Below, in pieces: positions 1 to 64,000 of a stretch of 64,000 bases of DNA. The position numbers and the translations under genes were made by a program. Origin of the DNA: Ignavibacteriota bacterium (lineage in GTDB: Bacteria; Bacteroidota; Ignavibacteria; UBA10030; BY39); the NCBI GenBank assembly GCA_003327435.1, contig QOQV01000002.1, positions 62,001 to 126,000 on the forward strand, read 5' to 3'. The notes under the pieces are model-generated. The model was not told where the DNA came from and did no database searches. It was given only the letters and a program-made list of their open reading frames with translations. Every line of letters begins with the position of its first letter. Positions within the stretch are counted from its first letter, which is position 1.

Positions 1-81
1 AGCGAAGCATCTGACAACAGGTTCACTCTGATTCTGAATGCCACCGATGTTCCTCACACACAAATATCCCCCATTATTTGA
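1..81 (+). CDS. C-terminal 26 codons of an unidentified gene
   Basis: Frame 1 is open from the first base and ends at a TGA at 79-81; the other two forward frames hit stops within about 30 bases. The visible tail reads ...RFTLILNATDVPHTQISPII. An alternation of hydrophobic and polar residues such as FTLILN would fit a final beta strand of a secreted or surface protein, but this is too short to assign. The next gene lies about 50 bases downstream on the same strand and has its own candidate promoter overlapping this stop, so the two need not be co-transcribed. Function unknown; the real extent lies outside the window. Confidence 0.4.
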   Translation, partial: SEASDNRFTLILNATDVPHTQISPII

Positions 82-106
82 AGATTAATCACACATTTCG
101 TATATT
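78..106 (+). promoter_or_regulatory. candidate sigma-70-like promoter of asnS
   Basis: TTGAAG (78-83), 17-nt spacer, TATATT (101-106). The predicted transcription start near 113 leaves roughly 20 nt of leader before the ATG at 133. The same TTGnnn-N16/17-TATATT layout recurs before several other first-in-operon genes in this window, which is the main support. Confidence 0.45.
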
Positions 107-132
107 CAATAAAATTTAATTATTTGTGGATT

Positions 133-1428
133 ATGACTAAATACTACATTGAAGAACTATCAAAATACGACGGACAGGAAGTCGAAATAAAAGGCTGGGT
201 TTATAACAAACGCTCCAGCGGTAAAATAAAATTCTTACTTGTACGCGACGGAACTGGCATTGTCCAGTGTGTAATAGTAAAAAACCTTGTTCCAGAAGAT
301 GTCTTTGAAAAATTTGATTTATTAACTCAGGAATCTTCTTTAATTATAAGAGGGAAAGTTCGCAAAGAAGATAGAGCACCCGGCGGTTATGAAATAGACA
401 CCACCGATATTCAGATAGTTCATATTGCAAAAGATTATCCAATTACTCCAAAGGAACACGGCATAGAATTTCTCGCAGATATCCGTCACCTCTGGCTCCG
501 TTCCACGCGTCAACATGCAATAATGCGTGTTCGTCACGAAATAATCCGCTCCATAAGGGAATTTTTTGATAGTCGCGGTTTCACACTAATAGATGCACCA
601 ATCTTTACACCTGCCGCCTGCGAAGGTACAAGCACTCTCTTCGAAACAGAATACTTTGACCTTGGTAAAGCTTATCTCACACAATCAGGTCAACTTTATG
701 GTGAAGCAGGTGCAATGGCTTTCGGAAAAATTTATGTATTTGGACCAACATTTAGAGCGGAGAAATCGAAAACGCGCCGGCACTTGACTGAGTTCTGGAT
801 GGTAGAACCGGAAGTTGCATGGAATGATCTGAACGATAATATGGAACTTGCAGAAGAGTTTCTCGAACATATTGTGGCTTCTGTTTTAAAAAATCGTGAT
901 AAGGAATTAAAGATTTTAGAAAGAGATATAACATTACTCCAAAAAGTTAAAAAACCTCTTCCAAGAATTAGTTACTCGGAGGCGGTGGATATTTTAAAGA
1001 AAAACGGAATAGATTTCCAGTGGGGCAATGATTTTGGTGGAACTGATGAAACGGTGATATCAAGTCAGTTTGACAAACCCGTTATTGTACACAGGTATCC
1101 AGCCGAAGTTAAGGCATTTTACATGAAACGGGATCCTGAAAATGAAAAGCTTGCTCTCGCAATGGATATACTCGCTCCAGAAGGTTATGGTGAAATTATA
1201 GGAGGAAGTCAGAGAGAAGATGATTATGATACACTTGTTCAACGCATCAAAGAGCACAATCTACCAATGGAAGCATTCGAGTGGTATCTCGATTTAAGAA
1301 GGTATGGTTCTGTTCCTCATTCCGGATTTGGCTTGGGTGTAGAAAGAACCGTTGCCTGGATATGCGGACTTGAGCATGTGCGCGAAACAATTCCATTCCC
1401 GAGGATGATTTACAGGTTAACTCCATAA
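133..1428 (+). CDS. asnS: asparaginyl-tRNA synthetase
   Basis: Charges tRNA-Asn with asparagine in the cytoplasm. The 431-residue protein has an N-terminal OB-fold anticodon-binding domain (about residues 10-105, with [18 protein letters not shown]) and a class II catalytic domain. Motif 2 is visible in [19 protein letters not shown] followed by MVEPE, and motif 3 in [15 protein letters not shown] followed by the AsnRS-typical ending RETIPFPR. AspRS was considered because the folds are alike, but the short length, the absence of the large bacterial AspRS insertion and the [11 protein letters not shown] segment fit AsnRS. An in-frame TTG lies 9 nt upstream (124); ATG 133 is preferred because it is a standard start and gives the normal family N-terminus. 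It heads a short operon with the ABC exporter genes 5 nt downstream. Its presence suggests direct Asn-tRNA formation, though a GatCAB route elsewhere is not excluded. Confidence 0.93.
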
Positions 1429-1433
1429 AATAT

Positions 1434-2348
1434 ATGCTGAAAGTTGAAAATATAAGAAAAGAATATGCTACAGTTGTTGCAGTCGATGATGTTTCTTTTG
1501 AAGTAAAACCTGGTGAGATATTCGGACTCTTGGGTCCAAACGGCGCAGGTAAAACAACAACAATCCGAATGATACTTGATATCATAAAACCAGATAAAGG
1601 GATAATTTTATTTGATGGAAAACTTATTGATGATGAAATTAGAAACAAAATTGGCTACCTCCCCGAAGAAAGAGGACTTTACCGAAAGAATAAATTAATT
1701 AATACCATAGTATACTTTGCAACTTTAAAAGGATTAAGTCAATCCGAAGCACGAAAGCGAGCATATAGTTTGCTTGGACGTCTGGATTTGCTGTCCTATG
1801 CTGAAAGAAAAGTTGAAGAATTATCCAAAGGTAACCAACAAAAGGTTCAGTTTATTATATCAATTATTCATGATCCACAGATTGTAATACTTGATGAACC
1901 GTTTTCAGGACTTGATCCTGTAAATCAAATTGTATTAAAAGATTTGTTTATGGAACTGAAGGATAATGGTAAAGCCATTATATTTTCCACACATATGATG
2001 GAGCAGGCTGAAAAGTTGTCGGATAAAATTTGCTTAATAAACAAGGGTAAAGTTGTAGTGGATGGAACACTTTCTGAAGTTAAAAGTAAGTTCGGACAAA
2101 ATCACATACATCTTGAATTTGATGGTGATGCGAGTTTCTTGAAAGATATTGAGGTGATAGATAATTTGTTGCTTTATGAAAATTATGCTGAGTTTGAAAT
2201 AAAGGATCATCAAAGCTTGGAAAAAATAATTCCGATTATTTTGCAGAAGTTGAAGATTAAAAAATATGAAGTTGTAGAACCATCATTACATTCAATATTT
2301 TTACAGCTTGTAGGTGGAGAAAAACTAATTCAAATGGATTCGAAATGA
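1434..2348 (+). CDS. ABC-2 type exporter, ATP-binding protein (NatA/CcmA-like)
   Basis: Cytoplasmic ATPase that powers the membrane subunit encoded next. It has 304 residues. Walker A is GPNGAGKTTT (about residues 34-43), the ABC signature is the degenerate LSKGNQQK, Walker B is IVILDEPFSGLDP and the H-loop is in IIFSTHMMEQAE. The roughly 80-residue tail after the nucleotide-binding domain resembles the DUF4162 extension found on this exporter group. It starts 5 nt after asnS and its last bases overlap the permease start (ATGA, 2345-2348), the usual arrangement for translationally coupled ABC pairs. NatA-like relatives are linked to Na+ export or antibiotic resistance, but the substrate cannot be told from sequence. 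Confidence 0.9.
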   Translation: MLKVENIRKEYATVVAVDDVSFEVKPGEIFGLLGPNGAGKTTTIRMILDIIKPDKGIILFDGKLIDDEIRNKIGYLPEERGLYRKNKLINTIVYFATLKGLSQSEARKRAYSLLGRLDLLSYAERKVEELSKGNQQKVQFIISIIHDPQIVILDEPFSGLDPVNQIVLKDLFMELKDNGKAIIFSTHMMEQAEKLSDKICLINKGKVVVDGTLSEVKSKFGQNHIHLEFDGDASFLKDIEVIDNLLLYENYAEFEIKDHQSLEKIIPIILQKLKIKKYEVVEPSLHSIFLQLVGGEKLIQMDSK

Positions 2349-3592
2349 AAAAGGCACTTGCAATAGCAAGATGGGAGTTCGTTGAGAAGGTTAAAACCAA
2401 AGCTTTTATTATCTCATTAATTCTTACTCCAATTTTTATGATTGGAGCTGGAATTTTACCCACTCTACTTGTTACAAAAGCCGATACAGAACCTCGAATA
2501 ATTGGAGTGATAGATCAAACAAACGAATTAGCGGAAATCATATCTCAAAAATTGGATGAAAAATATCGACTTCCCGATGGAGCTCCAAATTATATTATTA
2601 GAAAAATATTTATGGAATCGAACGAAGATATAACAGCTGCCAAAAAAGTTGCAGACCAGCTTGTAGCTGATGGTAGTATCGAGGGCTATTTAATTTTACC
2701 TGCCAATATTTACAATGATACTTTATTTGAATACCGCTCGAAGAATGTGGGCAACATAAAATTGACAGAGAGGTTAAATAGAACAGTAAGGGATATTGTT
2801 GTTGAGAAAAAGCTTAAATCTCAGGGTTTTGATCCACAACTGATTAAAAGACTTGTTTCAGAGATAGAAATAAAGCTGGTAAAGATTTCTGAAAAAGGGG
2901 AAGAAGAATCGGACTTTAAGAGTGTGTTTTTCAGTGCCTATATTTTTATCATGGCAATATTTATATTGATTATTACAACCGGACAACTGCTTGTGAGAAG
3001 CATGGTAGAAGAAAAATCTAACAGAATAATAGAAGTGCTTATGTCCTCAAGTTCGGCTAACGATTTATTGGTAGGAAAGATACTTGGATTAAGTGCTCTT
3101 GGGTTTGTACAGATTGGCACCTGGGCAATCATTGGTTTGGCTCTTGCTTTAAAGTTTGGAACAATCATTATTTCGCTCTCGAATGCGCTAATATTATTAC
3201 CTTATTTTATTTTAGGTTATCTTTTTTACGCAGCAATTTTTGTTGGTATGGGGGCGCCGCTTACAACAGAACAGGAAGCCCAACAGGTTACAGGTTACCT
3301 GGTTATGATTTTGTTTATTCCACTTTTACTTGCAATGTGGATAATGCAAAATCCTAATTCACCAATTGTAAGTGTGCTTTCCTATATTCCTTTCTTAACT
3401 CCGACAATGATGGCTGTCCGTATACCAATACAGGTTCCGTCGCTTATTGAGATAATAAGTACACTAATAGTATTGGTTTTATCAACGATTACAGCAATGT
3501 GGATAGCTGCCAAAATTTTCAGGACGGCAATCTTATCTTATGGTAAAAGACCAAATCTTAAAGAACTCTGGATATTAATAAAATCAAAATAA
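2345..3592 (+). CDS. ABC-2 type exporter, permease (NatB-like)
   Basis: Membrane partner of the preceding ATPase; 415 residues. A first membrane segment lies at about residues 22-45, followed by a large extracytoplasmic domain (about 46-195) and a C-terminal block of about five further membrane segments (from FSAYIFIMAIFILIITTG onward). The sequence VRSMVEEKSNRIIEVLMSS between the first two C-terminal segments is the conserved coupling region of ABC-2 permeases of the NatB/YhaP group. Start is fixed by the ATGA overlap with the ATPase. Substrate unknown; Na+ or a lipophilic toxic compound are possibilities by family only. Confidence 0.88.
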   Translation: MKKALAIARWEFVEKVKTKAFIISLILTPIFMIGAGILPTLLVTKADTEPRIIGVIDQTNELAEIISQKLDEKYRLPDGAPNYIIRKIFMESNEDITAAKKVADQLVADGSIEGYLILPANIYNDTLFEYRSKNVGNIKLTERLNRTVRDIVVEKKLKSQGFDPQLIKRLVSEIEIKLVKISEKGEEESDFKSVFFSAYIFIMAIFILIITTGQLLVRSMVEEKSNRIIEVLMSSSSANDLLVGKILGLSALGFVQIGTWAIIGLALALKFGTIIISLSNALILLPYFILGYLFYAAIFVGMGAPLTTEQEAQQVTGYLVMILFIPLLLAMWIMQNPNSPIVSVLSYIPFLTPTMMAVRIPIQVPSLIEIISTLIVLVLSTITAMWIAAKIFRTAILSYGKRPNLKELWILIKSK

Positions 3593-3605
3593 AACTGGAG
3601 TGCTT

Positions 3606-4097
3606 ATGAAAATTTTAAAAATAGTAGTTCTAATGATATTGGTAGTAAGCTTGAGTTATTCACAGATTATAATTCCTGATAAGGATCGACCAACTGAGCT
3701 TGGAAGAGAAGTGTTTGGTTTGGGTGGTTATGTTGGACTCGGGACGGGAATGGGACTGAGTTTTCGACATCACCTAGCAAGTGTTTTTTCGTATCAGATA
3801 GCAGCCGGTATAATCAAAGATTCTAAGACACTCCTTTATGATATTGGCGGCGAGTTGCAATTTGACCTTATTCGAAGTGAAAATTTAAGATTTTATGCAG
3901 GCGGAGGGTTGGGATATTATTATAAAGGAAAAGATTCGAATGAGTTAAAAGGTCCTCTCAGAATAGCATTAGGAATTGGTGCCGAAACGAAAGCAAAAAG
4001 CGCTGTTCATATATCAGGAAATCTTTTCTTTACATATTTTACTGATGGAACAATCCTTCCTCTACCACAGGTCGGATTACATTATTATTTCTTTTAA
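3606..4097 (+). CDS. small secreted protein, probable outer-membrane beta-barrel
   Basis: A 163-residue protein with a signal peptide (MKILKIVVLMILVVSLSYSQ, cleavage near residue 20). The rest alternates short hydrophobic stretches with glycine-rich turns (GLGGYVGLGTGMGLSFRHH, FYAGGGLGYYYKG), has the look of an eight-stranded barrel, and ends in an aromatic residue after LHYYFF, a frequent outer-membrane protein signature. GTG at 3600 is in frame, but ATG 3606 is preferred: it has GGAG at a good distance and starts exactly at the signal peptide. It follows the permease by 13 nt, so it may be the last gene of the asnS operon. No named family recognised; function unknown. Confidence 0.65.
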   Translation: MKILKIVVLMILVVSLSYSQIIIPDKDRPTELGREVFGLGGYVGLGTGMGLSFRHHLASVFSYQIAAGIIKDSKTLLYDIGGELQFDLIRSENLRFYAGGGLGYYYKGKDSNELKGPLRIALGIGAETKAKSAVHISGNLFFTYFTDGTILPLPQVGLHYYFF

Positions 4098-4101
4098 AAA
4101 A

Positions 4102-4130
4102 TTGATTGTAATTGCAAATTATCTTATATT
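4102..4130 (+). promoter_or_regulatory. candidate promoter of the nuoJKLM-Mrp cluster
   Basis: TTGATT (4102-4107), 17-nt spacer, TATATT (4125-4130), with a predicted start near 4137 and a leader of about 25 nt before nuoJ. It starts immediately after the stop of the upstream gene and is the only non-coding space before a cluster of fifteen tightly packed genes. Confidence 0.45.
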
Positions 4131-4161
4131 TAAAACGATTTTTTAAACAAATATAAAGAAT

Positions 4162-4674
4162 ATGAATATTGATACTGTAGTTTTCTTCGTCCTATCAGGA
4201 GCAGCAATTTTAAGTGCCATCTTAGTAATTACACGCCGTAGTCCAATTATGAGCGTGGTCTTCCTGATTGCAAATTTTATAATACTTGCCATTATCTATC
4301 TTACACTATATGCCCAGTTCATTGCAGTAATCCAGATTATAGTTTATGCTGGTGCGATTATGGTATTGTTCCTGTTCGTTATTATGCTTTTGAATTTAGC
4401 AAAAGATGAACAATTGAAGGAGGAATTGACTTATAGAAAAAGAGTTGGGATTGGGTTAGTTGTGGTATTAGTGGTTCAATTAGGAGTTGGTTTGTTTGTG
4501 AGTGTTGGTAAACATCCAGACAAGCTTGCTGCAAATGCAGAAAAACTTGGAACGGTTGAATCTATCGGTAAAATTTTATTCACCGAATATTTATTGCCGT
4601 TCGAAATTACTTCGATTCTGTTGCTGGTTGGATTAATAGGTGCAGTAGTGCTTGCAAAAAAGAGAATAGGGTGA
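4162..4674 (+). CDS. nuoJ: NADH-quinone oxidoreductase-type subunit J
   Basis: Small membrane subunit of complex I-type assemblies, 170 residues with five predicted membrane helices. The segment QFIAVIQIIVYAGAIMVLFL followed by FVIMLLNL (about residues 52-79) is the hallmark of NuoJ/ND6, including the pi-bulge helix involved in coupling. It is the first gene of the cluster and lies 3 nt before nuoK. Unusually, none of nuoA-I lies upstream: the preceding gene is an unrelated barrel-like protein. It could therefore serve a split nuo locus or a stand-alone ion-pumping assembly joined with the Mrp genes downstream. Confidence 0.93.
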   Translation: MNIDTVVFFVLSGAAILSAILVITRRSPIMSVVFLIANFIILAIIYLTLYAQFIAVIQIIVYAGAIMVLFLFVIMLLNLAKDEQLKEELTYRKRVGIGLVVVLVVQLGVGLFVSVGKHPDKLAANAEKLGTVESIGKILFTEYLLPFEITSILLLVGLIGAVVLAKKRIG

Positions 4675-4677
4675 ATT

Positions 4678-4980
4678 ATGGTACCATTAAGTTATTATCT
4701 TCTATTAAGTGCAGTTTTGTTTTCAATTGGAGTTGTTGGTGTTCTAACTCGTAGAAATGCCATTATCATTTTTATGAGCATTGAATTGATGTTGAATTCA
4801 GTAAACCTTACGCTGGTAGCATTTTCAGCTTATATGGGAACTGCAACAGGTCAGATGTTTGTATTTTTTGTGCTTACTGTTGCAGCAGCTGAGGCAGCCA
4901 TTGGACTTGCAATAATTATTGCTCTTTATCGGAATAAGATGAGCATAAACATTGACGAAATAAACATTATGAAGTGGTAA
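4678..4980 (+). CDS. nuoK: NADH-quinone oxidoreductase-type subunit K
   Basis: 100-residue, three-helix membrane protein of the NuoK/MnhC family; the length and the motifs [14 protein letters not shown] and [18 protein letters not shown] are those of true NuoK. Both membrane glutamates that carry protons in NuoK are visible, one in SIELMLN and one in AAEAAIG. It sits between nuoJ (3-nt gap) and nuoL (19-nt gap). A second member of the same superfamily, the MnhC-type protein, is encoded about 5.6 kb downstream, so the cluster holds two K/C-type subunits. Confidence 0.94.
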
Positions 4981-4999
4981 AATTAATGAGAGTGTAAGA

Positions 5000-6928
5000 A
5001 TGTACGATTATATTGGAATTGTTGTTCTGTTACCTTTCTTCGGATTTATAATCAACGGACTATTGGGTTCGAAAATAAAATCCGAAAAAATTATCGGTAC
5101 AATTGGTAGTGCTACAGTGGGTATTGCTTTCCTGCTTGCTTCTGGAATATTTTTACAAATGTTATCAATTCCAACCGAAAACAGATCTCAAATTGTGAAA
5201 TTATTTACCTGGTTGCAAACAGGCAATTTTTCTGTTGACTTTGCTTATCAGGTGGATCAGCTCTCTATTGTGATGACACTTGTTGTTACAGGTGTTGGGT
5301 TCTTGATTCATGTATATGCAATCGGATATATGCATGGTGATAGAGGATTTTTTAGATTTTTTGCTTATTTAAATTTATTCATCTTTATGATGCTGAATTT
5401 GGTACTTGCCGATAATTTTTTGTTGATGTTCCTTGGTTGGGAAGGTGTTGGTTTGTGTTCATATTTACTAATTGGATTCTGGTACGAGAAAAATTTTGAA
5501 AAAGGCACAACCAACGATGCGGCAATGAAGGCATTTGTGGTTAATAGAATAGGCGATTTTGGTTTTCTAATAGCGATGTTTCTAATCTTTGTAAATTTTG
5601 GGAGTTTAAGATTCGAATCGGTTTTTCCAAGAGCAATGGCATTTACAATAGGAGATACTGCAATATTCTGGATAGCATTGCTTTTGTTTGTTGCAGCTAC
5701 CGGGAAATCGGCTCAAATACCACTTTATGTGTGGTTGCCGGATGCAATGGCTGGTCCAACACCTGTTAGTGCTCTAATACACGCCGCAACTATGGTTACG
5801 GCTGGAGTTTATGTTGTGGCAAGAGCTTCTATCTTCTTTGCCCTCTCTCCTTCAGTAATGATGATAGTTGCGATAATTGGTGCATTCACAGCAATAATGG
5901 CTGCAAGTATAGGCTTGGTTCAAAATGGCATTAAAAAAGTTCTGGCATATTCAACTATTAGTCAGTTGGGGTATATGTTTCTTGCGTTGGGAGTTGGGGC
6001 GTTTGCTGCTGGAATTTTTCATGTTGTAACACACGCATTTTTTAAAGCATTGCTGTTTCTTGGCGCTGGTGCTGTAATTCATGCAATGCATGAGGAAGAA
6101 GATATTCAAAAAATGGGCGGTTTGAAAGAACATCTTCCTATAACATATAAAACATTTTTTATTGCCGCACTCGCAATTTCTGGAATTCCGCCTCTATCTG
6201 GATTTTTCAGTAAAGATGAAATCTTATGGAAAGTGTTCTCTGCAGGTTATATTCCTCTTTGGATTATCGCTGCTCTCGGCGCGGTTTTAACTGCATTTTA
6301 TATGTTCAGGTTAACAATTCTAACTTTTGACGGTACACCAAGATGGGATAGGAGTCGTCTTCATCCTCATGAAGCACCGAAAGTTATGACAATACCTCTG
6401 ATAATTTTAGCATTTTTATCAGTCGTTGGTGGATTTATTGGCATCCCTCACACTCTTGGAGGGAACAATGAAATTGAAAAATTTTTAGAGCCAATTTTCG
6501 AACGCTCTAATATTATTCTCACAAAAGCTACTCCCAACACCACTGCTGAGTATCTATTAATGCTATTCTCGATTGCTATAGCTGTTGCAGGAATTTTACT
6601 TGCAAGATACTATTATTTGAAGCGCGCTGATGCTATTGAAAGAGTAAAAGAGAAATATTCTAAGATTTACAATATACTCTGGAACAAATATTATGTAGAT
6701 GAAATTTACGATGCGGTAATTGTGAAACCAACAGTTAAGGGCTCGGAAAAATTGCTCTGGAAGGTGATAGATGTAAGTTTAATTGATGGTGCTGTAAATG
6801 GAATTGCAAAATTAATTGGTATCGTAAGTTCTTATCTGAGAAAAATACAGGTAGGTTTAACACAGTCGTATGCAATATACTTCGTTGCAGGAATCATAAT
6901 AATTTTAGCAATATTAATATTTCAATAG
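5000..6928 (+). CDS. nuoL: NADH-quinone oxidoreductase-type subunit L
   Basis: Large antiporter-like subunit, 642 residues. It keeps the ion-channel residues expected of the family: Glu148 in GWEGVGLCSYLLIG, Lys236 in ATGKSAQIPLYVWLPDA, and the later His and Lys in FHVVTHAFFKALLFLG and Lys in GFFSKDEILW. The C-terminus has the long amphipathic lateral-helix region plus a final membrane segment (about residues 545-642, including YYVDEIYDAVIVKP), which distinguishes NuoL from stand-alone Mrp subunits. It lacks the extra C-terminal domains of MrpA. nuoM follows after 6 nt. It pumps protons or Na+ when coupled to a redox or antiporter partner. Confidence 0.94.
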   Translation: MYDYIGIVVLLPFFGFIINGLLGSKIKSEKIIGTIGSATVGIAFLLASGIFLQMLSIPTENRSQIVKLFTWLQTGNFSVDFAYQVDQLSIVMTLVVTGVGFLIHVYAIGYMHGDRGFFRFFAYLNLFIFMMLNLVLADNFLLMFLGWEGVGLCSYLLIGFWYEKNFEKGTTNDAAMKAFVVNRIGDFGFLIAMFLIFVNFGSLRFESVFPRAMAFTIGDTAIFWIALLLFVAATGKSAQIPLYVWLPDAMAGPTPVSALIHAATMVTAGVYVVARASIFFALSPSVMMIVAIIGAFTAIMAASIGLVQNGIKKVLAYSTISQLGYMFLALGVGAFAAGIFHVVTHAFFKALLFLGAGAVIHAMHEEEDIQKMGGLKEHLPITYKTFFIAALAISGIPPLSGFFSKDEILWKVFSAGYIPLWIIAALGAVLTAFYMFRLTILTFDGTPRWDRSRLHPHEAPKVMTIPLIILAFLSVVGGFIGIPHTLGGNNEIEKFLEPIFERSNIILTKATPNTTAEYLLMLFSIAIAVAGILLARYYYLKRADAIERVKEKYSKIYNILWNKYYVDEIYDAVIVKPTVKGSEKLLWKVIDVSLIDGAVNGIAKLIGIVSSYLRKIQVGLTQSYAIYFVAGIIIILAILIFQ

Positions 6929-6934
6929 AAAAAT

Positions 6935-8476
6935 ATGAATTTTATCGACAACATTATTAATCTGATACTCTTTACACCCGTAGTGGGAGTTCTTATATTA
7001 TTTTTCGTCAGGAAGGGAAATCATAACCTTATAAAAATTATTGGTTTGGTTTTCAGTACTATAGCATTCATTTTCTCGGTGTATTTGTTTTTGAAGTTTG
7101 ATTCCAATAATCCGGATATGCAATTTATATATAAATTGGTATGGATTGAAAGTTTGAATATTTCATATTTCATTGGGGTTGATGGAATTTCACTTCTGCT
7201 TGTATTATTGACTACATTTCTGACACCTCTTGCATTGCTCTCGTCCTGGGATTCAATTCAGAAAAGCATTCGTAATTATACCATAATGATGTTGCTTTTA
7301 GAGTTTGGGATGATAGGAGTTTTTGTATCACTGGATATGTTTTTGTTTTATGTTTTCTGGGAAGCTATGTTAATTCCAATGTATTTTATAATTGGAATAT
7401 GGGGTGGTGAAAATCGCATTTATGCTGCAATTAAGTTTTTCATATATACAATGTTCGGAAGTTTATTGATGCTTGTTGCCATTATTTGGCTTGGATATTT
7501 TGCTTCGACACTACCAGGTGGAAAGTTCACAACCGATTTATTAGAGTTATACAAAATATCTCCAATGATTCCTGCTGCGATACAGGGTTGGATGTTTCTT
7601 GCTTTCACACTAAGTTTTGCGATTAAAGTTCCCATATTTCCATTCCACACATGGTTGCCTGATGCACATGTTGAAGCACCAACAGCAGGAAGTGTGATAC
7701 TTGCAGGTATTCTCTTGAAGATGGGCACTTATGGATTGGTAAGATTTTCGATTCCACTTTTCCCGGCTGCTGCACTCGAATATTTACCATATATTGCTGC
7801 GCTTGGATTGGTAGGTATAATTTATGGTGCACTTGTATCGATGGTACAAACTGATATAAAAAAGTTGGTTGCTTATTCATCAGTATCACACCTTGGATTC
7901 GTTGTGCTTGGACTTTTTGCATTGACTCAGGAGGGGGTTCAGGGTGGAATTATCCAAATGATTAATCACGGTTTATCGACGGGTGCTCTATTTATCATTG
8001 TTGGTATGCTGTATGATCGCAGACATACACGGTTAATTTCTGAATACGGTGGTATTGCTAAAGTAATGCCAGTATTTGCATCAATGTTTATGATAGTTTC
8101 ACTATCTTCCATCGGATTGCCGGGTTTGAATGGTTTTGTGGGTGAGTTCTTAATCCTGTTAGGAGCTTTTAAATCTGATTTCTTAAACTCACATGTTTAT
8201 TCGATCCTTGCAGCTACAGGAGTGGTACTTGCAGCTGTTTATATCCTATGGATGTTTAAAAGAGTTGTTTTTGGTCGAATTACAAATCCAAAGAATCAGG
8301 AACTAAAAGATGTATCTTATAGAGAGATTTTTGTGCTGGTTCCAATTTTAATTTTTATCCTCTGGATAGGAATATATCCTTCTACATTTCTCTCAAAATC
8401 TGAAAAGTCCACCAAACAGTTAATCGAAAGAATTGAAAATTACCGTTCGGGTAAGTTTAATATAAATGTTAGATAA
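6935..8476 (+). CDS. nuoM: NADH-quinone oxidoreductase-type subunit M
   Basis: Antiporter-like subunit of 513 residues. Glu143 in FWEAMLIPMYFIIGIWGG and Lys231 in FAIKVPIFPFHTWLPDAHVE are the NuoM-specific versions of the conserved channel motifs. LIKKLVAYSS-type residues in DIKKLVAYSSVSHLGFV and FVGEFLILLG complete the pattern. In ordinary nuo operons nuoN follows; here the stop overlaps by 11 nt the start of an mnhE/mbhA gene, so the complex I and Mrp/Mbh modules are translationally coupled. That overlap is the best evidence that the two modules belong to one unit. Confidence 0.94.
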   Translation: MNFIDNIINLILFTPVVGVLILFFVRKGNHNLIKIIGLVFSTIAFIFSVYLFLKFDSNNPDMQFIYKLVWIESLNISYFIGVDGISLLLVLLTTFLTPLALLSSWDSIQKSIRNYTIMMLLLEFGMIGVFVSLDMFLFYVFWEAMLIPMYFIIGIWGGENRIYAAIKFFIYTMFGSLLMLVAIIWLGYFASTLPGGKFTTDLLELYKISPMIPAAIQGWMFLAFTLSFAIKVPIFPFHTWLPDAHVEAPTAGSVILAGILLKMGTYGLVRFSIPLFPAAALEYLPYIAALGLVGIIYGALVSMVQTDIKKLVAYSSVSHLGFVVLGLFALTQEGVQGGIIQMINHGLSTGALFIIVGMLYDRRHTRLISEYGGIAKVMPVFASMFMIVSLSSIGLPGLNGFVGEFLILLGAFKSDFLNSHVYSILAATGVVLAAVYILWMFKRVVFGRITNPKNQELKDVSYREIFVLVPILIFILWIGIYPSTFLSKSEKSTKQLIERIENYRSGKFNINVR

Positions 8477-9065
8477 CCAAACTAAAGTTCGTAATAAATA
8501 TCATTACCGAATTAGAAATATTATCCTGCAAGCAATCACATTATTTTTGATCTGGCTTATATTCAGCGGGAAATATGATGCAATGCATGTTAGTTTTGGT
8601 GTTATCGCTGTAACTCTTGTGATTTTAATGAATTATAGATTATCGAAAGTTAATCTCTTTCCGGAAAGAGGCGAACCAAATGTCCCTATTAAAATTTATC
8701 GACTACCTGCATATATTTTATGGTTAGTTAAAGAAATATTCCTTGCAAATCTTCAAGTAGCTTACCTTGTAATTCACCCTAAAATGCCAATAAAACCAAC
8801 ACTTCTAACTTTTCGAACAAAATTACCATCTGCATCTGCTAAGGTAATTCTTGGTAATTCTATAACAATTACTCCAGGTACACTGACGATTGATATTGAA
8901 CATAACAAATTCCTTGTTCATTGTCTTATACCTAAGAGTGCTGGTTCACTCGAAAGTGGGGATATGCAATCCCGTATTATGAGATTATTTCAGGATGATC
9001 TGAAAGATTCAGTTTATGAATTTAAATATTTAAAAGGTGAATACACAAAGGAAGAGAATGGATAG
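8466..9065 (+). CDS. mnhE: Mrp/Mbh antiporter subunit E (MnhE/MbhA-like)
   Basis: 199-residue membrane protein with an N-terminal pair of helices (about residues 20-60) and a soluble C-terminal domain, as in MnhE/MrpE. Family features are ILWLVKEIFLANLQVAYLV and LGNSITITPGTLTIDIE, the latter nearly diagnostic. The final residues carry an extra stretch (about 175-199) of unclear role. The start overlaps the nuoM stop by 11 nt and its own stop overlaps the next start by 8 nt. In Mrp complexes the E subunit helps assemble the antiporter; it is the first gene in the archaeal Mbh hydrogenase order as well. Confidence 0.9.
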   Translation: MLDNQTKVRNKYHYRIRNIILQAITLFLIWLIFSGKYDAMHVSFGVIAVTLVILMNYRLSKVNLFPERGEPNVPIKIYRLPAYILWLVKEIFLANLQVAYLVIHPKMPIKPTLLTFRTKLPSASAKVILGNSITITPGTLTIDIEHNKFLVHCLIPKSAGSLESGDMQSRIMRLFQDDLKDSVYEFKYLKGEYTKEENG

Positions 9066-9327
9066 TATTTTTTTTATTACAACGATGGCTCTGGCAATTG
9101 CGATCATTATACCTTTTTATCGCGTCGCAGTTGGTCCAACAGTTTATGATAGGATATTAGGGTCTGGAGTGATTGGAACCAAAACCATTGTACTAATTTC
9201 GCTGGTTGGATATTTATTTAATAGATTTGATATGTTTGTGGATATCGTCCTGGCTTATGCTCTGCTGAATTTCATCGGTGTTATTGCAATTGCAAAATAT
9301 CTTGAAAGAAAGGAAGCGCAAAAATAG
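9058..9327 (+). CDS. mnhF: Mrp/Mbh antiporter subunit F (MnhF/MbhB-like)
   Basis: 89-residue protein with three membrane helices. YRVAVGPTVYDRILG followed by a second helix and the ending FVDIVLAYALLNFIGVIAIAKYL are standard for MnhF. An upstream in-frame ATG at 9037 exists, but ATG 9058 is preferred: it has AGGAAGAG just upstream, gives the family's usual N-terminus and overlaps the mnhE stop by 8 nt (ATGGATAG), a pattern seen again at mnhB/mnhC-type junctions here. The following gene starts directly after the stop with no gap. Confidence 0.9.
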   Translation: MDSIFFITTMALAIAIIIPFYRVAVGPTVYDRILGSGVIGTKTIVLISLVGYLFNRFDMFVDIVLAYALLNFIGVIAIAKYLERKEAQK

Positions 9328-9663
9328 ATGGCATTGCATGATATTATTGGAAGTATTTTTTTATTGTCAGGAGCTTTCTTGGTGTTAATAGGTAGCATTG
9401 GAGTTGTAAGATTTCCAGATTTTTTTACAAGAACGCATGCTTCGGGTAAATGCGATACATTAGGGCTCGCACTTGTTTTGTTGGGTTTGGCAATTCATGA
9501 AGGTGGGACATTGAACACGGTGAAGTTGATATTGATTGCAGTGTTTATTGGAATTGCAAATCCAACCGCTACGCATGCGCTTGCGCGAGCTGCATTTAAA
9601 TTAGGAATAAAACCACTTCTATCAACATCAAAGGAAGAGAAGCAGAATGATCTGGCAGATTGA
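9328..9663 (+). CDS. mnhG: Mrp/Mbh antiporter subunit G (MnhG/MbhC-like)
   Basis: 111-residue protein with three membrane helices. The motif GSIGVVRFPDFFTRTHASGKCDTLG (split around residues 22-46) is the signature of MnhG, followed by LLGLAIHEG and the helix VFIGIANPTATHALARAAF. It begins at the base after the mnhF stop and overlaps the next gene by 17 nt. Role by family: structural subunit of the multisubunit cation/proton antiporter. Confidence 0.9.
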   Translation: MALHDIIGSIFLLSGAFLVLIGSIGVVRFPDFFTRTHASGKCDTLGLALVLLGLAIHEGGTLNTVKLILIAVFIGIANPTATHALARAAFKLGIKPLLSTSKEEKQNDLAD

Positions 9664-9892
9664 ATTAATTATTTATATTCTGCTTGTTGCATCAGCTGTT
9701 CTGGCTCTGCGAGTAAAGGATTTATTAGCTTCGGTGGTGGTGCTATCGGTCTATAGTTTTGGTTCTGCCTTCCTATTTGCAGTGCTTGGTGCGGTAGATG
9801 TTGGTTTTACCGAAGCTGTTGTTGGTGCGGGAATAACCGGTGTTCTGTTTCTTGCAGCACTATATCACACAACAAGGAAATCAAAAGACTGA
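9647..9892 (+). CDS. DUF4040/MbhD-like antiporter subunit
   Basis: 81-residue protein with two to three membrane helices. The sequence DVGFTEAVVGAGITGVLFLA (about residues 52-71) is the conserved core of the DUF4040 domain found at the C-terminus of MrpA and as separate MbhD in archaeal membrane-bound hydrogenases; the membrane glutamate in FTEA is the invariant charged residue. That it is a stand-alone gene, with no fused NuoL-like part, matches the Mbh and archaeal-type Mrp arrangement rather than the MrpA fusion of Bacillus. The start overlaps mnhG by 17 nt and has AAGGAAGAG upstream. Confidence 0.85.
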   Translation: MIWQIELIIYILLVASAVLALRVKDLLASVVVLSVYSFGSAFLFAVLGAVDVGFTEAVVGAGITGVLFLAALYHTTRKSKD

Positions 9893-9893
9893 T

Positions 9894-10202
9894 ATGAAAT
9901 TGATTTCTTACATTTTACTATTGGCATTTGGAATCCTGTTGATTTTTGCTACAAGCGAACTTCCAAGTCGTGGCCATCCAGAGAATCCAATCAATCGTGA
10001 TACTTCTATTGCCGGTACTCCTGGTGCAGCCGCTCATTACATTCGTAATGCGGAGAAAGAGACCGCAACACCAAATATGGTTACTGCAATTTTAGCAGAT
10101 TATCGTGGTTATGATACTTTAGGAGAAACAACTGTAATATTTTGTGCAGGTATTGTTGTGTTTTTAATTTTAAGGAAGCAAAAAGATGGTTCAAAAATCT
10201 AA
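9894..10202 (+). CDS. MbhE-like antiporter subunit
   Basis: 102-residue protein with a helix at each end and a central extramembrane stretch. The segment NMVTAILADYRGYDTLGETT (about residues 64-83) is the conserved mark of MbhE and of the matching part of MrpA/MnhB-type fusions; the glutamate in LGET is part of it. In-frame codons exist back to 9840, but the ATG at 9894, 1 nt after the preceding stop, gives the family start. It overlaps mnhB by 17 nt. Fourth to fifth in the same order as mbhD-mbhE of archaeal hydrogenase operons. Confidence 0.82.
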   Translation: MKLISYILLLAFGILLIFATSELPSRGHPENPINRDTSIAGTPGAAAHYIRNAEKETATPNMVTAILADYRGYDTLGETTVIFCAGIVVFLILRKQKDGSKI

Positions 10203-10626
10203 CAGTATAATAGTAGCGCTTGTGAGCAGATTTATGGTGCCATTCATACAACTATTTGCAATGTATGTAATCGCACACGGGCATTATAGCCCCGGCGGTG
10301 GATTTCAGGGAGGAGCGTTGTTAGGAGCAAGCATATTATTATTGCGACTTACAGTAGGTGAACAACCAAGTAATTTGGTATTTCACACCAGGTATGGTAC
10401 GCAGATGAGCGGTTTCGGTGTTTTTATTTATGCAGCTGTTGGTGTCGCCGCTATGATTGGTGGTGGTTTATACCTCGACTACGCAAATTTACCCATCGCG
10501 GGTATTGAACCTGCAAAACTCCGTTCACTCGGTATACTATTCGTTGAAATCGGCGTAGGAATTGGCGTTATGGCTACTATGATTGCAATATTCGATGACC
10601 TGGCACGAGGACACTTCCATGACTGA
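10186..10626 (+). CDS. mnhB: Mrp/Mbh antiporter subunit B (MnhB/MbhF-like)
   Basis: 146-residue, four-helix membrane protein. VSRFMVPFIQLFAMYVIAHG followed by HYSPGGGFQGGALLGAS (about residues 14-49) is the unmistakable MnhB core. The ATG at 10186 has AAGGAAGC upstream and overlaps the previous gene by 17 nt; its stop overlaps the start of mnhC by 8 nt. The C-terminal half (residues 60-146) includes GTQMSGFGVFIYAAVG and FVEIGVGIGVMATMIAIFDDL, as in other family members. Confidence 0.91.
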   Translation: MVQKSNSIIVALVSRFMVPFIQLFAMYVIAHGHYSPGGGFQGGALLGASILLLRLTVGEQPSNLVFHTRYGTQMSGFGVFIYAAVGVAAMIGGGLYLDYANLPIAGIEPAKLRSLGILFVEIGVGIGVMATMIAIFDDLARGHFHD

Positions 10627-10987
10627 TTATTTTATCGGACACGCAGCGTATTATTTCATTATTACACTGTTGTTAATTGGTTTGTGGGGAATGTTATTTA
10701 AAAAGAATTATTTGAAGAAACTTATAGGTATGAACATTCTCCAGTCATCTATCATTCTTTTTTATGTGGTAAGCGCTTCAAAATATAATGCAACCGTACC
10801 AGTATTGGATCCTAAATTAGGAGAAATTAACCCTTCGCAATATATAAATCCTTTACCACACACATTGATGCTAACAGCTATTGTTGTTAGTGTTGCCACA
10901 ACAGGCGTCGCCTTGGCATTATTAATTGTGATTTACAAAAGATTTAACACCCTCGACGAGAACGAAATTCTGGAAAAGATGAAATGA
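10619..10987 (+). CDS. mnhC: Mrp/Mbh antiporter subunit C (MnhC/MbhG-like)
   Basis: 122-residue, three-helix member of the NuoK/MnhC family. The motif LKKLIGMNILQSSIILFYVV corresponds to the first glutamate-bearing helix of NuoK, and ALMLTAIVVSVATTGVALAL-type residues (here PHTLMLTAIVVSVATTGVAL) mark the MnhC branch, where TAIVVS replaces the NuoK AEAAIG segment. The start ATG at 10619 overlaps the mnhB stop by 8 nt; an in-frame ATG at 10583 lies deep in mnhB and is rejected. It overlaps mnhD by 4 nt. Confidence 0.9.
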   Translation: MTDYFIGHAAYYFIITLLLIGLWGMLFKKNYLKKLIGMNILQSSIILFYVVSASKYNATVPVLDPKLGEINPSQYINPLPHTLMLTAIVVSVATTGVALALLIVIYKRFNTLDENEILEKMK

Positions 10988-12474
10988 TCTTTCAACATTT
11001 CCCAATCGTCATACCGATATCACTACTTTTAGGTGCAATGATTTCTGCACCAGTCGGAATCTGGAAGCGAAAGCTTACATATCCAATTGCACTATTTGCA
11101 AGCTTTGTTGCTTTCTTTTTCTCTTCTGCTGGATTGATATATGTTCTGAATACAGGCACTCACCATTATTATTTAGGAAACTGGATACCACCAATAGGTA
11201 TTGAATATGTTGTGGATCCGCTTTCTGCTTTTGTAGTCCTAATTGTAAATGGTATTGGCTTCTTTGTGATGATTTACTCTCATCGTTCGTTAGCAAAAGA
11301 AATTCCAGGAAAGGAAGTGCCATTTCATGCAGTTGTTTTATTATTTCTTGCTGGCTTAAGTGGTATGGTTGTAACCGGGGATTTATTTAATTTATATGTT
11401 TTCTTAGAGATAGCATCACTCTCAGCTTATGCTCTTGTATCTGTGGGTGAAAAGCGTGCACCGGTTGCAGCGTTTAGATATTTGTTACTCGGTACTATCG
11501 GTGCATCTTTTTATCTCCTGGGACTTGGATTTTTATACCTCGATACTGGTTCTTTAAATATGTTAGATAATGCGAAAATTATTCCATTACTCGAAGAAAG
11601 AGGGTTAATCATAATTTCATTGACATTGATGCTTGTAGGTATTGGGCTTAAGATGGCAATGTTTCCTATGCATCTCTGGTTGCCAGATGCATATAGTTAC
11701 GCACCTTCAGTTGGTAGTGCATATCTTGCACCAATTGCAACAAAAGTTTCTGCCTATGTGATGATTCGAATTTTGTTTACAGTGTTCCATACTGAATTTG
11801 TAAGTGAATACTATAATTTTACAGATGTCATTGCCTGGCTATCAGCTGTGGGAATTTTGTGGGGCTCAATTATGGCAATTGCACAAAGTGATTATAAAAG
11901 AATGTTAGCGTACAGCTCTGTCAGTCAAATAGGTTATATTGGACTTGGAATCGGACTTGCAAATCCGCTTGGATTTATTGGGGCAGTTTTGCATATCTTA
12001 AATCATGCACTAATGAAAGCAACACTATTTTTGGTTAATGGGAATATATTTTACCGTTTTGGAATAACATCCATACCAATGTTTGATGAAAACCTTAGAA
12101 AAAAGCTTCCATACACATCTGCTGCTTTTACTATCGCTGCACTGTCGATGATTGGAATTCCTCCTACAGCTGGTTTCTTCAGCAAATGGTATCTGGTACT
12201 CGCAAGTGTGGATAAAAACAATTGGATATTTGTTGTTGTTATTGGATTATCAAGCTTGTTGAACTTAATCTATTTCTTTCGAATAATTGAGAAGTTGTAT
12301 ATTACAAGAAAATCAAATCTAACTTTAGATGAAGAAACTAAAATGAATGAAGTTCCGATATCCATGTTAGTTCCAACATTATTGTTTGCGATATTGGTAA
12401 TTGGTTTTGGTGTGTTCAATGCATACATAGTCGATTACATTATCAAGTTAGCAATTCCTGATGGGATGATATGA
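10984..12474 (+). CDS. mnhD: Mrp/Mbh antiporter subunit D (MnhD/MbhH-like)
   Basis: Large antiporter-like subunit of 496 residues, about 14 helices. It carries Glu142 in FNLYVFLEIASLSAYALVS, Lys223 in GIGLKMAMFPMHLWLPDAYS, the helix SDYKRMLAYSSVSQIGYI and Lys in PPTAGFFSKWYLV. These are the MnhD versions of the ion-path motifs. ATGA overlaps join it to mnhC (10984-10987) and to the next antiporter gene (12471-12474). With the preceding seven genes it reproduces the order E-F-G-DUF4040-mbhE-B-C-D of archaeal Mbh operons (mbhA-H). Confidence 0.91.
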   Translation: MIFQHFPIVIPISLLLGAMISAPVGIWKRKLTYPIALFASFVAFFFSSAGLIYVLNTGTHHYYLGNWIPPIGIEYVVDPLSAFVVLIVNGIGFFVMIYSHRSLAKEIPGKEVPFHAVVLLFLAGLSGMVVTGDLFNLYVFLEIASLSAYALVSVGEKRAPVAAFRYLLLGTIGASFYLLGLGFLYLDTGSLNMLDNAKIIPLLEERGLIIISLTLMLVGIGLKMAMFPMHLWLPDAYSYAPSVGSAYLAPIATKVSAYVMIRILFTVFHTEFVSEYYNFTDVIAWLSAVGILWGSIMAIAQSDYKRMLAYSSVSQIGYIGLGIGLANPLGFIGAVLHILNHALMKATLFLVNGNIFYRFGITSIPMFDENLRKKLPYTSAAFTIAALSMIGIPPTAGFFSKWYLVLASVDKNNWIFVVVIGLSSLLNLIYFFRIIEKLYITRKSNLTLDEETKMNEVPISMLVPTLLFAILVIGFGVFNAYIVDYIIKLAIPDGMI

Positions 12475-13994
12475 ACTATAATTATTCATTAATACCTTTT
12501 TATGCGGTAATAGTTTCTTTAGTTGGAGCAATATTAATTCTGATAAGTTCCAGAAAACCGAATTTGAGAGAATTCTGGACAATCTCTGCTGCGATTATAA
12601 AGTTCATTTTAGTTTTCTCACTTGTCCCTGAATTCTTGAAAGGGAATTCGGTTGAATGCGAAATAATCTCGATTGCTTCAGGTGTTAGTTTAGCATTCCG
12701 GGTTGATGGTCTTGGATTGTTTTTTGCTATTGTTGCAAGTGGACTCTGGATTCTTACATCTTTTTATTCCATTGGTTATATGCGAGGTCTTTCAGAACAT
12801 AAACAGACCAGATATTTCGCAAGTTTTGCGATTGCACTTTCGGCAACAATGGGTGTAGCATTTGCAGCAAATCTTGTAACATTTGTGTTCTTCTACGAAA
12901 TACTCACGATTTCAACTTATCCTCTTGTAATTCATAAAGAAACTCCAGAAGCCATATCAGCAGGTAGAAAATATTTAGCATATACATTATCGGCAGGTGT
13001 GATTTTAATAATTGCAATTGCGTGGATATTTGTCTTGACTGGCAATGTGGAATTTAACGCTAACGGAATTCTGAAAGGTGTAAATATATCTTCGGCACAG
13101 TTAACGATTCTTTTTATCCTTTTAATTATAGGTACTGGTGTAAAAGCTGCAATTATTCCACTGCATAGCTGGTTACCAACTGCAATGGTTGCACCAACAC
13201 CTGTTAGTGCTTTGTTACATGCTGTAGCTGTAGTTAAAGCTGGCGTGTTCGGCGTTTTGAGAATAGTTGTTTATGTAATGGGTTTCGATTTACTAAAAAC
13301 TTCAGGCTTATGGATAATATTGGCTACTTTTTCAGCGGCTACAATTGTCATCGCTTCACTGATTGCGTTTTCACAGGACAATTTGAAAAAACGGTTAGCA
13401 TACTCGACTATTGCACATTTGTCATATATTATTCTCGGAGCATCTTTATTGAATGGAACAGCTTTACTCGGAGGAATCCTGCATCTTGCTGCTCATGCTA
13501 CACTTAAAATTACACTTTTTTTTGTAGCAGGTGCTATTTATGTTAAAACTCATATCGAAAATATTAGCGAATTGGACGGAATTGGATACCAGATGCCACT
13601 TACAATGGGAGCATTTGCAATTGGAGCATTAGGACTTGCCGGTATTCCACCACTCAATGGTTTTATAAGTAAATTTATACTAATAAACGGTACATTAAGC
13701 TCTGCTCATTCAGCAATTGTTCTCATTTACCTTTTAAGTGGTTTATTAAATGCAGGATATTTTTTTCCAATAGTTTATAGAGCTTTTTTTATTAAATCGG
13801 AAAGATTTACTAAAATTAGAGAAGTATCCCTGTTTATGTTAATTCCTATACTTATAACTGCGGGACTTTCATTGTTGCTGGGATTGTTTCCGGATCTTTT
13901 GTTTAATTTATTTCATATTGCTCAGAATGTATCCAGCGAAATAGGAAAAAGCATTATTGTAGATGTTAATAAGATTTCAGGTGCGGGTTTATGA
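12471..13994 (+). CDS. second MnhD-type antiporter subunit (NuoN/MrpD-like)
   Basis: 507-residue antiporter-like membrane protein. Glu143 (VFFYEILTISTYPLV) and Lys225 (GTGVKAAIIPLHSWLPTAM) are in place; the usual WLPDA reads WLPTA, so the conserved aspartate is a threonine, followed by VAPTPVSALLHAVAVVKAGV. A further Lys is in GFISKFILING. From memory, this WLPxAMVAPTPVSALLH branch recurs beside other MnhD paralogues in archaeal-type Mrp clusters. It could stand in for NuoN, which is missing, but the motif is Mrp-like rather than NuoN-like. ATGA overlaps join it to both neighbours. Confidence 0.86.
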   Translation: MNYNYSLIPFYAVIVSLVGAILILISSRKPNLREFWTISAAIIKFILVFSLVPEFLKGNSVECEIISIASGVSLAFRVDGLGLFFAIVASGLWILTSFYSIGYMRGLSEHKQTRYFASFAIALSATMGVAFAANLVTFVFFYEILTISTYPLVIHKETPEAISAGRKYLAYTLSAGVILIIAIAWIFVLTGNVEFNANGILKGVNISSAQLTILFILLIIGTGVKAAIIPLHSWLPTAMVAPTPVSALLHAVAVVKAGVFGVLRIVVYVMGFDLLKTSGLWIILATFSAATIVIASLIAFSQDNLKKRLAYSTIAHLSYIILGASLLNGTALLGGILHLAAHATLKITLFFVAGAIYVKTHIENISELDGIGYQMPLTMGAFAIGALGLAGIPPLNGFISKFILINGTLSSAHSAIVLIYLLSGLLNAGYFFPIVYRAFFIKSERFTKIREVSLFMLIPILITAGLSLLLGLFPDLLFNLFHIAQNVSSEIGKSIIVDVNKISGAGL

Positions 13995-14242
13995 AGCGTG
14001 TTATTACAATAATTTTAGTATTACTTGTAATCTTTACTATCTTTCTTGAATTAAAAATTACAGATTATGTTGACCAAAAAAGAATGATGAATGGATACAA
14101 TTATTCTATATATGATTTTATGTGGTACGATTGGCATGGCTACTGGGCATTGTTTGGTTTGATTGGTTGTGTGTTTTTAATCTATTTTGCAAAATCGATA
14201 GTGAATAAATATATCAGAAGGAATGAGAATTATTATGGATAG
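13991..14242 (+). CDS. small membrane protein within the antiporter cluster
   Basis: 83 residues with a helix at about 3-20 and another at about 50-69; the linker between is rich in Tyr, Trp, Asp (NGYNYSIYDFMWYDWHGYW). No family recognised. It is coupled to the preceding antiporter gene by an ATGA overlap and to the following one by an 8-nt overlap (ATGGATAG), so it is very probably translated and part of the same complex. It might be an accessory or assembly subunit specific to the third antiporter subunit. Function unknown. Confidence 0.75.
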   Translation: MKRVITIILVLLVIFTIFLELKITDYVDQKRMMNGYNYSIYDFMWYDWHGYWALFGLIGCVFLIYFAKSIVNKYIRRNENYYG

Positions 14243-16019
14243 TTTATATAATCCATCTTTCATTCTGATATTTGGAGCGGTTATATTAACGCTCGTTCCT
14301 AAAAAATTTCGTTCCACATTTTTTTTGGTGATTTCTTTAATTGGATTAATTTTAGTTTGGAATTTACCAGCTGGTTCCCATATATATATAAAGTTTTTAA
14401 ATTTTGATTTAATATTGTTAAAGGTTGATTTTCTATCCAGAATTTTTGCAACAATTTTTGCTTTGATAACATTTCTTGGTGGAATTTATGCTTTTCACAT
14501 TAAAGACACATTACAGCAGGTTGCGACATTGTTTTATAGTGCATCTGCAATTGGTGCAACTTTTGCGGGAGATTTTATAACTTTATTCATTTATTGGGAA
14601 TTAATGGCAATATCTTCAGTGATATTGGTATGGTCAGGGAAAAAATCAGAATCGACTAATGTAGGTTTCAGATATCTTATTGTTCATCTATTTGGTGGAA
14701 GTGTTCTGCTGGCTGGAATTGTCCTTCATATATTAGAAACAAATTCAACAACTATTGTTTGGCTTAATTCTCGAAGTTCAATTGCAAATTGGTTAATATT
14801 GGTTGGTTTTGGATTGAACGCCGCAATTCCACCGCTTAATGCCTGGTTACCAGATGCTTATCCAAGGGCATCGATAACAGGTGCGGTTTTCTTAAGTGCG
14901 TTGACAACAAAAACCGCTGTCTATGCACTTGCAAGAGTTTTTCCGGGATGGGAAATTTTATTAATTCTTGGAACAATAATGACTATATACGGAGTTGTTT
15001 ATGCATTACTAACAAATGATATTAGAGAACTGCTTGCATATCATATCATAAGTCAGGTTGGTTATATGGTTGCAGGTGTAGGTATTGGTACACAACTTTC
15101 AATTAATGGTAGTACTGCACATGCTTTTTCACACATACTTTATAAAGCACTATTATTTATGGGAGCCGGTGTCGTGCTTTATTCAACCGGTACGTCCAAA
15201 TTAAACAAACTAGGCGGATTAATAAAATTCTTACCATTAACATTTATACTTTATCTAATTGGTGGATTTTCTATTTCAAGTGTTCCACTCTTTAACGGAT
15301 TTATTAGTAAATCGATAATAGTTCACGCTGCGCTTGAGAATGCTGTAGAGCTTTTTACAAAATATCCTACTGGAGATATCTATCTGATTGGAGTGATTGG
15401 AGTTCACCTGATGAATCTTGCGATGATAGGAACATTTCTTAGCACAACATTAAAATTACCATATTATGTATGGTTTTCCAAGGAATCACCTGATTCACAA
15501 CTTGAGAACAATCCAGTGCCAGTTAATATGCATATAGGTATGGCTTTAACTGCAATAATTTGTATAATTTTTGGTGTAAAACCTTCTTTACTGTATACTT
15601 ATCTACCGTTTAAAATGGATTACCATCCGTTCGAAATAACACATTTAGCTGAGACATTAGAGATACTGATTGCAACATTTATCATCTTCTGGATTTTTAA
15701 ATCAAAATTAAAACCTGAACCTGTTACTTTATTAGATTTTGATTGGTTCTATCGTCGTCCCAAAACTCTTATAAAGCGGGTTTTAGTAGATGGTGTACTT
15801 GCCGTGTTCGATAAAACAGATCAATTAGTGGTTGCAATCACAAGAAGAGTTATTGGTTTTGGAAAAAATCCAATAAATTCAATTTATTATTTTAATCCAA
15901 AGGGGAAATCCATAACAAATATCGAATATGATCCAAATATTTCACGCCTTTCTACACAGGTCATTATCAGTGGGATATTGTTGGTTTTTGTAATTACAGT
16001 TATGCTGGTTTTATTTTAA
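14235..16019 (+). CDS. third MnhD-type antiporter subunit with C-terminal extension
   Basis: 594-residue antiporter-like protein. Glu122 is present (LFIYWELMAISSVIL), but the position of the conserved lysine of helix 7 is Asn195 (VGFGLNAAIPPLNAWLPDAY); a lysine follows in the next helix (Lys226, LSALTTKTAVYALARVF). Other conserved parts are LAYHIISQVGYMVAG, HAFSHILYKALLFMGAG and LFNGFISKSII. About 100 C-terminal residues form a long linker and a last helix, reminiscent of the NuoL lateral helix. I recall the Asn as normal in this branch, so I do not treat the protein as degenerate. ATG 14223 is in frame, but 14235 gives the 8-nt overlap seen elsewhere in the cluster. Last gene of the cluster; a convergent TRAP operon follows. 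Confidence 0.84.
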   Translation: MDSLYNPSFILIFGAVILTLVPKKFRSTFFLVISLIGLILVWNLPAGSHIYIKFLNFDLILLKVDFLSRIFATIFALITFLGGIYAFHIKDTLQQVATLFYSASAIGATFAGDFITLFIYWELMAISSVILVWSGKKSESTNVGFRYLIVHLFGGSVLLAGIVLHILETNSTTIVWLNSRSSIANWLILVGFGLNAAIPPLNAWLPDAYPRASITGAVFLSALTTKTAVYALARVFPGWEILLILGTIMTIYGVVYALLTNDIRELLAYHIISQVGYMVAGVGIGTQLSINGSTAHAFSHILYKALLFMGAGVVLYSTGTSKLNKLGGLIKFLPLTFILYLIGGFSISSVPLFNGFISKSIIVHAALENAVELFTKYPTGDIYLIGVIGVHLMNLAMIGTFLSTTLKLPYYVWFSKESPDSQLENNPVPVNMHIGMALTAIICIIFGVKPSLLYTYLPFKMDYHPFEITHLAETLEILIATFIIFWIFKSKLKPEPVTLLDFDWFYRRPKTLIKRVLVDGVLAVFDKTDQLVVAITRRVIGFGKNPINSIYYFNPKGKSITNIEYDPNISRLSTQVIISGILLVFVITVMLVLF

Positions 16020-16094
16020 CTTATCGATTAGCGTGTAGCTGCAAATAATAATAATTAACGGATTAATTTTGATAAATTAGATCGGTTTATTTAA

Positions 16095-16108
16095 CATCGT
16101 TAACGATG
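16095..16108. repeat. perfect 14-bp palindrome between convergent operons
   Basis: CATCGTTAACGATG reads the same on both strands. It lies in the 130-nt space between the ends of the antiporter cluster (+) and the TRAP operon (-). No run of T follows on either strand, so it is not a typical intrinsic terminator. It may be a protein-binding site or a Rho-independent pause; the rest of this gap is AT-rich and shows nothing else. Confidence 0.4.
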
Positions 16109-16149
16109 CTGCATCTGTGGATTGTTGATCTTTATTGATGCGCTGAAAA

Positions 16150-17430
16150 TTATTGAATTTTTAATAAATTTACCAGAAATAAACTTAATTGTGGTATATA
16201 AGTAACAAAAATTAAAATAATGAGACGAATAAGAATAAATGGAATTGTGGAACGATAAACCTGCGATATTGGTTTTTCAAAGCGATAGCTGGAAATAAAA
16301 AGGTTTAATCCGACAGGAGGTGTCACATAGCCAATTTCAAGATTCACCAGAAAAATTATTCCTAAATGAATTGGATCAACACCAAAAGCAGTTGCTATCG
16401 GGATGATCAAAGGTACAACCACTATAGTAGCTGAAAATATATCCATCAACATTCCAACAATCAAAAGGAAGATATTTAAGAGAATGAGAAATAATGTTTT
16501 GCTTGTGATGAATTTCTGTATAAATTCAAACAGCTTCATTGGAATTTCGGCATCGATAAGGTAATTTGTTAAACCGAGTGCAGTCCCAAGTATGATCAAA
16601 ATAGCTCCAACTAATGTCATGCTATCTAACATAATTTTTGGAATATCTTTGGTCAAATGTAGATCCTTATAAATAAAAACTTCTACTAACAAAACATAAA
16701 ATGCAGTAATTGCAGCAGCTTCGGTAACGGTAAATAAACCGCTATAAATTCCAAATATAATAATGAAGGGAAGTGGAATTTCCCAGATTGCCTGACTTAT
16801 AGAGGATTTAATATTTTCATATGTAAATTTTGTTTTTTCAATTTGAATTTTCTGACCATGTTTGAAGCTATAAACTGAAAGCGCAATTAGAAGTATCAAT
16901 CCAGGGATGAACCCAGCTGCAAATAACTGATCGATGTTAATTTTGGCTATCATACCATAAAGTATGATCGGTAAACTTGGAGGAAACAGTAATCCAAGCG
17001 ATCCAGATGTTGTAAGTAATCCAAGTGAAAATTTTTCTGGATAATTTTCCTTTAAAAGAATTGGATACAATAATCCTCCAAGTGCAATGATGGTAACACC
17101 TGATGCACCTGTAAATGCAGTGAAAATTGCACATGATACAAGAGCAACTACAGCAAGACCGCCTGGCAACCAACCAATCAATGCTTTTGTGAGTTGAACA
17201 ATTCTCTTCGGAGAATTACTTTCTGCTAAAAGGTAACCCGCAAAAGTAAAAAGTGGAATGGCAAGCAGTGTCGGTGAGCTTGCAAGTCTGTATAATTCTA
17301 CTATAACCGCTGATGAGTCAATTGCAGCTGTGCTGAAAGCTATCAGTGCTATGATGCCAATTATAACAAAAAGTGGTGTCCCAAATAACGCTAATAACAA
17401 AATCAAAATAATGTATATTATCGATTCCAT
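16150..17430 (-). CDS. dctM: TRAP transporter large permease DctM
   Basis: 426-residue membrane protein with about 12 helices, the ion-coupled channel of a tripartite ATP-independent periplasmic transporter. Family features: LFGTPLFVIIGIIALIAF near the N-terminus, the glycine-rich re-entrant loop FTGASGVTIIALGGLLYPIL (about residues 108-127), GLLFPPSLPIILYG, and LVNLEIGYVTPPVGLNLFIS near the C-terminus (the motif PPVG is nearly invariant). It is 7 nt downstream of dctQ, and is the last gene of the operon. Uptake is normally driven by a Na+ gradient, which the neighbouring antiporter cluster could supply. Confidence 0.94.
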   Translation of the reverse strand: MESIIYIILILLLALFGTPLFVIIGIIALIAFSTAAIDSSAVIVELYRLASSPTLLAIPLFTFAGYLLAESNSPKRIVQLTKALIGWLPGGLAVVALVSCAIFTAFTGASGVTIIALGGLLYPILLKENYPEKFSLGLLTTSGSLGLLFPPSLPIILYGMIAKINIDQLFAAGFIPGLILLIALSVYSFKHGQKIQIEKTKFTYENIKSSISQAIWEIPLPFIIIFGIYSGLFTVTEAAAITAFYVLLVEVFIYKDLHLTKDIPKIMLDSMTLVGAILIILGTALGLTNYLIDAEIPMKLFEFIQKFITSKTLFLILLNIFLLIVGMLMDIFSATIVVVPLIIPIATAFGVDPIHLGIIFLVNLEIGYVTPPVGLNLFISSYRFEKPISQVYRSTIPFILIRLIILIFVTYIPQLSLFLVNLLKIQ

Positions 17431-17437
17431 CTGGGAC

Positions 17438-17944
17438 TCAGGTTTTTCCTGTTTTATAAAATAAAAGGAAATTATTGATCGCCGAAATTAGAAATCTTAA
17501 GAACATCAAGCCGAAACCCACGGGTATAATCATTTGCATATGGTAAGATTTAATTTCGAGATTAGAAATTGTGAAGATTGTTGTTTGAGCATCCATTTCG
17601 TCTGCAAGAAATTTAATTGAGGCAATAAATAACAAGGTTACGACAATAGCAGAAAAAATGTGAGTAATAAATTTTGTAATGTGCTTGTGTTTTGTGGGTA
17701 GAAAGCGACTTAGAATATCGATGTTAATGTGCTTATCATTTTGAGTTGCGATTGAAGCTCCAAGAAAAGCAATCCAGAGTACTAAATGTCTTAATAGAGG
17801 ATCAAGCCAGAGTATTCCTGTGGAAAAAATATTTCTTAATATAACCTGTAAAGATGATAGCAATACCATCATACTTAAGATGAGAATCAGGATAGCTTTT
17901 TCGCCATAGGCGATGTATTTGCTTATCCTTGATAGGAAAGTCAT
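17438..17944 (-). CDS. dctQ: TRAP transporter small permease DctQ
   Basis: 168 residues with four predicted helices. Family marks are VLLSSLQVILRNIF and WLDPLLRHLVLWIAFLGAS (about residues 43-62), with GASIATQNDKHINIDIL matching the conserved loop that contains the RxxxHI-like segment. It overlaps dctP by 4 nt at its start (17941-17944) and precedes dctM by 7 nt. It is the small membrane subunit that docks the large permease; here it is a separate gene, not a DctQM fusion. Confidence 0.92.
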   Translation of the reverse strand: MTFLSRISKYIAYGEKAILILILSMMVLLSSLQVILRNIFSTGILWLDPLLRHLVLWIAFLGASIATQNDKHINIDILSRFLPTKHKHITKFITHIFSAIVVTLLFIASIKFLADEMDAQTTIFTISNLEIKSYHMQMIIPVGFGLMFLRFLISAINNFLLFYKTGKT

Positions 17945-18948
17945 TTTGTTGTGTTTAGCTGTGAATTTCTATATTCAGTTAGTGCCTGTTCAATTTTGTT
18001 GAGGAATTCGGCTGTATAGAGTTTGTTTACAAGTGATAATCTTGCTTTTCGTCCAATTTCTTCATATTCAAGAATTTGTTTATCCGAATGAGGAGAATTA
18101 AAAATTAAACCCTGCTTCTTGAAGGTTTGTAAAGCTTTTTCATTATCGACTCTACTTAATTCCGTCAGTTTCTTCATATATTTTTTCCCGTTGCGTAACA
18201 AAATTTCTTGAAGATCTTGTGGTAATTGGTCATACATTTTTTTTGATATTACAACTGCACCACAGGCATCTGCAAGTGGTAGTGTAAAAATATATTTTAC
18301 CCGTGTCCACCACTGAAGTCCAAGAGCGGCAAGTGGTGATGTATAAACGCCATCAATTAATTTTGTTTGGAGAGAAGTTAAAACATCAGTAACTGAGAGT
18401 GGAATAGGTGTAATTCCTAATGATCTGAATGTGGCTTCTGCTATTGGGTCTCCTTCCCATGCCCACATTTTAACATTTTTCATATCTTCTTTTTTCGTAA
18501 CAGGTGTGTTGGTAAATACATATACAAAGCCTACCTCAGCCCAACCCAGAAGTACATACCCACCCTGTTCAAATGCTGAATTGAATTCTTTATCGAATTT
18601 CTGATAAATATAATCCACCTCATCATAACTTCTAAACAGGAATGGTGAGTCTAATATGCGCACCTGTGGAGCAATTTCACCAATTCCAACTCCAGTAATG
18701 CCAGCACTGTGTAACTGGCCTAATCTGATTTTTCTTAAAACATCTTTTTCATCTCCCTGCACACCACCAGCATAAATTTTGAAGCCAAGTTTACCATTGC
18801 TTTCTTTCCTGACTGCTGCATCATATTCTTTCATTATATTCATCCAGGTCGTACCATCTGGTGCTAAAGTTGCAAATTTTATGGTATACTGTTGTGAATA
18901 GGTTAGTGAGCAAATTAAGAAGAGTAAAAAAATTTTTATAATCTTCAA
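17941..18948 (-). CDS. dctP: TRAP transporter substrate-binding protein DctP-like (TatP type)
   Basis: 335-residue periplasmic receptor with a signal peptide (first 19 residues, ending LTYSQ). It shows the DctP fold: IKFATLAPDGTTWMNIMKEY, LRKIRLGQLHSAGITGVG, and LSVTDVLTSLQTKLIDGVYT. In most DctP proteins the helix-strand motif GLKIR carries the arginine that binds the substrate carboxylate; here the aligned segment reads NVKMWAWEGDP, with Trp162 in place of Arg. Together with the TatT-type lipoprotein encoded just upstream, this suggests a receptor for a ligand that is not a simple carboxylate, as proposed for the Treponema TatP system. Ligand not identifiable from sequence. Confidence 0.9.
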   Translation of the reverse strand: MKIIKIFLLFLICSLTYSQQYTIKFATLAPDGTTWMNIMKEYDAAVRKESNGKLGFKIYAGGVQGDEKDVLRKIRLGQLHSAGITGVGIGEIAPQVRILDSPFLFRSYDEVDYIYQKFDKEFNSAFEQGGYVLLGWAEVGFVYVFTNTPVTKKEDMKNVKMWAWEGDPIAEATFRSLGITPIPLSVTDVLTSLQTKLIDGVYTSPLAALGLQWWTRVKYIFTLPLADACGAVVISKKMYDQLPQDLQEILLRNGKKYMKKLTELSRVDNEKALQTFKKQGLIFNSPHSDKQILEYEEIGRKARLSLVNKLYTAEFLNKIEQALTEYRNSQLNTTK

Positions 18949-18960
18949 GAATAGTCTCCT

Positions 18961-19812
18961 TTAAAATAGTTCATTAAATTTGTTTCTTAAAATTTCAGCT
19001 TTCTTTTTTGCAATTACATTGGATAATCTTGCTTCAGGTAGGACATCCTCACTCATCTCATCAATTTTACCAAGCAGATCTTGAAATAAAACAGGGTCTT
19101 GAATTTGTACTGCATAAGTTTTAGCATAGTAAACATAAGTCATCAGGAATTTCCCTTCATTAATTGAAAGGCATTTATCAAAATGTTTTTTTGATTCTTC
19201 GGGATTTCCACCAAATATTTTAGGGCGGCTACCATATAATGCACCTAAAAAGAAATGTGCTCCACCATAATAATAATTCTCGTCTGTTTTGATAATGAAT
19301 TTCATGATAGCTTCAACTTTTGGAAGATCCGCAAGTGCTTCTGGTTGTGTAAGGTTTAAGCTTATATAACTTCCCCATGCAATTGCAGTCCAGAATAGAG
19401 CAGGAATATCCGATTTTTTAAAAGTTGATAGAGAATTTTCAAAGTTTGCGAGAGTTGCATTCTCATCAAAATGTTTGTTTTGTTTTAATAATTCAATCCC
19501 AAATTCTTTAGCTCTTAAATAAAATATTTTTGCTCGTTCAACATCTGTATCCTCTACAAAACCAAGGGCATAACTCGTATATCCGGTGCAAAGCAGTTGT
19601 AGTAAATCTTTGTTAGTAGGATCTGATTTTTTCATTGCCTCAAGTAACTTAAGATTTGAAGCAATACTTTTTTCGGCAAGTTCAAGATCCGACTCTTCAT
19701 TTAGTACCACAAAACCGTTGTCCATTATGTCACTCATTGAACGAACGGCAAATTTCTGGATACTACAACCAGAAATTAGTAGCAGTAATAAAATTGTTAA
19801 TTTTCTTTGCAT
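18961..19812 (-). CDS. tatT: TatT-type TRAP-associated lipoprotein
   Basis: 283-residue periplasmic lipoprotein that partners with the TRAP receptor. ATG 19812 is chosen because it opens a lipoprotein signal (MQRKLTILLLLLISGC, lipidated Cys16), and an in-frame start 84 nt upstream lacks one. The mature part is alpha-helical and TPR-like: TGYTSYALGFVEDTDVERA, the run FEN..FKKSDIPALFWTAIAWG, AHFFLGALYGSRPKIFGGNP and CLSINEGKFLMTYVYYAKTY are features I associate with the TatT (Tp0956) family. The gene order tatT-dctP-dctQ-dctM matches that system. TatT is thought to form a complex with the receptor, perhaps passing a hydrophobic ligand. Confidence 0.85.
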   Translation of the reverse strand: MQRKLTILLLLLISGCSIQKFAVRSMSDIMDNGFVVLNEESDLELAEKSIASNLKLLEAMKKSDPTNKDLLQLLCTGYTSYALGFVEDTDVERAKIFYLRAKEFGIELLKQNKHFDENATLANFENSLSTFKKSDIPALFWTAIAWGSYISLNLTQPEALADLPKVEAIMKFIIKTDENYYYGGAHFFLGALYGSRPKIFGGNPEESKKHFDKCLSINEGKFLMTYVYYAKTYAVQIQDPVLFQDLLGKIDEMSEDVLPEARLSNVIAKKKAEILRNKFNELF

Positions 19813-19825
19813 ATCAATTGCTCTA

Positions 19826-19853
19826 AATATAATTAATGGTTCTGAATATTCAA
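19826..19853 (-). promoter_or_regulatory. candidate promoter of the tatT-dctPQM operon
   Basis: On the minus strand: TTGAAT (19853-19848), 16-nt spacer, TATATT (19831-19826). Only 13 nt separate the -10 box from the tatT ATG, so the predicted leader is a few nucleotides long. Confidence 0.33.
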
Positions 19854-19946
19854 AAATATTGATGATGTTATGTTTGTGATCTGAAACACTGAACAATTTA
19901 TGATAAATCTTTATAATTTGGCAGTATAATTAATTTTTTAAGAATT

Positions 19947-20069
19947 ATGAGTAAAAATAAAAGTGATTTTAAAGATAGATTATTTAACCTCGCAATGTAC
20001 GCATTAGGTGCTTTATTTCTGTTTGTTGTTGCGATTTTTGCAGTGAAAATGTTAGCATCAACGTTTTAA
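19947..20069 (+). CDS. 40-residue single-span membrane protein
   Basis: Short ORF starting at ATG 19947: a basic N-terminus (MSKNKSDFKDRLFN) followed by one hydrophobic helix (about residues 15-38, ALGALFLFVVAIFAVKML). A consensus TATAAT lies at 19925-19930, leaving a leader of about 10 nt, but a good -35 box and a clear ribosome site are lacking. The stop overlaps by 4 nt the end of the convergent protease-fusion gene. The protein-like composition and the lysine-rich start before the helix favour a real small protein; conservation would be needed for certainty. Function unknown. Confidence 0.5.
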   Translation: MSKNKSDFKDRLFNLAMYALGALFLFVVAIFAVKMLASTF

Positions 20070-23000
20070 AAGTCGGTCCCCAAAGAAATATAATATTTCG
20101 GTCTGGAAGTAGCTTGCAAATCAAACCACCAGGCAACATCTAATTTTACAAGAAATCCCAAGAATATAAACCTGATTCCGTAACCTGTGCCACCAAGTAA
20201 ATCCTTCATATATGTACCGTTTTCGTTTTTAGCGAAAGCCTGAAAATCCTTTTTACTATGCCATGCTGAACCTAAATCGAGGAAAAGCACACCAGTAAGA
20301 GTTTGCCAGAAAACCGGCAGTGGTCCAGCTGATAAATATCCGAGTAAAGGAAATCTGAATTCTGTGTTTAATAGAAAGTATTTTGTTCCAATCTTTGTAT
20401 TATAGATATATCCGCGCAGTGGAACTCCTGAAGTCAAGAAAAGGAAATCTTCGGCGTTTTCAAATGGAATTCTATTATTTGTGAACTTACGGTTAATCCA
20501 GTTATCAACTCCACCAACAATAAATCTCTGTGGATCATTTCCATAACTGCCACCGAATGCAAATCTCTGTGCAAGTGTATAGTTTTTCCAAATTTTGAAA
20601 TATGTACGATAATCAACCAATAACGAGATGAAGCTCAGCCCATTAGATGAAATCTTGGGTGTACCATATGCAGTTAAATTGTATCTTGTGCCATTTGCTG
20701 GTGAAATATAACCCCATAAAGAATTATCATGAACATAGCTTAGAGAAGTAAGAAGCAAATTTCTTCTTTGAATTGGTTCGAATGGAATATCTAATTTTTC
20801 TTTTGTAATAACGAAATAGTTTAAACCTAAATCAAATCTGTTAAATTTTGTTAACGGGTAAGAAGCAGCCGCTGACGCGCCATATGTTCTAAATCTATAA
20901 AGGAAATCGTAATATGCATCGCCTAAGATTATAAACCTTGCACTATGAAATGCTTGAAACATATAATCAATACGATGTGGTAAATTATAATATGCAAGAA
21001 TATAGTCGCTATTTTTTAAATCACCGTTTAAGTTAGTTAAGAAGAAAATTTGATGATCACCCATCATATCGCTAAATGCCATAATAGTGGAGCCGAGAAC
21101 ACCATAATATGTATTGAATCCTGCCGTTCCATAAATAATATCAGGTGAGAAATCGAGCTTGTACTTATTGATTATGTAATTTCCTTCCTCATCTAAATTA
21201 TTTGAAATAGCAAAAGTAGTTGAGGTGTCAATGCTTTTTATTAGATTGGATTCAGGTAATGCAGGTGTGAATACATAATTTTTGAAGTCAACTTTTATAT
21301 CTTTACCATAAAGTTCAATCGTATCCTCGACATTGGTAGAAATTAAAATGTCTTCTCTGACCTTTAATGTATCTGTTTCCTTTTGTAATTCGACTATTTG
21401 AAATTTTCGAGATTTTTGTTTTATGAACTCTGTAGGTTCCAAATTTTCAGTCGAGATTTTTCTTTCCAGAGGTGTACGCAGTAGAAATATATCGAAACCA
21501 CCTTTAACCAGGGAAGCAAATGTAAGTTTGTTTTTATCTTTTGTTATTGAAATTTGATAAATGCCAGAAAGTGAATTTGTTAATGGGGTATATATTTTGG
21601 TTACCAGATCTAATGAATAAATGTTGTTTATTCCATTTAAATCTGAAATAAAAAGTACCAGACCTGAATCAACCACGATTGGTGATGTTTCATCGCTTTC
21701 GGGTAATGTTAAAATATTGGTAATGTTTTTTGTCTCAAGTTCAATTCTGAATAAATCCTTATCAAAATCTTTAATTCTGTTAGTATTGTGTTTATATGCA
21801 GGTTTGTCGGGAGTGAAATTATGTCGGTCTGAAATGAAATATATAAATTTTCCGTCCACAGACCAGACAGGGTCAGAATCTGTGTATATGTCGTTGGTAA
21901 TGTTTTCGAATTTGTCCAGGTTGATATCATAAATATAAATATCAGATTGTTTAAAGTTGTGTCCAACAAATGTCAGTTTGTTGCCATCAGGTGACCAATC
22001 GATTGAGCTAATTCCGTCCAGATTTATTTTAAGTTTCTTTTGTTTACCTGTAGCAACATCAATTAATATTATGGCATCCTGCCCTTTGCTTTTTGCAGAT
22101 AGTGCAAGTTGTTTTCCATCTGGAGACCATGCCATACCGGGTGTCAAAAGATGCAATTCTTCAAAATCCGCTGTTCTCTGACCCTTGACTAATTTTTTTT
22201 CTATCTTACCATCAATCGCATCCATTATGAAAACATCAAAATAGTCGTCACGATTTGATATAAAAGCAATCCTATCACCTTGAGGAGAGATAGTTGGACT
22301 TGTATTATAGAAACTTCCATCCTTCTGGTGATTTGTAAGTTGTCTGGCAAACTCTGTCGGGTCTTCTCGTTTGGCAATGTCTGGCCAGTACTGAACTCTC
22401 ATCTCCTTTTGCCACTTTTCGTTTAATTCCTTTAAACCTAAGCCAATTGTTGATTTAAAACCTTGTTCAACACTTCTTGTGCCTTTTATTCTGCTCAAAA
22501 TTTCAGCAATTTTTTGTTCTCCATATTTATTTGCAATCCAGTTCCAGATTGCCTGTCCACCACGATAAGCAAAATATCCGTCAAGATAGTCTATTGTTGG
22601 TAAATTCTCGTGTATAACAGCATCTCTAATAAACATATCAGAGTTTACATCCCACTTTAGTGCTTCATATTCAGCAAGTCCTTCATTGAACCATAAAGGA
22701 AGTTGTAACATAATATTATTTGCAATTACAGATTGTAATGATCCACCATAAAACATATCGTTAATCACAGCATGTACAAGTTCATGGTGAATCACATGTC
22801 TGAATTTTTTATAATCACCTTCAAATGGAATCACAATACGATTTTTAAACAATTCTGTAACTCCACCGATACCCTCCTCTAAATATTCATATATAACATT
22901 TGTTTGCTGAAAATCGTTATGTGAATTGTATACTATGATCGGAATTCGGCTTGTTATCTGATAACGAAAACTCTTGCTTATTGATTGGTAAGCTTCTTCA

Positions 23001-23191
23001 GCAGCATCTGCTGTGAACTCAGCAATTGAATAACCATCATCAAAAAAATAGACATCAAAATGTGATGACTGGATGAAATATGTATTAAATTTTTTGTATT
23101 GTACTTTATTCTTACCAAAAATGTTTTCCTGTGAAACGGAGTTTGTTACAAATAATAAAGTAAGAAATAAAATTATTTTTATGTATTTCAT
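20066..23191 (-). CDS. secreted metalloprotease-like / beta-propeller / Omp85-like barrel fusion
   Basis: 1041 residues in three parts. After a signal peptide (ends NSVSQ, about residue 21), residues 35-290 resemble a peptidase MA-like gluzincin domain with HHELVH (His136, Glu137, His140) and WFNEGLAEYEA (Glu170, the likely third zinc ligand). Residues about 300-600 are PD40/TolB-type propeller repeats (for example TISPQGDRIAFISNRDDYFD, MAWSPDGKQLAL, SIDWSPDGNKLTF). Residues about 700-1041 look like a C-terminal surface-antigen barrel (RFAFGGSYGNDPQRFIVGG, VPLRGYIYN) ending in Phe. The protein is therefore probably anchored in the outer membrane with the propeller and protease outside or in the periplasm. 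It overlaps the methyltransferase gene by 4 nt. Substrate and role unknown. Confidence 0.82.
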   Translation of the reverse strand: MKYIKIILFLTLLFVTNSVSQENIFGKNKVQYKKFNTYFIQSSHFDVYFFDDGYSIAEFTADAAEEAYQSISKSFRYQITSRIPIIVYNSHNDFQQTNVIYEYLEEGIGGVTELFKNRIVIPFEGDYKKFRHVIHHELVHAVINDMFYGGSLQSVIANNIMLQLPLWFNEGLAEYEALKWDVNSDMFIRDAVIHENLPTIDYLDGYFAYRGGQAIWNWIANKYGEQKIAEILSRIKGTRSVEQGFKSTIGLGLKELNEKWQKEMRVQYWPDIAKREDPTEFARQLTNHQKDGSFYNTSPTISPQGDRIAFISNRDDYFDVFIMDAIDGKIEKKLVKGQRTADFEELHLLTPGMAWSPDGKQLALSAKSKGQDAIILIDVATGKQKKLKINLDGISSIDWSPDGNKLTFVGHNFKQSDIYIYDINLDKFENITNDIYTDSDPVWSVDGKFIYFISDRHNFTPDKPAYKHNTNRIKDFDKDLFRIELETKNITNILTLPESDETSPIVVDSGLVLFISDLNGINNIYSLDLVTKIYTPLTNSLSGIYQISITKDKNKLTFASLVKGGFDIFLLRTPLERKISTENLEPTEFIKQKSRKFQIVELQKETDTLKVREDILISTNVEDTIELYGKDIKVDFKNYVFTPALPESNLIKSIDTSTTFAISNNLDEEGNYIINKYKLDFSPDIIYGTAGFNTYYGVLGSTIMAFSDMMGDHQIFFLTNLNGDLKNSDYILAYYNLPHRIDYMFQAFHSARFIILGDAYYDFLYRFRTYGASAAASYPLTKFNRFDLGLNYFVITKEKLDIPFEPIQRRNLLLTSLSYVHDNSLWGYISPANGTRYNLTAYGTPKISSNGLSFISLLVDYRTYFKIWKNYTLAQRFAFGGSYGNDPQRFIVGGVDNWINRKFTNNRIPFENAEDFLFLTSGVPLRGYIYNTKIGTKYFLLNTEFRFPLLGYLSAGPLPVFWQTLTGVLFLDLGSAWHSKKDFQAFAKNENGTYMKDLLGGTGYGIRFIFLGFLVKLDVAWWFDLQATSRPKYYISLGTDF

Positions 23192-24006
23192 TTTAAACCT
23201 AACTCTTTTGTTCTACTTTTATAATCTGATAGAATGATAGCACATGCTGATGCAACATTCAAAGATTCGGCTTTTCCATACCTTGGTATCGTAATTTTTT
23301 CATCCGAAACTTTAATAAGCTCGCCAGAAATACCGTCAGCTTCACTGCCAAATATGATGATTGCTTTATTATGAAACTTTATTTTTTCTAAATTAATTCC
23401 ATCTAATGTTGTGGAATAAATCTTATAGCCATTTTTTCTAAAATCCTCAATAACTTTATTGAGTTCTACATTATTAACGACGTTCAGGTGAAAAATTGAA
23501 CCCATCGAAGCTCGCAGAACCTTTGGGTTGTAAAGGTCAGCACTTTCCTTACTTACTAAAACAGCATCTACAGCAAACCAATCACAGATTCTAAGTATTG
23601 TGCCTAAGTTTCCGGGATCTGAAATTTTTTCAAGCGCCACTATTAACGAATATTGGATATTTTTGTTAAATGTTTGGTTTAATTCAGTAGATTTCTTTTT
23701 GATGATTGCAATTATCCCCTGCGATGTGATTGTATCGCATAAGTTTTCAAAATCCTTAGTTTTCACCAAAAAATTGGGAATTCCTTTTTTATCTGCAATT
23801 TCGATTAGTTTCTTTATCTGAAGGTCAGTTCCGGTATTTTCTCTAATTAGTAGGTATTCAATTTTCCAATCAGAGTTTAAAGCTTCTGAAACGATCCTTT
23901 TGCCCTCAATTATGAATTTTTGTTCTAGATCTCTATATTTTTTTATATTCAGTTTCTTTAGCTTATTCAACAATGATTTATGTATTTTTGTAAGTTTCGT
24001 CATCAT
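23188..24006 (-). CDS. SpoU/TrmH-family RNA 2'-O-methyltransferase
   Basis: 272-residue (271 if the second ATG is used) cytoplasmic enzyme that methylates a ribose 2'-OH in rRNA or tRNA using SAM. An N-terminal substrate-binding domain (EQKFIIEGKRIVSEAL) precedes the SPOUT knot: motif 1 in EKISDPGNLGTILRICDWFA (asparagine and arginine), motif 2 in IIIFGSEADGISGEL and motif 3 in IPRYGKAESLNVASACAI. The layout matches the RlmB/TrmH/YsgA branch; the exact target nucleotide cannot be assigned. It is first in a two-gene unit with the protease fusion. Its candidate promoter lies so close that the transcript may be leaderless. Confidence 0.88.
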   Translation of the reverse strand: MMTKLTKIHKSLLNKLKKLNIKKYRDLEQKFIIEGKRIVSEALNSDWKIEYLLIRENTGTDLQIKKLIEIADKKGIPNFLVKTKDFENLCDTITSQGIIAIIKKKSTELNQTFNKNIQYSLIVALEKISDPGNLGTILRICDWFAVDAVLVSKESADLYNPKVLRASMGSIFHLNVVNNVELNKVIEDFRKNGYKIYSTTLDGINLEKIKFHNKAIIIFGSEADGISGELIKVSDEKITIPRYGKAESLNVASACAIILSDYKSRTKELGLK

Positions 24007-24010
24007 TCAA

Positions 24011-24038
24011 AATATAGATAATTAGGCTTATAATTCAA
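24011..24038 (-). promoter_or_regulatory. candidate promoter of the methyltransferase gene, possibly leaderless
   Basis: On the minus strand: TTGAAT (24038-24033), 16-nt spacer, TATATT (24016-24011). The -10 box ends only 4 nt before the first of two tandem ATG codons (24006 and 24003), so transcription would start at about the start codon itself. Confidence 0.35.
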
Positions 24039-24052
24039 AATTACATTAATAT

Positions 24053-24081
24053 TTGAAAGTAAACGAGTTTATGCATATATT
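24053..24081 (+). promoter_or_regulatory. candidate promoter of the rfaE-tamB-lnt operon
   Basis: TTGAAA (24053-24058), 17-nt spacer, TATATT (24076-24081); predicted start near 24088 and leader of about 26 nt before rfaE1. It is divergent from the methyltransferase promoter in the same 107-nt space. Confidence 0.5.
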
Positions 24082-24113
24082 TAAATTAAAATGTTAAACA
24101 AATTATATCATTT

Positions 24114-25124
24114 ATGCTAATACCAGAAAAGCGGCTCGCTGAAATTTTTAATAATTTCGAGAATAAGAATATTGGAATTATAGGCGATTTAATGCTTGAT
24201 CGTTACCTGTGGGGGAATGTTAGCCGTATTTCTCCAGAAGCACCTGTTCCAATAGTTGAGATCGATGAAGAGTCAAATAGATTGGGTGGTGCAGCTAATG
24301 TAGCTAACAATATCAAATCTCTCGGTGGAAATGCAAAAATTTATGGTGTAATAGGTGATGATGATGATGGTAAAATATTATTTAATGTTTTGAAAAATTC
24401 TGGCTTTGAAGTAGAAGGTGTTATTAGTGATAAAACCAGGCCCACAACCGTAAAAACAAGAGTTATTGCTCACAAGCAACATGTTGTTCGCGTCGATAGG
24501 GAAAATAGAAGAGAAATATCTCATGAAGTTGAAACAAAAATCCTGAGCATTCTTAGAACTCATATATCAGACCTGGATGCCGTTATTATCGAAGATTATA
24601 ACAAGGGTGTGGTAACAAAAAATTTGATAAAAGGAATTATCGAACTATGTAATAAGAATGGTGTAATTGTAAATGTGGATCCAAAGTATAATAATTTTTT
24701 TGAATACAAAAATGTTACTGTGTTTAAACCCAATCGAAAAGAAACAGAAGATGCACTTGGTATGAAATTAACTAATGAGGAATCATATAGACAGGCTACT
24801 GATAGAATTATGGAACTGCTTCGTGCAAACTCTATAATTATTACTCGAGGTGAAGAAGGGATGAGTATTAGAATGAATGGAGGAGAATTTTTTACAATAC
24901 CAACTACTGCCCGGAAGGTCGCTGATGTATCGGGTGCTGGAGACACGGTTATTTCAACTCTGACTATTGCAATGGCAGCGGGTGCTACAGTTCAAGAAGC
25001 AGCCATTCTCGCTAACACAGCTGGTGGAATTGTCTGCGGTGAGGTAGGTATTGTCCCAATTAATAAAAAAGAACTCTATCAGGTATTGCTCGAAGATATG
25101 AATCATAGACAAAGAAGGAAATAA
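24114..25124 (+). CDS. rfaE1: D-glycero-beta-D-manno-heptose-7-phosphate kinase
   Basis: 336-residue PfkB-family sugar kinase that makes the heptose 1,7-bisphosphate used for LPS core. The opening GDLMLDRYLWGNVSRISPEA with PVPIVEID (about residues 24-50) is characteristic of RfaE/HldE kinases; RLGGAANVANNIKSLGG is the sugar-binding glycine region; the catalytic base is Asp277 in DVSGAGDTVIST. In E. coli this domain is fused to the adenylyltransferase as HldE; here the two are separate genes 8 nt apart. It is first in an 11-gene operon. Presence implies a heptose-containing LPS or glycan. Confidence 0.93.
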   Translation: MLIPEKRLAEIFNNFENKNIGIIGDLMLDRYLWGNVSRISPEAPVPIVEIDEESNRLGGAANVANNIKSLGGNAKIYGVIGDDDDGKILFNVLKNSGFEVEGVISDKTRPTTVKTRVIAHKQHVVRVDRENRREISHEVETKILSILRTHISDLDAVIIEDYNKGVVTKNLIKGIIELCNKNGVIVNVDPKYNNFFEYKNVTVFKPNRKETEDALGMKLTNEESYRQATDRIMELLRANSIIITRGEEGMSIRMNGGEFFTIPTTARKVADVSGAGDTVISTLTIAMAAGATVQEAAILANTAGGIVCGEVGIVPINKKELYQVLLEDMNHRQRRK

Positions 25125-25132
25125 GATCATTT

Positions 25133-25615
25133 ATGGGAAAGATTGTTAATTTAGATGAACTTAAAATTTTAAGACAAGAATTTAGGAAGAAACAACAAAA
25201 AGTTGTTTTTACAAACGGTGTTTTTGATATTTTACATCGTGGTCATATAGAATATTTGAACAAAGCAAAAAAATTAGGTGATATTCTTGTTGTTGGAATC
25301 AATTCAGATGATTCTGTTAGAAAAATTAAGGGGAATAAAAGACCTATAGTTAAACAAGATGATAGAGCTTATTTAATTTCAAATATATGTTGTGTCGATT
25401 TTGTTTGTATTTTTAAAGAGGAAACTCCACTTAATTTAATTAGCGAAATTATACCAGATGTGTTAGTTAAAGGTGCGGACTGGAATAAAGAGAACATTGT
25501 CGGAAAAGATATAGTCGAAAATAATGGCGGTAAGGTCGAAACCATTGAATTTGTACCTCAATGTTCAACAACCAATATAATTGATATCATCATTGAGAGA
25601 TATTGTAATCAATAG
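25133..25615 (+). CDS. rfaE2: D-glycero-beta-D-manno-heptose 1-phosphate adenylyltransferase
   Basis: 160-residue cytidylyltransferase-fold enzyme that forms ADP-heptose. The nucleotide-binding motif is GVFDILHRGHIEYL with His35 and His38 of HxGH, followed by VGINSDDSVRKIKG and the typical LVKGADWNKENIVG and C-terminal STTNIIDII. It is the stand-alone counterpart of the C-terminal half of HldE. tamB follows after 3 nt. The phosphatase and epimerase of the same pathway (gmhB, hldD) are not in this window. Confidence 0.93.
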   Translation: MGKIVNLDELKILRQEFRKKQQKVVFTNGVFDILHRGHIEYLNKAKKLGDILVVGINSDDSVRKIKGNKRPIVKQDDRAYLISNICCVDFVCIFKEETPLNLISEIIPDVLVKGADWNKENIVGKDIVENNGGKVETIEFVPQCSTTNIIDIIIERYCNQ

Positions 25616-25618
25616 TTA

Positions 25619-28600
25619 ATGATTAAAAAGATTCTTAAAATATTTGCTTATGTAATTGTGATATTCTGTTTAGTAGTAATTGGGATTTTTGGATTTACAC
25701 AATCAAAATTTTTTAAAGAAAGATTGAGAGTTATAATTGTTTCTGAGCTTTCACAATCCTTAAAATCTGAATTTTATCTGGGAACTATTAGGGGAAATTT
25801 TATTACAGGATTTTCTATTGACTCATTGTCTATATATAGCGAAAATGAAAAGTTTTTATCTCTGAAAGGTATAAAACTTTCACACGATCCTTTTACTATA
25901 GTTGGAAAGAAAATTACACTAACAAAACTGTCTATTGATAATATTGATGTAAATATAATTCGAAGTTCAGATTCTATCTGGAATGTTAAAAAAATATTCC
26001 GACCCAGTTCTCAGGAATCCAAACCTTTAACCTGGACAATAGATATTAAGGATTTTAAGATAAGCTCTGGAAGATTTTCAGTTTACGATTCTGTAAAGAG
26101 TATATTTGTGAATCCAAAGGATTCTCTTACAAAATATTTAGATTACCGGCACTTTAGTGTTCAGGATTTAAAATTGCATCTCTCTGCTCAAATTAAAGAT
26201 AAAGATTATAAATTGAAAATTAAAAATCTTCAGTTTTATGTACCATCTATAAATTTCAATCTGGTTTCCCTTGCTACTGAAATAAAATTAAACTCCAAAA
26301 ATATTGAGGTCAACAATCTTTTAATCGAAACCGATAACACATCCCTGAAAGTAGATGCTTCACTTAAAGATTTAAACTTATTTGAAAAAATTACCTTAAC
26401 AGAATTTGAGTCAAAACCCGTCAAATTGAAATTATTATCGAATAAATTTGATCTCAACGAATTTAAAAAGTTTCTACCTGCGGTTTATTTTTTAAATGGT
26501 TCTGTATATGCTGATATAGATGCTGCTGGTGAATTTGGTAGTATCAAAGTTAATCAGATAAACCTGAAAACATTTAACTCATTTCTGCAGCTTAGTGGAG
26601 ATATCGTAAATTTACATAATCCTAAAAATCTGTTTTTAAATATCAGGGTATTTGATTCTCAAATTATTCCAGCAGATGTAAATAAATTACTTCCGGCTTT
26701 TAAAATACCTGCATTTCAACATGTAAAATCTGTCTTTCTGAATGCCTCGTATCAGGGAACTCCATTGAATTTTAAATCAAAGATAAATCTAACTTCAGAC
26801 AAACTTGGAAAAGCGTCTGTCGATTTAACTATGAATCTGCAGGATACTTTAATAAAATACAAAGCTGCATTTGAAACTAAGGATCTGGATTTATATCTGT
26901 TAACTGAGAGCAAACTCTTGAGTAGTAAGCTTAACACAACTGGTTTCATTGAAGGTGAAGGAACAAAATTATATAATTTGAATTCAAAACTTTCATTGAG
27001 GATTGATACATCAATTGTAAATGAAATATATTATAAAAACATAAATCTGGATTTAACAACAAAAGATAAAACTATAGATGCTGAGTTAAAGATTAATTCA
27101 AATGCAGGAATGTTAGACCTGAACTCCAAATTCAGTTTTATACAATCCGAAAATCCAGAATATAAAATAGCCGCGAATTTTTCTAACCTCAATATAGGAA
27201 GAATTATAGCTGATAACCAGTGGCTAAGTGACTTAAATTTTGATGTTAATACTTCGATTGAAGGAAAGGATTTAGACAAACTTAACGGATTTTTTGATAT
27301 TAATTTGTTCCCATCAACTATAGCAGATAAAAAATTGGATGCAGAAACGATAAATTTGAAATTGGATCAAATAAGTGCTGATGACAGAAAACTTTCAGTG
27401 AATTCGAAAATGTTTGAATTTGGTTTAAATGGCAATTTCAGCTTGAAATCTTCTTTCAAATATTTTGATGATGTTATCAAGAATATTAGGACTGAAATAG
27501 ATAAAAGGCTTGGAAAATATGATCTTGCAAGAGCAACTTATAACGATAAGGAATCAAAAATTGAAACCAGTGATTTTGATTTTTCCTATTACTTTAAAGC
27601 TTCTAACATAAATTTTATTTCAAAGTTATTTTTAAGTACTCCATTTAATTTTAATGGGGAGATATCAGGAAATGTTAAATATTCTCAGGGTTATTTAACA
27701 GGTAAGACGAATATCAAAATTAATGATTATTTTGTTGGAACAGAGACGAAAGGAATTTTAATTAGCAATGCAAATCTAAATTTGCTGTTAGATACACTTA
27801 GCGATGCTAATATTTTAGAGAAATCCAAATTTAAATTAAAATTTTCTGCTGAACAAATTAATTTTAGTAAAATAAAATTTTTCGAAAACGATTTAAATAT
27901 TGATTATGCAAATTCTACTGGATTGATTACACTTAAAAACAGATATGAAAATGAATTTTTCCTTAATACAGAGGCATTATTATCCACAAAATATAATTAT
28001 TTCCTATTCGACATAACTCAATTTATAATGAACCTGAAAAATTATAGTATAGCTGCAGATACTGTAATTAAACTCGTGATAAATGATAATGGATTACAGG
28101 TGGAAAATATGAGTTTCGTTAGCTCGTCAGGAGAAAAATTATATTTCAGCGGCTCACTTGATAAAGAAAATAACTTAAAATTCATTACCCGTATAGACCG
28201 GCTGTTAGTTGAAAACCTAAAATTGTTTACAGAAAAGAAATCTGCTGTTGAAAAATTAAAAGGAACTGCATTCCTGATGATAGAAGTTAACGGTACACTC
28301 GAAGAACCAAATTTTAACTCTCGAATTTTAATTGATTCAATTATGTATAAGAACAGTAGTTTTGGAAAATTAAATGCTTTACTAAACTATAAAGATAAAA
28401 AATTGAATCTCTCAATCTCAGCTGTAAATCCAGCGAAGGATAATGAAACAATGTTTTCTGTTTTTGGTTTTTTACCAGTTGATTTATCCTTATCTGGTGT
28501 AAAAACCAGATTCCCTGATGAAAATGTTTCTGTAAAAGTAAAAACCAATGGTTTGTCCTTGGAGATATTAAATCCATTAATTCCATTCATTGATAATTTA

Positions 28601-30112
28601 TCTGGAGTGGTGGTTTGTGATTTGCAAGTTGGAGGAACCACGATGAACCCGGATTACTATGGCAACATTAATTTTAACAATGTAAGATTTTTACTATTAT
28701 CCAATTATGTGCATTATAATTTGTCAGGTTCTCTGATAGCAGATAATGATAAAATATTTTTTTCAGATTTTAATATTAAAAATGATAAATCAGATTTTGA
28801 TGATGGAGTTGTAAATTTGTCAGGTTACTTTGCTATTAAAGAATATACCTTCGAGAGTTTCGACTTAAATGCTAAAGGTCAATTGTTGCTGTTAAAGGAA
28901 GGTGTGAGAAGGAAGATGCAGAATATATATGGTAAATTAATTGCAAAAACTGAAGAAGAAGGTATCAGTTTTAAAGGTAACATACAAAGTTCAAATATTT
29001 CTGGAACGATCGTAATAAAAGAGGCAAATTTAGTTTTTCCACCATCACAGACACACTCTTACATAGAAACTGATAATTTGATTAAATATGTGGCAGTAAA
29101 CGATACGATCCTCATTCCCCAAAAGAAGGATATTAAGACAGAATTCTATTATTCTGAAAATGATAAAAGTAGCACATACTGGATGGAAGAAACTCCCACC
29201 AGTAGTAAATTCTTGAATGGTTTAACATATGATTTAGTTTTGTATACAAAAGGTACAACAAATATAAGAATGATATTTAATCCGGCTACAAATGAAGAGT
29301 TATATGCAGAACTTGATGGACGAATCAACATACAAAGATTTTCGAATAAAAATTATTTCATAGGTGAGATATTAATTTCTGAGAGATCTTACTATAATTT
29401 CTTCAAACGTTTCGAAGCTTCTGGAAAACTGAAATTTATTGGTGATCCTAATAATCCGGAATTAGAAATTAAAGCCACATATACGGGAAATCGCACCGTT
29501 CCGGCATCTCCACAGGATACTTCAGTAATTGAACAAAAAGTTGTTATCGGACTTGACATTACCGGGACGCGTAATGAACCAAAATTAGCGATGTCTATTA
29601 AAATCGATGACAAAGATTATAATGATGTAATTCAGAGTGGTGATCTACAGAGTGATGCTATATCATTTTTGTTTACAAGTAAGTTTAGAGATGATCTGAC
29701 AACCAGAGAAAAGTCGGATATTATTTCTGGTATTGGGACAACTGCAGGTAAATCTCTGATTGCCGGAGCAACTTCGACTATGTTATCAGGTATTTTGACG
29801 GATTTTCTTAGAAGGGAATTCGGTTTTATTCGTTCTGCGGAGGTAACATATGCTGGTGGCAACCTGCAACAATCTGCGGATTTAAGGTTGAGCGGTCAAA
29901 TCTTTAATGCTTACTGGCGTTTTGGCGGTAGAATATTTGATGACATTAATAACGCTAATGTAAGCTTTATATTAAATTTTGGTGATGTATTTGAATCTCC
30001 TAAAATAAAAAATTTCTACCTTGAACTCGAACGAAGAGTTGATGGTAGGGAATATGGCCTCGATAAAAAACTAACTAATAGTGCAAAAATTTATTACAAA
30101 TGGTCTTTTTAA
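25619..30112 (+). CDS. tamB: TamB-type translocation/assembly module protein
   Basis: 1497-residue inner-membrane-anchored periplasmic protein. A single N-terminal helix (about residues 5-27) is followed by a very long, beta-rich, repetitive stretch of AsmA/DUF490 type, made of short strands such as LNLFEKITLTEFESKP. The last 300 residues carry the conserved TamB domain: GTTNIRMIFNPATNEELYAE, PELEIKATYTGNRTV, the GDLQSDAISFLF turn and FGFIRSAEVTYAGG, ending with NSAKIYYKWSF. Proteins of this kind form a groove carrying lipid or barrel precursors between the two membranes. No TamA neighbour is present. The position after the LPS-heptose genes supports an envelope role. Confidence 0.88.
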   Translation: MIKKILKIFAYVIVIFCLVVIGIFGFTQSKFFKERLRVIIVSELSQSLKSEFYLGTIRGNFITGFSIDSLSIYSENEKFLSLKGIKLSHDPFTIVGKKITLTKLSIDNIDVNIIRSSDSIWNVKKIFRPSSQESKPLTWTIDIKDFKISSGRFSVYDSVKSIFVNPKDSLTKYLDYRHFSVQDLKLHLSAQIKDKDYKLKIKNLQFYVPSINFNLVSLATEIKLNSKNIEVNNLLIETDNTSLKVDASLKDLNLFEKITLTEFESKPVKLKLLSNKFDLNEFKKFLPAVYFLNGSVYADIDAAGEFGSIKVNQINLKTFNSFLQLSGDIVNLHNPKNLFLNIRVFDSQIIPADVNKLLPAFKIPAFQHVKSVFLNASYQGTPLNFKSKINLTSDKLGKASVDLTMNLQDTLIKYKAAFETKDLDLYLLTESKLLSSKLNTTGFIEGEGTKLYNLNSKLSLRIDTSIVNEIYYKNINLDLTTKDKTIDAELKINSNAGMLDLNSKFSFIQSENPEYKIAANFSNLNIGRIIADNQWLSDLNFDVNTSIEGKDLDKLNGFFDINLFPSTIADKKLDAETINLKLDQISADDRKLSVNSKMFEFGLNGNFSLKSSFKYFDDVIKNIRTEIDKRLGKYDLARATYNDKESKIETSDFDFSYYFKASNINFISKLFLSTPFNFNGEISGNVKYSQGYLTGKTNIKINDYFVGTETKGILISNANLNLLLDTLSDANILEKSKFKLKFSAEQINFSKIKFFENDLNIDYANSTGLITLKNRYENEFFLNTEALLSTKYNYFLFDITQFIMNLKNYSIAADTVIKLVINDNGLQVENMSFVSSSGEKLYFSGSLDKENNLKFITRIDRLLVENLKLFTEKKSAVEKLKGTAFLMIEVNGTLEEPNFNSRILIDSIMYKNSSFGKLNALLNYKDKKLNLSISAVNPAKDNETMFSVFGFLPVDLSLSGVKTRFPDENVSVKVKTNGLSLEILNPLIPFIDNLSGVVVCDLQVGGTTMNPDYYGNINFNNVRFLLLSNYVHYNLSGSLIADNDKIFFSDFNIKNDKSDFDDGVVNLSGYFAIKEYTFESFDLNAKGQLLLLKEGVRRKMQNIYGKLIAKTEEEGISFKGNIQSSNISGTIVIKEANLVFPPSQTHSYIETDNLIKYVAVNDTILIPQKKDIKTEFYYSENDKSSTYWMEETPTSSKFLNGLTYDLVLYTKGTTNIRMIFNPATNEELYAELDGRINIQRFSNKNYFIGEILISERSYYNFFKRFEASGKLKFIGDPNNPELEIKATYTGNRTVPASPQDTSVIEQKVVIGLDITGTRNEPKLAMSIKIDDKDYNDVIQSGDLQSDAISFLFTSKFRDDLTTREKSDIISGIGTTAGKSLIAGATSTMLSGILTDFLRREFGFIRSAEVTYAGGNLQQSADLRLSGQIFNAYWRFGGRIFDDINNANVSFILNFGDVFESPKIKNFYLELERRVDGREYGLDKKLTNSAKIYYKWSF

Positions 30113-30115
30113 ATT

Positions 30116-32239
30116 ATGGCAATCTCATTAATAGAAGAAAAACTTCTCGAAATTTTCATTAAAAATCCAAATTCAACCTTTAAATTGCATCAACTTGCGA
30201 AAAGACTATCGCTATACGAGGAATTCGATATTGCTTTATTACGAAATACATTAAAGAATATGGTACAACAAAAAAAAATTAAACAGGTATCAAGAAAGAA
30301 ATATGGTTATTTGACACCACCGAAAAGCTCGCATCTCAAAGGTGTTTTTACGAGATTGAAATCTGGAGCTGGTATCGTAAAGCTGCTTTCACCTGAAGAA
30401 GGTACTGTGTTTGTCCAATCGATGTTTACAAATACTGCCCTTGACGAGGATATAGTTAATATCGCACTTTTTCCAGTTAAAAAAAGTGATGATAAATCAG
30501 GAATCGAACTAACAGGTGAAGTTACTGAAATCTTGAAAAGAGGGAAAAAAATTTATACAGGCATCTTCCAGAAAAGTAAGAATTTTTTCTTTGTCATTCC
30601 TGATACATTAAATATTGGTATGGATATTTTTATACCACATGGAAAAACATCCGGTGCAAGACCAGATGAAAAAGTAGCTTTCGTCATTGAGGAATGGAAG
30701 AATCCAAATATTCATCCTGAAGGAAAAATAATAAATAGACTTGGTAAATCTGGAGAAATCAATAGTGAATTGCTTTCTTTGCTCTATTCATACGGATTGT
30801 CATACGAATTTCCCAAAAAAGTTATCGAAGAAGTTAATAATTACACTGACCAAATTCCCAAGAGCGAAATTGAAAAGCGTGTTGATTTAAGAGACCTAAT
30901 CTGCTTTACCATCGACCCTGAAGATGCAAAGGACTTTGATGATGCTGTATCATTAGAACAAATTGATGAGGAAACATATGAGTTAGGAGTTCATATTGCT
31001 GATGTGAGTCATTATGTTAAAGAAAATTCGGAACTGGATAAAGAAGCATATAAGCGGGGAACAAGTGTGTACTTAGCTGATAGTGTAGTTCCAATGCTTC
31101 CAGAAAAATTATCAAATAATATCTGCAGTTTAATCCCCAATCGTAATAGGTTGGCTTATTCGATATTGATTGAAATTACTAAAGATGCTACGGTAAAGAG
31201 ATACAAAATTTTTAAAAGCATAATCCAAAGCAAAATGCGTTTCACTTATGAGGAGGTCCAGGAAATAATTGAGTCTGAGCAGGGACCATTTGTAGAAAAA
31301 ATTATTCCAATGCACCAATTAAGCAAAAAGTTGTTTAATAAGAGAAAAAAAATGGGAAGCATAGATTTTGAGACATCTGAAATAAAATTTAAATTTGATA
31401 AAGATAAAAAACCTATCGAAATTGTAAAGAAAGAGAGAAAAGATTCTAACAGAATGATTGAAGAGTTTATGTTACTGGCAAATCGACTTATTGCCGAACA
31501 TATAGCAAAGAGTAAAAAGCCATTCATTTACAGAATTCATGATAAACCTGAACCTACTAAAATAAAAGAAGTTGCAGAGTTTGTTTCTCAATTTGGTTAC
31601 AGTTTGAAAATTGATCATGGTGTAAACTCTAAAAGTATACAAAAGTTGCTCGATCAGGTAAAAGGAACAGAGGAAGAAGCAGTGATTAATGATATTACAA
31701 TTAGAGCGATGGCTAAAGCAATATATTCGGATGAGAATATTGGACATTTTGGATTGGGATTTAAGTATTATACTCATTTCACTTCACCAATACGCAGATA
31801 TCCTGACCTGATAGTACATCGATTATTAGAAGAATATTCGCAGGGAATTTCAAGTAAGAGAATTCAAAAGCTTAATGATGTTTTACCTGATATCTGTGAA
31901 CAATCGACTATTCGTGAAAGAGTTGCTATGGATGCAGAAAGAGATTCGGTTAAAATTTTGCAGATAGAGTATATGAAGCGACATATCGGAGATGTTTACC
32001 GTGCTGTAATTTCTGGAATTCTAAACTTTGGAATCTTTGTTGAAATTATTGATCTGTTGGTTGAAGGACTGGTTAGAGTTAGAGATTTAGAAGATGACTA
32101 CTACATATACGATGAAAAAAATTATTGCTTCATAGGTAGAAGCACTAAGAAGAGATACAGGTTAGGTGATAAGGTAAAAGTCCAGGTTGTCAGAGTAGAT
32201 TTAAAAGACAAAGAAATAGATTTTAAAATAGTTGATTAA
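30116..32239 (+). CDS. rnr: ribonuclease R
   Basis: 707-residue 3'-5' exoribonuclease of the RNB family. Order: N-terminal winged-helix-like region (about residues 5-65), cold-shock RNA-binding domains (about 70-230), the RNB catalytic domain from about 250 with FTIDPEDAKDFDDAVSLE (the four metal-binding aspartates) and YTHFTSPIRRYPDLIVHRLL, and a C-terminal S1 domain (about 625-700, VISGILNFGIFVEI). Length and presence of the N-terminal helix domain favour RNase R over RNase II. Its lysine-rich tail is absent. Degrades structured RNA; often involved in mRNA and rRNA quality control. Gene spacing is 3 nt on each side, typical of this operon. Confidence 0.93.
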   Translation: MAISLIEEKLLEIFIKNPNSTFKLHQLAKRLSLYEEFDIALLRNTLKNMVQQKKIKQVSRKKYGYLTPPKSSHLKGVFTRLKSGAGIVKLLSPEEGTVFVQSMFTNTALDEDIVNIALFPVKKSDDKSGIELTGEVTEILKRGKKIYTGIFQKSKNFFFVIPDTLNIGMDIFIPHGKTSGARPDEKVAFVIEEWKNPNIHPEGKIINRLGKSGEINSELLSLLYSYGLSYEFPKKVIEEVNNYTDQIPKSEIEKRVDLRDLICFTIDPEDAKDFDDAVSLEQIDEETYELGVHIADVSHYVKENSELDKEAYKRGTSVYLADSVVPMLPEKLSNNICSLIPNRNRLAYSILIEITKDATVKRYKIFKSIIQSKMRFTYEEVQEIIESEQGPFVEKIIPMHQLSKKLFNKRKKMGSIDFETSEIKFKFDKDKKPIEIVKKERKDSNRMIEEFMLLANRLIAEHIAKSKKPFIYRIHDKPEPTKIKEVAEFVSQFGYSLKIDHGVNSKSIQKLLDQVKGTEEEAVINDITIRAMAKAIYSDENIGHFGLGFKYYTHFTSPIRRYPDLIVHRLLEEYSQGISSKRIQKLNDVLPDICEQSTIRERVAMDAERDSVKILQIEYMKRHIGDVYRAVISGILNFGIFVEIIDLLVEGLVRVRDLEDDYYIYDEKNYCFIGRSTKKRYRLGDKVKVQVVRVDLKDKEIDFKIVD

Positions 32240-32241
32240 AT

Positions 32242-32514
32242 ATGGACATAGGTGCAAATATAATTGTGGAAGGATTGGTCCAGGGTGTTGGATTTAGATA
32301 TTTTGTTTATAATCGAGCTGTTAAATTAAATTTGAGAGGATATGTAAAAAACCTCTTAAACGGAAATGTAGAGATAGATGTTGAAGGTGAACGCTCGGCT
32401 ATAGAAACATTAATAGCTGAGGTCAAAGTCGGTCCACGATTTGCAATGGTAAAAAATGTTATCGTAAAATGGAAAAATGTTGAACAATTTTATAAAGGAT
32501 TTCAAATATTATGA
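32242..32514 (+). CDS. acyP: acylphosphatase
   Basis: 90-residue cytosolic enzyme that hydrolyses acyl phosphates. The signature GLVQGVGFRYFVYNRAVKL has the phosphate-binding loop and catalytic arginine (Arg23), and GYVKNLLNGNVEIDVEG has the catalytic asparagine (Asn37). It starts 2 nt after rnr and overlaps ispF by 4 nt (ATGA). Confidence 0.92.
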   Translation: MDIGANIIVEGLVQGVGFRYFVYNRAVKLNLRGYVKNLLNGNVEIDVEGERSAIETLIAEVKVGPRFAMVKNVIVKWKNVEQFYKGFQIL

Positions 32515-32996
32515 ATTTTAGAGTTGGATTTGGTTATGATGTTCATCCGTTCAGTACCAATAGAAAACTGATTCTTGGTGGAGTAGAAATTCCATTCGAT
32601 AAAGGTTTGGATGGTCATTCAGATGCAGATGTTGTTTGTCATGCCATTGCCGATGCTATATTAGGAGCTGCAGCACTCGGTGATATTGGTATACACTTTC
32701 CAGATTCAAATCCTCTTTATAAAAATATTTCAAGTTTAATTTTGTTGAAGGAGACCAACACCATTTTAAATAAAAATGGATTCGCCGTAAATAATGTAGA
32801 TACCACTATATTGATTGAAAAGCCAAAAATATCTGGATTTTATGACCGGATGATAAAAAACTTATCAGAATCGTTAAATATTGAGAAAAATTTTATATCA
32901 ATCAAAGCAACGACATCAGAAAAGATGGGGTTTGTAGGAAGAATGGAAGGAGTAGCTGCATATGCAGTTGTAACAATTAAGGAAATAGAAAAATAG
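32511..32996 (+). CDS. ispF: 2-C-methyl-D-erythritol 2,4-cyclodiphosphate synthase
   Basis: 161-residue enzyme of the MEP isoprenoid pathway. The zinc and substrate residues are in FGYDVHPF (Asp and His), LDGHSDADVVCHAIADAILG and GDIGIHFPDSN, with TSEKMGFVGRMEGVAA near the end. The family length is about 155-160. ispE, the preceding enzyme of the pathway, is also in this window on the opposite strand (51379-52227), so the pathway is spread among operons. RBS is inside acyP because of the 4-nt overlap. Confidence 0.95.
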   Translation: MNFRVGFGYDVHPFSTNRKLILGGVEIPFDKGLDGHSDADVVCHAIADAILGAAALGDIGIHFPDSNPLYKNISSLILLKETNTILNKNGFAVNNVDTTILIEKPKISGFYDRMIKNLSESLNIEKNFISIKATTSEKMGFVGRMEGVAAYAVVTIKEIEK

Positions 32997-33005
32997 GAGT
33001 TTTCT

Positions 33006-33626
33006 ATGGACCTTGATGCAATTGTAGAATTTTTATCGACTGTAAATCCATTTTTGATTTATCTCACAGTCTTTCTGATTGCCTATATTGAAAATCTTTT
33101 TCCTCCTTCTCCAAGTGATCTGGTAGTTGCTTTTGCTGGTTCGCTTGCTGCAGTCGCAAAAACAACATTCTTAGGGACATTGATTTTTGCAACACTTGGT
33201 AGTGCCACTGGATTTATTACAATGTATGGAATTGGAAAATGGTTTGGTTTGAGAATTTTTGAAAGTGGAAAAATAAAATTCATTCCACTTGAGCAAATCC
33301 ATAAAGTTGAAAGATGGTTCAGTAAATACGGTTATTTCATTATTGTAATCAATAGATTCCTTGCTGGTACAAGAGCAATAGTAGCATTCTTCGCTGGAAT
33401 GTCAAATATTAATATCAAAATCACTTTTTCACTTTCATTCTTGAGTGCTCTTGTATGGAATTCTATTCTCGTATATGGAGGATATACATTAGGGAAAAAT
33501 TGGAAAAAAATTGCAGAATATCTTGAAACCTATTGGACAATAGTAACTGCTGCTATTGTCATATTACTCTTGTTATGGTTGATTTTATATCTTATCAGAA
33601 GTAAAAAGAAAACTAATAATGCTTGA
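33006..33626 (+). CDS. DedA-family membrane protein
   Basis: 206 residues with about five to six membrane segments. FLIAYIENLFPPSPSDLVVAF (split at residue 33) and the later FLAGTRAIVAFFAGMSNI are the DedA/SNARE-associated motifs, including the conserved glutamate near the start (ENLFPP) and the arginines in NRFLAGTRA. DedA proteins are flippase-like; some recycle undecaprenyl phosphate or phosphatidylethanolamine. That fits with the PAP2 phosphatase encoded next (8-nt overlap), because both may handle lipid phosphates. The start has GGAG upstream (AATAGGAGTTTTCT). Confidence 0.88.
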   Translation: MDLDAIVEFLSTVNPFLIYLTVFLIAYIENLFPPSPSDLVVAFAGSLAAVAKTTFLGTLIFATLGSATGFITMYGIGKWFGLRIFESGKIKFIPLEQIHKVERWFSKYGYFIIVINRFLAGTRAIVAFFAGMSNINIKITFSLSFLSALVWNSILVYGGYTLGKNWKKIAEYLETYWTIVTAAIVILLLLWLILYLIRSKKKTNNA

Positions 33627-34212
33627 TTTATTGATCAATATCGATAAAGCTTTATTTCTCTTCTTTAACTTATCAATTGCTAATCCAATTTTTGATTATG
33701 TAATGCCATTGATAACAGATTGGGATAAATTATTTTTATCGCGTATTTTGCTTGTGAGCCTTTTTATTTATCTTTTGTTTTTTCAGGGAACAAAAGGGAG
33801 AAAATTATTATTATTAGTTGCCATCACAATTTTAATATCAGACCAAGTCAGCAGTTCAGTGATAAAGCCCATTGTTGCTCGCGCACGGCCTTGCCATATA
33901 ATTGATGGAAAATATATAGTTGAAAATCTTCGCCTTTTGGTCTCCTGCGGTTCCGGCTTTTCATTTCCATCTTCTCATGCTGTAAACCATTTTGCAGTTG
34001 CAGTGATATTAACTTATTATTATAATAATTTTAAATTATTGTTTTTCTCGATAGCTACTCTTGTTGCATTTTCCAGAGTGTATAATGGTGTTCACTTTCC
34101 ATCAGATATCTTCTTCGGTGCGTTAATTGGATGCTTGATAGCTTTTGTTATGTATAAAATTTTCATTCTTGCTGATAAAAAAATTTTTAACAAAAAGCCA
34201 GATGCCATATAA
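33619..34212 (+). CDS. PAP2-family phosphatase
   Basis: 197-residue inner-membrane phosphatase with about five helices. The three PAP2 active-site motifs are complete: KPIVARARPCH (KxxxxxxRP), FPSSHAVNHF (PSGH-like, here PSSH) and SRVYNGVHFPSDIFFG (SRxxxxxHxxxD). Likely substrate is undecaprenyl diphosphate or a lipid A 1-phosphate. It overlaps dedA by 8 nt and lnt by 11 nt, so these genes are translationally coupled. The exact substrate is not clear from sequence. Confidence 0.89.
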   Translation: MLDLLINIDKALFLFFNLSIANPIFDYVMPLITDWDKLFLSRILLVSLFIYLLFFQGTKGRKLLLLVAITILISDQVSSSVIKPIVARARPCHIIDGKYIVENLRLLVSCGSGFSFPSSHAVNHFAVAVILTYYYNNFKLLFFSIATLVAFSRVYNGVHFPSDIFFGALIGCLIAFVMYKIFILADKKIFNKKPDAI

Positions 34213-35839
34213 AAAATTAAATTTTCAGAAATTATTTCTTCTAACATTATCAGGTTTTTTGTTTGGATTTTCGTTTCCACCTTTTAAGACTGGTGTATTT
34301 TCTTTTTTTGCATTCATTCCGCTATTCTTTGTGCTTTCTGATGCTAAAGGAAGAAATTTCTTAAATGCATACTATACTTTTTTTGTTTTTAATCTTATAT
34401 CAATTTCTTGGATAGGTGGCTTTAATCATGCTAAAGATACTTTTCTTATGATAGGAGGTGGTGCCTTACTTGTTATTCATCCATTTTTGATGTCGCTTCC
34501 TATTGCATTTTTCAATATCATTCATAAGAATTTCAATTTTAAAACAGCAATCTATTGTTTTCCATTTTTATGGGTTTCGTTTGAATATCTACATTCCATC
34601 ACGGAATTTGCATTTCCATGGCTAACACTCGGTAGCACACTGACTTATGACCTGCAGTTAATCCAGCTCGCAGAATATATAGGTGTGTATGGATTATCCT
34701 TCTGGATTGTCCTGATGAATATACTGATCTTCATCCTTTTAGTAAAATTTGTTCTGAAAGAATTTTCGCTGCGAGATAAAAGTACGTTATTGCTTATAAG
34801 TTTGATTTTGGTTTCTTACCTGCTCCCTAAAATTTATGGAAATTATATCTTAACAAATCAGAATCAAGAAAAGAAGGAAACAATAGTTAAAGTTGGAATT
34901 ATCCAACCAAATATTGATCCCTGGGAAAAATGGAATACAATAAAGGAAGTTGAACAGATCGACATACAACTTAAAATGTCCGTTGAAATTGCTGAAAGCT
35001 CGGACCTGATAATCTGGCCTGAAACAGGTATCCCTTTTTATATTTTATTACCACAATACGAAACTTATCTTAATGAATTAAGAAATTCTGTAAACATATT
35101 TAAATTTTCTTTGCTTACAGGTTTTCCGGAAATTCATTTTTTTGATTCAACAGATAAGAACGTTCCAAAAACTGTAAAGAGGTCAAAAATTAATGAAAGC
35201 ATTTACGCTACTTATAACAGTTCATTTTTGCTTGTTCCTGATTCTAAGACTATACAAAAATATTCAAAAATTCGCCTGGTCCCATTTTCCGAACGAGTTC
35301 CTTATGCTGAGACGTTACATTTTTTAAGTTTTCTTGAATGGGATGTCGGAATAAGTGGTTGGGAAATAGGAAAAGATACAACAGTGTTCGTTTTACCTCT
35401 AAAAAATAATGATACTGTTAGGTTTTCGAATTTAATTTGCTATGAATCAATATATCCTTCTTTTGTTAAAGATTTTGTCAGAAAGGGGGCAGAGTTTTTA
35501 ACTATAATTACGAACGATAGTTGGTGGGGTGATTCCTTTGGACCATATCAGCATGAAAGATATGCAGTTCTTCGTGCAGTTGAAAATAGACGCTGGATCG
35601 CCAGATGTGCTAATGGCGGAATTTCCTGTTTTATTGATCCATACGGAAATGTATATAATGAAACATCAATGTTCACACAGTATGTGATTCATAAAATTAT
35701 TTATATAAATAAGGATTTTACCTTTTATACAGAAAAAGGGGATCTGATACCAGAATTTTCACTCTTGATTTCTATCTTTGTTGTTTCGGCTATAATTGGA
35801 AAAAAATTTTATATTTATGTTAGGAGAAAAAATGAATAA
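34202..35839 (+). CDS. lnt: apolipoprotein N-acyltransferase
   Basis: 545-residue inner-membrane enzyme that adds the third acyl chain to lipoproteins. Six to seven helices (about residues 8-210) precede a periplasmic nitrilase domain with its catalytic triad in place: Glu274 (IIWPETGIPFY), Lys356 (KYSKIRLVPFSERVPY) and Cys413 (NLICYESIYP). A final helix near the C-terminus anchors it. ATG 34202 is used; an in-frame start at 34145 lies well inside the PAP2 gene. Several lipoproteins encoded in the window (TatT, the M28 peptidase, the HMA protein and CusB) are potential substrates. Confidence 0.92.
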   Translation: MPYKKLNFQKLFLLTLSGFLFGFSFPPFKTGVFSFFAFIPLFFVLSDAKGRNFLNAYYTFFVFNLISISWIGGFNHAKDTFLMIGGGALLVIHPFLMSLPIAFFNIIHKNFNFKTAIYCFPFLWVSFEYLHSITEFAFPWLTLGSTLTYDLQLIQLAEYIGVYGLSFWIVLMNILIFILLVKFVLKEFSLRDKSTLLLISLILVSYLLPKIYGNYILTNQNQEKKETIVKVGIIQPNIDPWEKWNTIKEVEQIDIQLKMSVEIAESSDLIIWPETGIPFYILLPQYETYLNELRNSVNIFKFSLLTGFPEIHFFDSTDKNVPKTVKRSKINESIYATYNSSFLLVPDSKTIQKYSKIRLVPFSERVPYAETLHFLSFLEWDVGISGWEIGKDTTVFVLPLKNNDTVRFSNLICYESIYPSFVKDFVRKGAEFLTIITNDSWWGDSFGPYQHERYAVLRAVENRRWIARCANGGISCFIDPYGNVYNETSMFTQYVIHKIIYINKDFTFYTEKGDLIPEFSLLISIFVVSAIIGKKFYIYVRRKNE

Positions 35840-36863
35840 TTACATTGATCTTCGAAGCGACACTGTTACAAAACCATCACCTGAGATGAGGAATGCTATA
35901 TTCGAAGCTGAAGTTGGAGATGATGTATATGGAGAAGACCCAACAGTAAATCTTCTACAAAAAAAAGTTTCGGAGATGTTCGGTAAGGAGGCAGCACTAT
36001 TTGTCCCAAGCGGAGTGATGGGGAATCAGGTGTGTATTAAGACACATACTAATCCGGGTGATGAGATAATTGCTGATGTTGATGCTCATATATTCGTTTA
36101 TGAAAATGCTGCACCCGCTGTTTTATCTGGAGTAAGCATCAAGACGATTCAAAATCAGAACGGTGTCATAACTGCTGAACAAATTAAAGCTGCTATCCGA
36201 CCGAAAGCATATTATCTTCCCGTTACTCGATTAATTTGCCTTGAAAATACGCATGGTAGATCCGGTGGTACAATATTTCCTATCGATGAAATAAGAAAAA
36301 TTTATAATTTGGCTAAGGAAGAAAACATTAAAATGCATCTTGATGGAGCCAGGCTCTGGAATGCAGCCGTAGCTTCGGATATTTCATTGAAAGAATATGC
36401 TAAATACTTTGATTCGATTCTTGTATGTTTATCAAAGGGCTTGGGTGCACCGATTGGTTCATTGATTGTGGGTGATTCTGAATTCATCGAAAGAGCAAGA
36501 GTTTATAGGAAAATGTTTGGAGGTGGAATGCGACAGGTTGGAATCTTAGCCGCTGCAGGAATTTATGCAGTAGAAAATAATATTCAACGATTGGCTGAAG
36601 ATCACCTAAAAGCAAAGCGACTTGCTGAGGAATTACAGAGTTTAAAAACATTTTATATTAATCTTCAAAATGTTCAAACCAATATGGTAATCTTCAAAAT
36701 TGTTTCTGAAATATCGCAACAGGAGGTATTGGAAAAGCTTAAAGCAAATGGTGTTTTATTAACTCCTGAACATCATAACTCGATCAGAGCAGTTACACAT
36801 CTCGATGTAACTTTTGATGACATTGATAAAGCAATTAGTGTATTTAAAAGAATTTTTAAATGA
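35832..36863 (+). CDS. ltaE: low-specificity L-threonine aldolase
   Basis: 343-residue PLP enzyme that splits L-threonine (and allo-threonine) to glycine and acetaldehyde. Opening [16 protein letters not shown] with [15 protein letters not shown] is typical; the PLP lysine is Lys202 in [14 protein letters not shown], and [11 protein letters not shown] holds the aspartate that contacts the PLP ring. The ATG at 35832 has a strong AGGAGA site and overlaps the lnt stop by 8 nt; an in-frame ATG at 35796 is rejected. Its presence in an envelope operon is probably incidental. Confidence 0.92.
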
Positions 36864-36867
36864 GTCT

Positions 36868-37311
36868 ATGGATTTAAAAAAGTTCAAATTTAAATATCAG
36901 CTAAGAGTACGTAGTTACGAAGTTGATTGGGCTGGGATTGTACATAATGCTGTCTATTTACAATATTTTGAGACAGGTAGGATCGAATATTTAAAACATT
37001 TAGGAATTGAAGTTAGTTATCAGAATATCAACACAAAATCAAGAGTTGTTATTGTAAGGAATGAGATTAATTACAAGCATCCAGCAAGATTTGATGATTT
37101 ACTTGATATTTATGTCAGGATTTCAACAATAGGAAAAACAAGTTTTACTTTTGAATCTGTTATTGTAAATCCTATATTAAGAAAATATATTTCGGATAAC
37201 ATTTCTGTCCATGTATGGTTAGATGAAATAACAGGAGAACCAATAAAAGTTGATGATAGGTTTATTGAAACTGTGCAGAACTATGAAGGGGATAATTTAA
37301 AATTTATATAA
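36868..37311 (+). CDS. 4HBT-type acyl-CoA thioesterase
   Basis: 147-residue hot-dog-fold enzyme. VDWAGIVHNAVYLQYFETGR (about residues 17-36) contains the aspartate and the HNxxY segment of the 4-hydroxybenzoyl-CoA thioesterase/YbgC group, where the usual YxDxDxxGxVyyxxY pattern reads SYEVDWAGIVHNAVY. The remainder has VIVRNEINYKHPARFDDLLD as expected. The start at ATG 36868 avoids the long 3' overlap of an in-frame ATG at 36814 that would sit inside ltaE. It is last in the operon, just before a terminator. Physiological substrate unknown. Confidence 0.85.
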   Translation: MDLKKFKFKYQLRVRSYEVDWAGIVHNAVYLQYFETGRIEYLKHLGIEVSYQNINTKSRVVIVRNEINYKHPARFDDLLDIYVRISTIGKTSFTFESVIVNPILRKYISDNISVHVWLDEITGEPIKVDDRFIETVQNYEGDNLKFI

Positions 37312-37335
37312 AAATTTGCTTTTCAAGCAATTTTT
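37311..37335 (+). terminator. candidate intrinsic terminator of the rfaE1-thioesterase operon
   Basis: Directly after the thioesterase stop, AAAATTTGCTT (37311-37321) can pair with AAGCAATTTTT (37325-37335) around a 3-nt loop, with one bulged base. The stem is AT-rich with a GC core and ends in five T. The promoter for rimP overlaps it. Confidence 0.5.
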
Positions 37336-37344
37336 ATGTATATA
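37316..37344 (+). promoter_or_regulatory. candidate promoter of the rimP-nusA-infB operon
   Basis: TTGCTT (37316-37321), 17-nt spacer, TATATA (37339-37344); predicted start near 37350. It overlaps the terminator of the preceding operon. The transcript would begin with an approximately 85-nt leader that holds the hairpin at 37361-37387. Confidence 0.4.
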
Positions 37345-37360
37345 TATTCACCCCGCTGAT

Positions 37361-37387
37361 AGTCCCGATTTATGGGACTTTTTTTTT
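37361..37387 (+). terminator. leader terminator hairpin, possible attenuator of rimP-nusA
   Basis: AGTCCC (37361-37366), loop GATTTAT, GGGACT (37374-37379), then a run of nine T (37379-37387). It sits between the candidate promoter and the rimP start (37435), so it lies inside the leader RNA. An outer pairing ACCCC (37350-37354) with GGGGT (37388-37392) could enclose it or compete. In Bacillus subtilis NusA limits its own operon by stimulating a leader terminator of this kind; a similar control is inferred here, not shown. Confidence 0.6.
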
Positions 37388-37434
37388 GGGGTAAGAAGTT
37401 AAGTTTATAATTGATTGAATTTAAATGAGTTATA

Positions 37435-37887
37435 ATGGTAAATATAGATAAAATTCAGGAAGCTCTAACACCAGTTTTTGAAAAGCATTCTGTAATCTTG
37501 ATTGATATGGTTGTAAGAGGTGAACGCGGTTCAAAAGTATTGGAAATTTTTGTGGACAATTATAGTGGTATAACTACAGATTTGTGTGCAGAGATAAGTC
37601 GTGATGTTGCATTTGTTCTCGATAATGAAAACCTGATAAATGGAAATTATACACTTAATATTTCTTCACCTGGATTAAATAGGCCATTAAAATTTCCAGT
37701 GCAATATTATAAACACATTGGCTATTTGATCGAAGTAAATATGATGGAAGGTGATCAGATGAAAAAAATCACAGGTGAATTAAAAGCAGTAGATTCTGAT
37801 GCTATTACTATATCAGATGAAACGAAGAATGATCATCAAATTAAATTCAATGATATAATTAAAGCAATAATTAAAACACCTTGGTGA
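37435..37887 (+). CDS. rimP: ribosome maturation factor RimP
   Basis: 150-residue cytoplasmic factor for 30S subunit maturation. The N-terminal domain shows VFEKHSVILIDMVVRGERGSK followed by VLEIFVDN and the strand-helix LCAEISRDVAFVLDNENLI, and NISSPGLNRPLKFP (about residues 75-88) is the conserved motif of the family. It is first in the classical translation operon; nusA follows 25 nt later. Expression would be affected by the leader hairpin upstream. Confidence 0.92.
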   Translation: MVNIDKIQEALTPVFEKHSVILIDMVVRGERGSKVLEIFVDNYSGITTDLCAEISRDVAFVLDNENLINGNYTLNISSPGLNRPLKFPVQYYKHIGYLIEVNMMEGDQMKKITGELKAVDSDAITISDETKNDHQIKFNDIIKAIIKTPW

Positions 37888-37912
37888 AATAAAGTATAAT
37901 GGAGATATATAA

Positions 37913-39217
37913 ATGAATTATGAAATAGTAGAATCTTTTACGCAAATGATGCGTGAAAAGGGTATTGATAAAGATATCCTTGTAAGCATCATTGAAGATG
38001 TTTTTGCAACGATTACCAGAAAAAAATTTGGTCAGGATGCTCGGTTTGATATAATAGTTAATATGGATAAAGGTGATATTGAAATATTTTTAGAAAAAGA
38101 GATAGTGGAAAAAGTTACAGATCCCACTACACAAATAGATATAGAGACAGTAAGAAAGCTTACAGATGAACCACTTGAAATCGGCGATGACTTTGTAGAA
38201 ATTGTGGATATAAAGAGCTTTGGTCGTAGATTAATTTCCACTGCTCGTCAAACACTAAATCAGAAAATTAATGAAGTGGTGAAAGAACTCGTTTATAATG
38301 AGTACACAAATTCTATCGGAGAAATCGTCGTGGGTGAAATTTATCAGGTACGAAAATCAGAAGTTCTGATCATGCACAATAAAAACGAATTAATTCTACC
38401 GAGGCACGAGCAGATCCCAAGAGAAAAGTATAGAAAAGGTGAAACGATCAGAGTGCTGGTAAAGGAAGTTAAAAAGACCTCGAATGGTGCTTACGTCATC
38501 GTTTCAAGAGCAGATCCCAAGTTCCTTGCGAAATTATTTGAACTTGAAATACCTGAAATTTATGATGGTATTATTGAAATAAAAGCAATTGCTCGAGATC
38601 CGGGTGAAAGAGCAAAAATTGCAGTTGAATCGCACGACGACAGAATCGACGCTGTTGGTGCATGTGTGGGAATGAAAGGTGTCAGAATTCATTCGATTGT
38701 TCGCGAACTTGGAAGTGAAAATATAGATGTAATTAATTATTCTGATGATCCAGCACAATTCATTGCAAGAGCTCTTGCTCCAGCTAAGTTAAAAGAAATA
38801 AAAATTGATAAGGAAAATAAAAAAGCAATTGTTGTCGTGAGTAAAGATCAGATGCCTCTGGTGATCGGTAAAAATGGACAAAACATACAGCTTGCATCTA
38901 AACTTGTAGGTATGGATATCGAAGTTGAAAAAGAAATTGTTGAAGAAGAATATGATATCGATATTACAGAATTTCAAGCAGAGTTGGGCTTACCACTAAT
39001 TGAACGTTTGCTCGAAGAAGGTTATGAAACTGCTAAAGATGTTATAGAAGCAGATGTGAAAGATCTCTTAAAAATTGAAGGTCTAACTAAACAAAAAATT
39101 AAACAAATTAAGGAAATTCTGAGTAAGGAACTGGAAGAAGCTGAAATAGAAAATGAAGAAGATGAAAAAATATTACTTGAATCAAAATCAGATACTAATA
39201 AAAAAGAAAATAAATAA
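37913..39217 (+). CDS. nusA: transcription termination/antitermination factor NusA
   Basis: 434-residue factor that binds RNA polymerase and RNA to modulate pausing, termination and antitermination. Order: N-terminal RNAP-binding domain (residues 1-125), S1 domain (about 130-200, IYQVRKSEVLIMHNKNELIL), KH1 (VGACVGMKGVRIHSIV), KH2 (MPLVIGKNGQNIQLASKLV) and a C-terminal helix-hairpin-helix segment (LLEEGYETAKDVIEAD with LLKIEGLT), followed by an acidic tail. The lone C-terminal domain is shorter than the two acidic repeats of E. coli. infB starts 8 nt downstream. Confidence 0.95.
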   Translation: MNYEIVESFTQMMREKGIDKDILVSIIEDVFATITRKKFGQDARFDIIVNMDKGDIEIFLEKEIVEKVTDPTTQIDIETVRKLTDEPLEIGDDFVEIVDIKSFGRRLISTARQTLNQKINEVVKELVYNEYTNSIGEIVVGEIYQVRKSEVLIMHNKNELILPRHEQIPREKYRKGETIRVLVKEVKKTSNGAYVIVSRADPKFLAKLFELEIPEIYDGIIEIKAIARDPGERAKIAVESHDDRIDAVGACVGMKGVRIHSIVRELGSENIDVINYSDDPAQFIARALAPAKLKEIKIDKENKKAIVVVSKDQMPLVIGKNGQNIQLASKLVGMDIEVEKEIVEEEYDIDITEFQAELGLPLIERLLEEGYETAKDVIEADVKDLLKIEGLTKQKIKQIKEILSKELEEAEIENEEDEKILLESKSDTNKKENK

Positions 39218-39225
39218 AATTTATT

Positions 39226-41904
39226 GTGGATAAGAAGAAAAAAATATTTCAGGTAGCAAAAGAATTTAACATATCCCACGAAACTCTTATTAACTTTTTA
39301 ACAAAAAAGGGATATGAAGTCAAGAGTCATATGACTCCAGTTTCTGACGAAATGTATGATGTAGTAATGCATCATTTCAGGAAGGAAAAAGAGAGTGCTG
39401 AAAAGCATCAGAAAAAAATTCAAACTCTGAAAAAACCTAAAGAAAGCGATATTGGAACTGCAACAACAAAAAAGGTCACCAAACCAAAGAAGGAGAGTAA
39501 ATTACCATCTGAAACAAAAACTTCGGTAGTTGCTGAAGAAACAAAACCGACCGAGGAATTAATATCTCAGCAACAAGAAATAACTTCAATAACCGAGACA
39601 ATAGAAAAAGTTGAAACCGAACCACAAGAAATTTCAGAGAAACCAGAGGTTATCGAAGAAGCAACGGTACAATCAGAAATTGAAGAAGTTATTGATAAGC
39701 AAATTGATGTAAAAACAGAAACTATCGAAAGCGTAAAAGGGGAAGACGAACTTGTAACGAAGAAACCTCCAAAACGCGGTTTGGTTATTAAAGGGAAAAT
39801 AACCCTCGGAAAAGAACCTGGACAAACCATAGAAGTTTCAGTTGAGGATAAAGTAAAAGTTGAAGAAGAGCAAAAGGCTAAGAAAAAGAAAAGGAAAAGA
39901 AAGAAAAAAACCGAAGAAGTTAAGCAAGTTGAACCTGAAGAGCTTGATGTATTAGATAGAAAAAAGAAAAAGAAAAAGAAAATCAGGCATATCGAAATAG
40001 ATCAGGAAGAGGTTGAAATTGCCATTCGCAGGACTATTGCAGAAATGGATGAGTCAACATTGAGTGCACGTGCTCAATTGCGTAAAAAGAAAAAGAAAGA
40101 GCGAATGGAAGAAGCAGCAAAATTACAGGAAGAGTTAGCTAAAGAAAAAACAAAACTCAGAATTACAGAATTTGTTTCTGTTAATGAACTTGCCAATCTT
40201 ATGCAGGTTAATGTTGCTGATGTTATAAAGAAATGTATCGAACTTGGATTAATGGTTTCTATAAATCAACGACTTGATAAAGATACGATTACGCTTGTTG
40301 CTGCTGAATATGGTTATGAAGTAAATTTCTTAACCGACTTTGAGGAAAAGTTATTAGAAGAAGAGGAAGAAGAAATTGAAGAAAATTTAGAACCCCGTCC
40401 ACCTGTTGTTACGATTATGGGGCATGTTGATCATGGAAAGACATCATTGTTGGATTACATCAGGCAAACCAATGTTGTTGCAGGAGAATCTGGTGGCATT
40501 ACACAACATATTGGTGCTTATACAGTTACACTCGATGGTAACAGAAACATTACGTTTCTTGATACACCTGGTCATGAGGCATTTACTGCTATGCGAGCCC
40601 GTGGCGCTCAACTTACAGACATTGTAGTACTTGTAGTAGCTGCCGACGATGCCGTAATGCCTCAAACTGTAGAAGCAATCAGTCATGCTCAAGCAGCAAA
40701 TGTCCCAATTATAATTGCTATCAATAAGATAGATAAACCAAATGCAAATCCTGAAAAAATCAGACAACAACTTGCTGAAAGAAACATATTAGTTGAGGAA
40801 TGGGGTGGTAAATATCAATGCGTAGAACTTTCTGCAAAAACAGGTAAAAATGTTAACCTCTTGCTTGAAAAAATATTGCTTGAAGCAGAACTCTTAAATT
40901 TAAAAGCAGATCCAAAAGCAAAAGCACGAGGTGCAATTATTGAAGCTAAATTGGATAAAGGTAAAGGTATAGTTGCAACTGTGCTTGTAAAGAAAGGTAC
41001 ATTAAAAATTGGTGATCCTTTCATCGCTGGATTCTCATATGGCAGAGTCCGTGCAATGTTTGACGAAAGAGAACGTCGTGTTGAGTCGGCAGGACCTTCA
41101 ACACCAGTCCAGGTTATTGGATTTGATTCAATTCCACAAGCAGGTGATTTACTGGTAGTTGTAGATTCTGAACGTGAAGCTCGAGAAATTAGTGTTAAAA
41201 GACAACAACTCAAACGCGAACAGGATTTAAGAGAAATTCGAACAATAACTCTGGATAATTTCTCTCAGAAGGTTAAAGAGGGAACTGTTAAAGAATTAAA
41301 AATTATTATAAAAGGTGATGTGGATGGTTCCGTAGGAGCAATATCTGATGCCTTAATGAAAATATCTAATCCTGAAGTGCGTGTAAATGTAATACACAAG
41401 GGCGTTGGCGCCATTTCCGAAGGAGATGTGTTGCTTGCTGCTGCGTCCAATGCAATTATTATTGGATTTCATGTTCGCCCCAATGTTAACGCCCGTAATT
41501 TAGCAGAAACCGAAAAAGTCGAAATACGATTCTATACAATTATTTATGATGTCATTAATGATGTAAAGAAAGCTATCGAAGGAATGTTAACTCCAGAAAA
41601 GAAAGAAGAAGTCTTGGGTTCTGTGGAAGTCCGGGATGTATTTAAGATTCCAAAAGTTGGAACTGTAGCGGGTTGTTATGTCCTGAATGGCAGAATTGTT
41701 AGAAATAATCGAGTGCGATTAATTAGAGATGGACTGGTACTATTTGATGGTAACATTGCTTCACTAAAACGATTTAAAGATGATGTTAGAGAAGTTGAAC
41801 AGGGTTATGAATGTGGTGTAGCTCTCGAAGGATATAATGACATCAAGGTAGGCGATATCATAGAACCATACAGAATTGTTGAACTAAAGAGAAAGTTATC
41901 CTGA
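39226..41904 (+). CDS. infB: translation initiation factor IF-2
   Basis: 892-residue GTPase that brings initiator tRNA to the ribosome. An N-terminal IF2N-like helix (VAKEFNISHETLINFLTKKG) is followed by a long Lys/Glu-rich linker (about residues 45-300, with stretches of consecutive lysines near 250), a second IF2N module (about 310-360), and the G domain from about residue 395: GHVDHGKTSLLD (G1), GITQHIGAY (G2), DTPGHEA (G3), NKIDKP (G4) and SAKTGKN (G5). The start is GTG at 39226, which matches the expected N-terminus and has no better ATG nearby. rbfA follows after 1 nt. Confidence 0.95.
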   Translation: MDKKKKIFQVAKEFNISHETLINFLTKKGYEVKSHMTPVSDEMYDVVMHHFRKEKESAEKHQKKIQTLKKPKESDIGTATTKKVTKPKKESKLPSETKTSVVAEETKPTEELISQQQEITSITETIEKVETEPQEISEKPEVIEEATVQSEIEEVIDKQIDVKTETIESVKGEDELVTKKPPKRGLVIKGKITLGKEPGQTIEVSVEDKVKVEEEQKAKKKKRKRKKKTEEVKQVEPEELDVLDRKKKKKKKIRHIEIDQEEVEIAIRRTIAEMDESTLSARAQLRKKKKKERMEEAAKLQEELAKEKTKLRITEFVSVNELANLMQVNVADVIKKCIELGLMVSINQRLDKDTITLVAAEYGYEVNFLTDFEEKLLEEEEEEIEENLEPRPPVVTIMGHVDHGKTSLLDYIRQTNVVAGESGGITQHIGAYTVTLDGNRNITFLDTPGHEAFTAMRARGAQLTDIVVLVVAADDAVMPQTVEAISHAQAANVPIIIAINKIDKPNANPEKIRQQLAERNILVEEWGGKYQCVELSAKTGKNVNLLLEKILLEAELLNLKADPKAKARGAIIEAKLDKGKGIVATVLVKKGTLKIGDPFIAGFSYGRVRAMFDERERRVESAGPSTPVQVIGFDSIPQAGDLLVVVDSEREAREISVKRQQLKREQDLREIRTITLDNFSQKVKEGTVKELKIIIKGDVDGSVGAISDALMKISNPEVRVNVIHKGVGAISEGDVLLAAASNAIIIGFHVRPNVNARNLAETEKVEIRFYTIIYDVINDVKKAIEGMLTPEKKEEVLGSVEVRDVFKIPKVGTVAGCYVLNGRIVRNNRVRLIRDGLVLFDGNIASLKRFKDDVREVEQGYECGVALEGYNDIKVGDIIEPYRIVELKRKLS

Positions 41905-41905
41905 T

Positions 41906-42268
41906 ATGACAGTCAGAATGGAAAAAGTATCATCAGTTATAAAGCATGAAATTAGTGGTATTATTTCGAGAGAATATAATTCCAAAGAGTACGGTTTTAT
42001 TACTGTAACGGATGTTAAAATGACAGCGGATTTGAAAATTGCAAAGATTTACATTAGCATACTTGATAAAGGTGAAGTAAGAGAAAGAACACTTAAGATG
42101 CTTGAGAATGAGAAAGGTCACATTCGCGCATTACTTGGTTCAAATGTTCATTTGAAGTATACACCCGCATTGCAATTTTTTATTGATGAAACACTGGATA
42201 GAGTCGAGTCAATAAATAACATCATTAAAAAGATACACGAAAACGACACGGGTGCAGATAATAAATAG
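41906..42268 (+). CDS. rbfA: ribosome-binding factor A
   Basis: 120-residue KH-like cold-shock ribosome assembly factor. Family marks are MEKVSSVIKHEISGIISRE, FITVTDVKMTADLKIAKIYI (about residues 33-52) and LRIAxxxHLKYTP-type (here LGSNVHLKYTPALQFFIDE), followed by RVESINNIIKKI. An alternative ATG at 41918 (residue 5) would also fit. It overlaps truB by 17 nt and belongs to the conserved nusA-infB-rbfA-truB order. Confidence 0.93.
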   Translation: MTVRMEKVSSVIKHEISGIISREYNSKEYGFITVTDVKMTADLKIAKIYISILDKGEVRERTLKMLENEKGHIRALLGSNVHLKYTPALQFFIDETLDRVESINNIIKKIHENDTGADNK

Positions 42269-42974
42269 AGAAAAAATAGAGATATTGCGTACTAAAAATA
42301 TTACTCCAGAAGGAGTATTGATTTTGATTAAGAAGCCCAAAGATTGGACTTCATTTGATGTAGTTAAAAAAATCAGAACATTTTTCAAATGGAAAAAAGT
42401 AGGTCATTCAGGTACGCTTGATCCAAAAGCTGAAGGATTGATGATTTTGGCTATCAACAATATGACTAAGCAAATCAAGAATTATTCAGAACTTGAAAAA
42501 GAATATATAGGCAAAATGATTCTTGGTGCAAGAACTCCAAGTTATGACGCAGAAACGGAAATCTCAGAAACCGCAGATTATTCTAATATAAGCAGAGAAG
42601 ATATAAAGAGAGTTTTTTTACAATATAAAGGCAACATTACACAATTACCACCTATGTATTCTGCTGTAAAATATCGTGGTAAGCCACTTTATAAATATGC
42701 GAGAAAAGGTAAAAAGTTGAATTTAACCGAACGGAATGTTACAATAGATGAATTAGAACTTCTGGAATTTAAACCTCCTGAAGTTAAATTTCGTGTAATT
42801 TGTTCAAAAGGTACATATATTAGATCTCTTGTTAATGATATTGGAAACTCGTTAGGTTGTGGTGCCTATCTTCTGGAACTCGTTCGAACAAGAATTGGTA
42901 CCTTTAAACTTGAAGATGCTATCACTATAGAAGAGTTGACGAAACAAATTGATATTGTTGATGCAGTTAATTAA
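42252..42974 (+). CDS. truB: tRNA pseudouridine(55) synthase
   Basis: 240-residue enzyme that makes pseudouridine 55 in the T loop. The catalytic aspartate is Asp57 in VGHSGTLDPKAEGLM, and GVLILIKKPKDWTSFDVVKK and YSAVKYRGKPLYKYARKGK are in the expected places. The RNA-binding PUA domain of the E. coli enzyme is reduced; this is the short TruB form. The GTG start at 42252 overlaps rbfA by 17 nt; a TTG at 42285 is an alternative, and which is used is not settled. Its end overlaps ribF by 14 nt. Confidence 0.92.
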   Translation: MQIINREKIEILRTKNITPEGVLILIKKPKDWTSFDVVKKIRTFFKWKKVGHSGTLDPKAEGLMILAINNMTKQIKNYSELEKEYIGKMILGARTPSYDAETEISETADYSNISREDIKRVFLQYKGNITQLPPMYSAVKYRGKPLYKYARKGKKLNLTERNVTIDELELLEFKPPEVKFRVICSKGTYIRSLVNDIGNSLGCGAYLLELVRTRIGTFKLEDAITIEELTKQIDIVDAVN

Positions 42975-43899
42975 GAATGGTTCGGAAATAAATTTTGATA
43001 AGAATACAATTATTACAATCGGTACATTCGATGGTGTTCATATCGGACACCAGAAAATATTAAATCAGTTGATTGAAGATTCAAGAAATAAAAAATATAG
43101 AAGTGTTCTGATAACTTTTGATCCTCATCCAAGAGAGATTGTCGGTAGGGGACCAACTAAACTTCTTACAACTCTTGAAGAGAGAATTGAAATTTTATCC
43201 ACATTTGATCTCGACTATGTGTATATAATAAATTTTACATATGAATTTTCAAGATTGCATTATTACGATTTTTATAGAGAATATATACACGATAAGATTG
43301 GTGTTAAAGAAGTTATTGTAGGTTATGATCATATGTTTGGCAGAGATCGTGAAGCCACGTTTGAACAACTGAAGGAATTAGCAAATAAATTTGATTTCAA
43401 AGTTAAGCGAATAAAACCGGTCTCTGTAGATGGGCAGATTGTAAGCAGTTCTAAGATTCGCGAAATTATATTTCGTGGGGATGTTTGTCTGGCAGAAAAA
43501 TATCTTGGTAGATTTTATTCAGTAAAGGGCCTCGTAGTTGAAGGTGACGGCAGAGGTAAGTTATTAGGTTTTCCTACTGCAAATATTCAACCTCTATCAG
43601 ATAAAAAACTAATTCCTGCTGAAGGTGTCTATTTTGTAAAAATAAAGTTACAAAATAAATTTTATTATGGAATGTTAAATATAGGAGTTAGACCAACATT
43701 TGAAATTGAAAGGAAAAAAGTCATTGAGGTGAATATATTTAATTTTGAAGGTGAAATCTATTCTAATGAAGTTGATTTATACTTTCTTCGTCGTTTAAGA
43801 AGTGAAATAAAATTCAATTCCAAAGAAGAATTGATCGAGCAATTAAAAAAAGACAAATTACAATGTGAAAAATATATCAAGGAAATAAACAAAAATTAG
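42961..43899 (+). CDS. ribF: bifunctional riboflavin kinase / FAD synthetase
   Basis: 312-residue enzyme: FMN adenylyltransferase at the N-terminus, riboflavin kinase at the C-terminus. The first has [19 protein letters not shown] (HxGH), [13 protein letters not shown] and [13 protein letters not shown]; the second has [15 protein letters not shown] and GVYFVKIKL with [10 protein letters not shown]. The ATG 42961 inside the truB end is preferred over an in-frame TTG at 42949. It provides FMN and FAD for flavoproteins and usually sits between truB and rpsO. Confidence 0.94.
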
Positions 43900-43913
43900 G
43901 AAAGGAAAAACAT

Positions 43914-44183
43914 ATGCCATTAACAAAAGAACAAAAACAGGAAATTATCAGGAAATACGGAAAATCTGATAAAGATTCTGGAACTCCAGAGGTACAAATA
44001 GCTATCTTGACGGAGAGAATTAATGAACTGACAAAACATCTCGAATCAAACAAGTTTGATCATCATTCAAGGCGCGGTTTGTTACTTATGGTTGGAAAGA
44101 GACGCCGCCTATTAGATTATCTGGCAAAAAAGAACATCGATAGATATAGAAAAATAATACAAGAATTAAACATAAGAAAGTAA
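43914..44183 (+). CDS. rpsO: 30S ribosomal protein S15
   Basis: 89 residues, the normal length. Contains the family's [20 protein letters not shown] and [20 protein letters not shown] (about residues 45-66). A good GGAAAGGA site precedes the ATG. It overlaps nothing and is followed after 4 nt by pnp, the usual pairing; in E. coli S15 represses its own mRNA through the leader, which I cannot show here. Confidence 0.97.
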
Positions 44184-44187
44184 AAAA

Positions 44188-46359
44188 ATGGTTTACAGAA
44201 AAGAAGTTGAAATAGGTGGAAGGATTTTTTCCATCGAGACAGGATTGCTGGCTAAGCAAGCCGATGCTGCAGTAGTTGCTCAGTATGGCGAAACAATAGT
44301 CCTCGCAACTGTTGTTGCTGCCAAGGAACCAGTCGAAGATCAGGATTTCTTTCCTCTTCAGGTGGAATACCGGGAAAAAACTGCAGCCGCTGGAAAAATT
44401 CCTGGTGGATTTATCAAAAGAGAGGGCAGACCCACTGAGAAAGAAATCCTCTCTGCCAGGTTGATTGATCGACCAATAAGACCTATGTTTCCTGAAAACT
44501 TCAGGAATGAAACACAAATAATGGTTACTGTTTACTCCTCAGACCAGGAGCACGATGGAGATACAATTGGTGCCGTAGCTGCCTCTGCTGCATTGATGAT
44601 TTCAGATATACCGTTTGATGGACCTATTGCAGAAGTGCGAGTGGGTAGAATTAATGGTGAATTTATCATTCACCCTACATTTAAACAACTTGAAGACAGC
44701 GATCTGGATATTACAGTTGCAGGTACAATTGATTCTATAGTTATGGTTGAAGGGGAAGCTAAGGAAGTTTCTGAAGAAGTATTTCTGAATTCACTTAAAT
44801 TTGCCCACCAGTATATAAAACAACTTTGCGAAATGCAAATTGAATTTAGAAAAGAAATCGGTAAACCAAAACGCGAAATTCAAGTAAAGACAATCGATCC
44901 TGAACTAATTGAAGAAGTTAACAAATTATTCTTACCAAAAATTAAAGAATTAAATCGCACAGTTCTATCTAAGGATGAAAGAAGTAACCGAAGAAGTGCA
45001 ATTGAAGAAGAGATTCAAACCCTATTAGCTGAGAGATTTCCTGAACAACAAAAAGTCATCTCTGAATTGATGTATGAACTTGAACGACAGGATATGCGAC
45101 AGATGATACTTCAGGAGGGAAGGCGACTTGATGGTAGAGGTGTAAAGGATATTAGACCAATTAGCATAAAAATAGGAATTTTACCCCGTACTCACGGTTC
45201 CGCTCTATTTACAAGAGGAGAAACACAATCGCTTACAACTACAACATTAGGTACGAAAACCGATGAACAAATTCTCGAAGGATTGCTTCCAGAAACTACA
45301 AAGAGATTTATGTTACACTATAATTTTCCACCATTCAGTGTAGGTGAAATAGGAAAACTTGGATCAGTTAGTAGAAGGGAAATCGGTCATGGTAACTTAG
45401 CCGAAAGATCCCTAAAAAATCTTATTCCACCTGAATCAGAATTTCCATACACAATACGAGTCGTATCCGATATCTTGGAGTCGAATGGTTCTTCTTCTAT
45501 GGCAACAGTTTGTGCAGGGTCTTTATCTTTAATGGATGCCGGTGTTCCTATAAAAAAAGCTGTTGCAGGTATTGCTATGGGTTTGATAAAGGAGGAAAAT
45601 GGAATTGCAATTCTTAGTGATATCCTTGGCAATGAAGACCACCTTGGTGATATGGATTTCAAAGTTGCTGGCACAGCTGATGGTATCACTGGTTTACAAA
45701 TGGATATTAAAGTAAAAGGAATAAGCTTCGATATAATGGCAGCTGCACTTGAACAAGCTCGTGAAGGAAGAATGCATATCCTTAAAATAATGAATGAGGT
45801 TATCTCAGAACCTAAAAAGGAACTCTCTCCTTATGCTCCAAGATTGACTTCAATTAAAATACCTGTTGATATGATTGGTGCCGTGATTGGTCCAGGCGGA
45901 AAAACAATTAAACACATCATAAAAGAAACTGAAACTGAAATTAACATTGAAGAAGACGGAACAGTTATGATTGCAGCAGTTTCTGGTGAAAATAGCCAGA
46001 AAGCTATTGAAATGATCAATAAAATAACCGAATTACCAGAGGTTGGAAAAACTTATAAAGGTAAAGTTACACGCGTTCTGGATTTTGGAGCATTTGTTGA
46101 ATTTTTACCCGGTAAAGAAGGTCTTGTACACATTTCTCATCTCGATACAACTCGCGTTAACAAAGTTACAGATGTCGTAAAGGTTGGTGATGTAGTTGAG
46201 GTAAAACTTATTAATATTGATGACGAAGGTAGATTTAACCTGAGTCGTAAAGCTGTTTTGTTTGATAACGGACAAGCTGGTAAAGATACCGATAAGCCTA
46301 AACAAAGCGATAAAAAATTTCAACCTGATCGTCACAGAGATTCAAAACATCATAAGTAA
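44188..46359 (+). CDS. pnp: polyribonucleotide nucleotidyltransferase
   Basis: 723-residue phosphorolytic 3'-5' exoribonuclease. Two RNase PH domains (about residues 10-230 and 315-550, with EGRRLDGRGVKDIRPIS and FPYTIRVVSDILESNGSSSM) are separated by an all-helical domain; a KH domain (VDMIGAVIGPGGKTIKHII, about 560-580) and an S1 domain (GKVTRVLDFGAFVEFLPGKE, about 630-690) bind RNA. A hydrophilic His/Lys/Asp-rich tail follows. Located after rpsO as in most bacteria, with RNase R also in the window, giving two complementary exoribonucleases. Confidence 0.96.
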   Translation: MVYRKEVEIGGRIFSIETGLLAKQADAAVVAQYGETIVLATVVAAKEPVEDQDFFPLQVEYREKTAAAGKIPGGFIKREGRPTEKEILSARLIDRPIRPMFPENFRNETQIMVTVYSSDQEHDGDTIGAVAASAALMISDIPFDGPIAEVRVGRINGEFIIHPTFKQLEDSDLDITVAGTIDSIVMVEGEAKEVSEEVFLNSLKFAHQYIKQLCEMQIEFRKEIGKPKREIQVKTIDPELIEEVNKLFLPKIKELNRTVLSKDERSNRRSAIEEEIQTLLAERFPEQQKVISELMYELERQDMRQMILQEGRRLDGRGVKDIRPISIKIGILPRTHGSALFTRGETQSLTTTTLGTKTDEQILEGLLPETTKRFMLHYNFPPFSVGEIGKLGSVSRREIGHGNLAERSLKNLIPPESEFPYTIRVVSDILESNGSSSMATVCAGSLSLMDAGVPIKKAVAGIAMGLIKEENGIAILSDILGNEDHLGDMDFKVAGTADGITGLQMDIKVKGISFDIMAAALEQAREGRMHILKIMNEVISEPKKELSPYAPRLTSIKIPVDMIGAVIGPGGKTIKHIIKETETEINIEEDGTVMIAAVSGENSQKAIEMINKITELPEVGKTYKGKVTRVLDFGAFVEFLPGKEGLVHISHLDTTRVNKVTDVVKVGDVVEVKLINIDDEGRFNLSRKAVLFDNGQAGKDTDKPKQSDKKFQPDRHRDSKHHK

Positions 46360-46381
46360 AAATATTGCTGCGATAAATTAA

Positions 46382-47920
46382 ATGAATATAAAACAAAAAG
46401 TAATACTTATAATCTTAGATGGATTTGGTTTGGGTGAAGATCCCAAAACAGATGCGATTGCTCAAGCCCATAAACCGTTTATTGATAAATTGTTCAAAGA
46501 GAATAAATGGACTAAACTGAAAACCTCAGGTGAAGATGTTGGCTTACCTGAAGGACAGATGGGTAATTCTGAAGTGGGGCACATGAATATAGGTGCTGGA
46601 AGAATTGTATATCAGGATATAACTCGAATAAATCGCTCAATAAGATTAGGCGATTTTTTCCAAAATCCAGCATTTTTAAAAGCAATCGAAAATGCAAAAA
46701 CAAATAATTCAGCTCTACACCTTGTTGGACTTGTATCTGATGGTGGCGTTCATAGCTTAAATACACATCTCTATGCTTTTCTCGAGCTTGCAAAGCAGCA
46801 CAATCTTGAGAATGTTTATATCCACGCTTTACTCGATGGACGAGATACACCACCTGAATCAGGTGCTGGATATTTGACAGAATTACAGAGTAAAATTAAA
46901 GAAATTGGCATTGGGAAAATTGCAACTGTTATGGGCAGATATTATGGAATGGATAGAGATAATAGATGGGAGAGAACAGAAGCAGCTTATAGGGCTATGA
47001 CTGAAGGTATCGGAGAAAAATGTAAGGATCCGGTAGAAGCAGTAAAAATATCCTATAATTCAGGTGTTACTGATGAATTTGTAAAACCGATAGTGTGTAC
47101 AGTTAATGGCAAACCAGTTGGAAGTATTAAGTCTGGTGATTCTTTCATTTTCTTTAATTTTAGAGCTGACCGTACAAGACAACTGACACGAGCTTTTATT
47201 GATCCAAATTTTGATAAATTTTTAAGAGAGAAATTGAATTTGACTTTTGTTACAATGACTCATTATCACGATGACTTTAAGTGTCCAGTGGCTTATGCAC
47301 CTATAACTCTTGATAATACATTAGGTGAAATACTTTCCAATTATGGATTAAAACAATTACGAATTGCTGAAACTGAAAAATACGCCCATGTAACCTTCTT
47401 TTTTAATGGTGGAAGGGAAAAAGTTTTTGATGGAGAGGATAGAATACTTGTACCATCACCTCGTGGAGTAGCTACATACGACCAGAAACCTGAAATGAGT
47501 GCGTATGAAGTAACAGACAAATTAATTGAAGCTATAAAAACTGATAAATACGACTTTATCTTGGTTAATTATGCAAATTGTGATATGGTAGGTCATTCAG
47601 GAATTATGTCTGCTGCTATTAAAGCTGTGGAAACGGTGGATGTATGCCTTAGTCGTTTGATTCCTGTAGCATTAGAATATAAATTTTTACCTTTGGTGTC
47701 GTCAGATCACGGAAATGCAGATAAAATGGCTGATGAAAATGGTGAGCCATTTACTGCTCATACAATGAATTTGGTACCATTTATATTTGTTAAAAATCCG
47801 GCTCCAAAACAGATTGTTAAAGAGGGAATACTCGCAAATATGGCACCAACTATTTTACAATTGATGGGTATTCCTAAACCACCGGAAATGGATGCGGATT
47901 CGTTGATCGAAATTGAGTGA
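46382..47920 (+). CDS. gpmI: 2,3-bisphosphoglycerate-independent phosphoglycerate mutase
   Basis: 512-residue metal-dependent glycolytic enzyme interconverting 3- and 2-phosphoglycerate. The phosphatase domain carries the nucleophile Ser63 in MGNSEVGHMNIGAGR, LDGFGLGEDPKTD at the N-terminus with the first metal aspartate, and the C-terminal SSDHGNADKMADENG and THTMNLVPFI-like AHTMNLVPFIFV. The transferase domain has LLDGRDTPPESG and MGRYYGMDRDNRWERTE. It is 22 nt after pnp, so it probably rides on the same transcript. It converges with the peptidase gene after only 8 nt. Confidence 0.96.
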   Translation: MNIKQKVILIILDGFGLGEDPKTDAIAQAHKPFIDKLFKENKWTKLKTSGEDVGLPEGQMGNSEVGHMNIGAGRIVYQDITRINRSIRLGDFFQNPAFLKAIENAKTNNSALHLVGLVSDGGVHSLNTHLYAFLELAKQHNLENVYIHALLDGRDTPPESGAGYLTELQSKIKEIGIGKIATVMGRYYGMDRDNRWERTEAAYRAMTEGIGEKCKDPVEAVKISYNSGVTDEFVKPIVCTVNGKPVGSIKSGDSFIFFNFRADRTRQLTRAFIDPNFDKFLREKLNLTFVTMTHYHDDFKCPVAYAPITLDNTLGEILSNYGLKQLRIAETEKYAHVTFFFNGGREKVFDGEDRILVPSPRGVATYDQKPEMSAYEVTDKLIEAIKTDKYDFILVNYANCDMVGHSGIMSAAIKAVETVDVCLSRLIPVALEYKFLPLVSSDHGNADKMADENGEPFTAHTMNLVPFIFVKNPAPKQIVKEGILANMAPTILQLMGIPKPPEMDADSLIEIE

Positions 47921-47928
47921 TAAGAATT

Positions 47929-49734
47929 TTAACGTCCCTGCAAAACTGCTTTGAATGTTAAGGTTTCTTCACCTCTCAAGACAACAACTTCTACTTCGTC
48001 ACCTGGTTTGTAATCGCCAAGAAGGGAGGTTAAATCATAAATGTTTTTAACCGATTTTCCACCGAACTTTATTATAATATCATTTGCTTTCAAGCCAGCT
48101 TTTTCTGCTGCTGAACCAGCCCGGGTTCCACTTATTCTCAAACCCTTGGCATCATCACCAAAATCTGGCATTATACCGAATGATACTCTAAATCCTCTCA
48201 TCCCCTCGCGTTGAGAGCTACTTATTGCGACTTTCGTATATTCAGGTTTAATTGATATTGTATCCAGATCCAGTGCAATTTTTGTTACAAAATCGGCTAC
48301 CAGTTTTTGCCCCTCATAGTTGATTAAATTCCAATCATCAGTGGGTTTATGGTAATCAGAATGAAGTCCAGTGAAGAAAAATAGAACCGGAATTTCCTTT
48401 GCATTAAAACTTGCATGATCACTCGAGCCAAAGCCATCCTGACCGAGTTTTAATTTGAAAATTGAATCAGAATTTTGCCTTGCAATTATTTCGTTCCATA
48501 CCGGTGAAGTACCAACCCCCTGAACTGTTAAAACGCTGTCCCTTAATCTGCCAATCATATCCATATTTAGCATTGCAACAGTATTTTTTAGGTCAATAGG
48601 AGGATTTTTTACAAAATATGCTGAACCCAATAAACCCAATTCCTCAGCAGAAAAGGCAACGAAAATAAATGAGCGATTTATTTCCTGCCTTCTTGCAGAA
48701 ATGTATTGTGCAATTTCCAGTAATCCAGCAGTCCCGGAGGCATTATCGTCTGCACCGTTGTGTATTGCGATGGTATCAGACAAAAGTGAACCGGAGCCAG
48801 GACCACCTAATCCAATGTGATCAAAATGAGCTCCAATTACTATATATTGTTCTTTTAGTGTGGGATGATTTCCTTCTAATATTCCAACTACATTTTTTGT
48901 TTCAGAATAAATTCTTTCGATATGTGTTTGAAGTTTAACCTGAACATCAGTGAATTCGAAAGACGCAGGCTTTTTGTTTTTATTTATAAATCGTTGAATT
49001 GAATCTAAGTTTTTATCGTATGAATTGAAAATATCTTCTGCAATACTACATTTTAAATTTATAACAGCAATACCGGAGTTCATTGAACCCCTTTCTAACC
49101 TCAGTGGTATGAGCTGATTTTTGTTTTCATTCTGTGGACCATTTATAAATATTATTCCAGCTACACCTTTATCGCGAGCTGTGATTATTTTCTTTTGAAA
49201 AGTTGAGTATTCAAAAAATGGGCTACCAGAACTGTCTCCATCAGGTGAGTATCTCATCATTATTACAACTTTATTTTTTACATCAACACCAGCGTAATCA
49301 TCATATTCTAATGAATCAGAACTTATACTATAACCAACAAAAACCAGATTTGCTGTTATTGAGGTATCTTCAGAAAAATTCATAGGTGTAAAATCAATTC
49401 CTGGTTCATATGTATAAATTCGTTCTTTAATTTTGATTGTTAGAGAGTTGTTTTTTCCAATCTTTAAATCTGAAATAAATGTAAAATTTTGGAAAAATGT
49501 ATTATTTACACCAAAAGGTTTTAATCCATATTTAGCAAATTCATTAGCTATATACTCAGCGGCGAGGTTGTTACCCTTTGTTCCAGCTTTTCTGCCCTCA
49601 AGTTCATCAGACGCTAAATATATTACATGGTGTTTTAATTCATCAGGCGTAATAAATGGAGATTTAACAATTTGCTGTGTGGTACTACAGCCAATAATTA
49701 ATAAAAGAACAAAAAATAATGATTTCTTTTTCAT
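47929..49734 (-). CDS. secreted M28-family metallopeptidase lipoprotein with PDZ domain
   Basis: 601-residue lipoprotein (LLLIIGC, lipidated near residue 17). A protease-associated (PA) domain is inserted at about residues 125-245; the M28 zinc aminopeptidase domain starts at about 285 and keeps its metal ligands: GAHFDHIGLGG, NGADDNASGTAGLLEIA, FSAEELGLLG, MLNMDMIGRL and HSDYHKPTD. A PDZ domain (about 510-600, GLRISGTRAGSAAEKAGLKA) ends the protein. ATG 49734 opens the lipoprotein signal and is used rather than 49749. It is the last gene of an operon that also includes a beta-propeller protein, so both may act on envelope peptides. Substrate unknown. Confidence 0.9.
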   Translation of the reverse strand: MKKKSLFFVLLLIIGCSTTQQIVKSPFITPDELKHHVIYLASDELEGRKAGTKGNNLAAEYIANEFAKYGLKPFGVNNTFFQNFTFISDLKIGKNNSLTIKIKERIYTYEPGIDFTPMNFSEDTSITANLVFVGYSISSDSLEYDDYAGVDVKNKVVIMMRYSPDGDSSGSPFFEYSTFQKKIITARDKGVAGIIFINGPQNENKNQLIPLRLERGSMNSGIAVINLKCSIAEDIFNSYDKNLDSIQRFINKNKKPASFEFTDVQVKLQTHIERIYSETKNVVGILEGNHPTLKEQYIVIGAHFDHIGLGGPGSGSLLSDTIAIHNGADDNASGTAGLLEIAQYISARRQEINRSFIFVAFSAEELGLLGSAYFVKNPPIDLKNTVAMLNMDMIGRLRDSVLTVQGVGTSPVWNEIIARQNSDSIFKLKLGQDGFGSSDHASFNAKEIPVLFFFTGLHSDYHKPTDDWNLINYEGQKLVADFVTKIALDLDTISIKPEYTKVAISSSQREGMRGFRVSFGIMPDFGDDAKGLRISGTRAGSAAEKAGLKANDIIIKFGGKSVKNIYDLTSLLGDYKPGDEVEVVVLRGEETLTFKAVLQGR

Positions 49735-49752
49735 AATTTGTACACTCAATAT

Positions 49753-50808
49753 TTACTTTTTCCTTTTTGTTGGGAATTTGAAATCAGCAATAAAAACATT
49801 TGTTTCACCTCTAACTTTTGCATTTCTATTTGATGCAAAAATTAATTTCTTTCCATCACGGGTGAACATTGGGAAGCTTTCAAAAACCGGTGAATATGTT
49901 ATTCTATCAAGTTTTTTAGTTTTGATGTTTATGATATAAAGATCGAAGTTCATTGGAATCCGAGAAGTATCTGCCATATTTGATGAAAAAATTATGTGCT
50001 TCCCGTCCGGATGCCAGAATGGAGCAAAATTGGCTGCGTTGTTGTTTGTAATTTGTTGTTTGTTTGAGCCATCCGCATCCATAATCATAATTTGTAGATT
50101 CATTGGTTTGATCATCTGTTCCTTTATAAGTTCTTTATATTCAGCTATTTCTTGCTCCGTTTTTGGATGGTAAGCACGATATACTATTTTCTTTCCATCC
50201 CAGGAAAAAAATGGACCACCGTCGTATCCAAGCTCATGAGTCAGTTGCTTTATGTCACTACCATCTAAATTCATTGTGTAAATATCAAGGTCTCCGTTTC
50301 TAATTGAAGTAAACACTATTTTATCTCCTAATGGCGAGATAACTGCTTCTGCATCGTACCCTGGTGTATCGGTAAGCTGTTTAACAATTTTTCCATTTGT
50401 ATCAGCAACAAAAATATCATATGTAGGAAATAGTCCCCATACATATCCTTTTTTTCTATCTGGTTCGGGTGGGCACTCATCTCCACCTAAGTGAGTTGAT
50501 GCGTATAGAATGTGTGCTCCATCGGGCAGGAAATATGCACAGGTAGTTCGTCCTTTGCCGGTCGATACAAGTTTTTTGTTTGACCCGTCTAAATTCATTG
50601 TAAATATTTGATCACATTTAAATTCATCAGTTGTTGACTGATAAACTATTTTCTTTTCATCAAACGAAAAATATGCTTCTGCATTTTGCCCACCAAAGGT
50701 GAGTTGTTGTATGTTCTTTAAGTGGATCTCTTCAGGAAATCTAAGAGGATCTTTTTTGTCGTTTAGGATAATAGTTAATGCGAATAAAATTATTGTTATT
50801 GGGTTCAT
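49753..50808 (-). CDS. TolB-like PD40 beta-propeller protein, secreted
   Basis: 351 residues: a short hydrophobic N-terminus (MNPITIILFALTIIL), then about five to six PD40 repeats, for example AEAYFSFDEKKIVYQSTTDE, YFLPDGAHILYAS, AEAVISPLGDKIVFTS, GPFFSWDGKKIVYRAYH and FAPFWHPDGKHIIFSS. The loops ending in DLDIYTMNLDGS and YDIFVADTNGK are typical of TolB-type protein-interaction propellers found beside peptidases. No catalytic domain. It sits 18 nt upstream of the M28 peptidase gene and could be a partner or substrate-docking factor; cleavage at the hydrophobic start is probable but not certain. Confidence 0.84.
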   Translation of the reverse strand: MNPITIILFALTIILNDKKDPLRFPEEIHLKNIQQLTFGGQNAEAYFSFDEKKIVYQSTTDEFKCDQIFTMNLDGSNKKLVSTGKGRTTCAYFLPDGAHILYASTHLGGDECPPEPDRKKGYVWGLFPTYDIFVADTNGKIVKQLTDTPGYDAEAVISPLGDKIVFTSIRNGDLDIYTMNLDGSDIKQLTHELGYDGGPFFSWDGKKIVYRAYHPKTEQEIAEYKELIKEQMIKPMNLQIMIMDADGSNKQQITNNNAANFAPFWHPDGKHIIFSSNMADTSRIPMNFDLYIINIKTKKLDRITYSPVFESFPMFTRDGKKLIFASNRNAKVRGETNVFIADFKFPTKRKK

Positions 50809-50820
50809 AGTTTTTTTTAC

Positions 50821-51357
50821 TTATTTAGTTATATCATTTAATTTACTTTTAAGCTTTTTAAGTGAACTATCATCAGTTGTAGAATATTTCCAATCAATAT
50901 ATGCAATTTTTCCATTTTTATCAATTATAAAAACTGTACGTTTATTGAAACCTCTGTCGGAATTGTAACTATTGTATAATTCAGCAACTTTGTGATTATG
51001 ATCGCTTAAGAGTTTAAACTGATAATTTTGACTTTTTGCCCAGTTGTGGTGAGACCATACATAATCCCCGCTAATTGCTAGAACTTCTGCATTTATATCG
51101 TTGAAAAATTCAAAGTCGTCCCTAAAACTACACATTTGATTTGTACATCCTGGGCTCCAATCGGCTGGATAAAATGCTATAACAATTATTTTTTTACCGA
51201 TCAAATCAGACAACTGAATACCATTTTGATCAATTGTGTCTTTTGTGGCATATGGGAGTTTAAAATTTGGTGCGGCATCACCCACTTTTAATTCCTGCAA
51301 GTATACTTGATTAGTTACAAAAAATGCAGAAAAAATTATTAAAAACATTATCCTCAT
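50821..51357 (-). CDS. secreted peroxiredoxin (BCP/AhpC-type thiol peroxidase)
   Basis: 178 residues with a signal peptide (MRIMFLIIFSAFFVTNQVYL). The thioredoxin-like fold has LKVGDAAPNFKLPY and FYPADWSPGCTNQMCSFRDD with the peroxidatic Cys71 and a second Cys76 five residues later (as in bacterioferritin-comigratory protein), followed by AISGDYVWSHHNWAKS. It reduces peroxides using thiol donors; unusually for this family it is exported, so its reductant in the periplasm is an open question. It shares an operon with ispE and the copper ATPase, and copper causes peroxide stress, which may explain the link. Confidence 0.87.
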   Translation of the reverse strand: MRIMFLIIFSAFFVTNQVYLQELKVGDAAPNFKLPYATKDTIDQNGIQLSDLIGKKIIVIAFYPADWSPGCTNQMCSFRDDFEFFNDINAEVLAISGDYVWSHHNWAKSQNYQFKLLSDHNHKVAELYNSYNSDRGFNKRTVFIIDKNGKIAYIDWKYSTTDDSSLKKLKSKLNDITK

Positions 51358-51378
51358 AATATTACTTTCCTTTATTGT

Positions 51379-52227
51379 TTATGGTTCAAAATTTGGTTCA
51401 GTGATTGAAATATAATAGTCCTTTTTAAAATATTCATATATTTTTCTAAAAAGCTCTTCTTCCTTACAAAATGCAAACACTGTTGAGCCGCTGCCAGATA
51501 GTGAAGCATAATCAACACCATACGAATATAGTTTTTCCTTAATCACTTTTATTTCTGGATATTTATCAAATACCAATTTTTCAAAATCGTTTTTTACAAA
51601 TTCTTTCAAGTTCTCTTTGTTGTTAATATTGTTTAATAATAAATTTTTCAGATTATCCTGGATTTTGATACTGTTATCTATCGTAAAATTTTCGTATGCC
51701 CACTTTGATGAAATTTGTATCGGTGGTGTGATGGTAATTATCCAGTAGGGCAGTGAAAGCTTGAAATATTCTAATTTGTCACCTTTTTCAGTTGCGTAAG
51801 CGCTTCCATCATTTAAAAAATAGGGAACATCGGCGCCAAGTTGTTGAGCCAGTTTGTTTAAGCTGTGATTACTAATTTGAATATTAAAAAATTTTGGGAG
51901 AGCTTTCAATAATATGCCTGCATCCGAGCTTCCGCCACCCAACCCTGCTCCGATAGGTATATTCTTAATTAATTTTAATCTGATCCCGGAACGAATACCA
52001 AAATTATTCTGAAATAGTTTGACTGTTTTGATGCAAATATTGTCTTCATTTGTCGGTAAGTTAATACCTTGAATATTTAATGAAATTTCATCATTTTCCG
52101 ATATCTCGAGTATATCGTAAAGGTTGATTCTGTGAAATATTGTTTCGATGTTATGATATCCGTCTGGTCGTTTATTTAATATTCTTAAACCAATGTTTAT
52201 TTTTGCATAAGCTTTTAGTGTTATCAT
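51379..52227 (-). CDS. ispE: 4-diphosphocytidyl-2-C-methyl-D-erythritol kinase
   Basis: 282-residue GHMP-family kinase of the MEP isoprenoid pathway. KAYAKINIGLRILNKRPDGY at the N-terminus, the phosphate loop NIPIGAGLGGGSSDAG (about residues 86-101) and YASLSGSGSTVFAF near the C-terminus are characteristic. It stands 11 nt downstream of the copper ATPase gene in the same direction; no promoter or terminator separates them, so an essential isoprenoid gene may depend on readthrough from a metal-response unit. ispF is in another operon in this window. Confidence 0.93.
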   Translation of the reverse strand: MITLKAYAKINIGLRILNKRPDGYHNIETIFHRINLYDILEISENDEISLNIQGINLPTNEDNICIKTVKLFQNNFGIRSGIRLKLIKNIPIGAGLGGGSSDAGILLKALPKFFNIQISNHSLNKLAQQLGADVPYFLNDGSAYATEKGDKLEYFKLSLPYWIITITPPIQISSKWAYENFTIDNSIKIQDNLKNLLLNNINNKENLKEFVKNDFEKLVFDKYPEIKVIKEKLYSYGVDYASLSGSGSTVFAFCKEEELFRKIYEYFKKDYYISITEPNFEP

Positions 52228-52238
52228 AAAATGCCGTT

Positions 52239-54677
52239 CTATATTTTTATTTTTCTGAGGCGCAATGAATTTGAAACTACTGAAACCGAGCTTAAAGCCA
52301 TTGCTGCAGCAGCGAGCATAGGATCAAGTATTCCAAAAGCAGCCAGTGGTATTAAACTAATATTATAAATGAAAGCCCAGAAAAGATTTTGATATATAGT
52401 AGTTAGAGTTTTTTTTGAAAGTTTTATCGCTTTGATCACAGCATTTAGATCCCCCTTGACTAATGTGATATCACCAGCTTCAATCGCAATATCTGTGCCC
52501 GTCCCGAGAGCTATACCAACATCGGCTTGGGTCAGTGCTGGTGCATCGTTAATTCCATCTCCAACCATTAACACAATTTTTCCATTTGCTTGATATTCTT
52601 TAATCTTATCAACTTTATCTTTTGGGAGCAAGTTAGCGTGGTATAGTTCTATTCCAGTGGATTTGCTTATTGCCTCAGCAACTTCCTCTCTATCACCAGT
52701 TAGAATTACAGTTGTGTATCCCATCTGCTTCAGTTCATTTACTGCTTGCTTAGCATTCGGTTTGAGTTTGTCACTAAATGTAATGAAGCCGACAAGTTGG
52801 TTTTCAATAGCCACTAATACTGTAATTTGACTCTTATGATTCATTATATCGATGGATGTGTTTCGGAGGTCAATTCCTTTTTTAATCATAAATTCTTGGT
52901 TTCCAATGTAAACCTGTTTTCCGTTAATTAATCCTTCAGTGCCAAATCCTGAAATTGAATTAAATTTTTCCACCTTGACTGGAATAATATTGCGTTCGTT
53001 TGCGAAATGAACTATTGCTTTAGCAATTGGATGTTCTGAAAGAAGTTCAATCGAAGCGACAATTTTTAGTAATTCTTCTTTGGTTAATTGGTTAAAAGTA
53101 TAGATATCTGTTACAGTAAGTTTACCTGTTGTAAGTGTACCAGTTTTATCGAAGACGATTGTATCAGTTTTGCGCAGTATTTCTAAAATATTAGCATTCT
53201 TTATTAGAATGCCATTTGATGCTCCAATTCCTGTTCCTACTATAACTGCAGTTGGAGTTGCTAAACCAAGCGCGCAAGGGCATGCAACGATCATTACTGC
53301 AACAAAATTCAGAAGTGCAGATGAAAAATTTCCAGCTACGAAATACCAGATGGTAAAGCTTAAAAGGGCAATCGCTATTACAGTCGGAACGAAAACTGAT
53401 GCAATTCTATCAGCCAGGTTCTGTATTGGTGCCTTCGATTCTTGTGCTTCTGATACCAGTTTCACAATTTGAGATATCATCATATCTTTACCTATCTTCT
53501 TTGCTTGAAACTTAAAACTCCCCGTCAGATTCAATGTTCCACCGATTACTTCATCTCCTTTATGCTTTTCAATCGGAATACTTTCTCCAGTTATCATACT
53601 TTCATCAACACTCGAACTGCCTTCTATTACAATTCCATCTACAGGTATCTTTTCACCAGGGCGTACGATAATTGTATCGTCAATTACAACCTGCTCGATT
53701 GGAACTTGCATTTCTTTACCGTTTCTTAAAACTGATGCCATCTTTGGACTCAATCCAACCAATCTTCGAATTGCTTCAGAGGTTTTACCTTTAGCCCGCA
53801 GCTCAAGCAATTTTCCTAATAAAATTAATGTAATGATAACTGCAGTTGTGTCATAATAAACATGGAGTTGATGACCTCTTGAAGTGAAATATGATGGGAA
53901 AAATGTTATCGCAGAGCTATAAACGAATGCAGCTGATGTACCAACAGCGATTAAAGTATTCATATCAGCCTTGAAGTGTTTCAGAGTAGCCCAAAACCCT
54001 TTGTAGAAACGATTACCTGCCCAGAATAGCACAGGAATTGTCAGAACAAACAAAATGTAATTCCATGTTTGATGACTAAAGAAGGAAAACGGAGAATGTT
54101 CCATCATTGTCCACATACTGACTATACTAATTGGTAAAGTTAAAAGTAAACTAATAATAAAACGGGTTTTGAGCTTTTTGTATTCTTTTTGATGTTCTAA
54201 TTCTTCAAATTCCCATATATTTTCTTCTGGGATTTCTGCTATTTGATATCCTACAGATTCTACTGCCTGTTTAAAGTGGCTAAAGTTTACTTTTGTATCA
54301 TCATATTGAATTGTGGCTGTTTCGGTTGCAAGGTTTATTTTAGCTGAGGCAACACCTGGTAGTTTATTCAAACTATTTTCCACTTTGGATACGCAACTGG
54401 CGCAACTCATACCTAAAATAGGAAGCTGAATCTTTTTAAAATATCTATCTTCAATTGGATAGGGAGTTGGTGCTATAGGAATACTGCTTGAAGGTTGTAT
54501 TTTACTCGAAGCAAGCATTCTGGTAGTTTGGTTTGTTATGTAGAACTCTGGATTTTTATCGAAAAGTTCTTTGCATCTGATTGCACAAAAATAGTAATCA
54601 ATATTTTTATACACGCTTTTTGCTACAGCTTCTTGCTGTTCGATATTCATTCCACAGACGGGGTCAATATGTTTCAT
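52239..54677 (-). CDS. copA: copper/silver-exporting P1B-type ATPase
   Basis: 812-residue inner-membrane ATPase that exports Cu+ (or Ag+) from the cytoplasm. It begins with a YHS/TRASH-like zinc-ribbon module ([15 protein letters not shown]) and one heavy-metal-associated domain ([16 protein letters not shown], about residues 90-105), then eight membrane segments with the [11 protein letters not shown] metal site (about 463), [10 protein letters not shown] (phosphorylated Asp about 514), the HP motif in [10 protein letters not shown] and [10 protein letters not shown]. The ATG at 54677 fits AGAAG spacing better than the one at 54683, which adds two residues. A terminator-like hairpin ends 20 nt upstream. 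The export product meets the CusCBA system encoded just before it. Confidence 0.93.
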
Positions 54678-54696
54678 AGTCATCTTCTTTTTAGTT

Positions 54697-54733
54697 AAAA
54701 AACGCCAATGATAATTTTACATTGGCGCTTTTT
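54697..54733 (-). terminator. hairpin between the HMA lipoprotein and copA genes
   Basis: CGCCAATG (54703-54710) and CATTGGCG (54720-54727) form an 8-bp perfect stem around a 9-nt loop. Read on the minus strand it is followed by six T (54702-54697), a standard intrinsic terminator; on the plus strand it is followed by five T as well. It sits just 20 nt before the copA start, so it may be a partial terminator that sets the copA:upstream ratio, or a conditional one. Confidence 0.7.
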
Positions 54734-54754
54734 AAGTTTTTCTATATTTGAATT

Positions 54755-55123
54755 TTATTTCCCATCTTTACAGCAATCAGGTAAGCTGTTGTATGATTCA
54801 CGGTTGCGCGGAGTTTCGTTAGCATCATATCCAGCATCGGAAATAAATTTTTCGAGTGTCGTAATGTCAACTTTTGTTCTGTTGAATTTCACTGTTGTTA
54901 TTTTCTTTTGAAGGTCGACTTCGACATCATAAACACCTTCCACGGCTGAAACCGTTTTCTTTATAGTGGAAACGCACATTCCACACATTATGGATGGTGT
55001 AGATATTGTTGTTGTTTGGATATTATTTTCAGTTTGATCCTTCCCGTCATAACCCGATTCTCTCTTTCCGCAGCCAACAAGAAGGATTATTAAGATATAT
55101 GAAAGAACAATATATTGATACAT
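54755..55123 (-). CDS. HMA-domain periplasmic lipoprotein
   Basis: 122-residue lipoprotein (ILIILLVGC, lipidated Cys18). After a short linker, residues 38-105 form a heavy-metal-associated domain with the metal pair Cys47-x-x-Cys50 in STPSIMCGMCVSTIKKTV and the typical AGYDA ending; a short tail ends in LPDCCKDGK with two more cysteines. The longer ORF begins 54 nt upstream inside the neighbouring gene; ATG 55123 is chosen because it opens the lipoprotein signal. Likely role: bind Cu+ or Hg2+/Ag+ at the periplasmic face of the inner or outer membrane, a chaperone for the CusCBA pump or for the ATPase encoded downstream. Confidence 0.8.
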   Translation of the reverse strand: MYQYIVLSYILIILLVGCGKRESGYDGKDQTENNIQTTTISTPSIMCGMCVSTIKKTVSAVEGVYDVEVDLQKKITTVKFNRTKVDITTLEKFISDAGYDANETPRNRESYNSLPDCCKDGK

Positions 55124-55134
55124 ATTAGATATCC

Positions 55135-55512
55135 TTATATCTTTTTTGACTCTTTCATTTTCGTTTGTCCTGGGCACCTATATTTGCCATCTTTTGATTG
55201 TGAATCATCAGATTTCTTGACATCTGTTTTCTGACAGCAATCCTCACCTTTAGAGCATTCTTTTTTAGCATCTTTTGCTGCCTTTTGTGTGCAGTCAGAT
55301 TTGCCATCGTGCATTTGTGATGCATCGCGTGATGTGCAATCTGATTTTTTGACTTCTGTTTTAGCTTCGGATTTCACACCTTTTTCACTCGCACAGCAAG
55401 ATTTCTGTTTTTCTCTGGTCGTTTCAGATTTTTTTGTATCAGTTTGGGCAATTAATATCGAAAAAGATACTAATATAGCAACTAATAATTTATGTATATT
55501 GTTTGATTTCAT
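55135..55512 (-). CDS. Cys/Lys-rich secreted protein, probable metal binder
   Basis: 125 residues: a signal peptide (MKSNNIHKLLVAILVSFSILIAQ split around residue 20), then a low-complexity, hydrophilic, Lys/Ser/Asp-rich chain with eight cysteines: SCCAS, two copies of the KSDCT pattern, ECSKGEDCCQK and the C-terminal YRCPGQTKMKES. Paired and spaced cysteines in a disordered chain resemble metallothionein-like sequestration proteins. It has a strong AAAGGAG site and its own candidate promoter; the HMA lipoprotein starts 11 nt after its stop. No family recognised. Metal binding is inferred from composition and location next to CusA. Confidence 0.6.
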   Translation of the reverse strand: MKSNNIHKLLVAILVSFSILIAQTDTKKSETTREKQKSCCASEKGVKSEAKTEVKKSDCTSRDASQMHDGKSDCTQKAAKDAKKECSKGEDCCQKTDVKKSDDSQSKDGKYRCPGQTKMKESKKI

Positions 55513-55551
55513 TGTTGACTCCTTTAATGTTAATGTTTTTATGGTTAATTA

Positions 55552-55580
55552 AATATATGAGTTTAAATTTTAAACAATAA
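55552..55580 (-). promoter_or_regulatory. candidate promoter with an inverted repeat upstream of the Cys-rich gene
   Basis: On the minus strand: TTATTG (55580-55575), 17-nt spacer, TATATT (55557-55552). The spacer is occupied by GTTTAAAATTTAAAC (55575-55561), an inverted repeat of 7 bp arms around one base. An inverted repeat between the two boxes is the layout of metal-sensing MerR-type sites, but no regulator gene is in the window. The -35 box is poor, so this is a weak call. Confidence 0.35.
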
Positions 55581-55620
55581 TTTACACTTTTATTTTTGAA
55601 ATTCAAATTTAAAATCATTC

Positions 55621-58600
55621 TTAACTTTTCATCCAGCTTGCCATTTTTGATCCTTCTAATTTGCCTTTCATTAGAGCTCGTTCTTTCATGTAGCTGAATA
55701 ACACTGGTGTGACTATCAAGACGTGAATTGTGGATGTAATCAATCCACCGATCATTGGTGCGGCGATAGGTCGCATTACATCCGACCCAACTCCTGTACT
55801 CCACATTATCGGTAGAAGTGCGATCAAAGTTGTCCCGACTGTCATAATCTTTGGGCGTAACCTTAGCACCGAACCTTCGATAGTCGATTCAGTAATGTCT
55901 GACATTGTGATTGGACCGCGCTTACCAAGCTCAAAAGACCTGAAACGTTTATCCAGTGCCTCATGAAGATAAACTACCATTACAACACCCGTCTCTACAG
56001 CCAATCCATACAGAGCGATAAATCCAATCCATACAGCCACCGAGAAGTTGTATCCTAAAATATAAATCAGATACACGCCACCGATTAGAGCAAATGGGAC
56101 AGAGAGCATTACTACAAATGCTTCTTTAAAATCTTTTGTTATGAAATAAAGCATAATGAATATTATGAAGAAGACCATCGGCATCAGAAGCTGCAAACGC
56201 TCGCGCGCACGGATTTGGTTTTCCCACTGTCCGCTCCACTGGAGAGTGTATCCCGGGGGAAGAGTTAACTCTTTATTTAAAACTTCTTTTGCTTCATTCA
56301 CAAAGCTCCCCATATCACGTCCACGAACATTCAGATAAACTATAGATCGCAACTGTGCATTTTCGCTGGAAATCATTGCTGGACCGGGAACAATCTCTAT
56401 CTTCGCAAGCTGTGAAAGCGGAATGTAACCACGTGAAGAAACTGAAGAAGTTTGTGTAGTCGAGTTTTGAATTTTTAGTTTTGAGTTGAGAGATGATGTA
56501 TAGTTTTCCATCGAACCCATTAAGCTGCTCGATTGTCCGTTGTTATCTGGTTTTGCAGACGACATTAAGGCTGTATCAGATTTTCTCATACCTTTCAAAT
56601 TAATAGGCACGGGGATATTATTGATAGCATCTAAATTATTTCTCCAATCTCTCGATAGCCGCACGCGAATCGGGAAGCGTTGCCTGCCTTCGAGCACAGT
56701 TCCAATATTCTCGCCACCAATCGCGGTCTCAATTACATCTTGTACATCGCCGATATTAATCCCATAACGAGCAACGGCTTCACGGTCAATTTTTATATCG
56801 AGGAAAAGTCCACCTTGAATTCGCTCGGCATACAGATCAGCGGCGCCAGGAACCTTACGCAAAACATTTTCAGCTCTGATTGCCAGTTGCTCAAGCGTAT
56901 CTAAATCTTTTCCGAATATTTTGATACCAAGGTCAGTCCGCACACCGGTCGAAAGCATATTAATCCGGTTGATGATGGGCTGTGTCCAGCCATTTCGTAC
57001 ACCGGGAATTTGAAGCTTTGCATCCAACTCCGCAATGATATCATCTTTTGTTATTCCGGGTCGCCATTCACTCTTCGGCTTCAAGATGATGATAGTTTCA
57101 ATCATGCTCACAGGTGCATTGTCGGTTGATGTTTCTGCCTTGCCCGCTTTGCCAAGAACAGATTCCACTTCAGGTACTGATTTAATAATTGCATCCTGAA
57201 CTTGTAGAATTCTATTCACTTCAGTAATCGAAGCGGAGGGAAGCGTAACCGGCATAAAAAGCAAGCTCTGCTCGTCGAGAGGAGGCATGAACTCGGAACC
57301 GATGTTCGTCATCATTGGTATTGCGATAAGAAGTGCGATGATGTTAAGTGCAATTGTTGTCTTACGATATTTTAAAACCCATCGAATTACAGGTGCATAA
57401 ATTTTATTAAGAATATTACTGATAGGATTTTGTTCTTCACTTCTAAATTTGCCTCGTGTAAGAATTGTCATTAACATCGGAACAAGGGTAATAGCTATAA
57501 TTGCAGAACCAATCATCACAAATGTTTTTGTGAATGCAAGGGGTCGAAACAATTTTCCTTCCTGCCCTTCCAACAAGAAAACAGGGAGGAATGAAACAAC
57601 CATTATTGCAACTGAAAAGAATATCGCCGGTCCAACTTGTTTAGCAGAACGAATTGAAATCTCAGTGTAATCTTCTTTCGTCAATGTTCCTTTTTCTTTC
57701 TGTGTCTGGGCAACATGCCGATATGCGTTCTCGACAAGCACAATCGAGGCATCCACAATTACACCGATAGCAATTGCAATTCCTCCAAGCGACATAATGT
57801 TTGATGTAATTCCGAAAGTTTTCATAAGTATGAAAGCCATAAGCACTGCTATTGGAATTTCTATAATTATCCGCAACACACTTCTGAAATGAAGCAAAAA
57901 TAAAAATACAACTATACTCACTACAATCGCTTCTTGAAGCAGCGTACCTTTTAAATTATTGACTGCCGCCATTATGATATCTGTGCGGTCGTATGCAGGT
58001 TTGATTTCGACACCTTTCGGAAGTCCCGGATAAATTTCTTTAATCTTAGCTTTTACCCTGTCGATTACATCTTTTGCATTCTCGCCGTAACGCATAACAA
58101 CTATCCCACCCACAACTTCTCCCTCTCCGTTTTTCTCCAACGAGCCGCGACGGATATCACCACCAAGTTGGACGATACCTAAATTCTTCACATAAATCGG
58201 CGTTCCACTTACACTTGTTGAAACAACTATATTCTCAATATCTCTAATCGATTGAATGTAGCCCTGACCACGGACAAAATATTCCGCATCAGAAATTTCC
58301 AAAATTTTTCCCCCAACTTCGTTATTCGAGCGCATTACTGCATTTCGGATATCGGTAATGGTTACATTGTATGCTTTCATTTTATTTGGGTCGATATCGA
58401 TTTGGTACTGCTTAATATATCCACCTATTGACGCGACTTCAGCAACACCCGCTACCCCCTGAAGATGCAATTTGATATACCAATCTTGAATTGCACGCAG
58501 TGTTCCTAAATCATATTTACCTTCGACTGTGTACCAATAAACGTGTCCAACTCCTGTTCCATCGGGACCAAGCTGAACTTTCGCACCTTGCGGCATCAAC

Positions 58601-58956
58601 GGTTGAACAACGGAAAGTTTTTCCAGTACTCGGCTGCGCGCCCAGTATAAATCGGTTTTCTCCTCGAAGATGATGAAGATGAACGACATGCCGAACATTG
58701 ATTGTGCGCGAATTGTTTGAACTTCTGGAATTCCTTGAAGCGCAGTCGTCAGCGGAAAAGTTATTTGATCCTCAACTAATTGTGGCGAGCGCCCCATCCA
58801 CTCTGTAAAAACTATCACCTGATTTTCCGATAGGTCGGGAATTGCATCAAGTGGAGTGTGGATAACAGACCAGATACCCCAAACTATAATCAATAAATAG
58901 ATAATAATGATTATGAACTTATTCCTTGCACTAAAATCTATTATTTTTTCTATCAT
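55621..58956 (-). CDS. cusA: copper/silver efflux RND transporter CusA-type
   Basis: 1111-residue inner-membrane RND pump (E. coli CusA is about 1050). Proton-relay residues are visible: VIVDASIVLVENA (Asp and Glu), AVETGVVMVVYLHEAL (Glu) and RLRPKIMT (Lys). Methionines in APVSMIETIIILKPK and RINMLSTGVR match Cus-type metal-binding positions, favouring Cu/Ag over the divalent CzcA class. The N-terminus IEKIIDFSARNKFIIIIIY is normal. A stretch of about 50 residues in the periplasmic porter region (roughly residues 790-838, from RKSDTALMS to SSRG) is extra and low-complexity. Codons look more G/C-rich than in neighbouring genes. It lies between the CusB gene (12 nt) and a non-coding 108-nt space. 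Confidence 0.92.
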   Translation of the reverse strand: MIEKIIDFSARNKFIIIIIYLLIIVWGIWSVIHTPLDAIPDLSENQVIVFTEWMGRSPQLVEDQITFPLTTALQGIPEVQTIRAQSMFGMSFIFIIFEEKTDLYWARSRVLEKLSVVQPLMPQGAKVQLGPDGTGVGHVYWYTVEGKYDLGTLRAIQDWYIKLHLQGVAGVAEVASIGGYIKQYQIDIDPNKMKAYNVTITDIRNAVMRSNNEVGGKILEISDAEYFVRGQGYIQSIRDIENIVVSTSVSGTPIYVKNLGIVQLGGDIRRGSLEKNGEGEVVGGIVVMRYGENAKDVIDRVKAKIKEIYPGLPKGVEIKPAYDRTDIIMAAVNNLKGTLLQEAIVVSIVVFLFLLHFRSVLRIIIEIPIAVLMAFILMKTFGITSNIMSLGGIAIAIGVIVDASIVLVENAYRHVAQTQKEKGTLTKEDYTEISIRSAKQVGPAIFFSVAIMVVSFLPVFLLEGQEGKLFRPLAFTKTFVMIGSAIIAITLVPMLMTILTRGKFRSEEQNPISNILNKIYAPVIRWVLKYRKTTIALNIIALLIAIPMMTNIGSEFMPPLDEQSLLFMPVTLPSASITEVNRILQVQDAIIKSVPEVESVLGKAGKAETSTDNAPVSMIETIIILKPKSEWRPGITKDDIIAELDAKLQIPGVRNGWTQPIINRINMLSTGVRTDLGIKIFGKDLDTLEQLAIRAENVLRKVPGAADLYAERIQGGLFLDIKIDREAVARYGINIGDVQDVIETAIGGENIGTVLEGRQRFPIRVRLSRDWRNNLDAINNIPVPINLKGMRKSDTALMSSAKPDNNGQSSSLMGSMENYTSSLNSKLKIQNSTTQTSSVSSRGYIPLSQLAKIEIVPGPAMISSENAQLRSIVYLNVRGRDMGSFVNEAKEVLNKELTLPPGYTLQWSGQWENQIRARERLQLLMPMVFFIIFIMLYFITKDFKEAFVVMLSVPFALIGGVYLIYILGYNFSVAVWIGFIALYGLAVETGVVMVVYLHEALDKRFRSFELGKRGPITMSDITESTIEGSVLRLRPKIMTVGTTLIALLPIMWSTGVGSDVMRPIAAPMIGGLITSTIHVLIVTPVLFSYMKERALMKGKLEGSKMASWMKS
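56440..56592 (-). repeat. in-frame extra segment in cusA, possible repeat insertion
   Basis: About 150 nt (51 codons) absent from typical CusA proteins, located between the INLKGM region and GYIPLSQLAKIEI. The DNA contains the plus-strand A/T stretch AGTTTTGAATTTTTAGTTTT near 56463-56482, which on the coding strand has the form CAAAACTxAAAATTCAAAACT, a type of short intergenic repeat I associate with Bacteroidota-like genomes. The reading frame is kept. Boundaries are approximate. Confidence 0.45.
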
Positions 58957-58968
58957 AATACCTCCACA

Positions 58969-60504
58969 TTATTCATACACTATTACCTTACCTTCCAACA
59001 TATCCATTCCACAATGGAATCTAAATTCACCAGCTCGCATTGGTGTGATTTCAATGACAGTTGTCTGATGTGGTGTTAAATATTTCTTTATTTTGAAATC
59101 AGGAAATAAAACTTCATCTGTACATTTTACATTATCATGACGTTCAAAATTGATTGTAAGTTTCTGACCTTTCTTTGCATAAATCGTAGAAGGAGAATAT
59201 CCACCATCAACAATAACCGTTACTTCTTTACTTAATTTTGTGTTTAAATGTGATGTAATGTTTTTTTCTACATTAACTGAATGTACATTGTGACCACCTG
59301 TTGAACCTGAGTATTTCAATTGGCTCTCTGAATCAAGCAAATATCCACCTGTTACAACAACTTTGTCACCAACATTAAGTCCACTTATTATTTCGTTAAG
59401 GTTGTCTGTTTCAATTCCAATAATCACATCTCTTGGTTCGAAAGTATTTTCCTTAACTTCAACCCATACGACTTTACGCTTACCTGTATAAATTACTGCA
59501 GGCGAGGGAATAACTATAGTATTTTTTGATTGAGTTAATATTTGTGCAGTTACATACATTTGAGGTTTTAATTTACCTGTGGAATTGTTGAATTCAGTTC
59601 GAACTCTTACAGTGCGAGTCTCACTATTCACGACTGGTTCAATAAAAGTTACTTTGCCCACAAAGCTTTCGTTTGGATATGATTCGGTTGTTAATTGAAC
59701 CTCGGAACCAACTTTTACGAATTGAATATCTTTTTCATACACCTCTAAATAAACCCATACTTTTGAGAGGTCGGCAAGTTTATAAAGAATCATTCCTTCA
59801 TCAACATATTGGCCTTCCTGTATTTCTTTAGAAATCACAGTTCCCGAAATAGGAGAGTGGAATGCTATAGTGTAAAGTGCTTTTTGGTTCTTCTTTAGGT
59901 CTGAAATTTGTTGTTCAGACAAACCGAAATAATATTGCAGTCGATCAAGCGATGCTTCAATCATTGCATCTTGACTGTTTTTTACTGCGAGTAGGAATTC
60001 CTTTTGGGCTGAAATTAAGGCCGGACTATATATTTCAAAGAGTGGTTGATTTTTTGATACCAGCTTACCAGTATAATCTACATGTACTTTCTCTATTCTA
60101 CCGCTGAATCTTGCTGTAACAGTTGCAAGATTTGGTTCTGCAAAATCTACAATTCCAACTGTGTTAATTTTACGATTAATTGTTTGTATTTTCACAGTTT
60201 CGGTTGCAACATTTGCAATCACTCGTTGAGTTGGGGAAAGGCTGATAGATTGCAACATTGCTAAATCTTCAACGGAAGCGTTCTTTCGATTCGTCTGTTT
60301 GACAAGAGCCATTCCGCAAACAGGGCAGGCACCAGCTCTATCTGAAACAACCGATGGATGCATAGGGCAGGTGTATATTTCATTCGTCTGCTCATCTAAT
60401 ATTTGAATTTCATTCCTGTCATTTTTTTTATTGTTGCACGCATTAAAAATAATCGGAATAATTAGAAACATAATTGTCAAGATTATAATTAATTTTAACT
60501 TCAT
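58969..60504 (-). CDS. cusB: CusB-type efflux adaptor with metal-binding domains at both ends
   Basis: 511-residue periplasmic membrane-fusion lipoprotein (IFNAC, lipidated Cys23). First comes a heavy-metal-binding module, YTCPMHP (44-50) with CPVCGM (60-65), as in many CusB/CzcB adaptors. The core (about 90-410) has the barrel-sandwich, alpha-hairpin and beta-barrel domains, for example VHVDYTGKLVSKNQPLFEIY and YKLADLSKVWVYLEVYEKD. The last 80 residues are a cupredoxin-like domain: GGYSPSTIYAKKGQKLTINF, CTDEVLFPDF and GEFRFHCGMDMLEGKV, with plausible copper ligands Cys, His and Met. A cupredoxin at this end is not part of E. coli CusB. cusC follows upstream by 68 nt. Confidence 0.9.
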   Translation of the reverse strand: MKLKLIIILTIMFLIIPIIFNACNNKKNDRNEIQILDEQTNEIYTCPMHPSVVSDRAGACPVCGMALVKQTNRKNASVEDLAMLQSISLSPTQRVIANVATETVKIQTINRKINTVGIVDFAEPNLATVTARFSGRIEKVHVDYTGKLVSKNQPLFEIYSPALISAQKEFLLAVKNSQDAMIEASLDRLQYYFGLSEQQISDLKKNQKALYTIAFHSPISGTVISKEIQEGQYVDEGMILYKLADLSKVWVYLEVYEKDIQFVKVGSEVQLTTESYPNESFVGKVTFIEPVVNSETRTVRVRTEFNNSTGKLKPQMYVTAQILTQSKNTIVIPSPAVIYTGKRKVVWVEVKENTFEPRDVIIGIETDNLNEIISGLNVGDKVVVTGGYLLDSESQLKYSGSTGGHNVHSVNVEKNITSHLNTKLSKEVTVIVDGGYSPSTIYAKKGQKLTINFERHDNVKCTDEVLFPDFKIKKYLTPHQTTVIEITPMRAGEFRFHCGMDMLEGKVIVYE

Positions 60505-60572
60505 TGTTCATTTCCTTTATTAATAGTTAATTCTATTTTCTCAGCATTATAGATTTTTGAATATGCATCGGA

Positions 60573-61829
60573 TTAATAACTTAAAATTTCTTCTATATCT
60601 CTACAGCCAATTTCCTTTTCTAAATTGGCTAATGTTTGTTCAAATTTCATTCGTATCATGATTGCTTCCATCTTCTCCATAGTAAGCATTCTGTATGTGT
60701 CAAGAAGCATTAGAAAGTCAGTTTTCCCGGTTTGATAATTTGTTAATGTTAGCTGTAAGGATTGCTCTGCAAGTGGAATAATCTTTTTGTCATACAATTC
60801 CCACTGTTCAATTAGGGAACGCAATTTTGCATAGTATTCACGCACTTTTGAGAGAAGCATATTTCGTTCATTGTTATAGATTAACTCTGATTTTATTATG
60901 TTGGCTTCTGCTTCTTGGACTTTTGCATTAGCCTTGCTTAGTGTCCATAAGGAAAATGGGAGTGTAATACCTGCTTGTAAACTCCAACCACGAAAACCGG
61001 TCATTGGAGAGGAAACATATTCAATACCCACTTTCATATCAGGTAGATATTCTAACTTAGAAAGTTTATGCATTGTTTTTTCTCTCTCCACCATTAGCGA
61101 ATCGCTTCTTAATTTTGAACATTTTTTTAAAGCATATGCCTGAATTTGCTCAATTTCAAAATTAAAAGAAATCATATCTGGTGCGGTTGCTAATCCCGTG
61201 AAATTGCTGATATCTTGATTAAGTAATGATGCAAGCATGGCAAGTGTTGTCTCTTCCATTTCTTGATATCTGAGAAATTCTTTTTCTAATTTTGCAATTT
61301 CTATCTCTGCTAGTAGAACATCTTGTTGTGAAGTTTTTCCAACAGAATATTGCAATCGAGTAATTTCCAGAACTTGCTTCATCAGTTCAACATTTTGTTG
61401 ATTGAGTTTCATGTTTTGCTGGATCATCCAGAGCTCGTAATATGCAATTTTTACATGCATAATTATATCGACTGATTTTTCGTTGAAAATCTGTTGCGCA
61501 CGATCAACTTCTATTTGTGCCATACGGACTTCGGTCGATATTTTGGCAGGGAAGCGAATCATTTGCATTAATTCTAAATTAGCAAACATTGCCTCATCCG
61601 GCCTCAGGCGGGGCATTTCCATAAGCTTAAATGCTAATTCAGGATTTTCAAGTGAACGAATTTGTGCAATCTTTGACTCTAATGCTCTTATTTCCATACT
61701 ATATGAATTGAGCGATAGATTTTTTAGTAAAGCTTGATCAATTAGTTGATCTAAAAATAATATGGGTTTTTCCTGACTATGTAAGATCCCCAATAAAAAT
61801 ATGTAAATGAAGATTATCTTAGTTTTCAT
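60573..61829 (-). CDS. cusC: TolC-family outer-membrane efflux protein (CusC-type)
   Basis: 418-residue outer-membrane protein with a signal peptide (ending GILHSQ). It has the helix-strand repeats of TolC-type proteins: PELAFKLMEMPRLRPDE, LEITRLQYSVGKTSQQDVLL and the second copy LQLTLTNYQTGKTDFLMLLD, the paired YxxGK(T/S)xxxxL motifs being characteristic. It is not visibly lipidated, unlike E. coli CusC. Partners are the adaptor and pump encoded downstream. There are 99 nt before it from the Cys/His-rich gene, AT-rich and with a weak palindrome TTTTCTTaAAGAAAA near 61873. Confidence 0.9.
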   Translation of the reverse strand: MKTKIIFIYIFLLGILHSQEKPILFLDQLIDQALLKNLSLNSYSMEIRALESKIAQIRSLENPELAFKLMEMPRLRPDEAMFANLELMQMIRFPAKISTEVRMAQIEVDRAQQIFNEKSVDIIMHVKIAYYELWMIQQNMKLNQQNVELMKQVLEITRLQYSVGKTSQQDVLLAEIEIAKLEKEFLRYQEMEETTLAMLASLLNQDISNFTGLATAPDMISFNFEIEQIQAYALKKCSKLRSDSLMVEREKTMHKLSKLEYLPDMKVGIEYVSSPMTGFRGWSLQAGITLPFSLWTLSKANAKVQEAEANIIKSELIYNNERNMLLSKVREYYAKLRSLIEQWELYDKKIIPLAEQSLQLTLTNYQTGKTDFLMLLDTYRMLTMEKMEAIMIRMKFEQTLANLEKEIGCRDIEEILSY

Positions 61830-61928
61830 AAAATAGTTTTAATTAATTGGTTTTGAAAAAGATGAATAATTTTCTTAAAGAAAAATTAAGGATCGTGTTA
61901 GAATTGTATTTATACTAAAACTGTAGGT

Positions 61929-62330
61929 CTAAATTAAAAGGGTAGAATTTAAGATGGGTATGTCAATACAAGAATATGGTTGGATAAATGTTGGTTGGCT
62001 GGTAAGTTTGGTGAAATTAAGACGTTGGTCGTTTTCAATGTGGTGTTTTACAAAATTTAGAGAAAAAATGTTTTCTCTTAAGTGGTTTTTAATAAAGTGA
62101 TTATCATTTGCTTTAACAATTATGAAATTTGAGCAACAATGTTCAATCGATTTTGTAATTTTTTTTTGAGTACTATCAGTATCGTTCTTATGGCACATTG
62201 AACATTGTTCGGCTGAGAATGAGTGCATCATTTTACAGTAGTGTAAAACTACTGGTAACCCAAAATTAAAAATAGAGAATATCACAATAAATGCGATAAT
62301 TATGGATTTATATGTTGGCAAAATTCTCAT
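61929..62330 (-). CDS. Cys/His-rich membrane-anchored periplasmic protein
   Basis: 133 residues from ATG 62330 (an in-frame ATG lies 21 nt further upstream). A hydrophobic helix (about residues 8-29) is followed immediately by HYCKMMH (30-36), then CSMCHKN (43-49) and EHCCSNF (63-69), a cluster of five cysteines with several His and Met: likely metal ligands. The C-terminal half lacks such residues. I recall similar small HYC-containing proteins beside Cus-type operons in Bacteroidota-like genomes, but no named family comes to mind. It is first in the cusCBA direction and may be a metal sensor or a periplasmic copper binder. Function unknown. Confidence 0.7.
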   Translation of the reverse strand: MRILPTYKSIIIAFIVIFSIFNFGLPVVLHYCKMMHSFSAEQCSMCHKNDTDSTQKKITKSIEHCCSNFIIVKANDNHFIKNHLRENIFSLNFVKHHIENDQRLNFTKLTSQPTFIQPYSCIDIPILNSTLLI

Positions 62331-62393
62331 ACTACCCGTATAACATAACACAAATTATTTAAGTTTCAAAATTAATCCAAATAAAATGTTTAA

Positions 62394-63122
62394 TTATCTT
62401 TGTAAGAATTTTAGATCAAATAAATTTGAAATACCAAGTGGTTTGGGAGAATAAAGGGGTTCGGCGTACTCTACCCCAATTAACTGTCCATAATACTTGG
62501 CGCGAGTATCCAAAAAATCAAGAAAAGATTTTTTGCTTAGTAAAGTTTCGGGATCTTTTGATTTTGGATTATAAAATTGTGATTTATATGCTCTGACAGC
62601 TTTTAAGCGTATATGATACACATCGCTTATGTCCAGAATAATACTGGGGATGAATTCCAATTTCATCATATAGTTGAAATAGGTTAGTGGTCTCCATGCT
62701 GATTGTAATTTTCCATTGTCGGTAGTTTTGACATTTGCCAAACCTGAATAGTACCATGCTTGTTTACATAGTTGATGTGCATTTGTGTGGTCTGGATGCC
62801 TATCATGCCAGTGTGGAAATAACAATATTTTAGGTCTGTATTTTCTGATTACTTGTATTAGTCGGTAAAGATTTTCTCTGTTTAGTTCAATATTTGTATC
62901 TGGTATTTTCAAGTTCAGACGAGTTTTAACCCCAAGTATTTTTGCAGCTGATGTAGCTTCTTTGGCTCTTATCTCTCTTGAACCTCTTGTTCCAAGTTCA
63001 CCTTCTGTTAGATCAACTATCACTGTATTGTAACCTAACTTAGTTAACTTGGCAATAGTACCAGAGCAACCGAGTTCAACATCATCTGGATGTGCACCAA
63101 TGGCAAGTATATCTACTTTCAT
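62394..63122 (-). CDS. bshB1: bacillithiol biosynthesis deacetylase BshB1-like
   Basis: 242-residue LmbE/PIG-L-family zinc deacetylase that converts GlcNAc-malate to GlcN-malate on the route to bacillithiol. The metal motif AHPDDVE (residues 10-16) is intact and HWHDRHPDHTNAHQLCKQAW (about 103-122) carries the other zinc histidines; TEGELGTRGSREIRAKEA is typical of the BshB1 branch. The bshA and bshC genes are not in the window. Bacillithiol is a Cu- and peroxide-buffering thiol, so its place directly upstream of the copper locus (63 nt) may be functional, or chance. Confidence 0.87.
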   Translation of the reverse strand: MKVDILAIGAHPDDVELGCSGTIAKLTKLGYNTVIVDLTEGELGTRGSREIRAKEATSAAKILGVKTRLNLKIPDTNIELNRENLYRLIQVIRKYRPKILLFPHWHDRHPDHTNAHQLCKQAWYYSGLANVKTTDNGKLQSAWRPLTYFNYMMKLEFIPSIILDISDVYHIRLKAVRAYKSQFYNPKSKDPETLLSKKSFLDFLDTRAKYYGQLIGVEYAEPLYSPKPLGISNLFDLKFLQR

Positions 63123-63146
63123 CTCTTTATTCCATATTTTTTGTAA

Positions 63147-63175
63147 AATATAAGTATCATTGTTATTTATTTCAA
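63147..63175 (-). promoter_or_regulatory. candidate promoter of bshB1
   Basis: On the minus strand: TTGAAA (63175-63170), 17-nt spacer, TATATT (63152-63147), predicted leader of about 18 nt. It is divergent from the hydrolase promoter; both use the same pattern in a 119-nt space. Confidence 0.5.
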
Positions 63176-63188
63176 ATTTTCAATAAGA

Positions 63189-63217
63189 TTGTATTTCAAA
63201 GTTATTTTTAATATATT
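63189..63217 (+). promoter_or_regulatory. candidate promoter of the alpha/beta hydrolase gene
   Basis: TTGTAT (63189-63194), 17-nt spacer, TATATT (63212-63217), predicted start near 63224 and a leader of about 18 nt. Confidence 0.48.
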
Positions 63218-63241
63218 TTTACAGATTTAAATGTATTACAT

Positions 63242-64000
63242 ATGAGATGTGAAGAAATTGCGGTTTTAAATTCCAACGGTGAACCATTTAATATTGATTT
63301 AAGATATCACGAAAGCAATAAGTTCTTTGACTATAAAAATTTTGTTATTATTTGCCCTGGATTTATGGCATTTAAAGATTGGGGTCCTTTCCCTTATATT
63401 GGAGAAAAAATTGCTGATTTTCATTTTGCTACAATCGTAATGAATTATTCGCATAATGGTATTAATGAAAATCGATACAAGATAACAAATTTTAAAAAGT
63501 TCTTTGAAAATACAATATCAAAAGAATTAGATGATATTGAGAGTGTCTTAAGCTGGTTATATGGCAATTTTAAAAAAAGTGATAAAGATAATAAAATTAT
63601 ACTGATGGGACATTCTCGTGGAGCAGCAAATAGCATATTGATAGCTGCAAATTCAAATGTGAATGGCATAATTACTATTTCACCAATTGCTAATTATGAT
63701 CGGTGGAATGATCATCAAAAATCTTTATGGCGCTGTAAAGGTTACCTTCCACTCTCGAGTGAAAGTTCTAATTCTATTTTGAAGATTGGTATTGAATACT
63801 TAAATGATCTTGAAAATAATCGAGACAAATACGCTATCGAGTCATCCGCTGCTAAATTGAAAATTCCCTGGCTAATTATCCATGGTGAAAATGATTTAGT
63901 AGCTAAAATAGATGAAGCTGAAAAATTGTATAATTTATCAAATAAAAATTTAACAGATTTGTTTATTATACCCAATATGGGTCATCTATTAGGATATAAT
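63242..64000 (+). CDS. alpha/beta hydrolase, partial at the window end
   Basis: An open frame of 253 codons from ATG 63242 runs to the last base without a stop, so the C-terminus is missing. The fold is visible: VIICPGFMAFKDWGPFPYIG near the start, nucleophile Ser125 in GHSRGAANS, a probable acid Asp in IHGENDLVAKIDEAEKLY and His in IPNMGHLLG. It resembles the dienelactone hydrolase/S9-like family of small serine hydrolases; there is no signal peptide, so it is probably cytoplasmic. Substrate unknown. It is divergent from bshB1. Confidence 0.82.
   Translation, partial: MRCEEIAVLNSNGEPFNIDLRYHESNKFFDYKNFVIICPGFMAFKDWGPFPYIGEKIADFHFATIVMNYSHNGINENRYKITNFKKFFENTISKELDDIESVLSWLYGNFKKSDKDNKIILMGHSRGAANSILIAANSNVNGIITISPIANYDRWNDHQKSLWRCKGYLPLSSESSNSILKIGIEYLNDLENNRDKYAIESSAAKLKIPWLIIHGENDLVAKIDEAEKLYNLSNKNLTDLFIIPNMGHLLGYN

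Follow-up and report, generated by a model that had tools for sequence, protein, structure and literature searches.

The gene at 55135..55512 on the minus strand of the window (the whole stretch of 64,000 nucleotides analysed here) encodes a secreted, predicted disordered, Cys/Lys-rich protein, hereafter CK, which on balance appears to be an exported Cu(I)/Ag(I) buffer based on cysteine. In such a role CK would work together with an HMA-domain lipoprotein (HMAlp) and the CusCBA efflux system, and would be a functional analogue of SilE and PcoE; this analogy draws on published accounts of those proteins (PMC5008109, PMC7558416).

The CK gene and its product

CK is 125 residues long and contains eight cysteines, including two CC pairs (CC 39-40, C59, C74, C86, CC 92-93 and C113), together with two copies of KSDCT and the C-terminus GQTKMKESKKI. 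The ORF starts with ATG, about 7 nt downstream of a strong Shine-Dalgarno sequence (AAAGGAG), and opens with a Sec-type signal peptide (residues 1-22; 55447..55512, minus strand) whose cleavage site, judged by eye, falls between LLVAILVSFSILIA and Q. The mature part holds the eight cysteines within about 103 residues, along with one histidine and two methionines. This re-reading of the ORF agrees with an earlier note on the same DNA, in which CK was described as a secreted signal-peptide protein of 125 residues with eight cysteines, CC and KSDCT motifs, encoded between cusA and an HMA lipoprotein gene and assigned to no recognised family. In this regard, searches with CK against Pfam, NCBIfam and PDB sequences returned no meaningful match, and CK appears, judging from its sequence, to represent a new, unnamed and lineage-restricted type of protein that has no description in Pfam or NCBIfam.

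Mature CK is predicted to be mostly disordered. In the AlphaFold2 model the only confident helix (residues 3-30) spans the signal peptide and pLDDT stays below 50 over residues 27-125, a low confidence that, with an alignment of five sequences, is weak evidence alone; charge-hydropathy analysis likewise places the mature part on the disordered side (mean H 0.32, against a boundary of 0.44).

A copper operon around CK

The gene order in the window is cusC-cusB-cusA-CK-HMAlp-copA-ispE, with the copper genes on the minus strand. The product of cusA (55621..58956), an HME-RND efflux pump by TIGR00914 (1147 bits), aligns along its length with E. coli CusA (3t51), and Met is retained at 573, 623 and 672, which we take to be the three substrate methionines that bind Cu(I)/Ag(I) in the E. 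coli pump. On one side of it lie cusB (58969..60504), encoding an adaptor that bears HMBD at its N-terminus and a cupredoxin-like domain at its C-terminus (Pfam), and cusC (60573..61829), encoding a TolC-type outer membrane factor (Pfam OEP); on the other, beyond CK and HMAlp, copA (52239..54683) encodes a Cu(I) P1B-type ATPase with YHS and HMA domains (Pfam; TIGR01511, 610 bits). The HMAlp gene (54755..55123; Pfam HMA, 3e-12) probably starts at 55123 (MYQYIV...), 11 nt past the CK stop codon, and its product carries the lipobox LVGC, the metal site MCGMC and a C-terminal CCKDGK, and is CopZ/MerP-like by NCBIfam and PDB.

The cluster encodes a third small Cys protein, directly 5' of cusC (61929..62351, minus strand). 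This secreted product has the overall layout HYC...CxxC...CC (HYCKMMHSFS.EQC.MCHK, later a CC), possesses an orthologue in the same place in the same-genus genome G001 (L079:16807-17214) and matched no family in Pfam or NCBIfam; its position ahead of cusCBA recalls that of regulatory ORFs of the CzcI/CutF type. Two further statements of the earlier note, that CK belongs to a copper operon and that several candidate small metal binders are grouped around one pump, are supported.

The neighbours of CK favour Cu/Ag over other soft metals. CC pairs could likewise bind As(III), Hg(II) or Cd(II), and CC is a classical vicinal-thiol motif, as in the MerA C-terminus and in MerT. CK could accordingly be imagined as a binder of another soft metal or metalloid (Hg(II), As(III) or Cd(II), for instance) or as a general thiol/redox buffer, with its CC pairs serving as vicinal dithiols next to a MerP-like HMA lipoprotein, and HMAlp does score weakly against MerP (46 bits, cut-off 92.6) as well as against CopZ (53 bits, cut-off 91). 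We nevertheless consider this explanation unlikely, since the adjoining CusA has the Cu/Ag methionine triad, CopA is of the TIGR01511 copper type, CusB bears HMBD and cupredoxin domains, and no mer or ars family occurs among the annotated neighbours.

Conservation and turnover among relatives

CK is a real gene under selection, more than a chance ORF, because full-length orthologues exist in the same taxonomic family (60-63% amino-acid identity), synonymous differences between the window and its relatives exceed non-synonymous ones (pS 0.57-0.70, pN 0.20-0.21), and the three closest homologues retain all eight cysteines with about 40% of the other residues changed (hypergeometric P about 0.014-0.021 each). 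The dN/dS of CK (0.12-0.21) is like that of HMAlp (0.12-0.16), these values being rough given that synonymous sites are near saturation in some pairs. The order CK-HMAlp-copA is also found in G002, G003 and G004; the G002 copy of CK is more distant (37% identity) and again precedes the HMA gene and copA. Lack of synteny with copper genes in relatives had been named in the earlier note as an observation that would tell against its reading; in these relatives the linkage is kept.

Across the operon (window 52239-58956, compared with L011 of G003 and L010 of G004), window CusA shares 92% identity with that of G003 and 80% with that of G004, CopA is 71% identical to both, and CK and HMAlp are 60-67% identical to their counterparts in these two genomes. 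The operon therefore looks, at the level of these identities, like a mosaic, as though cusA had been swapped between lineages. In G003 (L011:7813-13401) the interval from cusA to copA encodes an enlarged set of small metal proteins, comprising DUF2231, cupredoxin, triple-HMBD, CK+HMBD and CK proteins, the HMA lipoprotein and several unnamed lipoproteins.

The same-genus genome G001 yielded no BLAST match to window CK. Its locus L079 holds an identical operon, cusC-cusB-cusA-X-HMAlp-copA-ispE, in which X, an ORF of 128 aa, encodes a signal peptide and seven cysteines, arranged as three CC pairs and one single residue; once signal peptides are removed, X is no more similar to window CK than shuffled controls are. 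G001 retains the slot and the kind of protein, and either the sequence has drifted past recognition or an unrelated protein of like kind has been swapped in.

Survey of the order

The HMA lipoprotein is present in 55 of 98 genomes of the order (E 1e-12). The 742 kb around its best matches were scanned with a filter that was chosen after examples had been seen (signal peptide, 55-240 aa, and at least 4 Cys and at least 14% Lys in the mature part), HMBD and HMA proteins being left out of the count. Among the 21 ORFs that pass, 19 lie no more than 1.8 kb from an HMA lipoprotein gene on the same strand (expected fraction 0.20; nominal binomial P 6e-12, in sampled genomes that are related to each other); the others are found about 0.1 kb ahead of a truncated HMA match at a contig end (G061) and 3.8 kb downstream (G018). 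Counted by genome, a CK neighbour occurs in 18 of 38 with the HMA lipoprotein, which represent five of the six families sampled; no CK gene lies within 1.8 kb in the other 20, including all 14 genomes of family f6. The pair stands away from cus genes in G006, G011, G010 and G060. Families f2, f3 and f4 often have a membrane protein with zinc-ribbon and FtrD-like (PF10080) features between CK and the HMA lipoprotein, making a three-gene cassette (L092:10354-11079, L096:8881-9534, L077:12903-13583).

None of 20 HMA-lipoprotein loci from outside the order had a pure CK partner, and HMBD or HMA-like proteins sometimes occupy the CK slot there. A profile of the close-family CK proteins matched the window genome alone in a phylum-wide sample of 395 genomes, a contig search for CK relatives found the contigs of G004 and G024 only, and no CK was detected in the plasmids searched. 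A scan for promoters exceeded shuffled sequences modestly at most and carries no weight in the reading below.

Similarity above composition-preserving shuffles is confined to two groups, one made up of the window, G002, G003, G004 and G024 and the other centred on G032, G061, G060, G010 and G015; CK proteins outside them are, as far as their sequences tell, look-alikes by position and composition. Cysteine spacing in the 21 proteins is far from random: CC occurs 36 times against 8.8 in shuffled sequences (maximum 20), an enrichment of about four-fold, whereas CxxC does not occur (9.0 expected) and CxC is found twice (8.7 expected). This lack of CxxC speaks against sites of the thioredoxin-like, zinc-ribbon or HMA-like kind as well as against classical metallothionein patterns. 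The secreted HMA proteins of G007, G079 and G080 (L111:9731-10102, L112:3351-3869, L115:9518-9937) have Cys/Lys-rich tails of their own, as if, to go by their sequences, the features of the two partners had been fused.

These observations lead us to propose an order-wide class, a proposition that we hold to be evenly balanced. Its members would be exported, disordered proteins with CC-paired cysteines acting as metal sponges for the CCK-tailed HMA lipoprotein, a thiol-based counterpart of SilE/PcoE in which sequence turns over fast and homology is soon lost, and composition (about 22% Lys and 7% Cys), CC pairing, the signal peptide and gene position are kept.

Comparison with known systems

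By the features tested, CK stands outside the metallothionein, SilE, HMBD, Csp1 and CutF families. SmtA-type metallothioneins are, like CK, small, Cys-containing, almost free of aromatic residues and disordered without metal, but CK is exported, has about 8% Cys arranged as CC without CxC or CxxC, and matched no metallothionein model in Pfam or NCBIfam. The label 'metallothionein-like' given in the earlier note finds no support in its strict sense, with eight cysteines in about 103 mature residues, no CxC or CxxC, and 21 look-alikes that are enriched in CC, lack CxxC and are depleted in CxC.

SilE and PcoE share with CK a small size, export, a disordered apo-protein and a location near Cus/Sil-type efflux and a P1B ATPase, and first-line metal sequestration is their proposed role. 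Their ligands are histidine and methionine, ten conserved His and 10-15 Met (PMC5008109), in contrast to the eight cysteines, one His and two Met of mature CK, and CK matched no SilE/PcoE model or structure. Csp1 is also exported, rich in Cys residues and proposed to store Cu(I). It folds, however, into a four-helix bundle and carries a Tat signal (PMC7558416), whereas CK is predicted to be disordered, with no helix past residue 30 in the low-confidence AlphaFold2 model, and has a Sec signal without twin arginines and no CxxxC pattern.

The nascent copper sensors CutF, CruR and CopL (DUF2946) come close to CK in layout, each being a small Sec-exported Cys protein encoded directly 5' of a copper gene (PMC9973294). 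By this precedent, copper binding to the emerging CK chain would slow its export and control translation of the downstream HMA lipoprotein, and the protein itself would be disposable. The 11-nt gap to the HMAlp gene, the fast turnover of the CK sequence and a weak hairpin over the downstream Shine-Dalgarno sequence in the window (z -1.77) fit such a mechanism. Against it, CK lacks a DUF2946 match in Pfam and NCBIfam as well as a proline-rich C-terminus, and the hairpin does not appear to be a conserved stem-loop, being absent from G001, G002, G003 and G004 (z 0 to +1.35). Furthermore, the HMA gene precedes CK in G013 and G026, the membrane-protein gene often intervenes in f2-f4, and the number of cysteines and the CC pairs are kept, as would be expected of a working protein. 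We therefore regard a sensor of this type as quite improbable.

The HMBD (PF19335) repeat proteins secreted from cus operons are linked to CK through paralogues in G003, G004 and G024, in which the CK signal peptide and N-terminal Cys region (KQK-CC...CTS) precede two HMBD motifs (CPMHP...CGM); CK of the window has no PF19335 match, and the paralogues have two. By joining the CK N-terminus to HMBD, these paralogues show that the CK module has been genetically combined with known metal-binding modules. The notion that CK is itself a decayed HMBD-repeat protein, a near-neutral low-complexity remnant that has lost its metal domains, finds an echo in these two-motif paralogues and in a C-terminal 'YRCP' of the window protein that resembles the start of HMBD, but is very hard to reconcile with purifying selection (dN/dS against relatives), with the retention of all eight cysteines and with the HMBD-less form being the one directly ahead of HMAlp in G002, G003 and G004.

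Proposed function and implications

Our preferred reading is that of a cysteine-based buffer. Sec would export CK, which would stay mostly unfolded in the periplasm, and we infer that its thiols, chiefly those in CC pairs, coordinate several Cu(I) or Ag(I) ions. CK would then buffer envelope metal and pass it to, or take it from, the membrane-anchored HMA lipoprotein; CusCBA, with the HMBD domain on CusB, would subsequently expel the metal, and CopA would bring cytoplasmic Cu(I) into the same compartment. Periplasmic thiols can oxidise to disulfides, which counts against a buffer built on cysteine, as do the HMA-lipoprotein genomes, about half, that have no CK gene nearby, the pairs set apart from cus genes and the fit of CC to other soft metals. 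An anaerobic host might have explained such a sponge; this explanation loses weight because the host genome contains a haem-copper oxidase-family gene, which makes strict anaerobiosis improbable.

SilE and PcoE, the well-characterised copper/silver sponges of the periplasm, rely on histidine and methionine. If CK is indeed a paired-Cys envelope sponge, these Bacteroidota would have to keep periplasmic thiols reduced or metal-protected. The HMBD-repeat relatives of CK add a link that was absent from the earlier note. In addition, function would be held in this system by composition and gene position, not by sequence, a conservation pattern that may come as a surprise to specialists; ordinary homology searches would miss such cases, in the way that BLAST overlooked the CK counterpart in a genome of the same genus.
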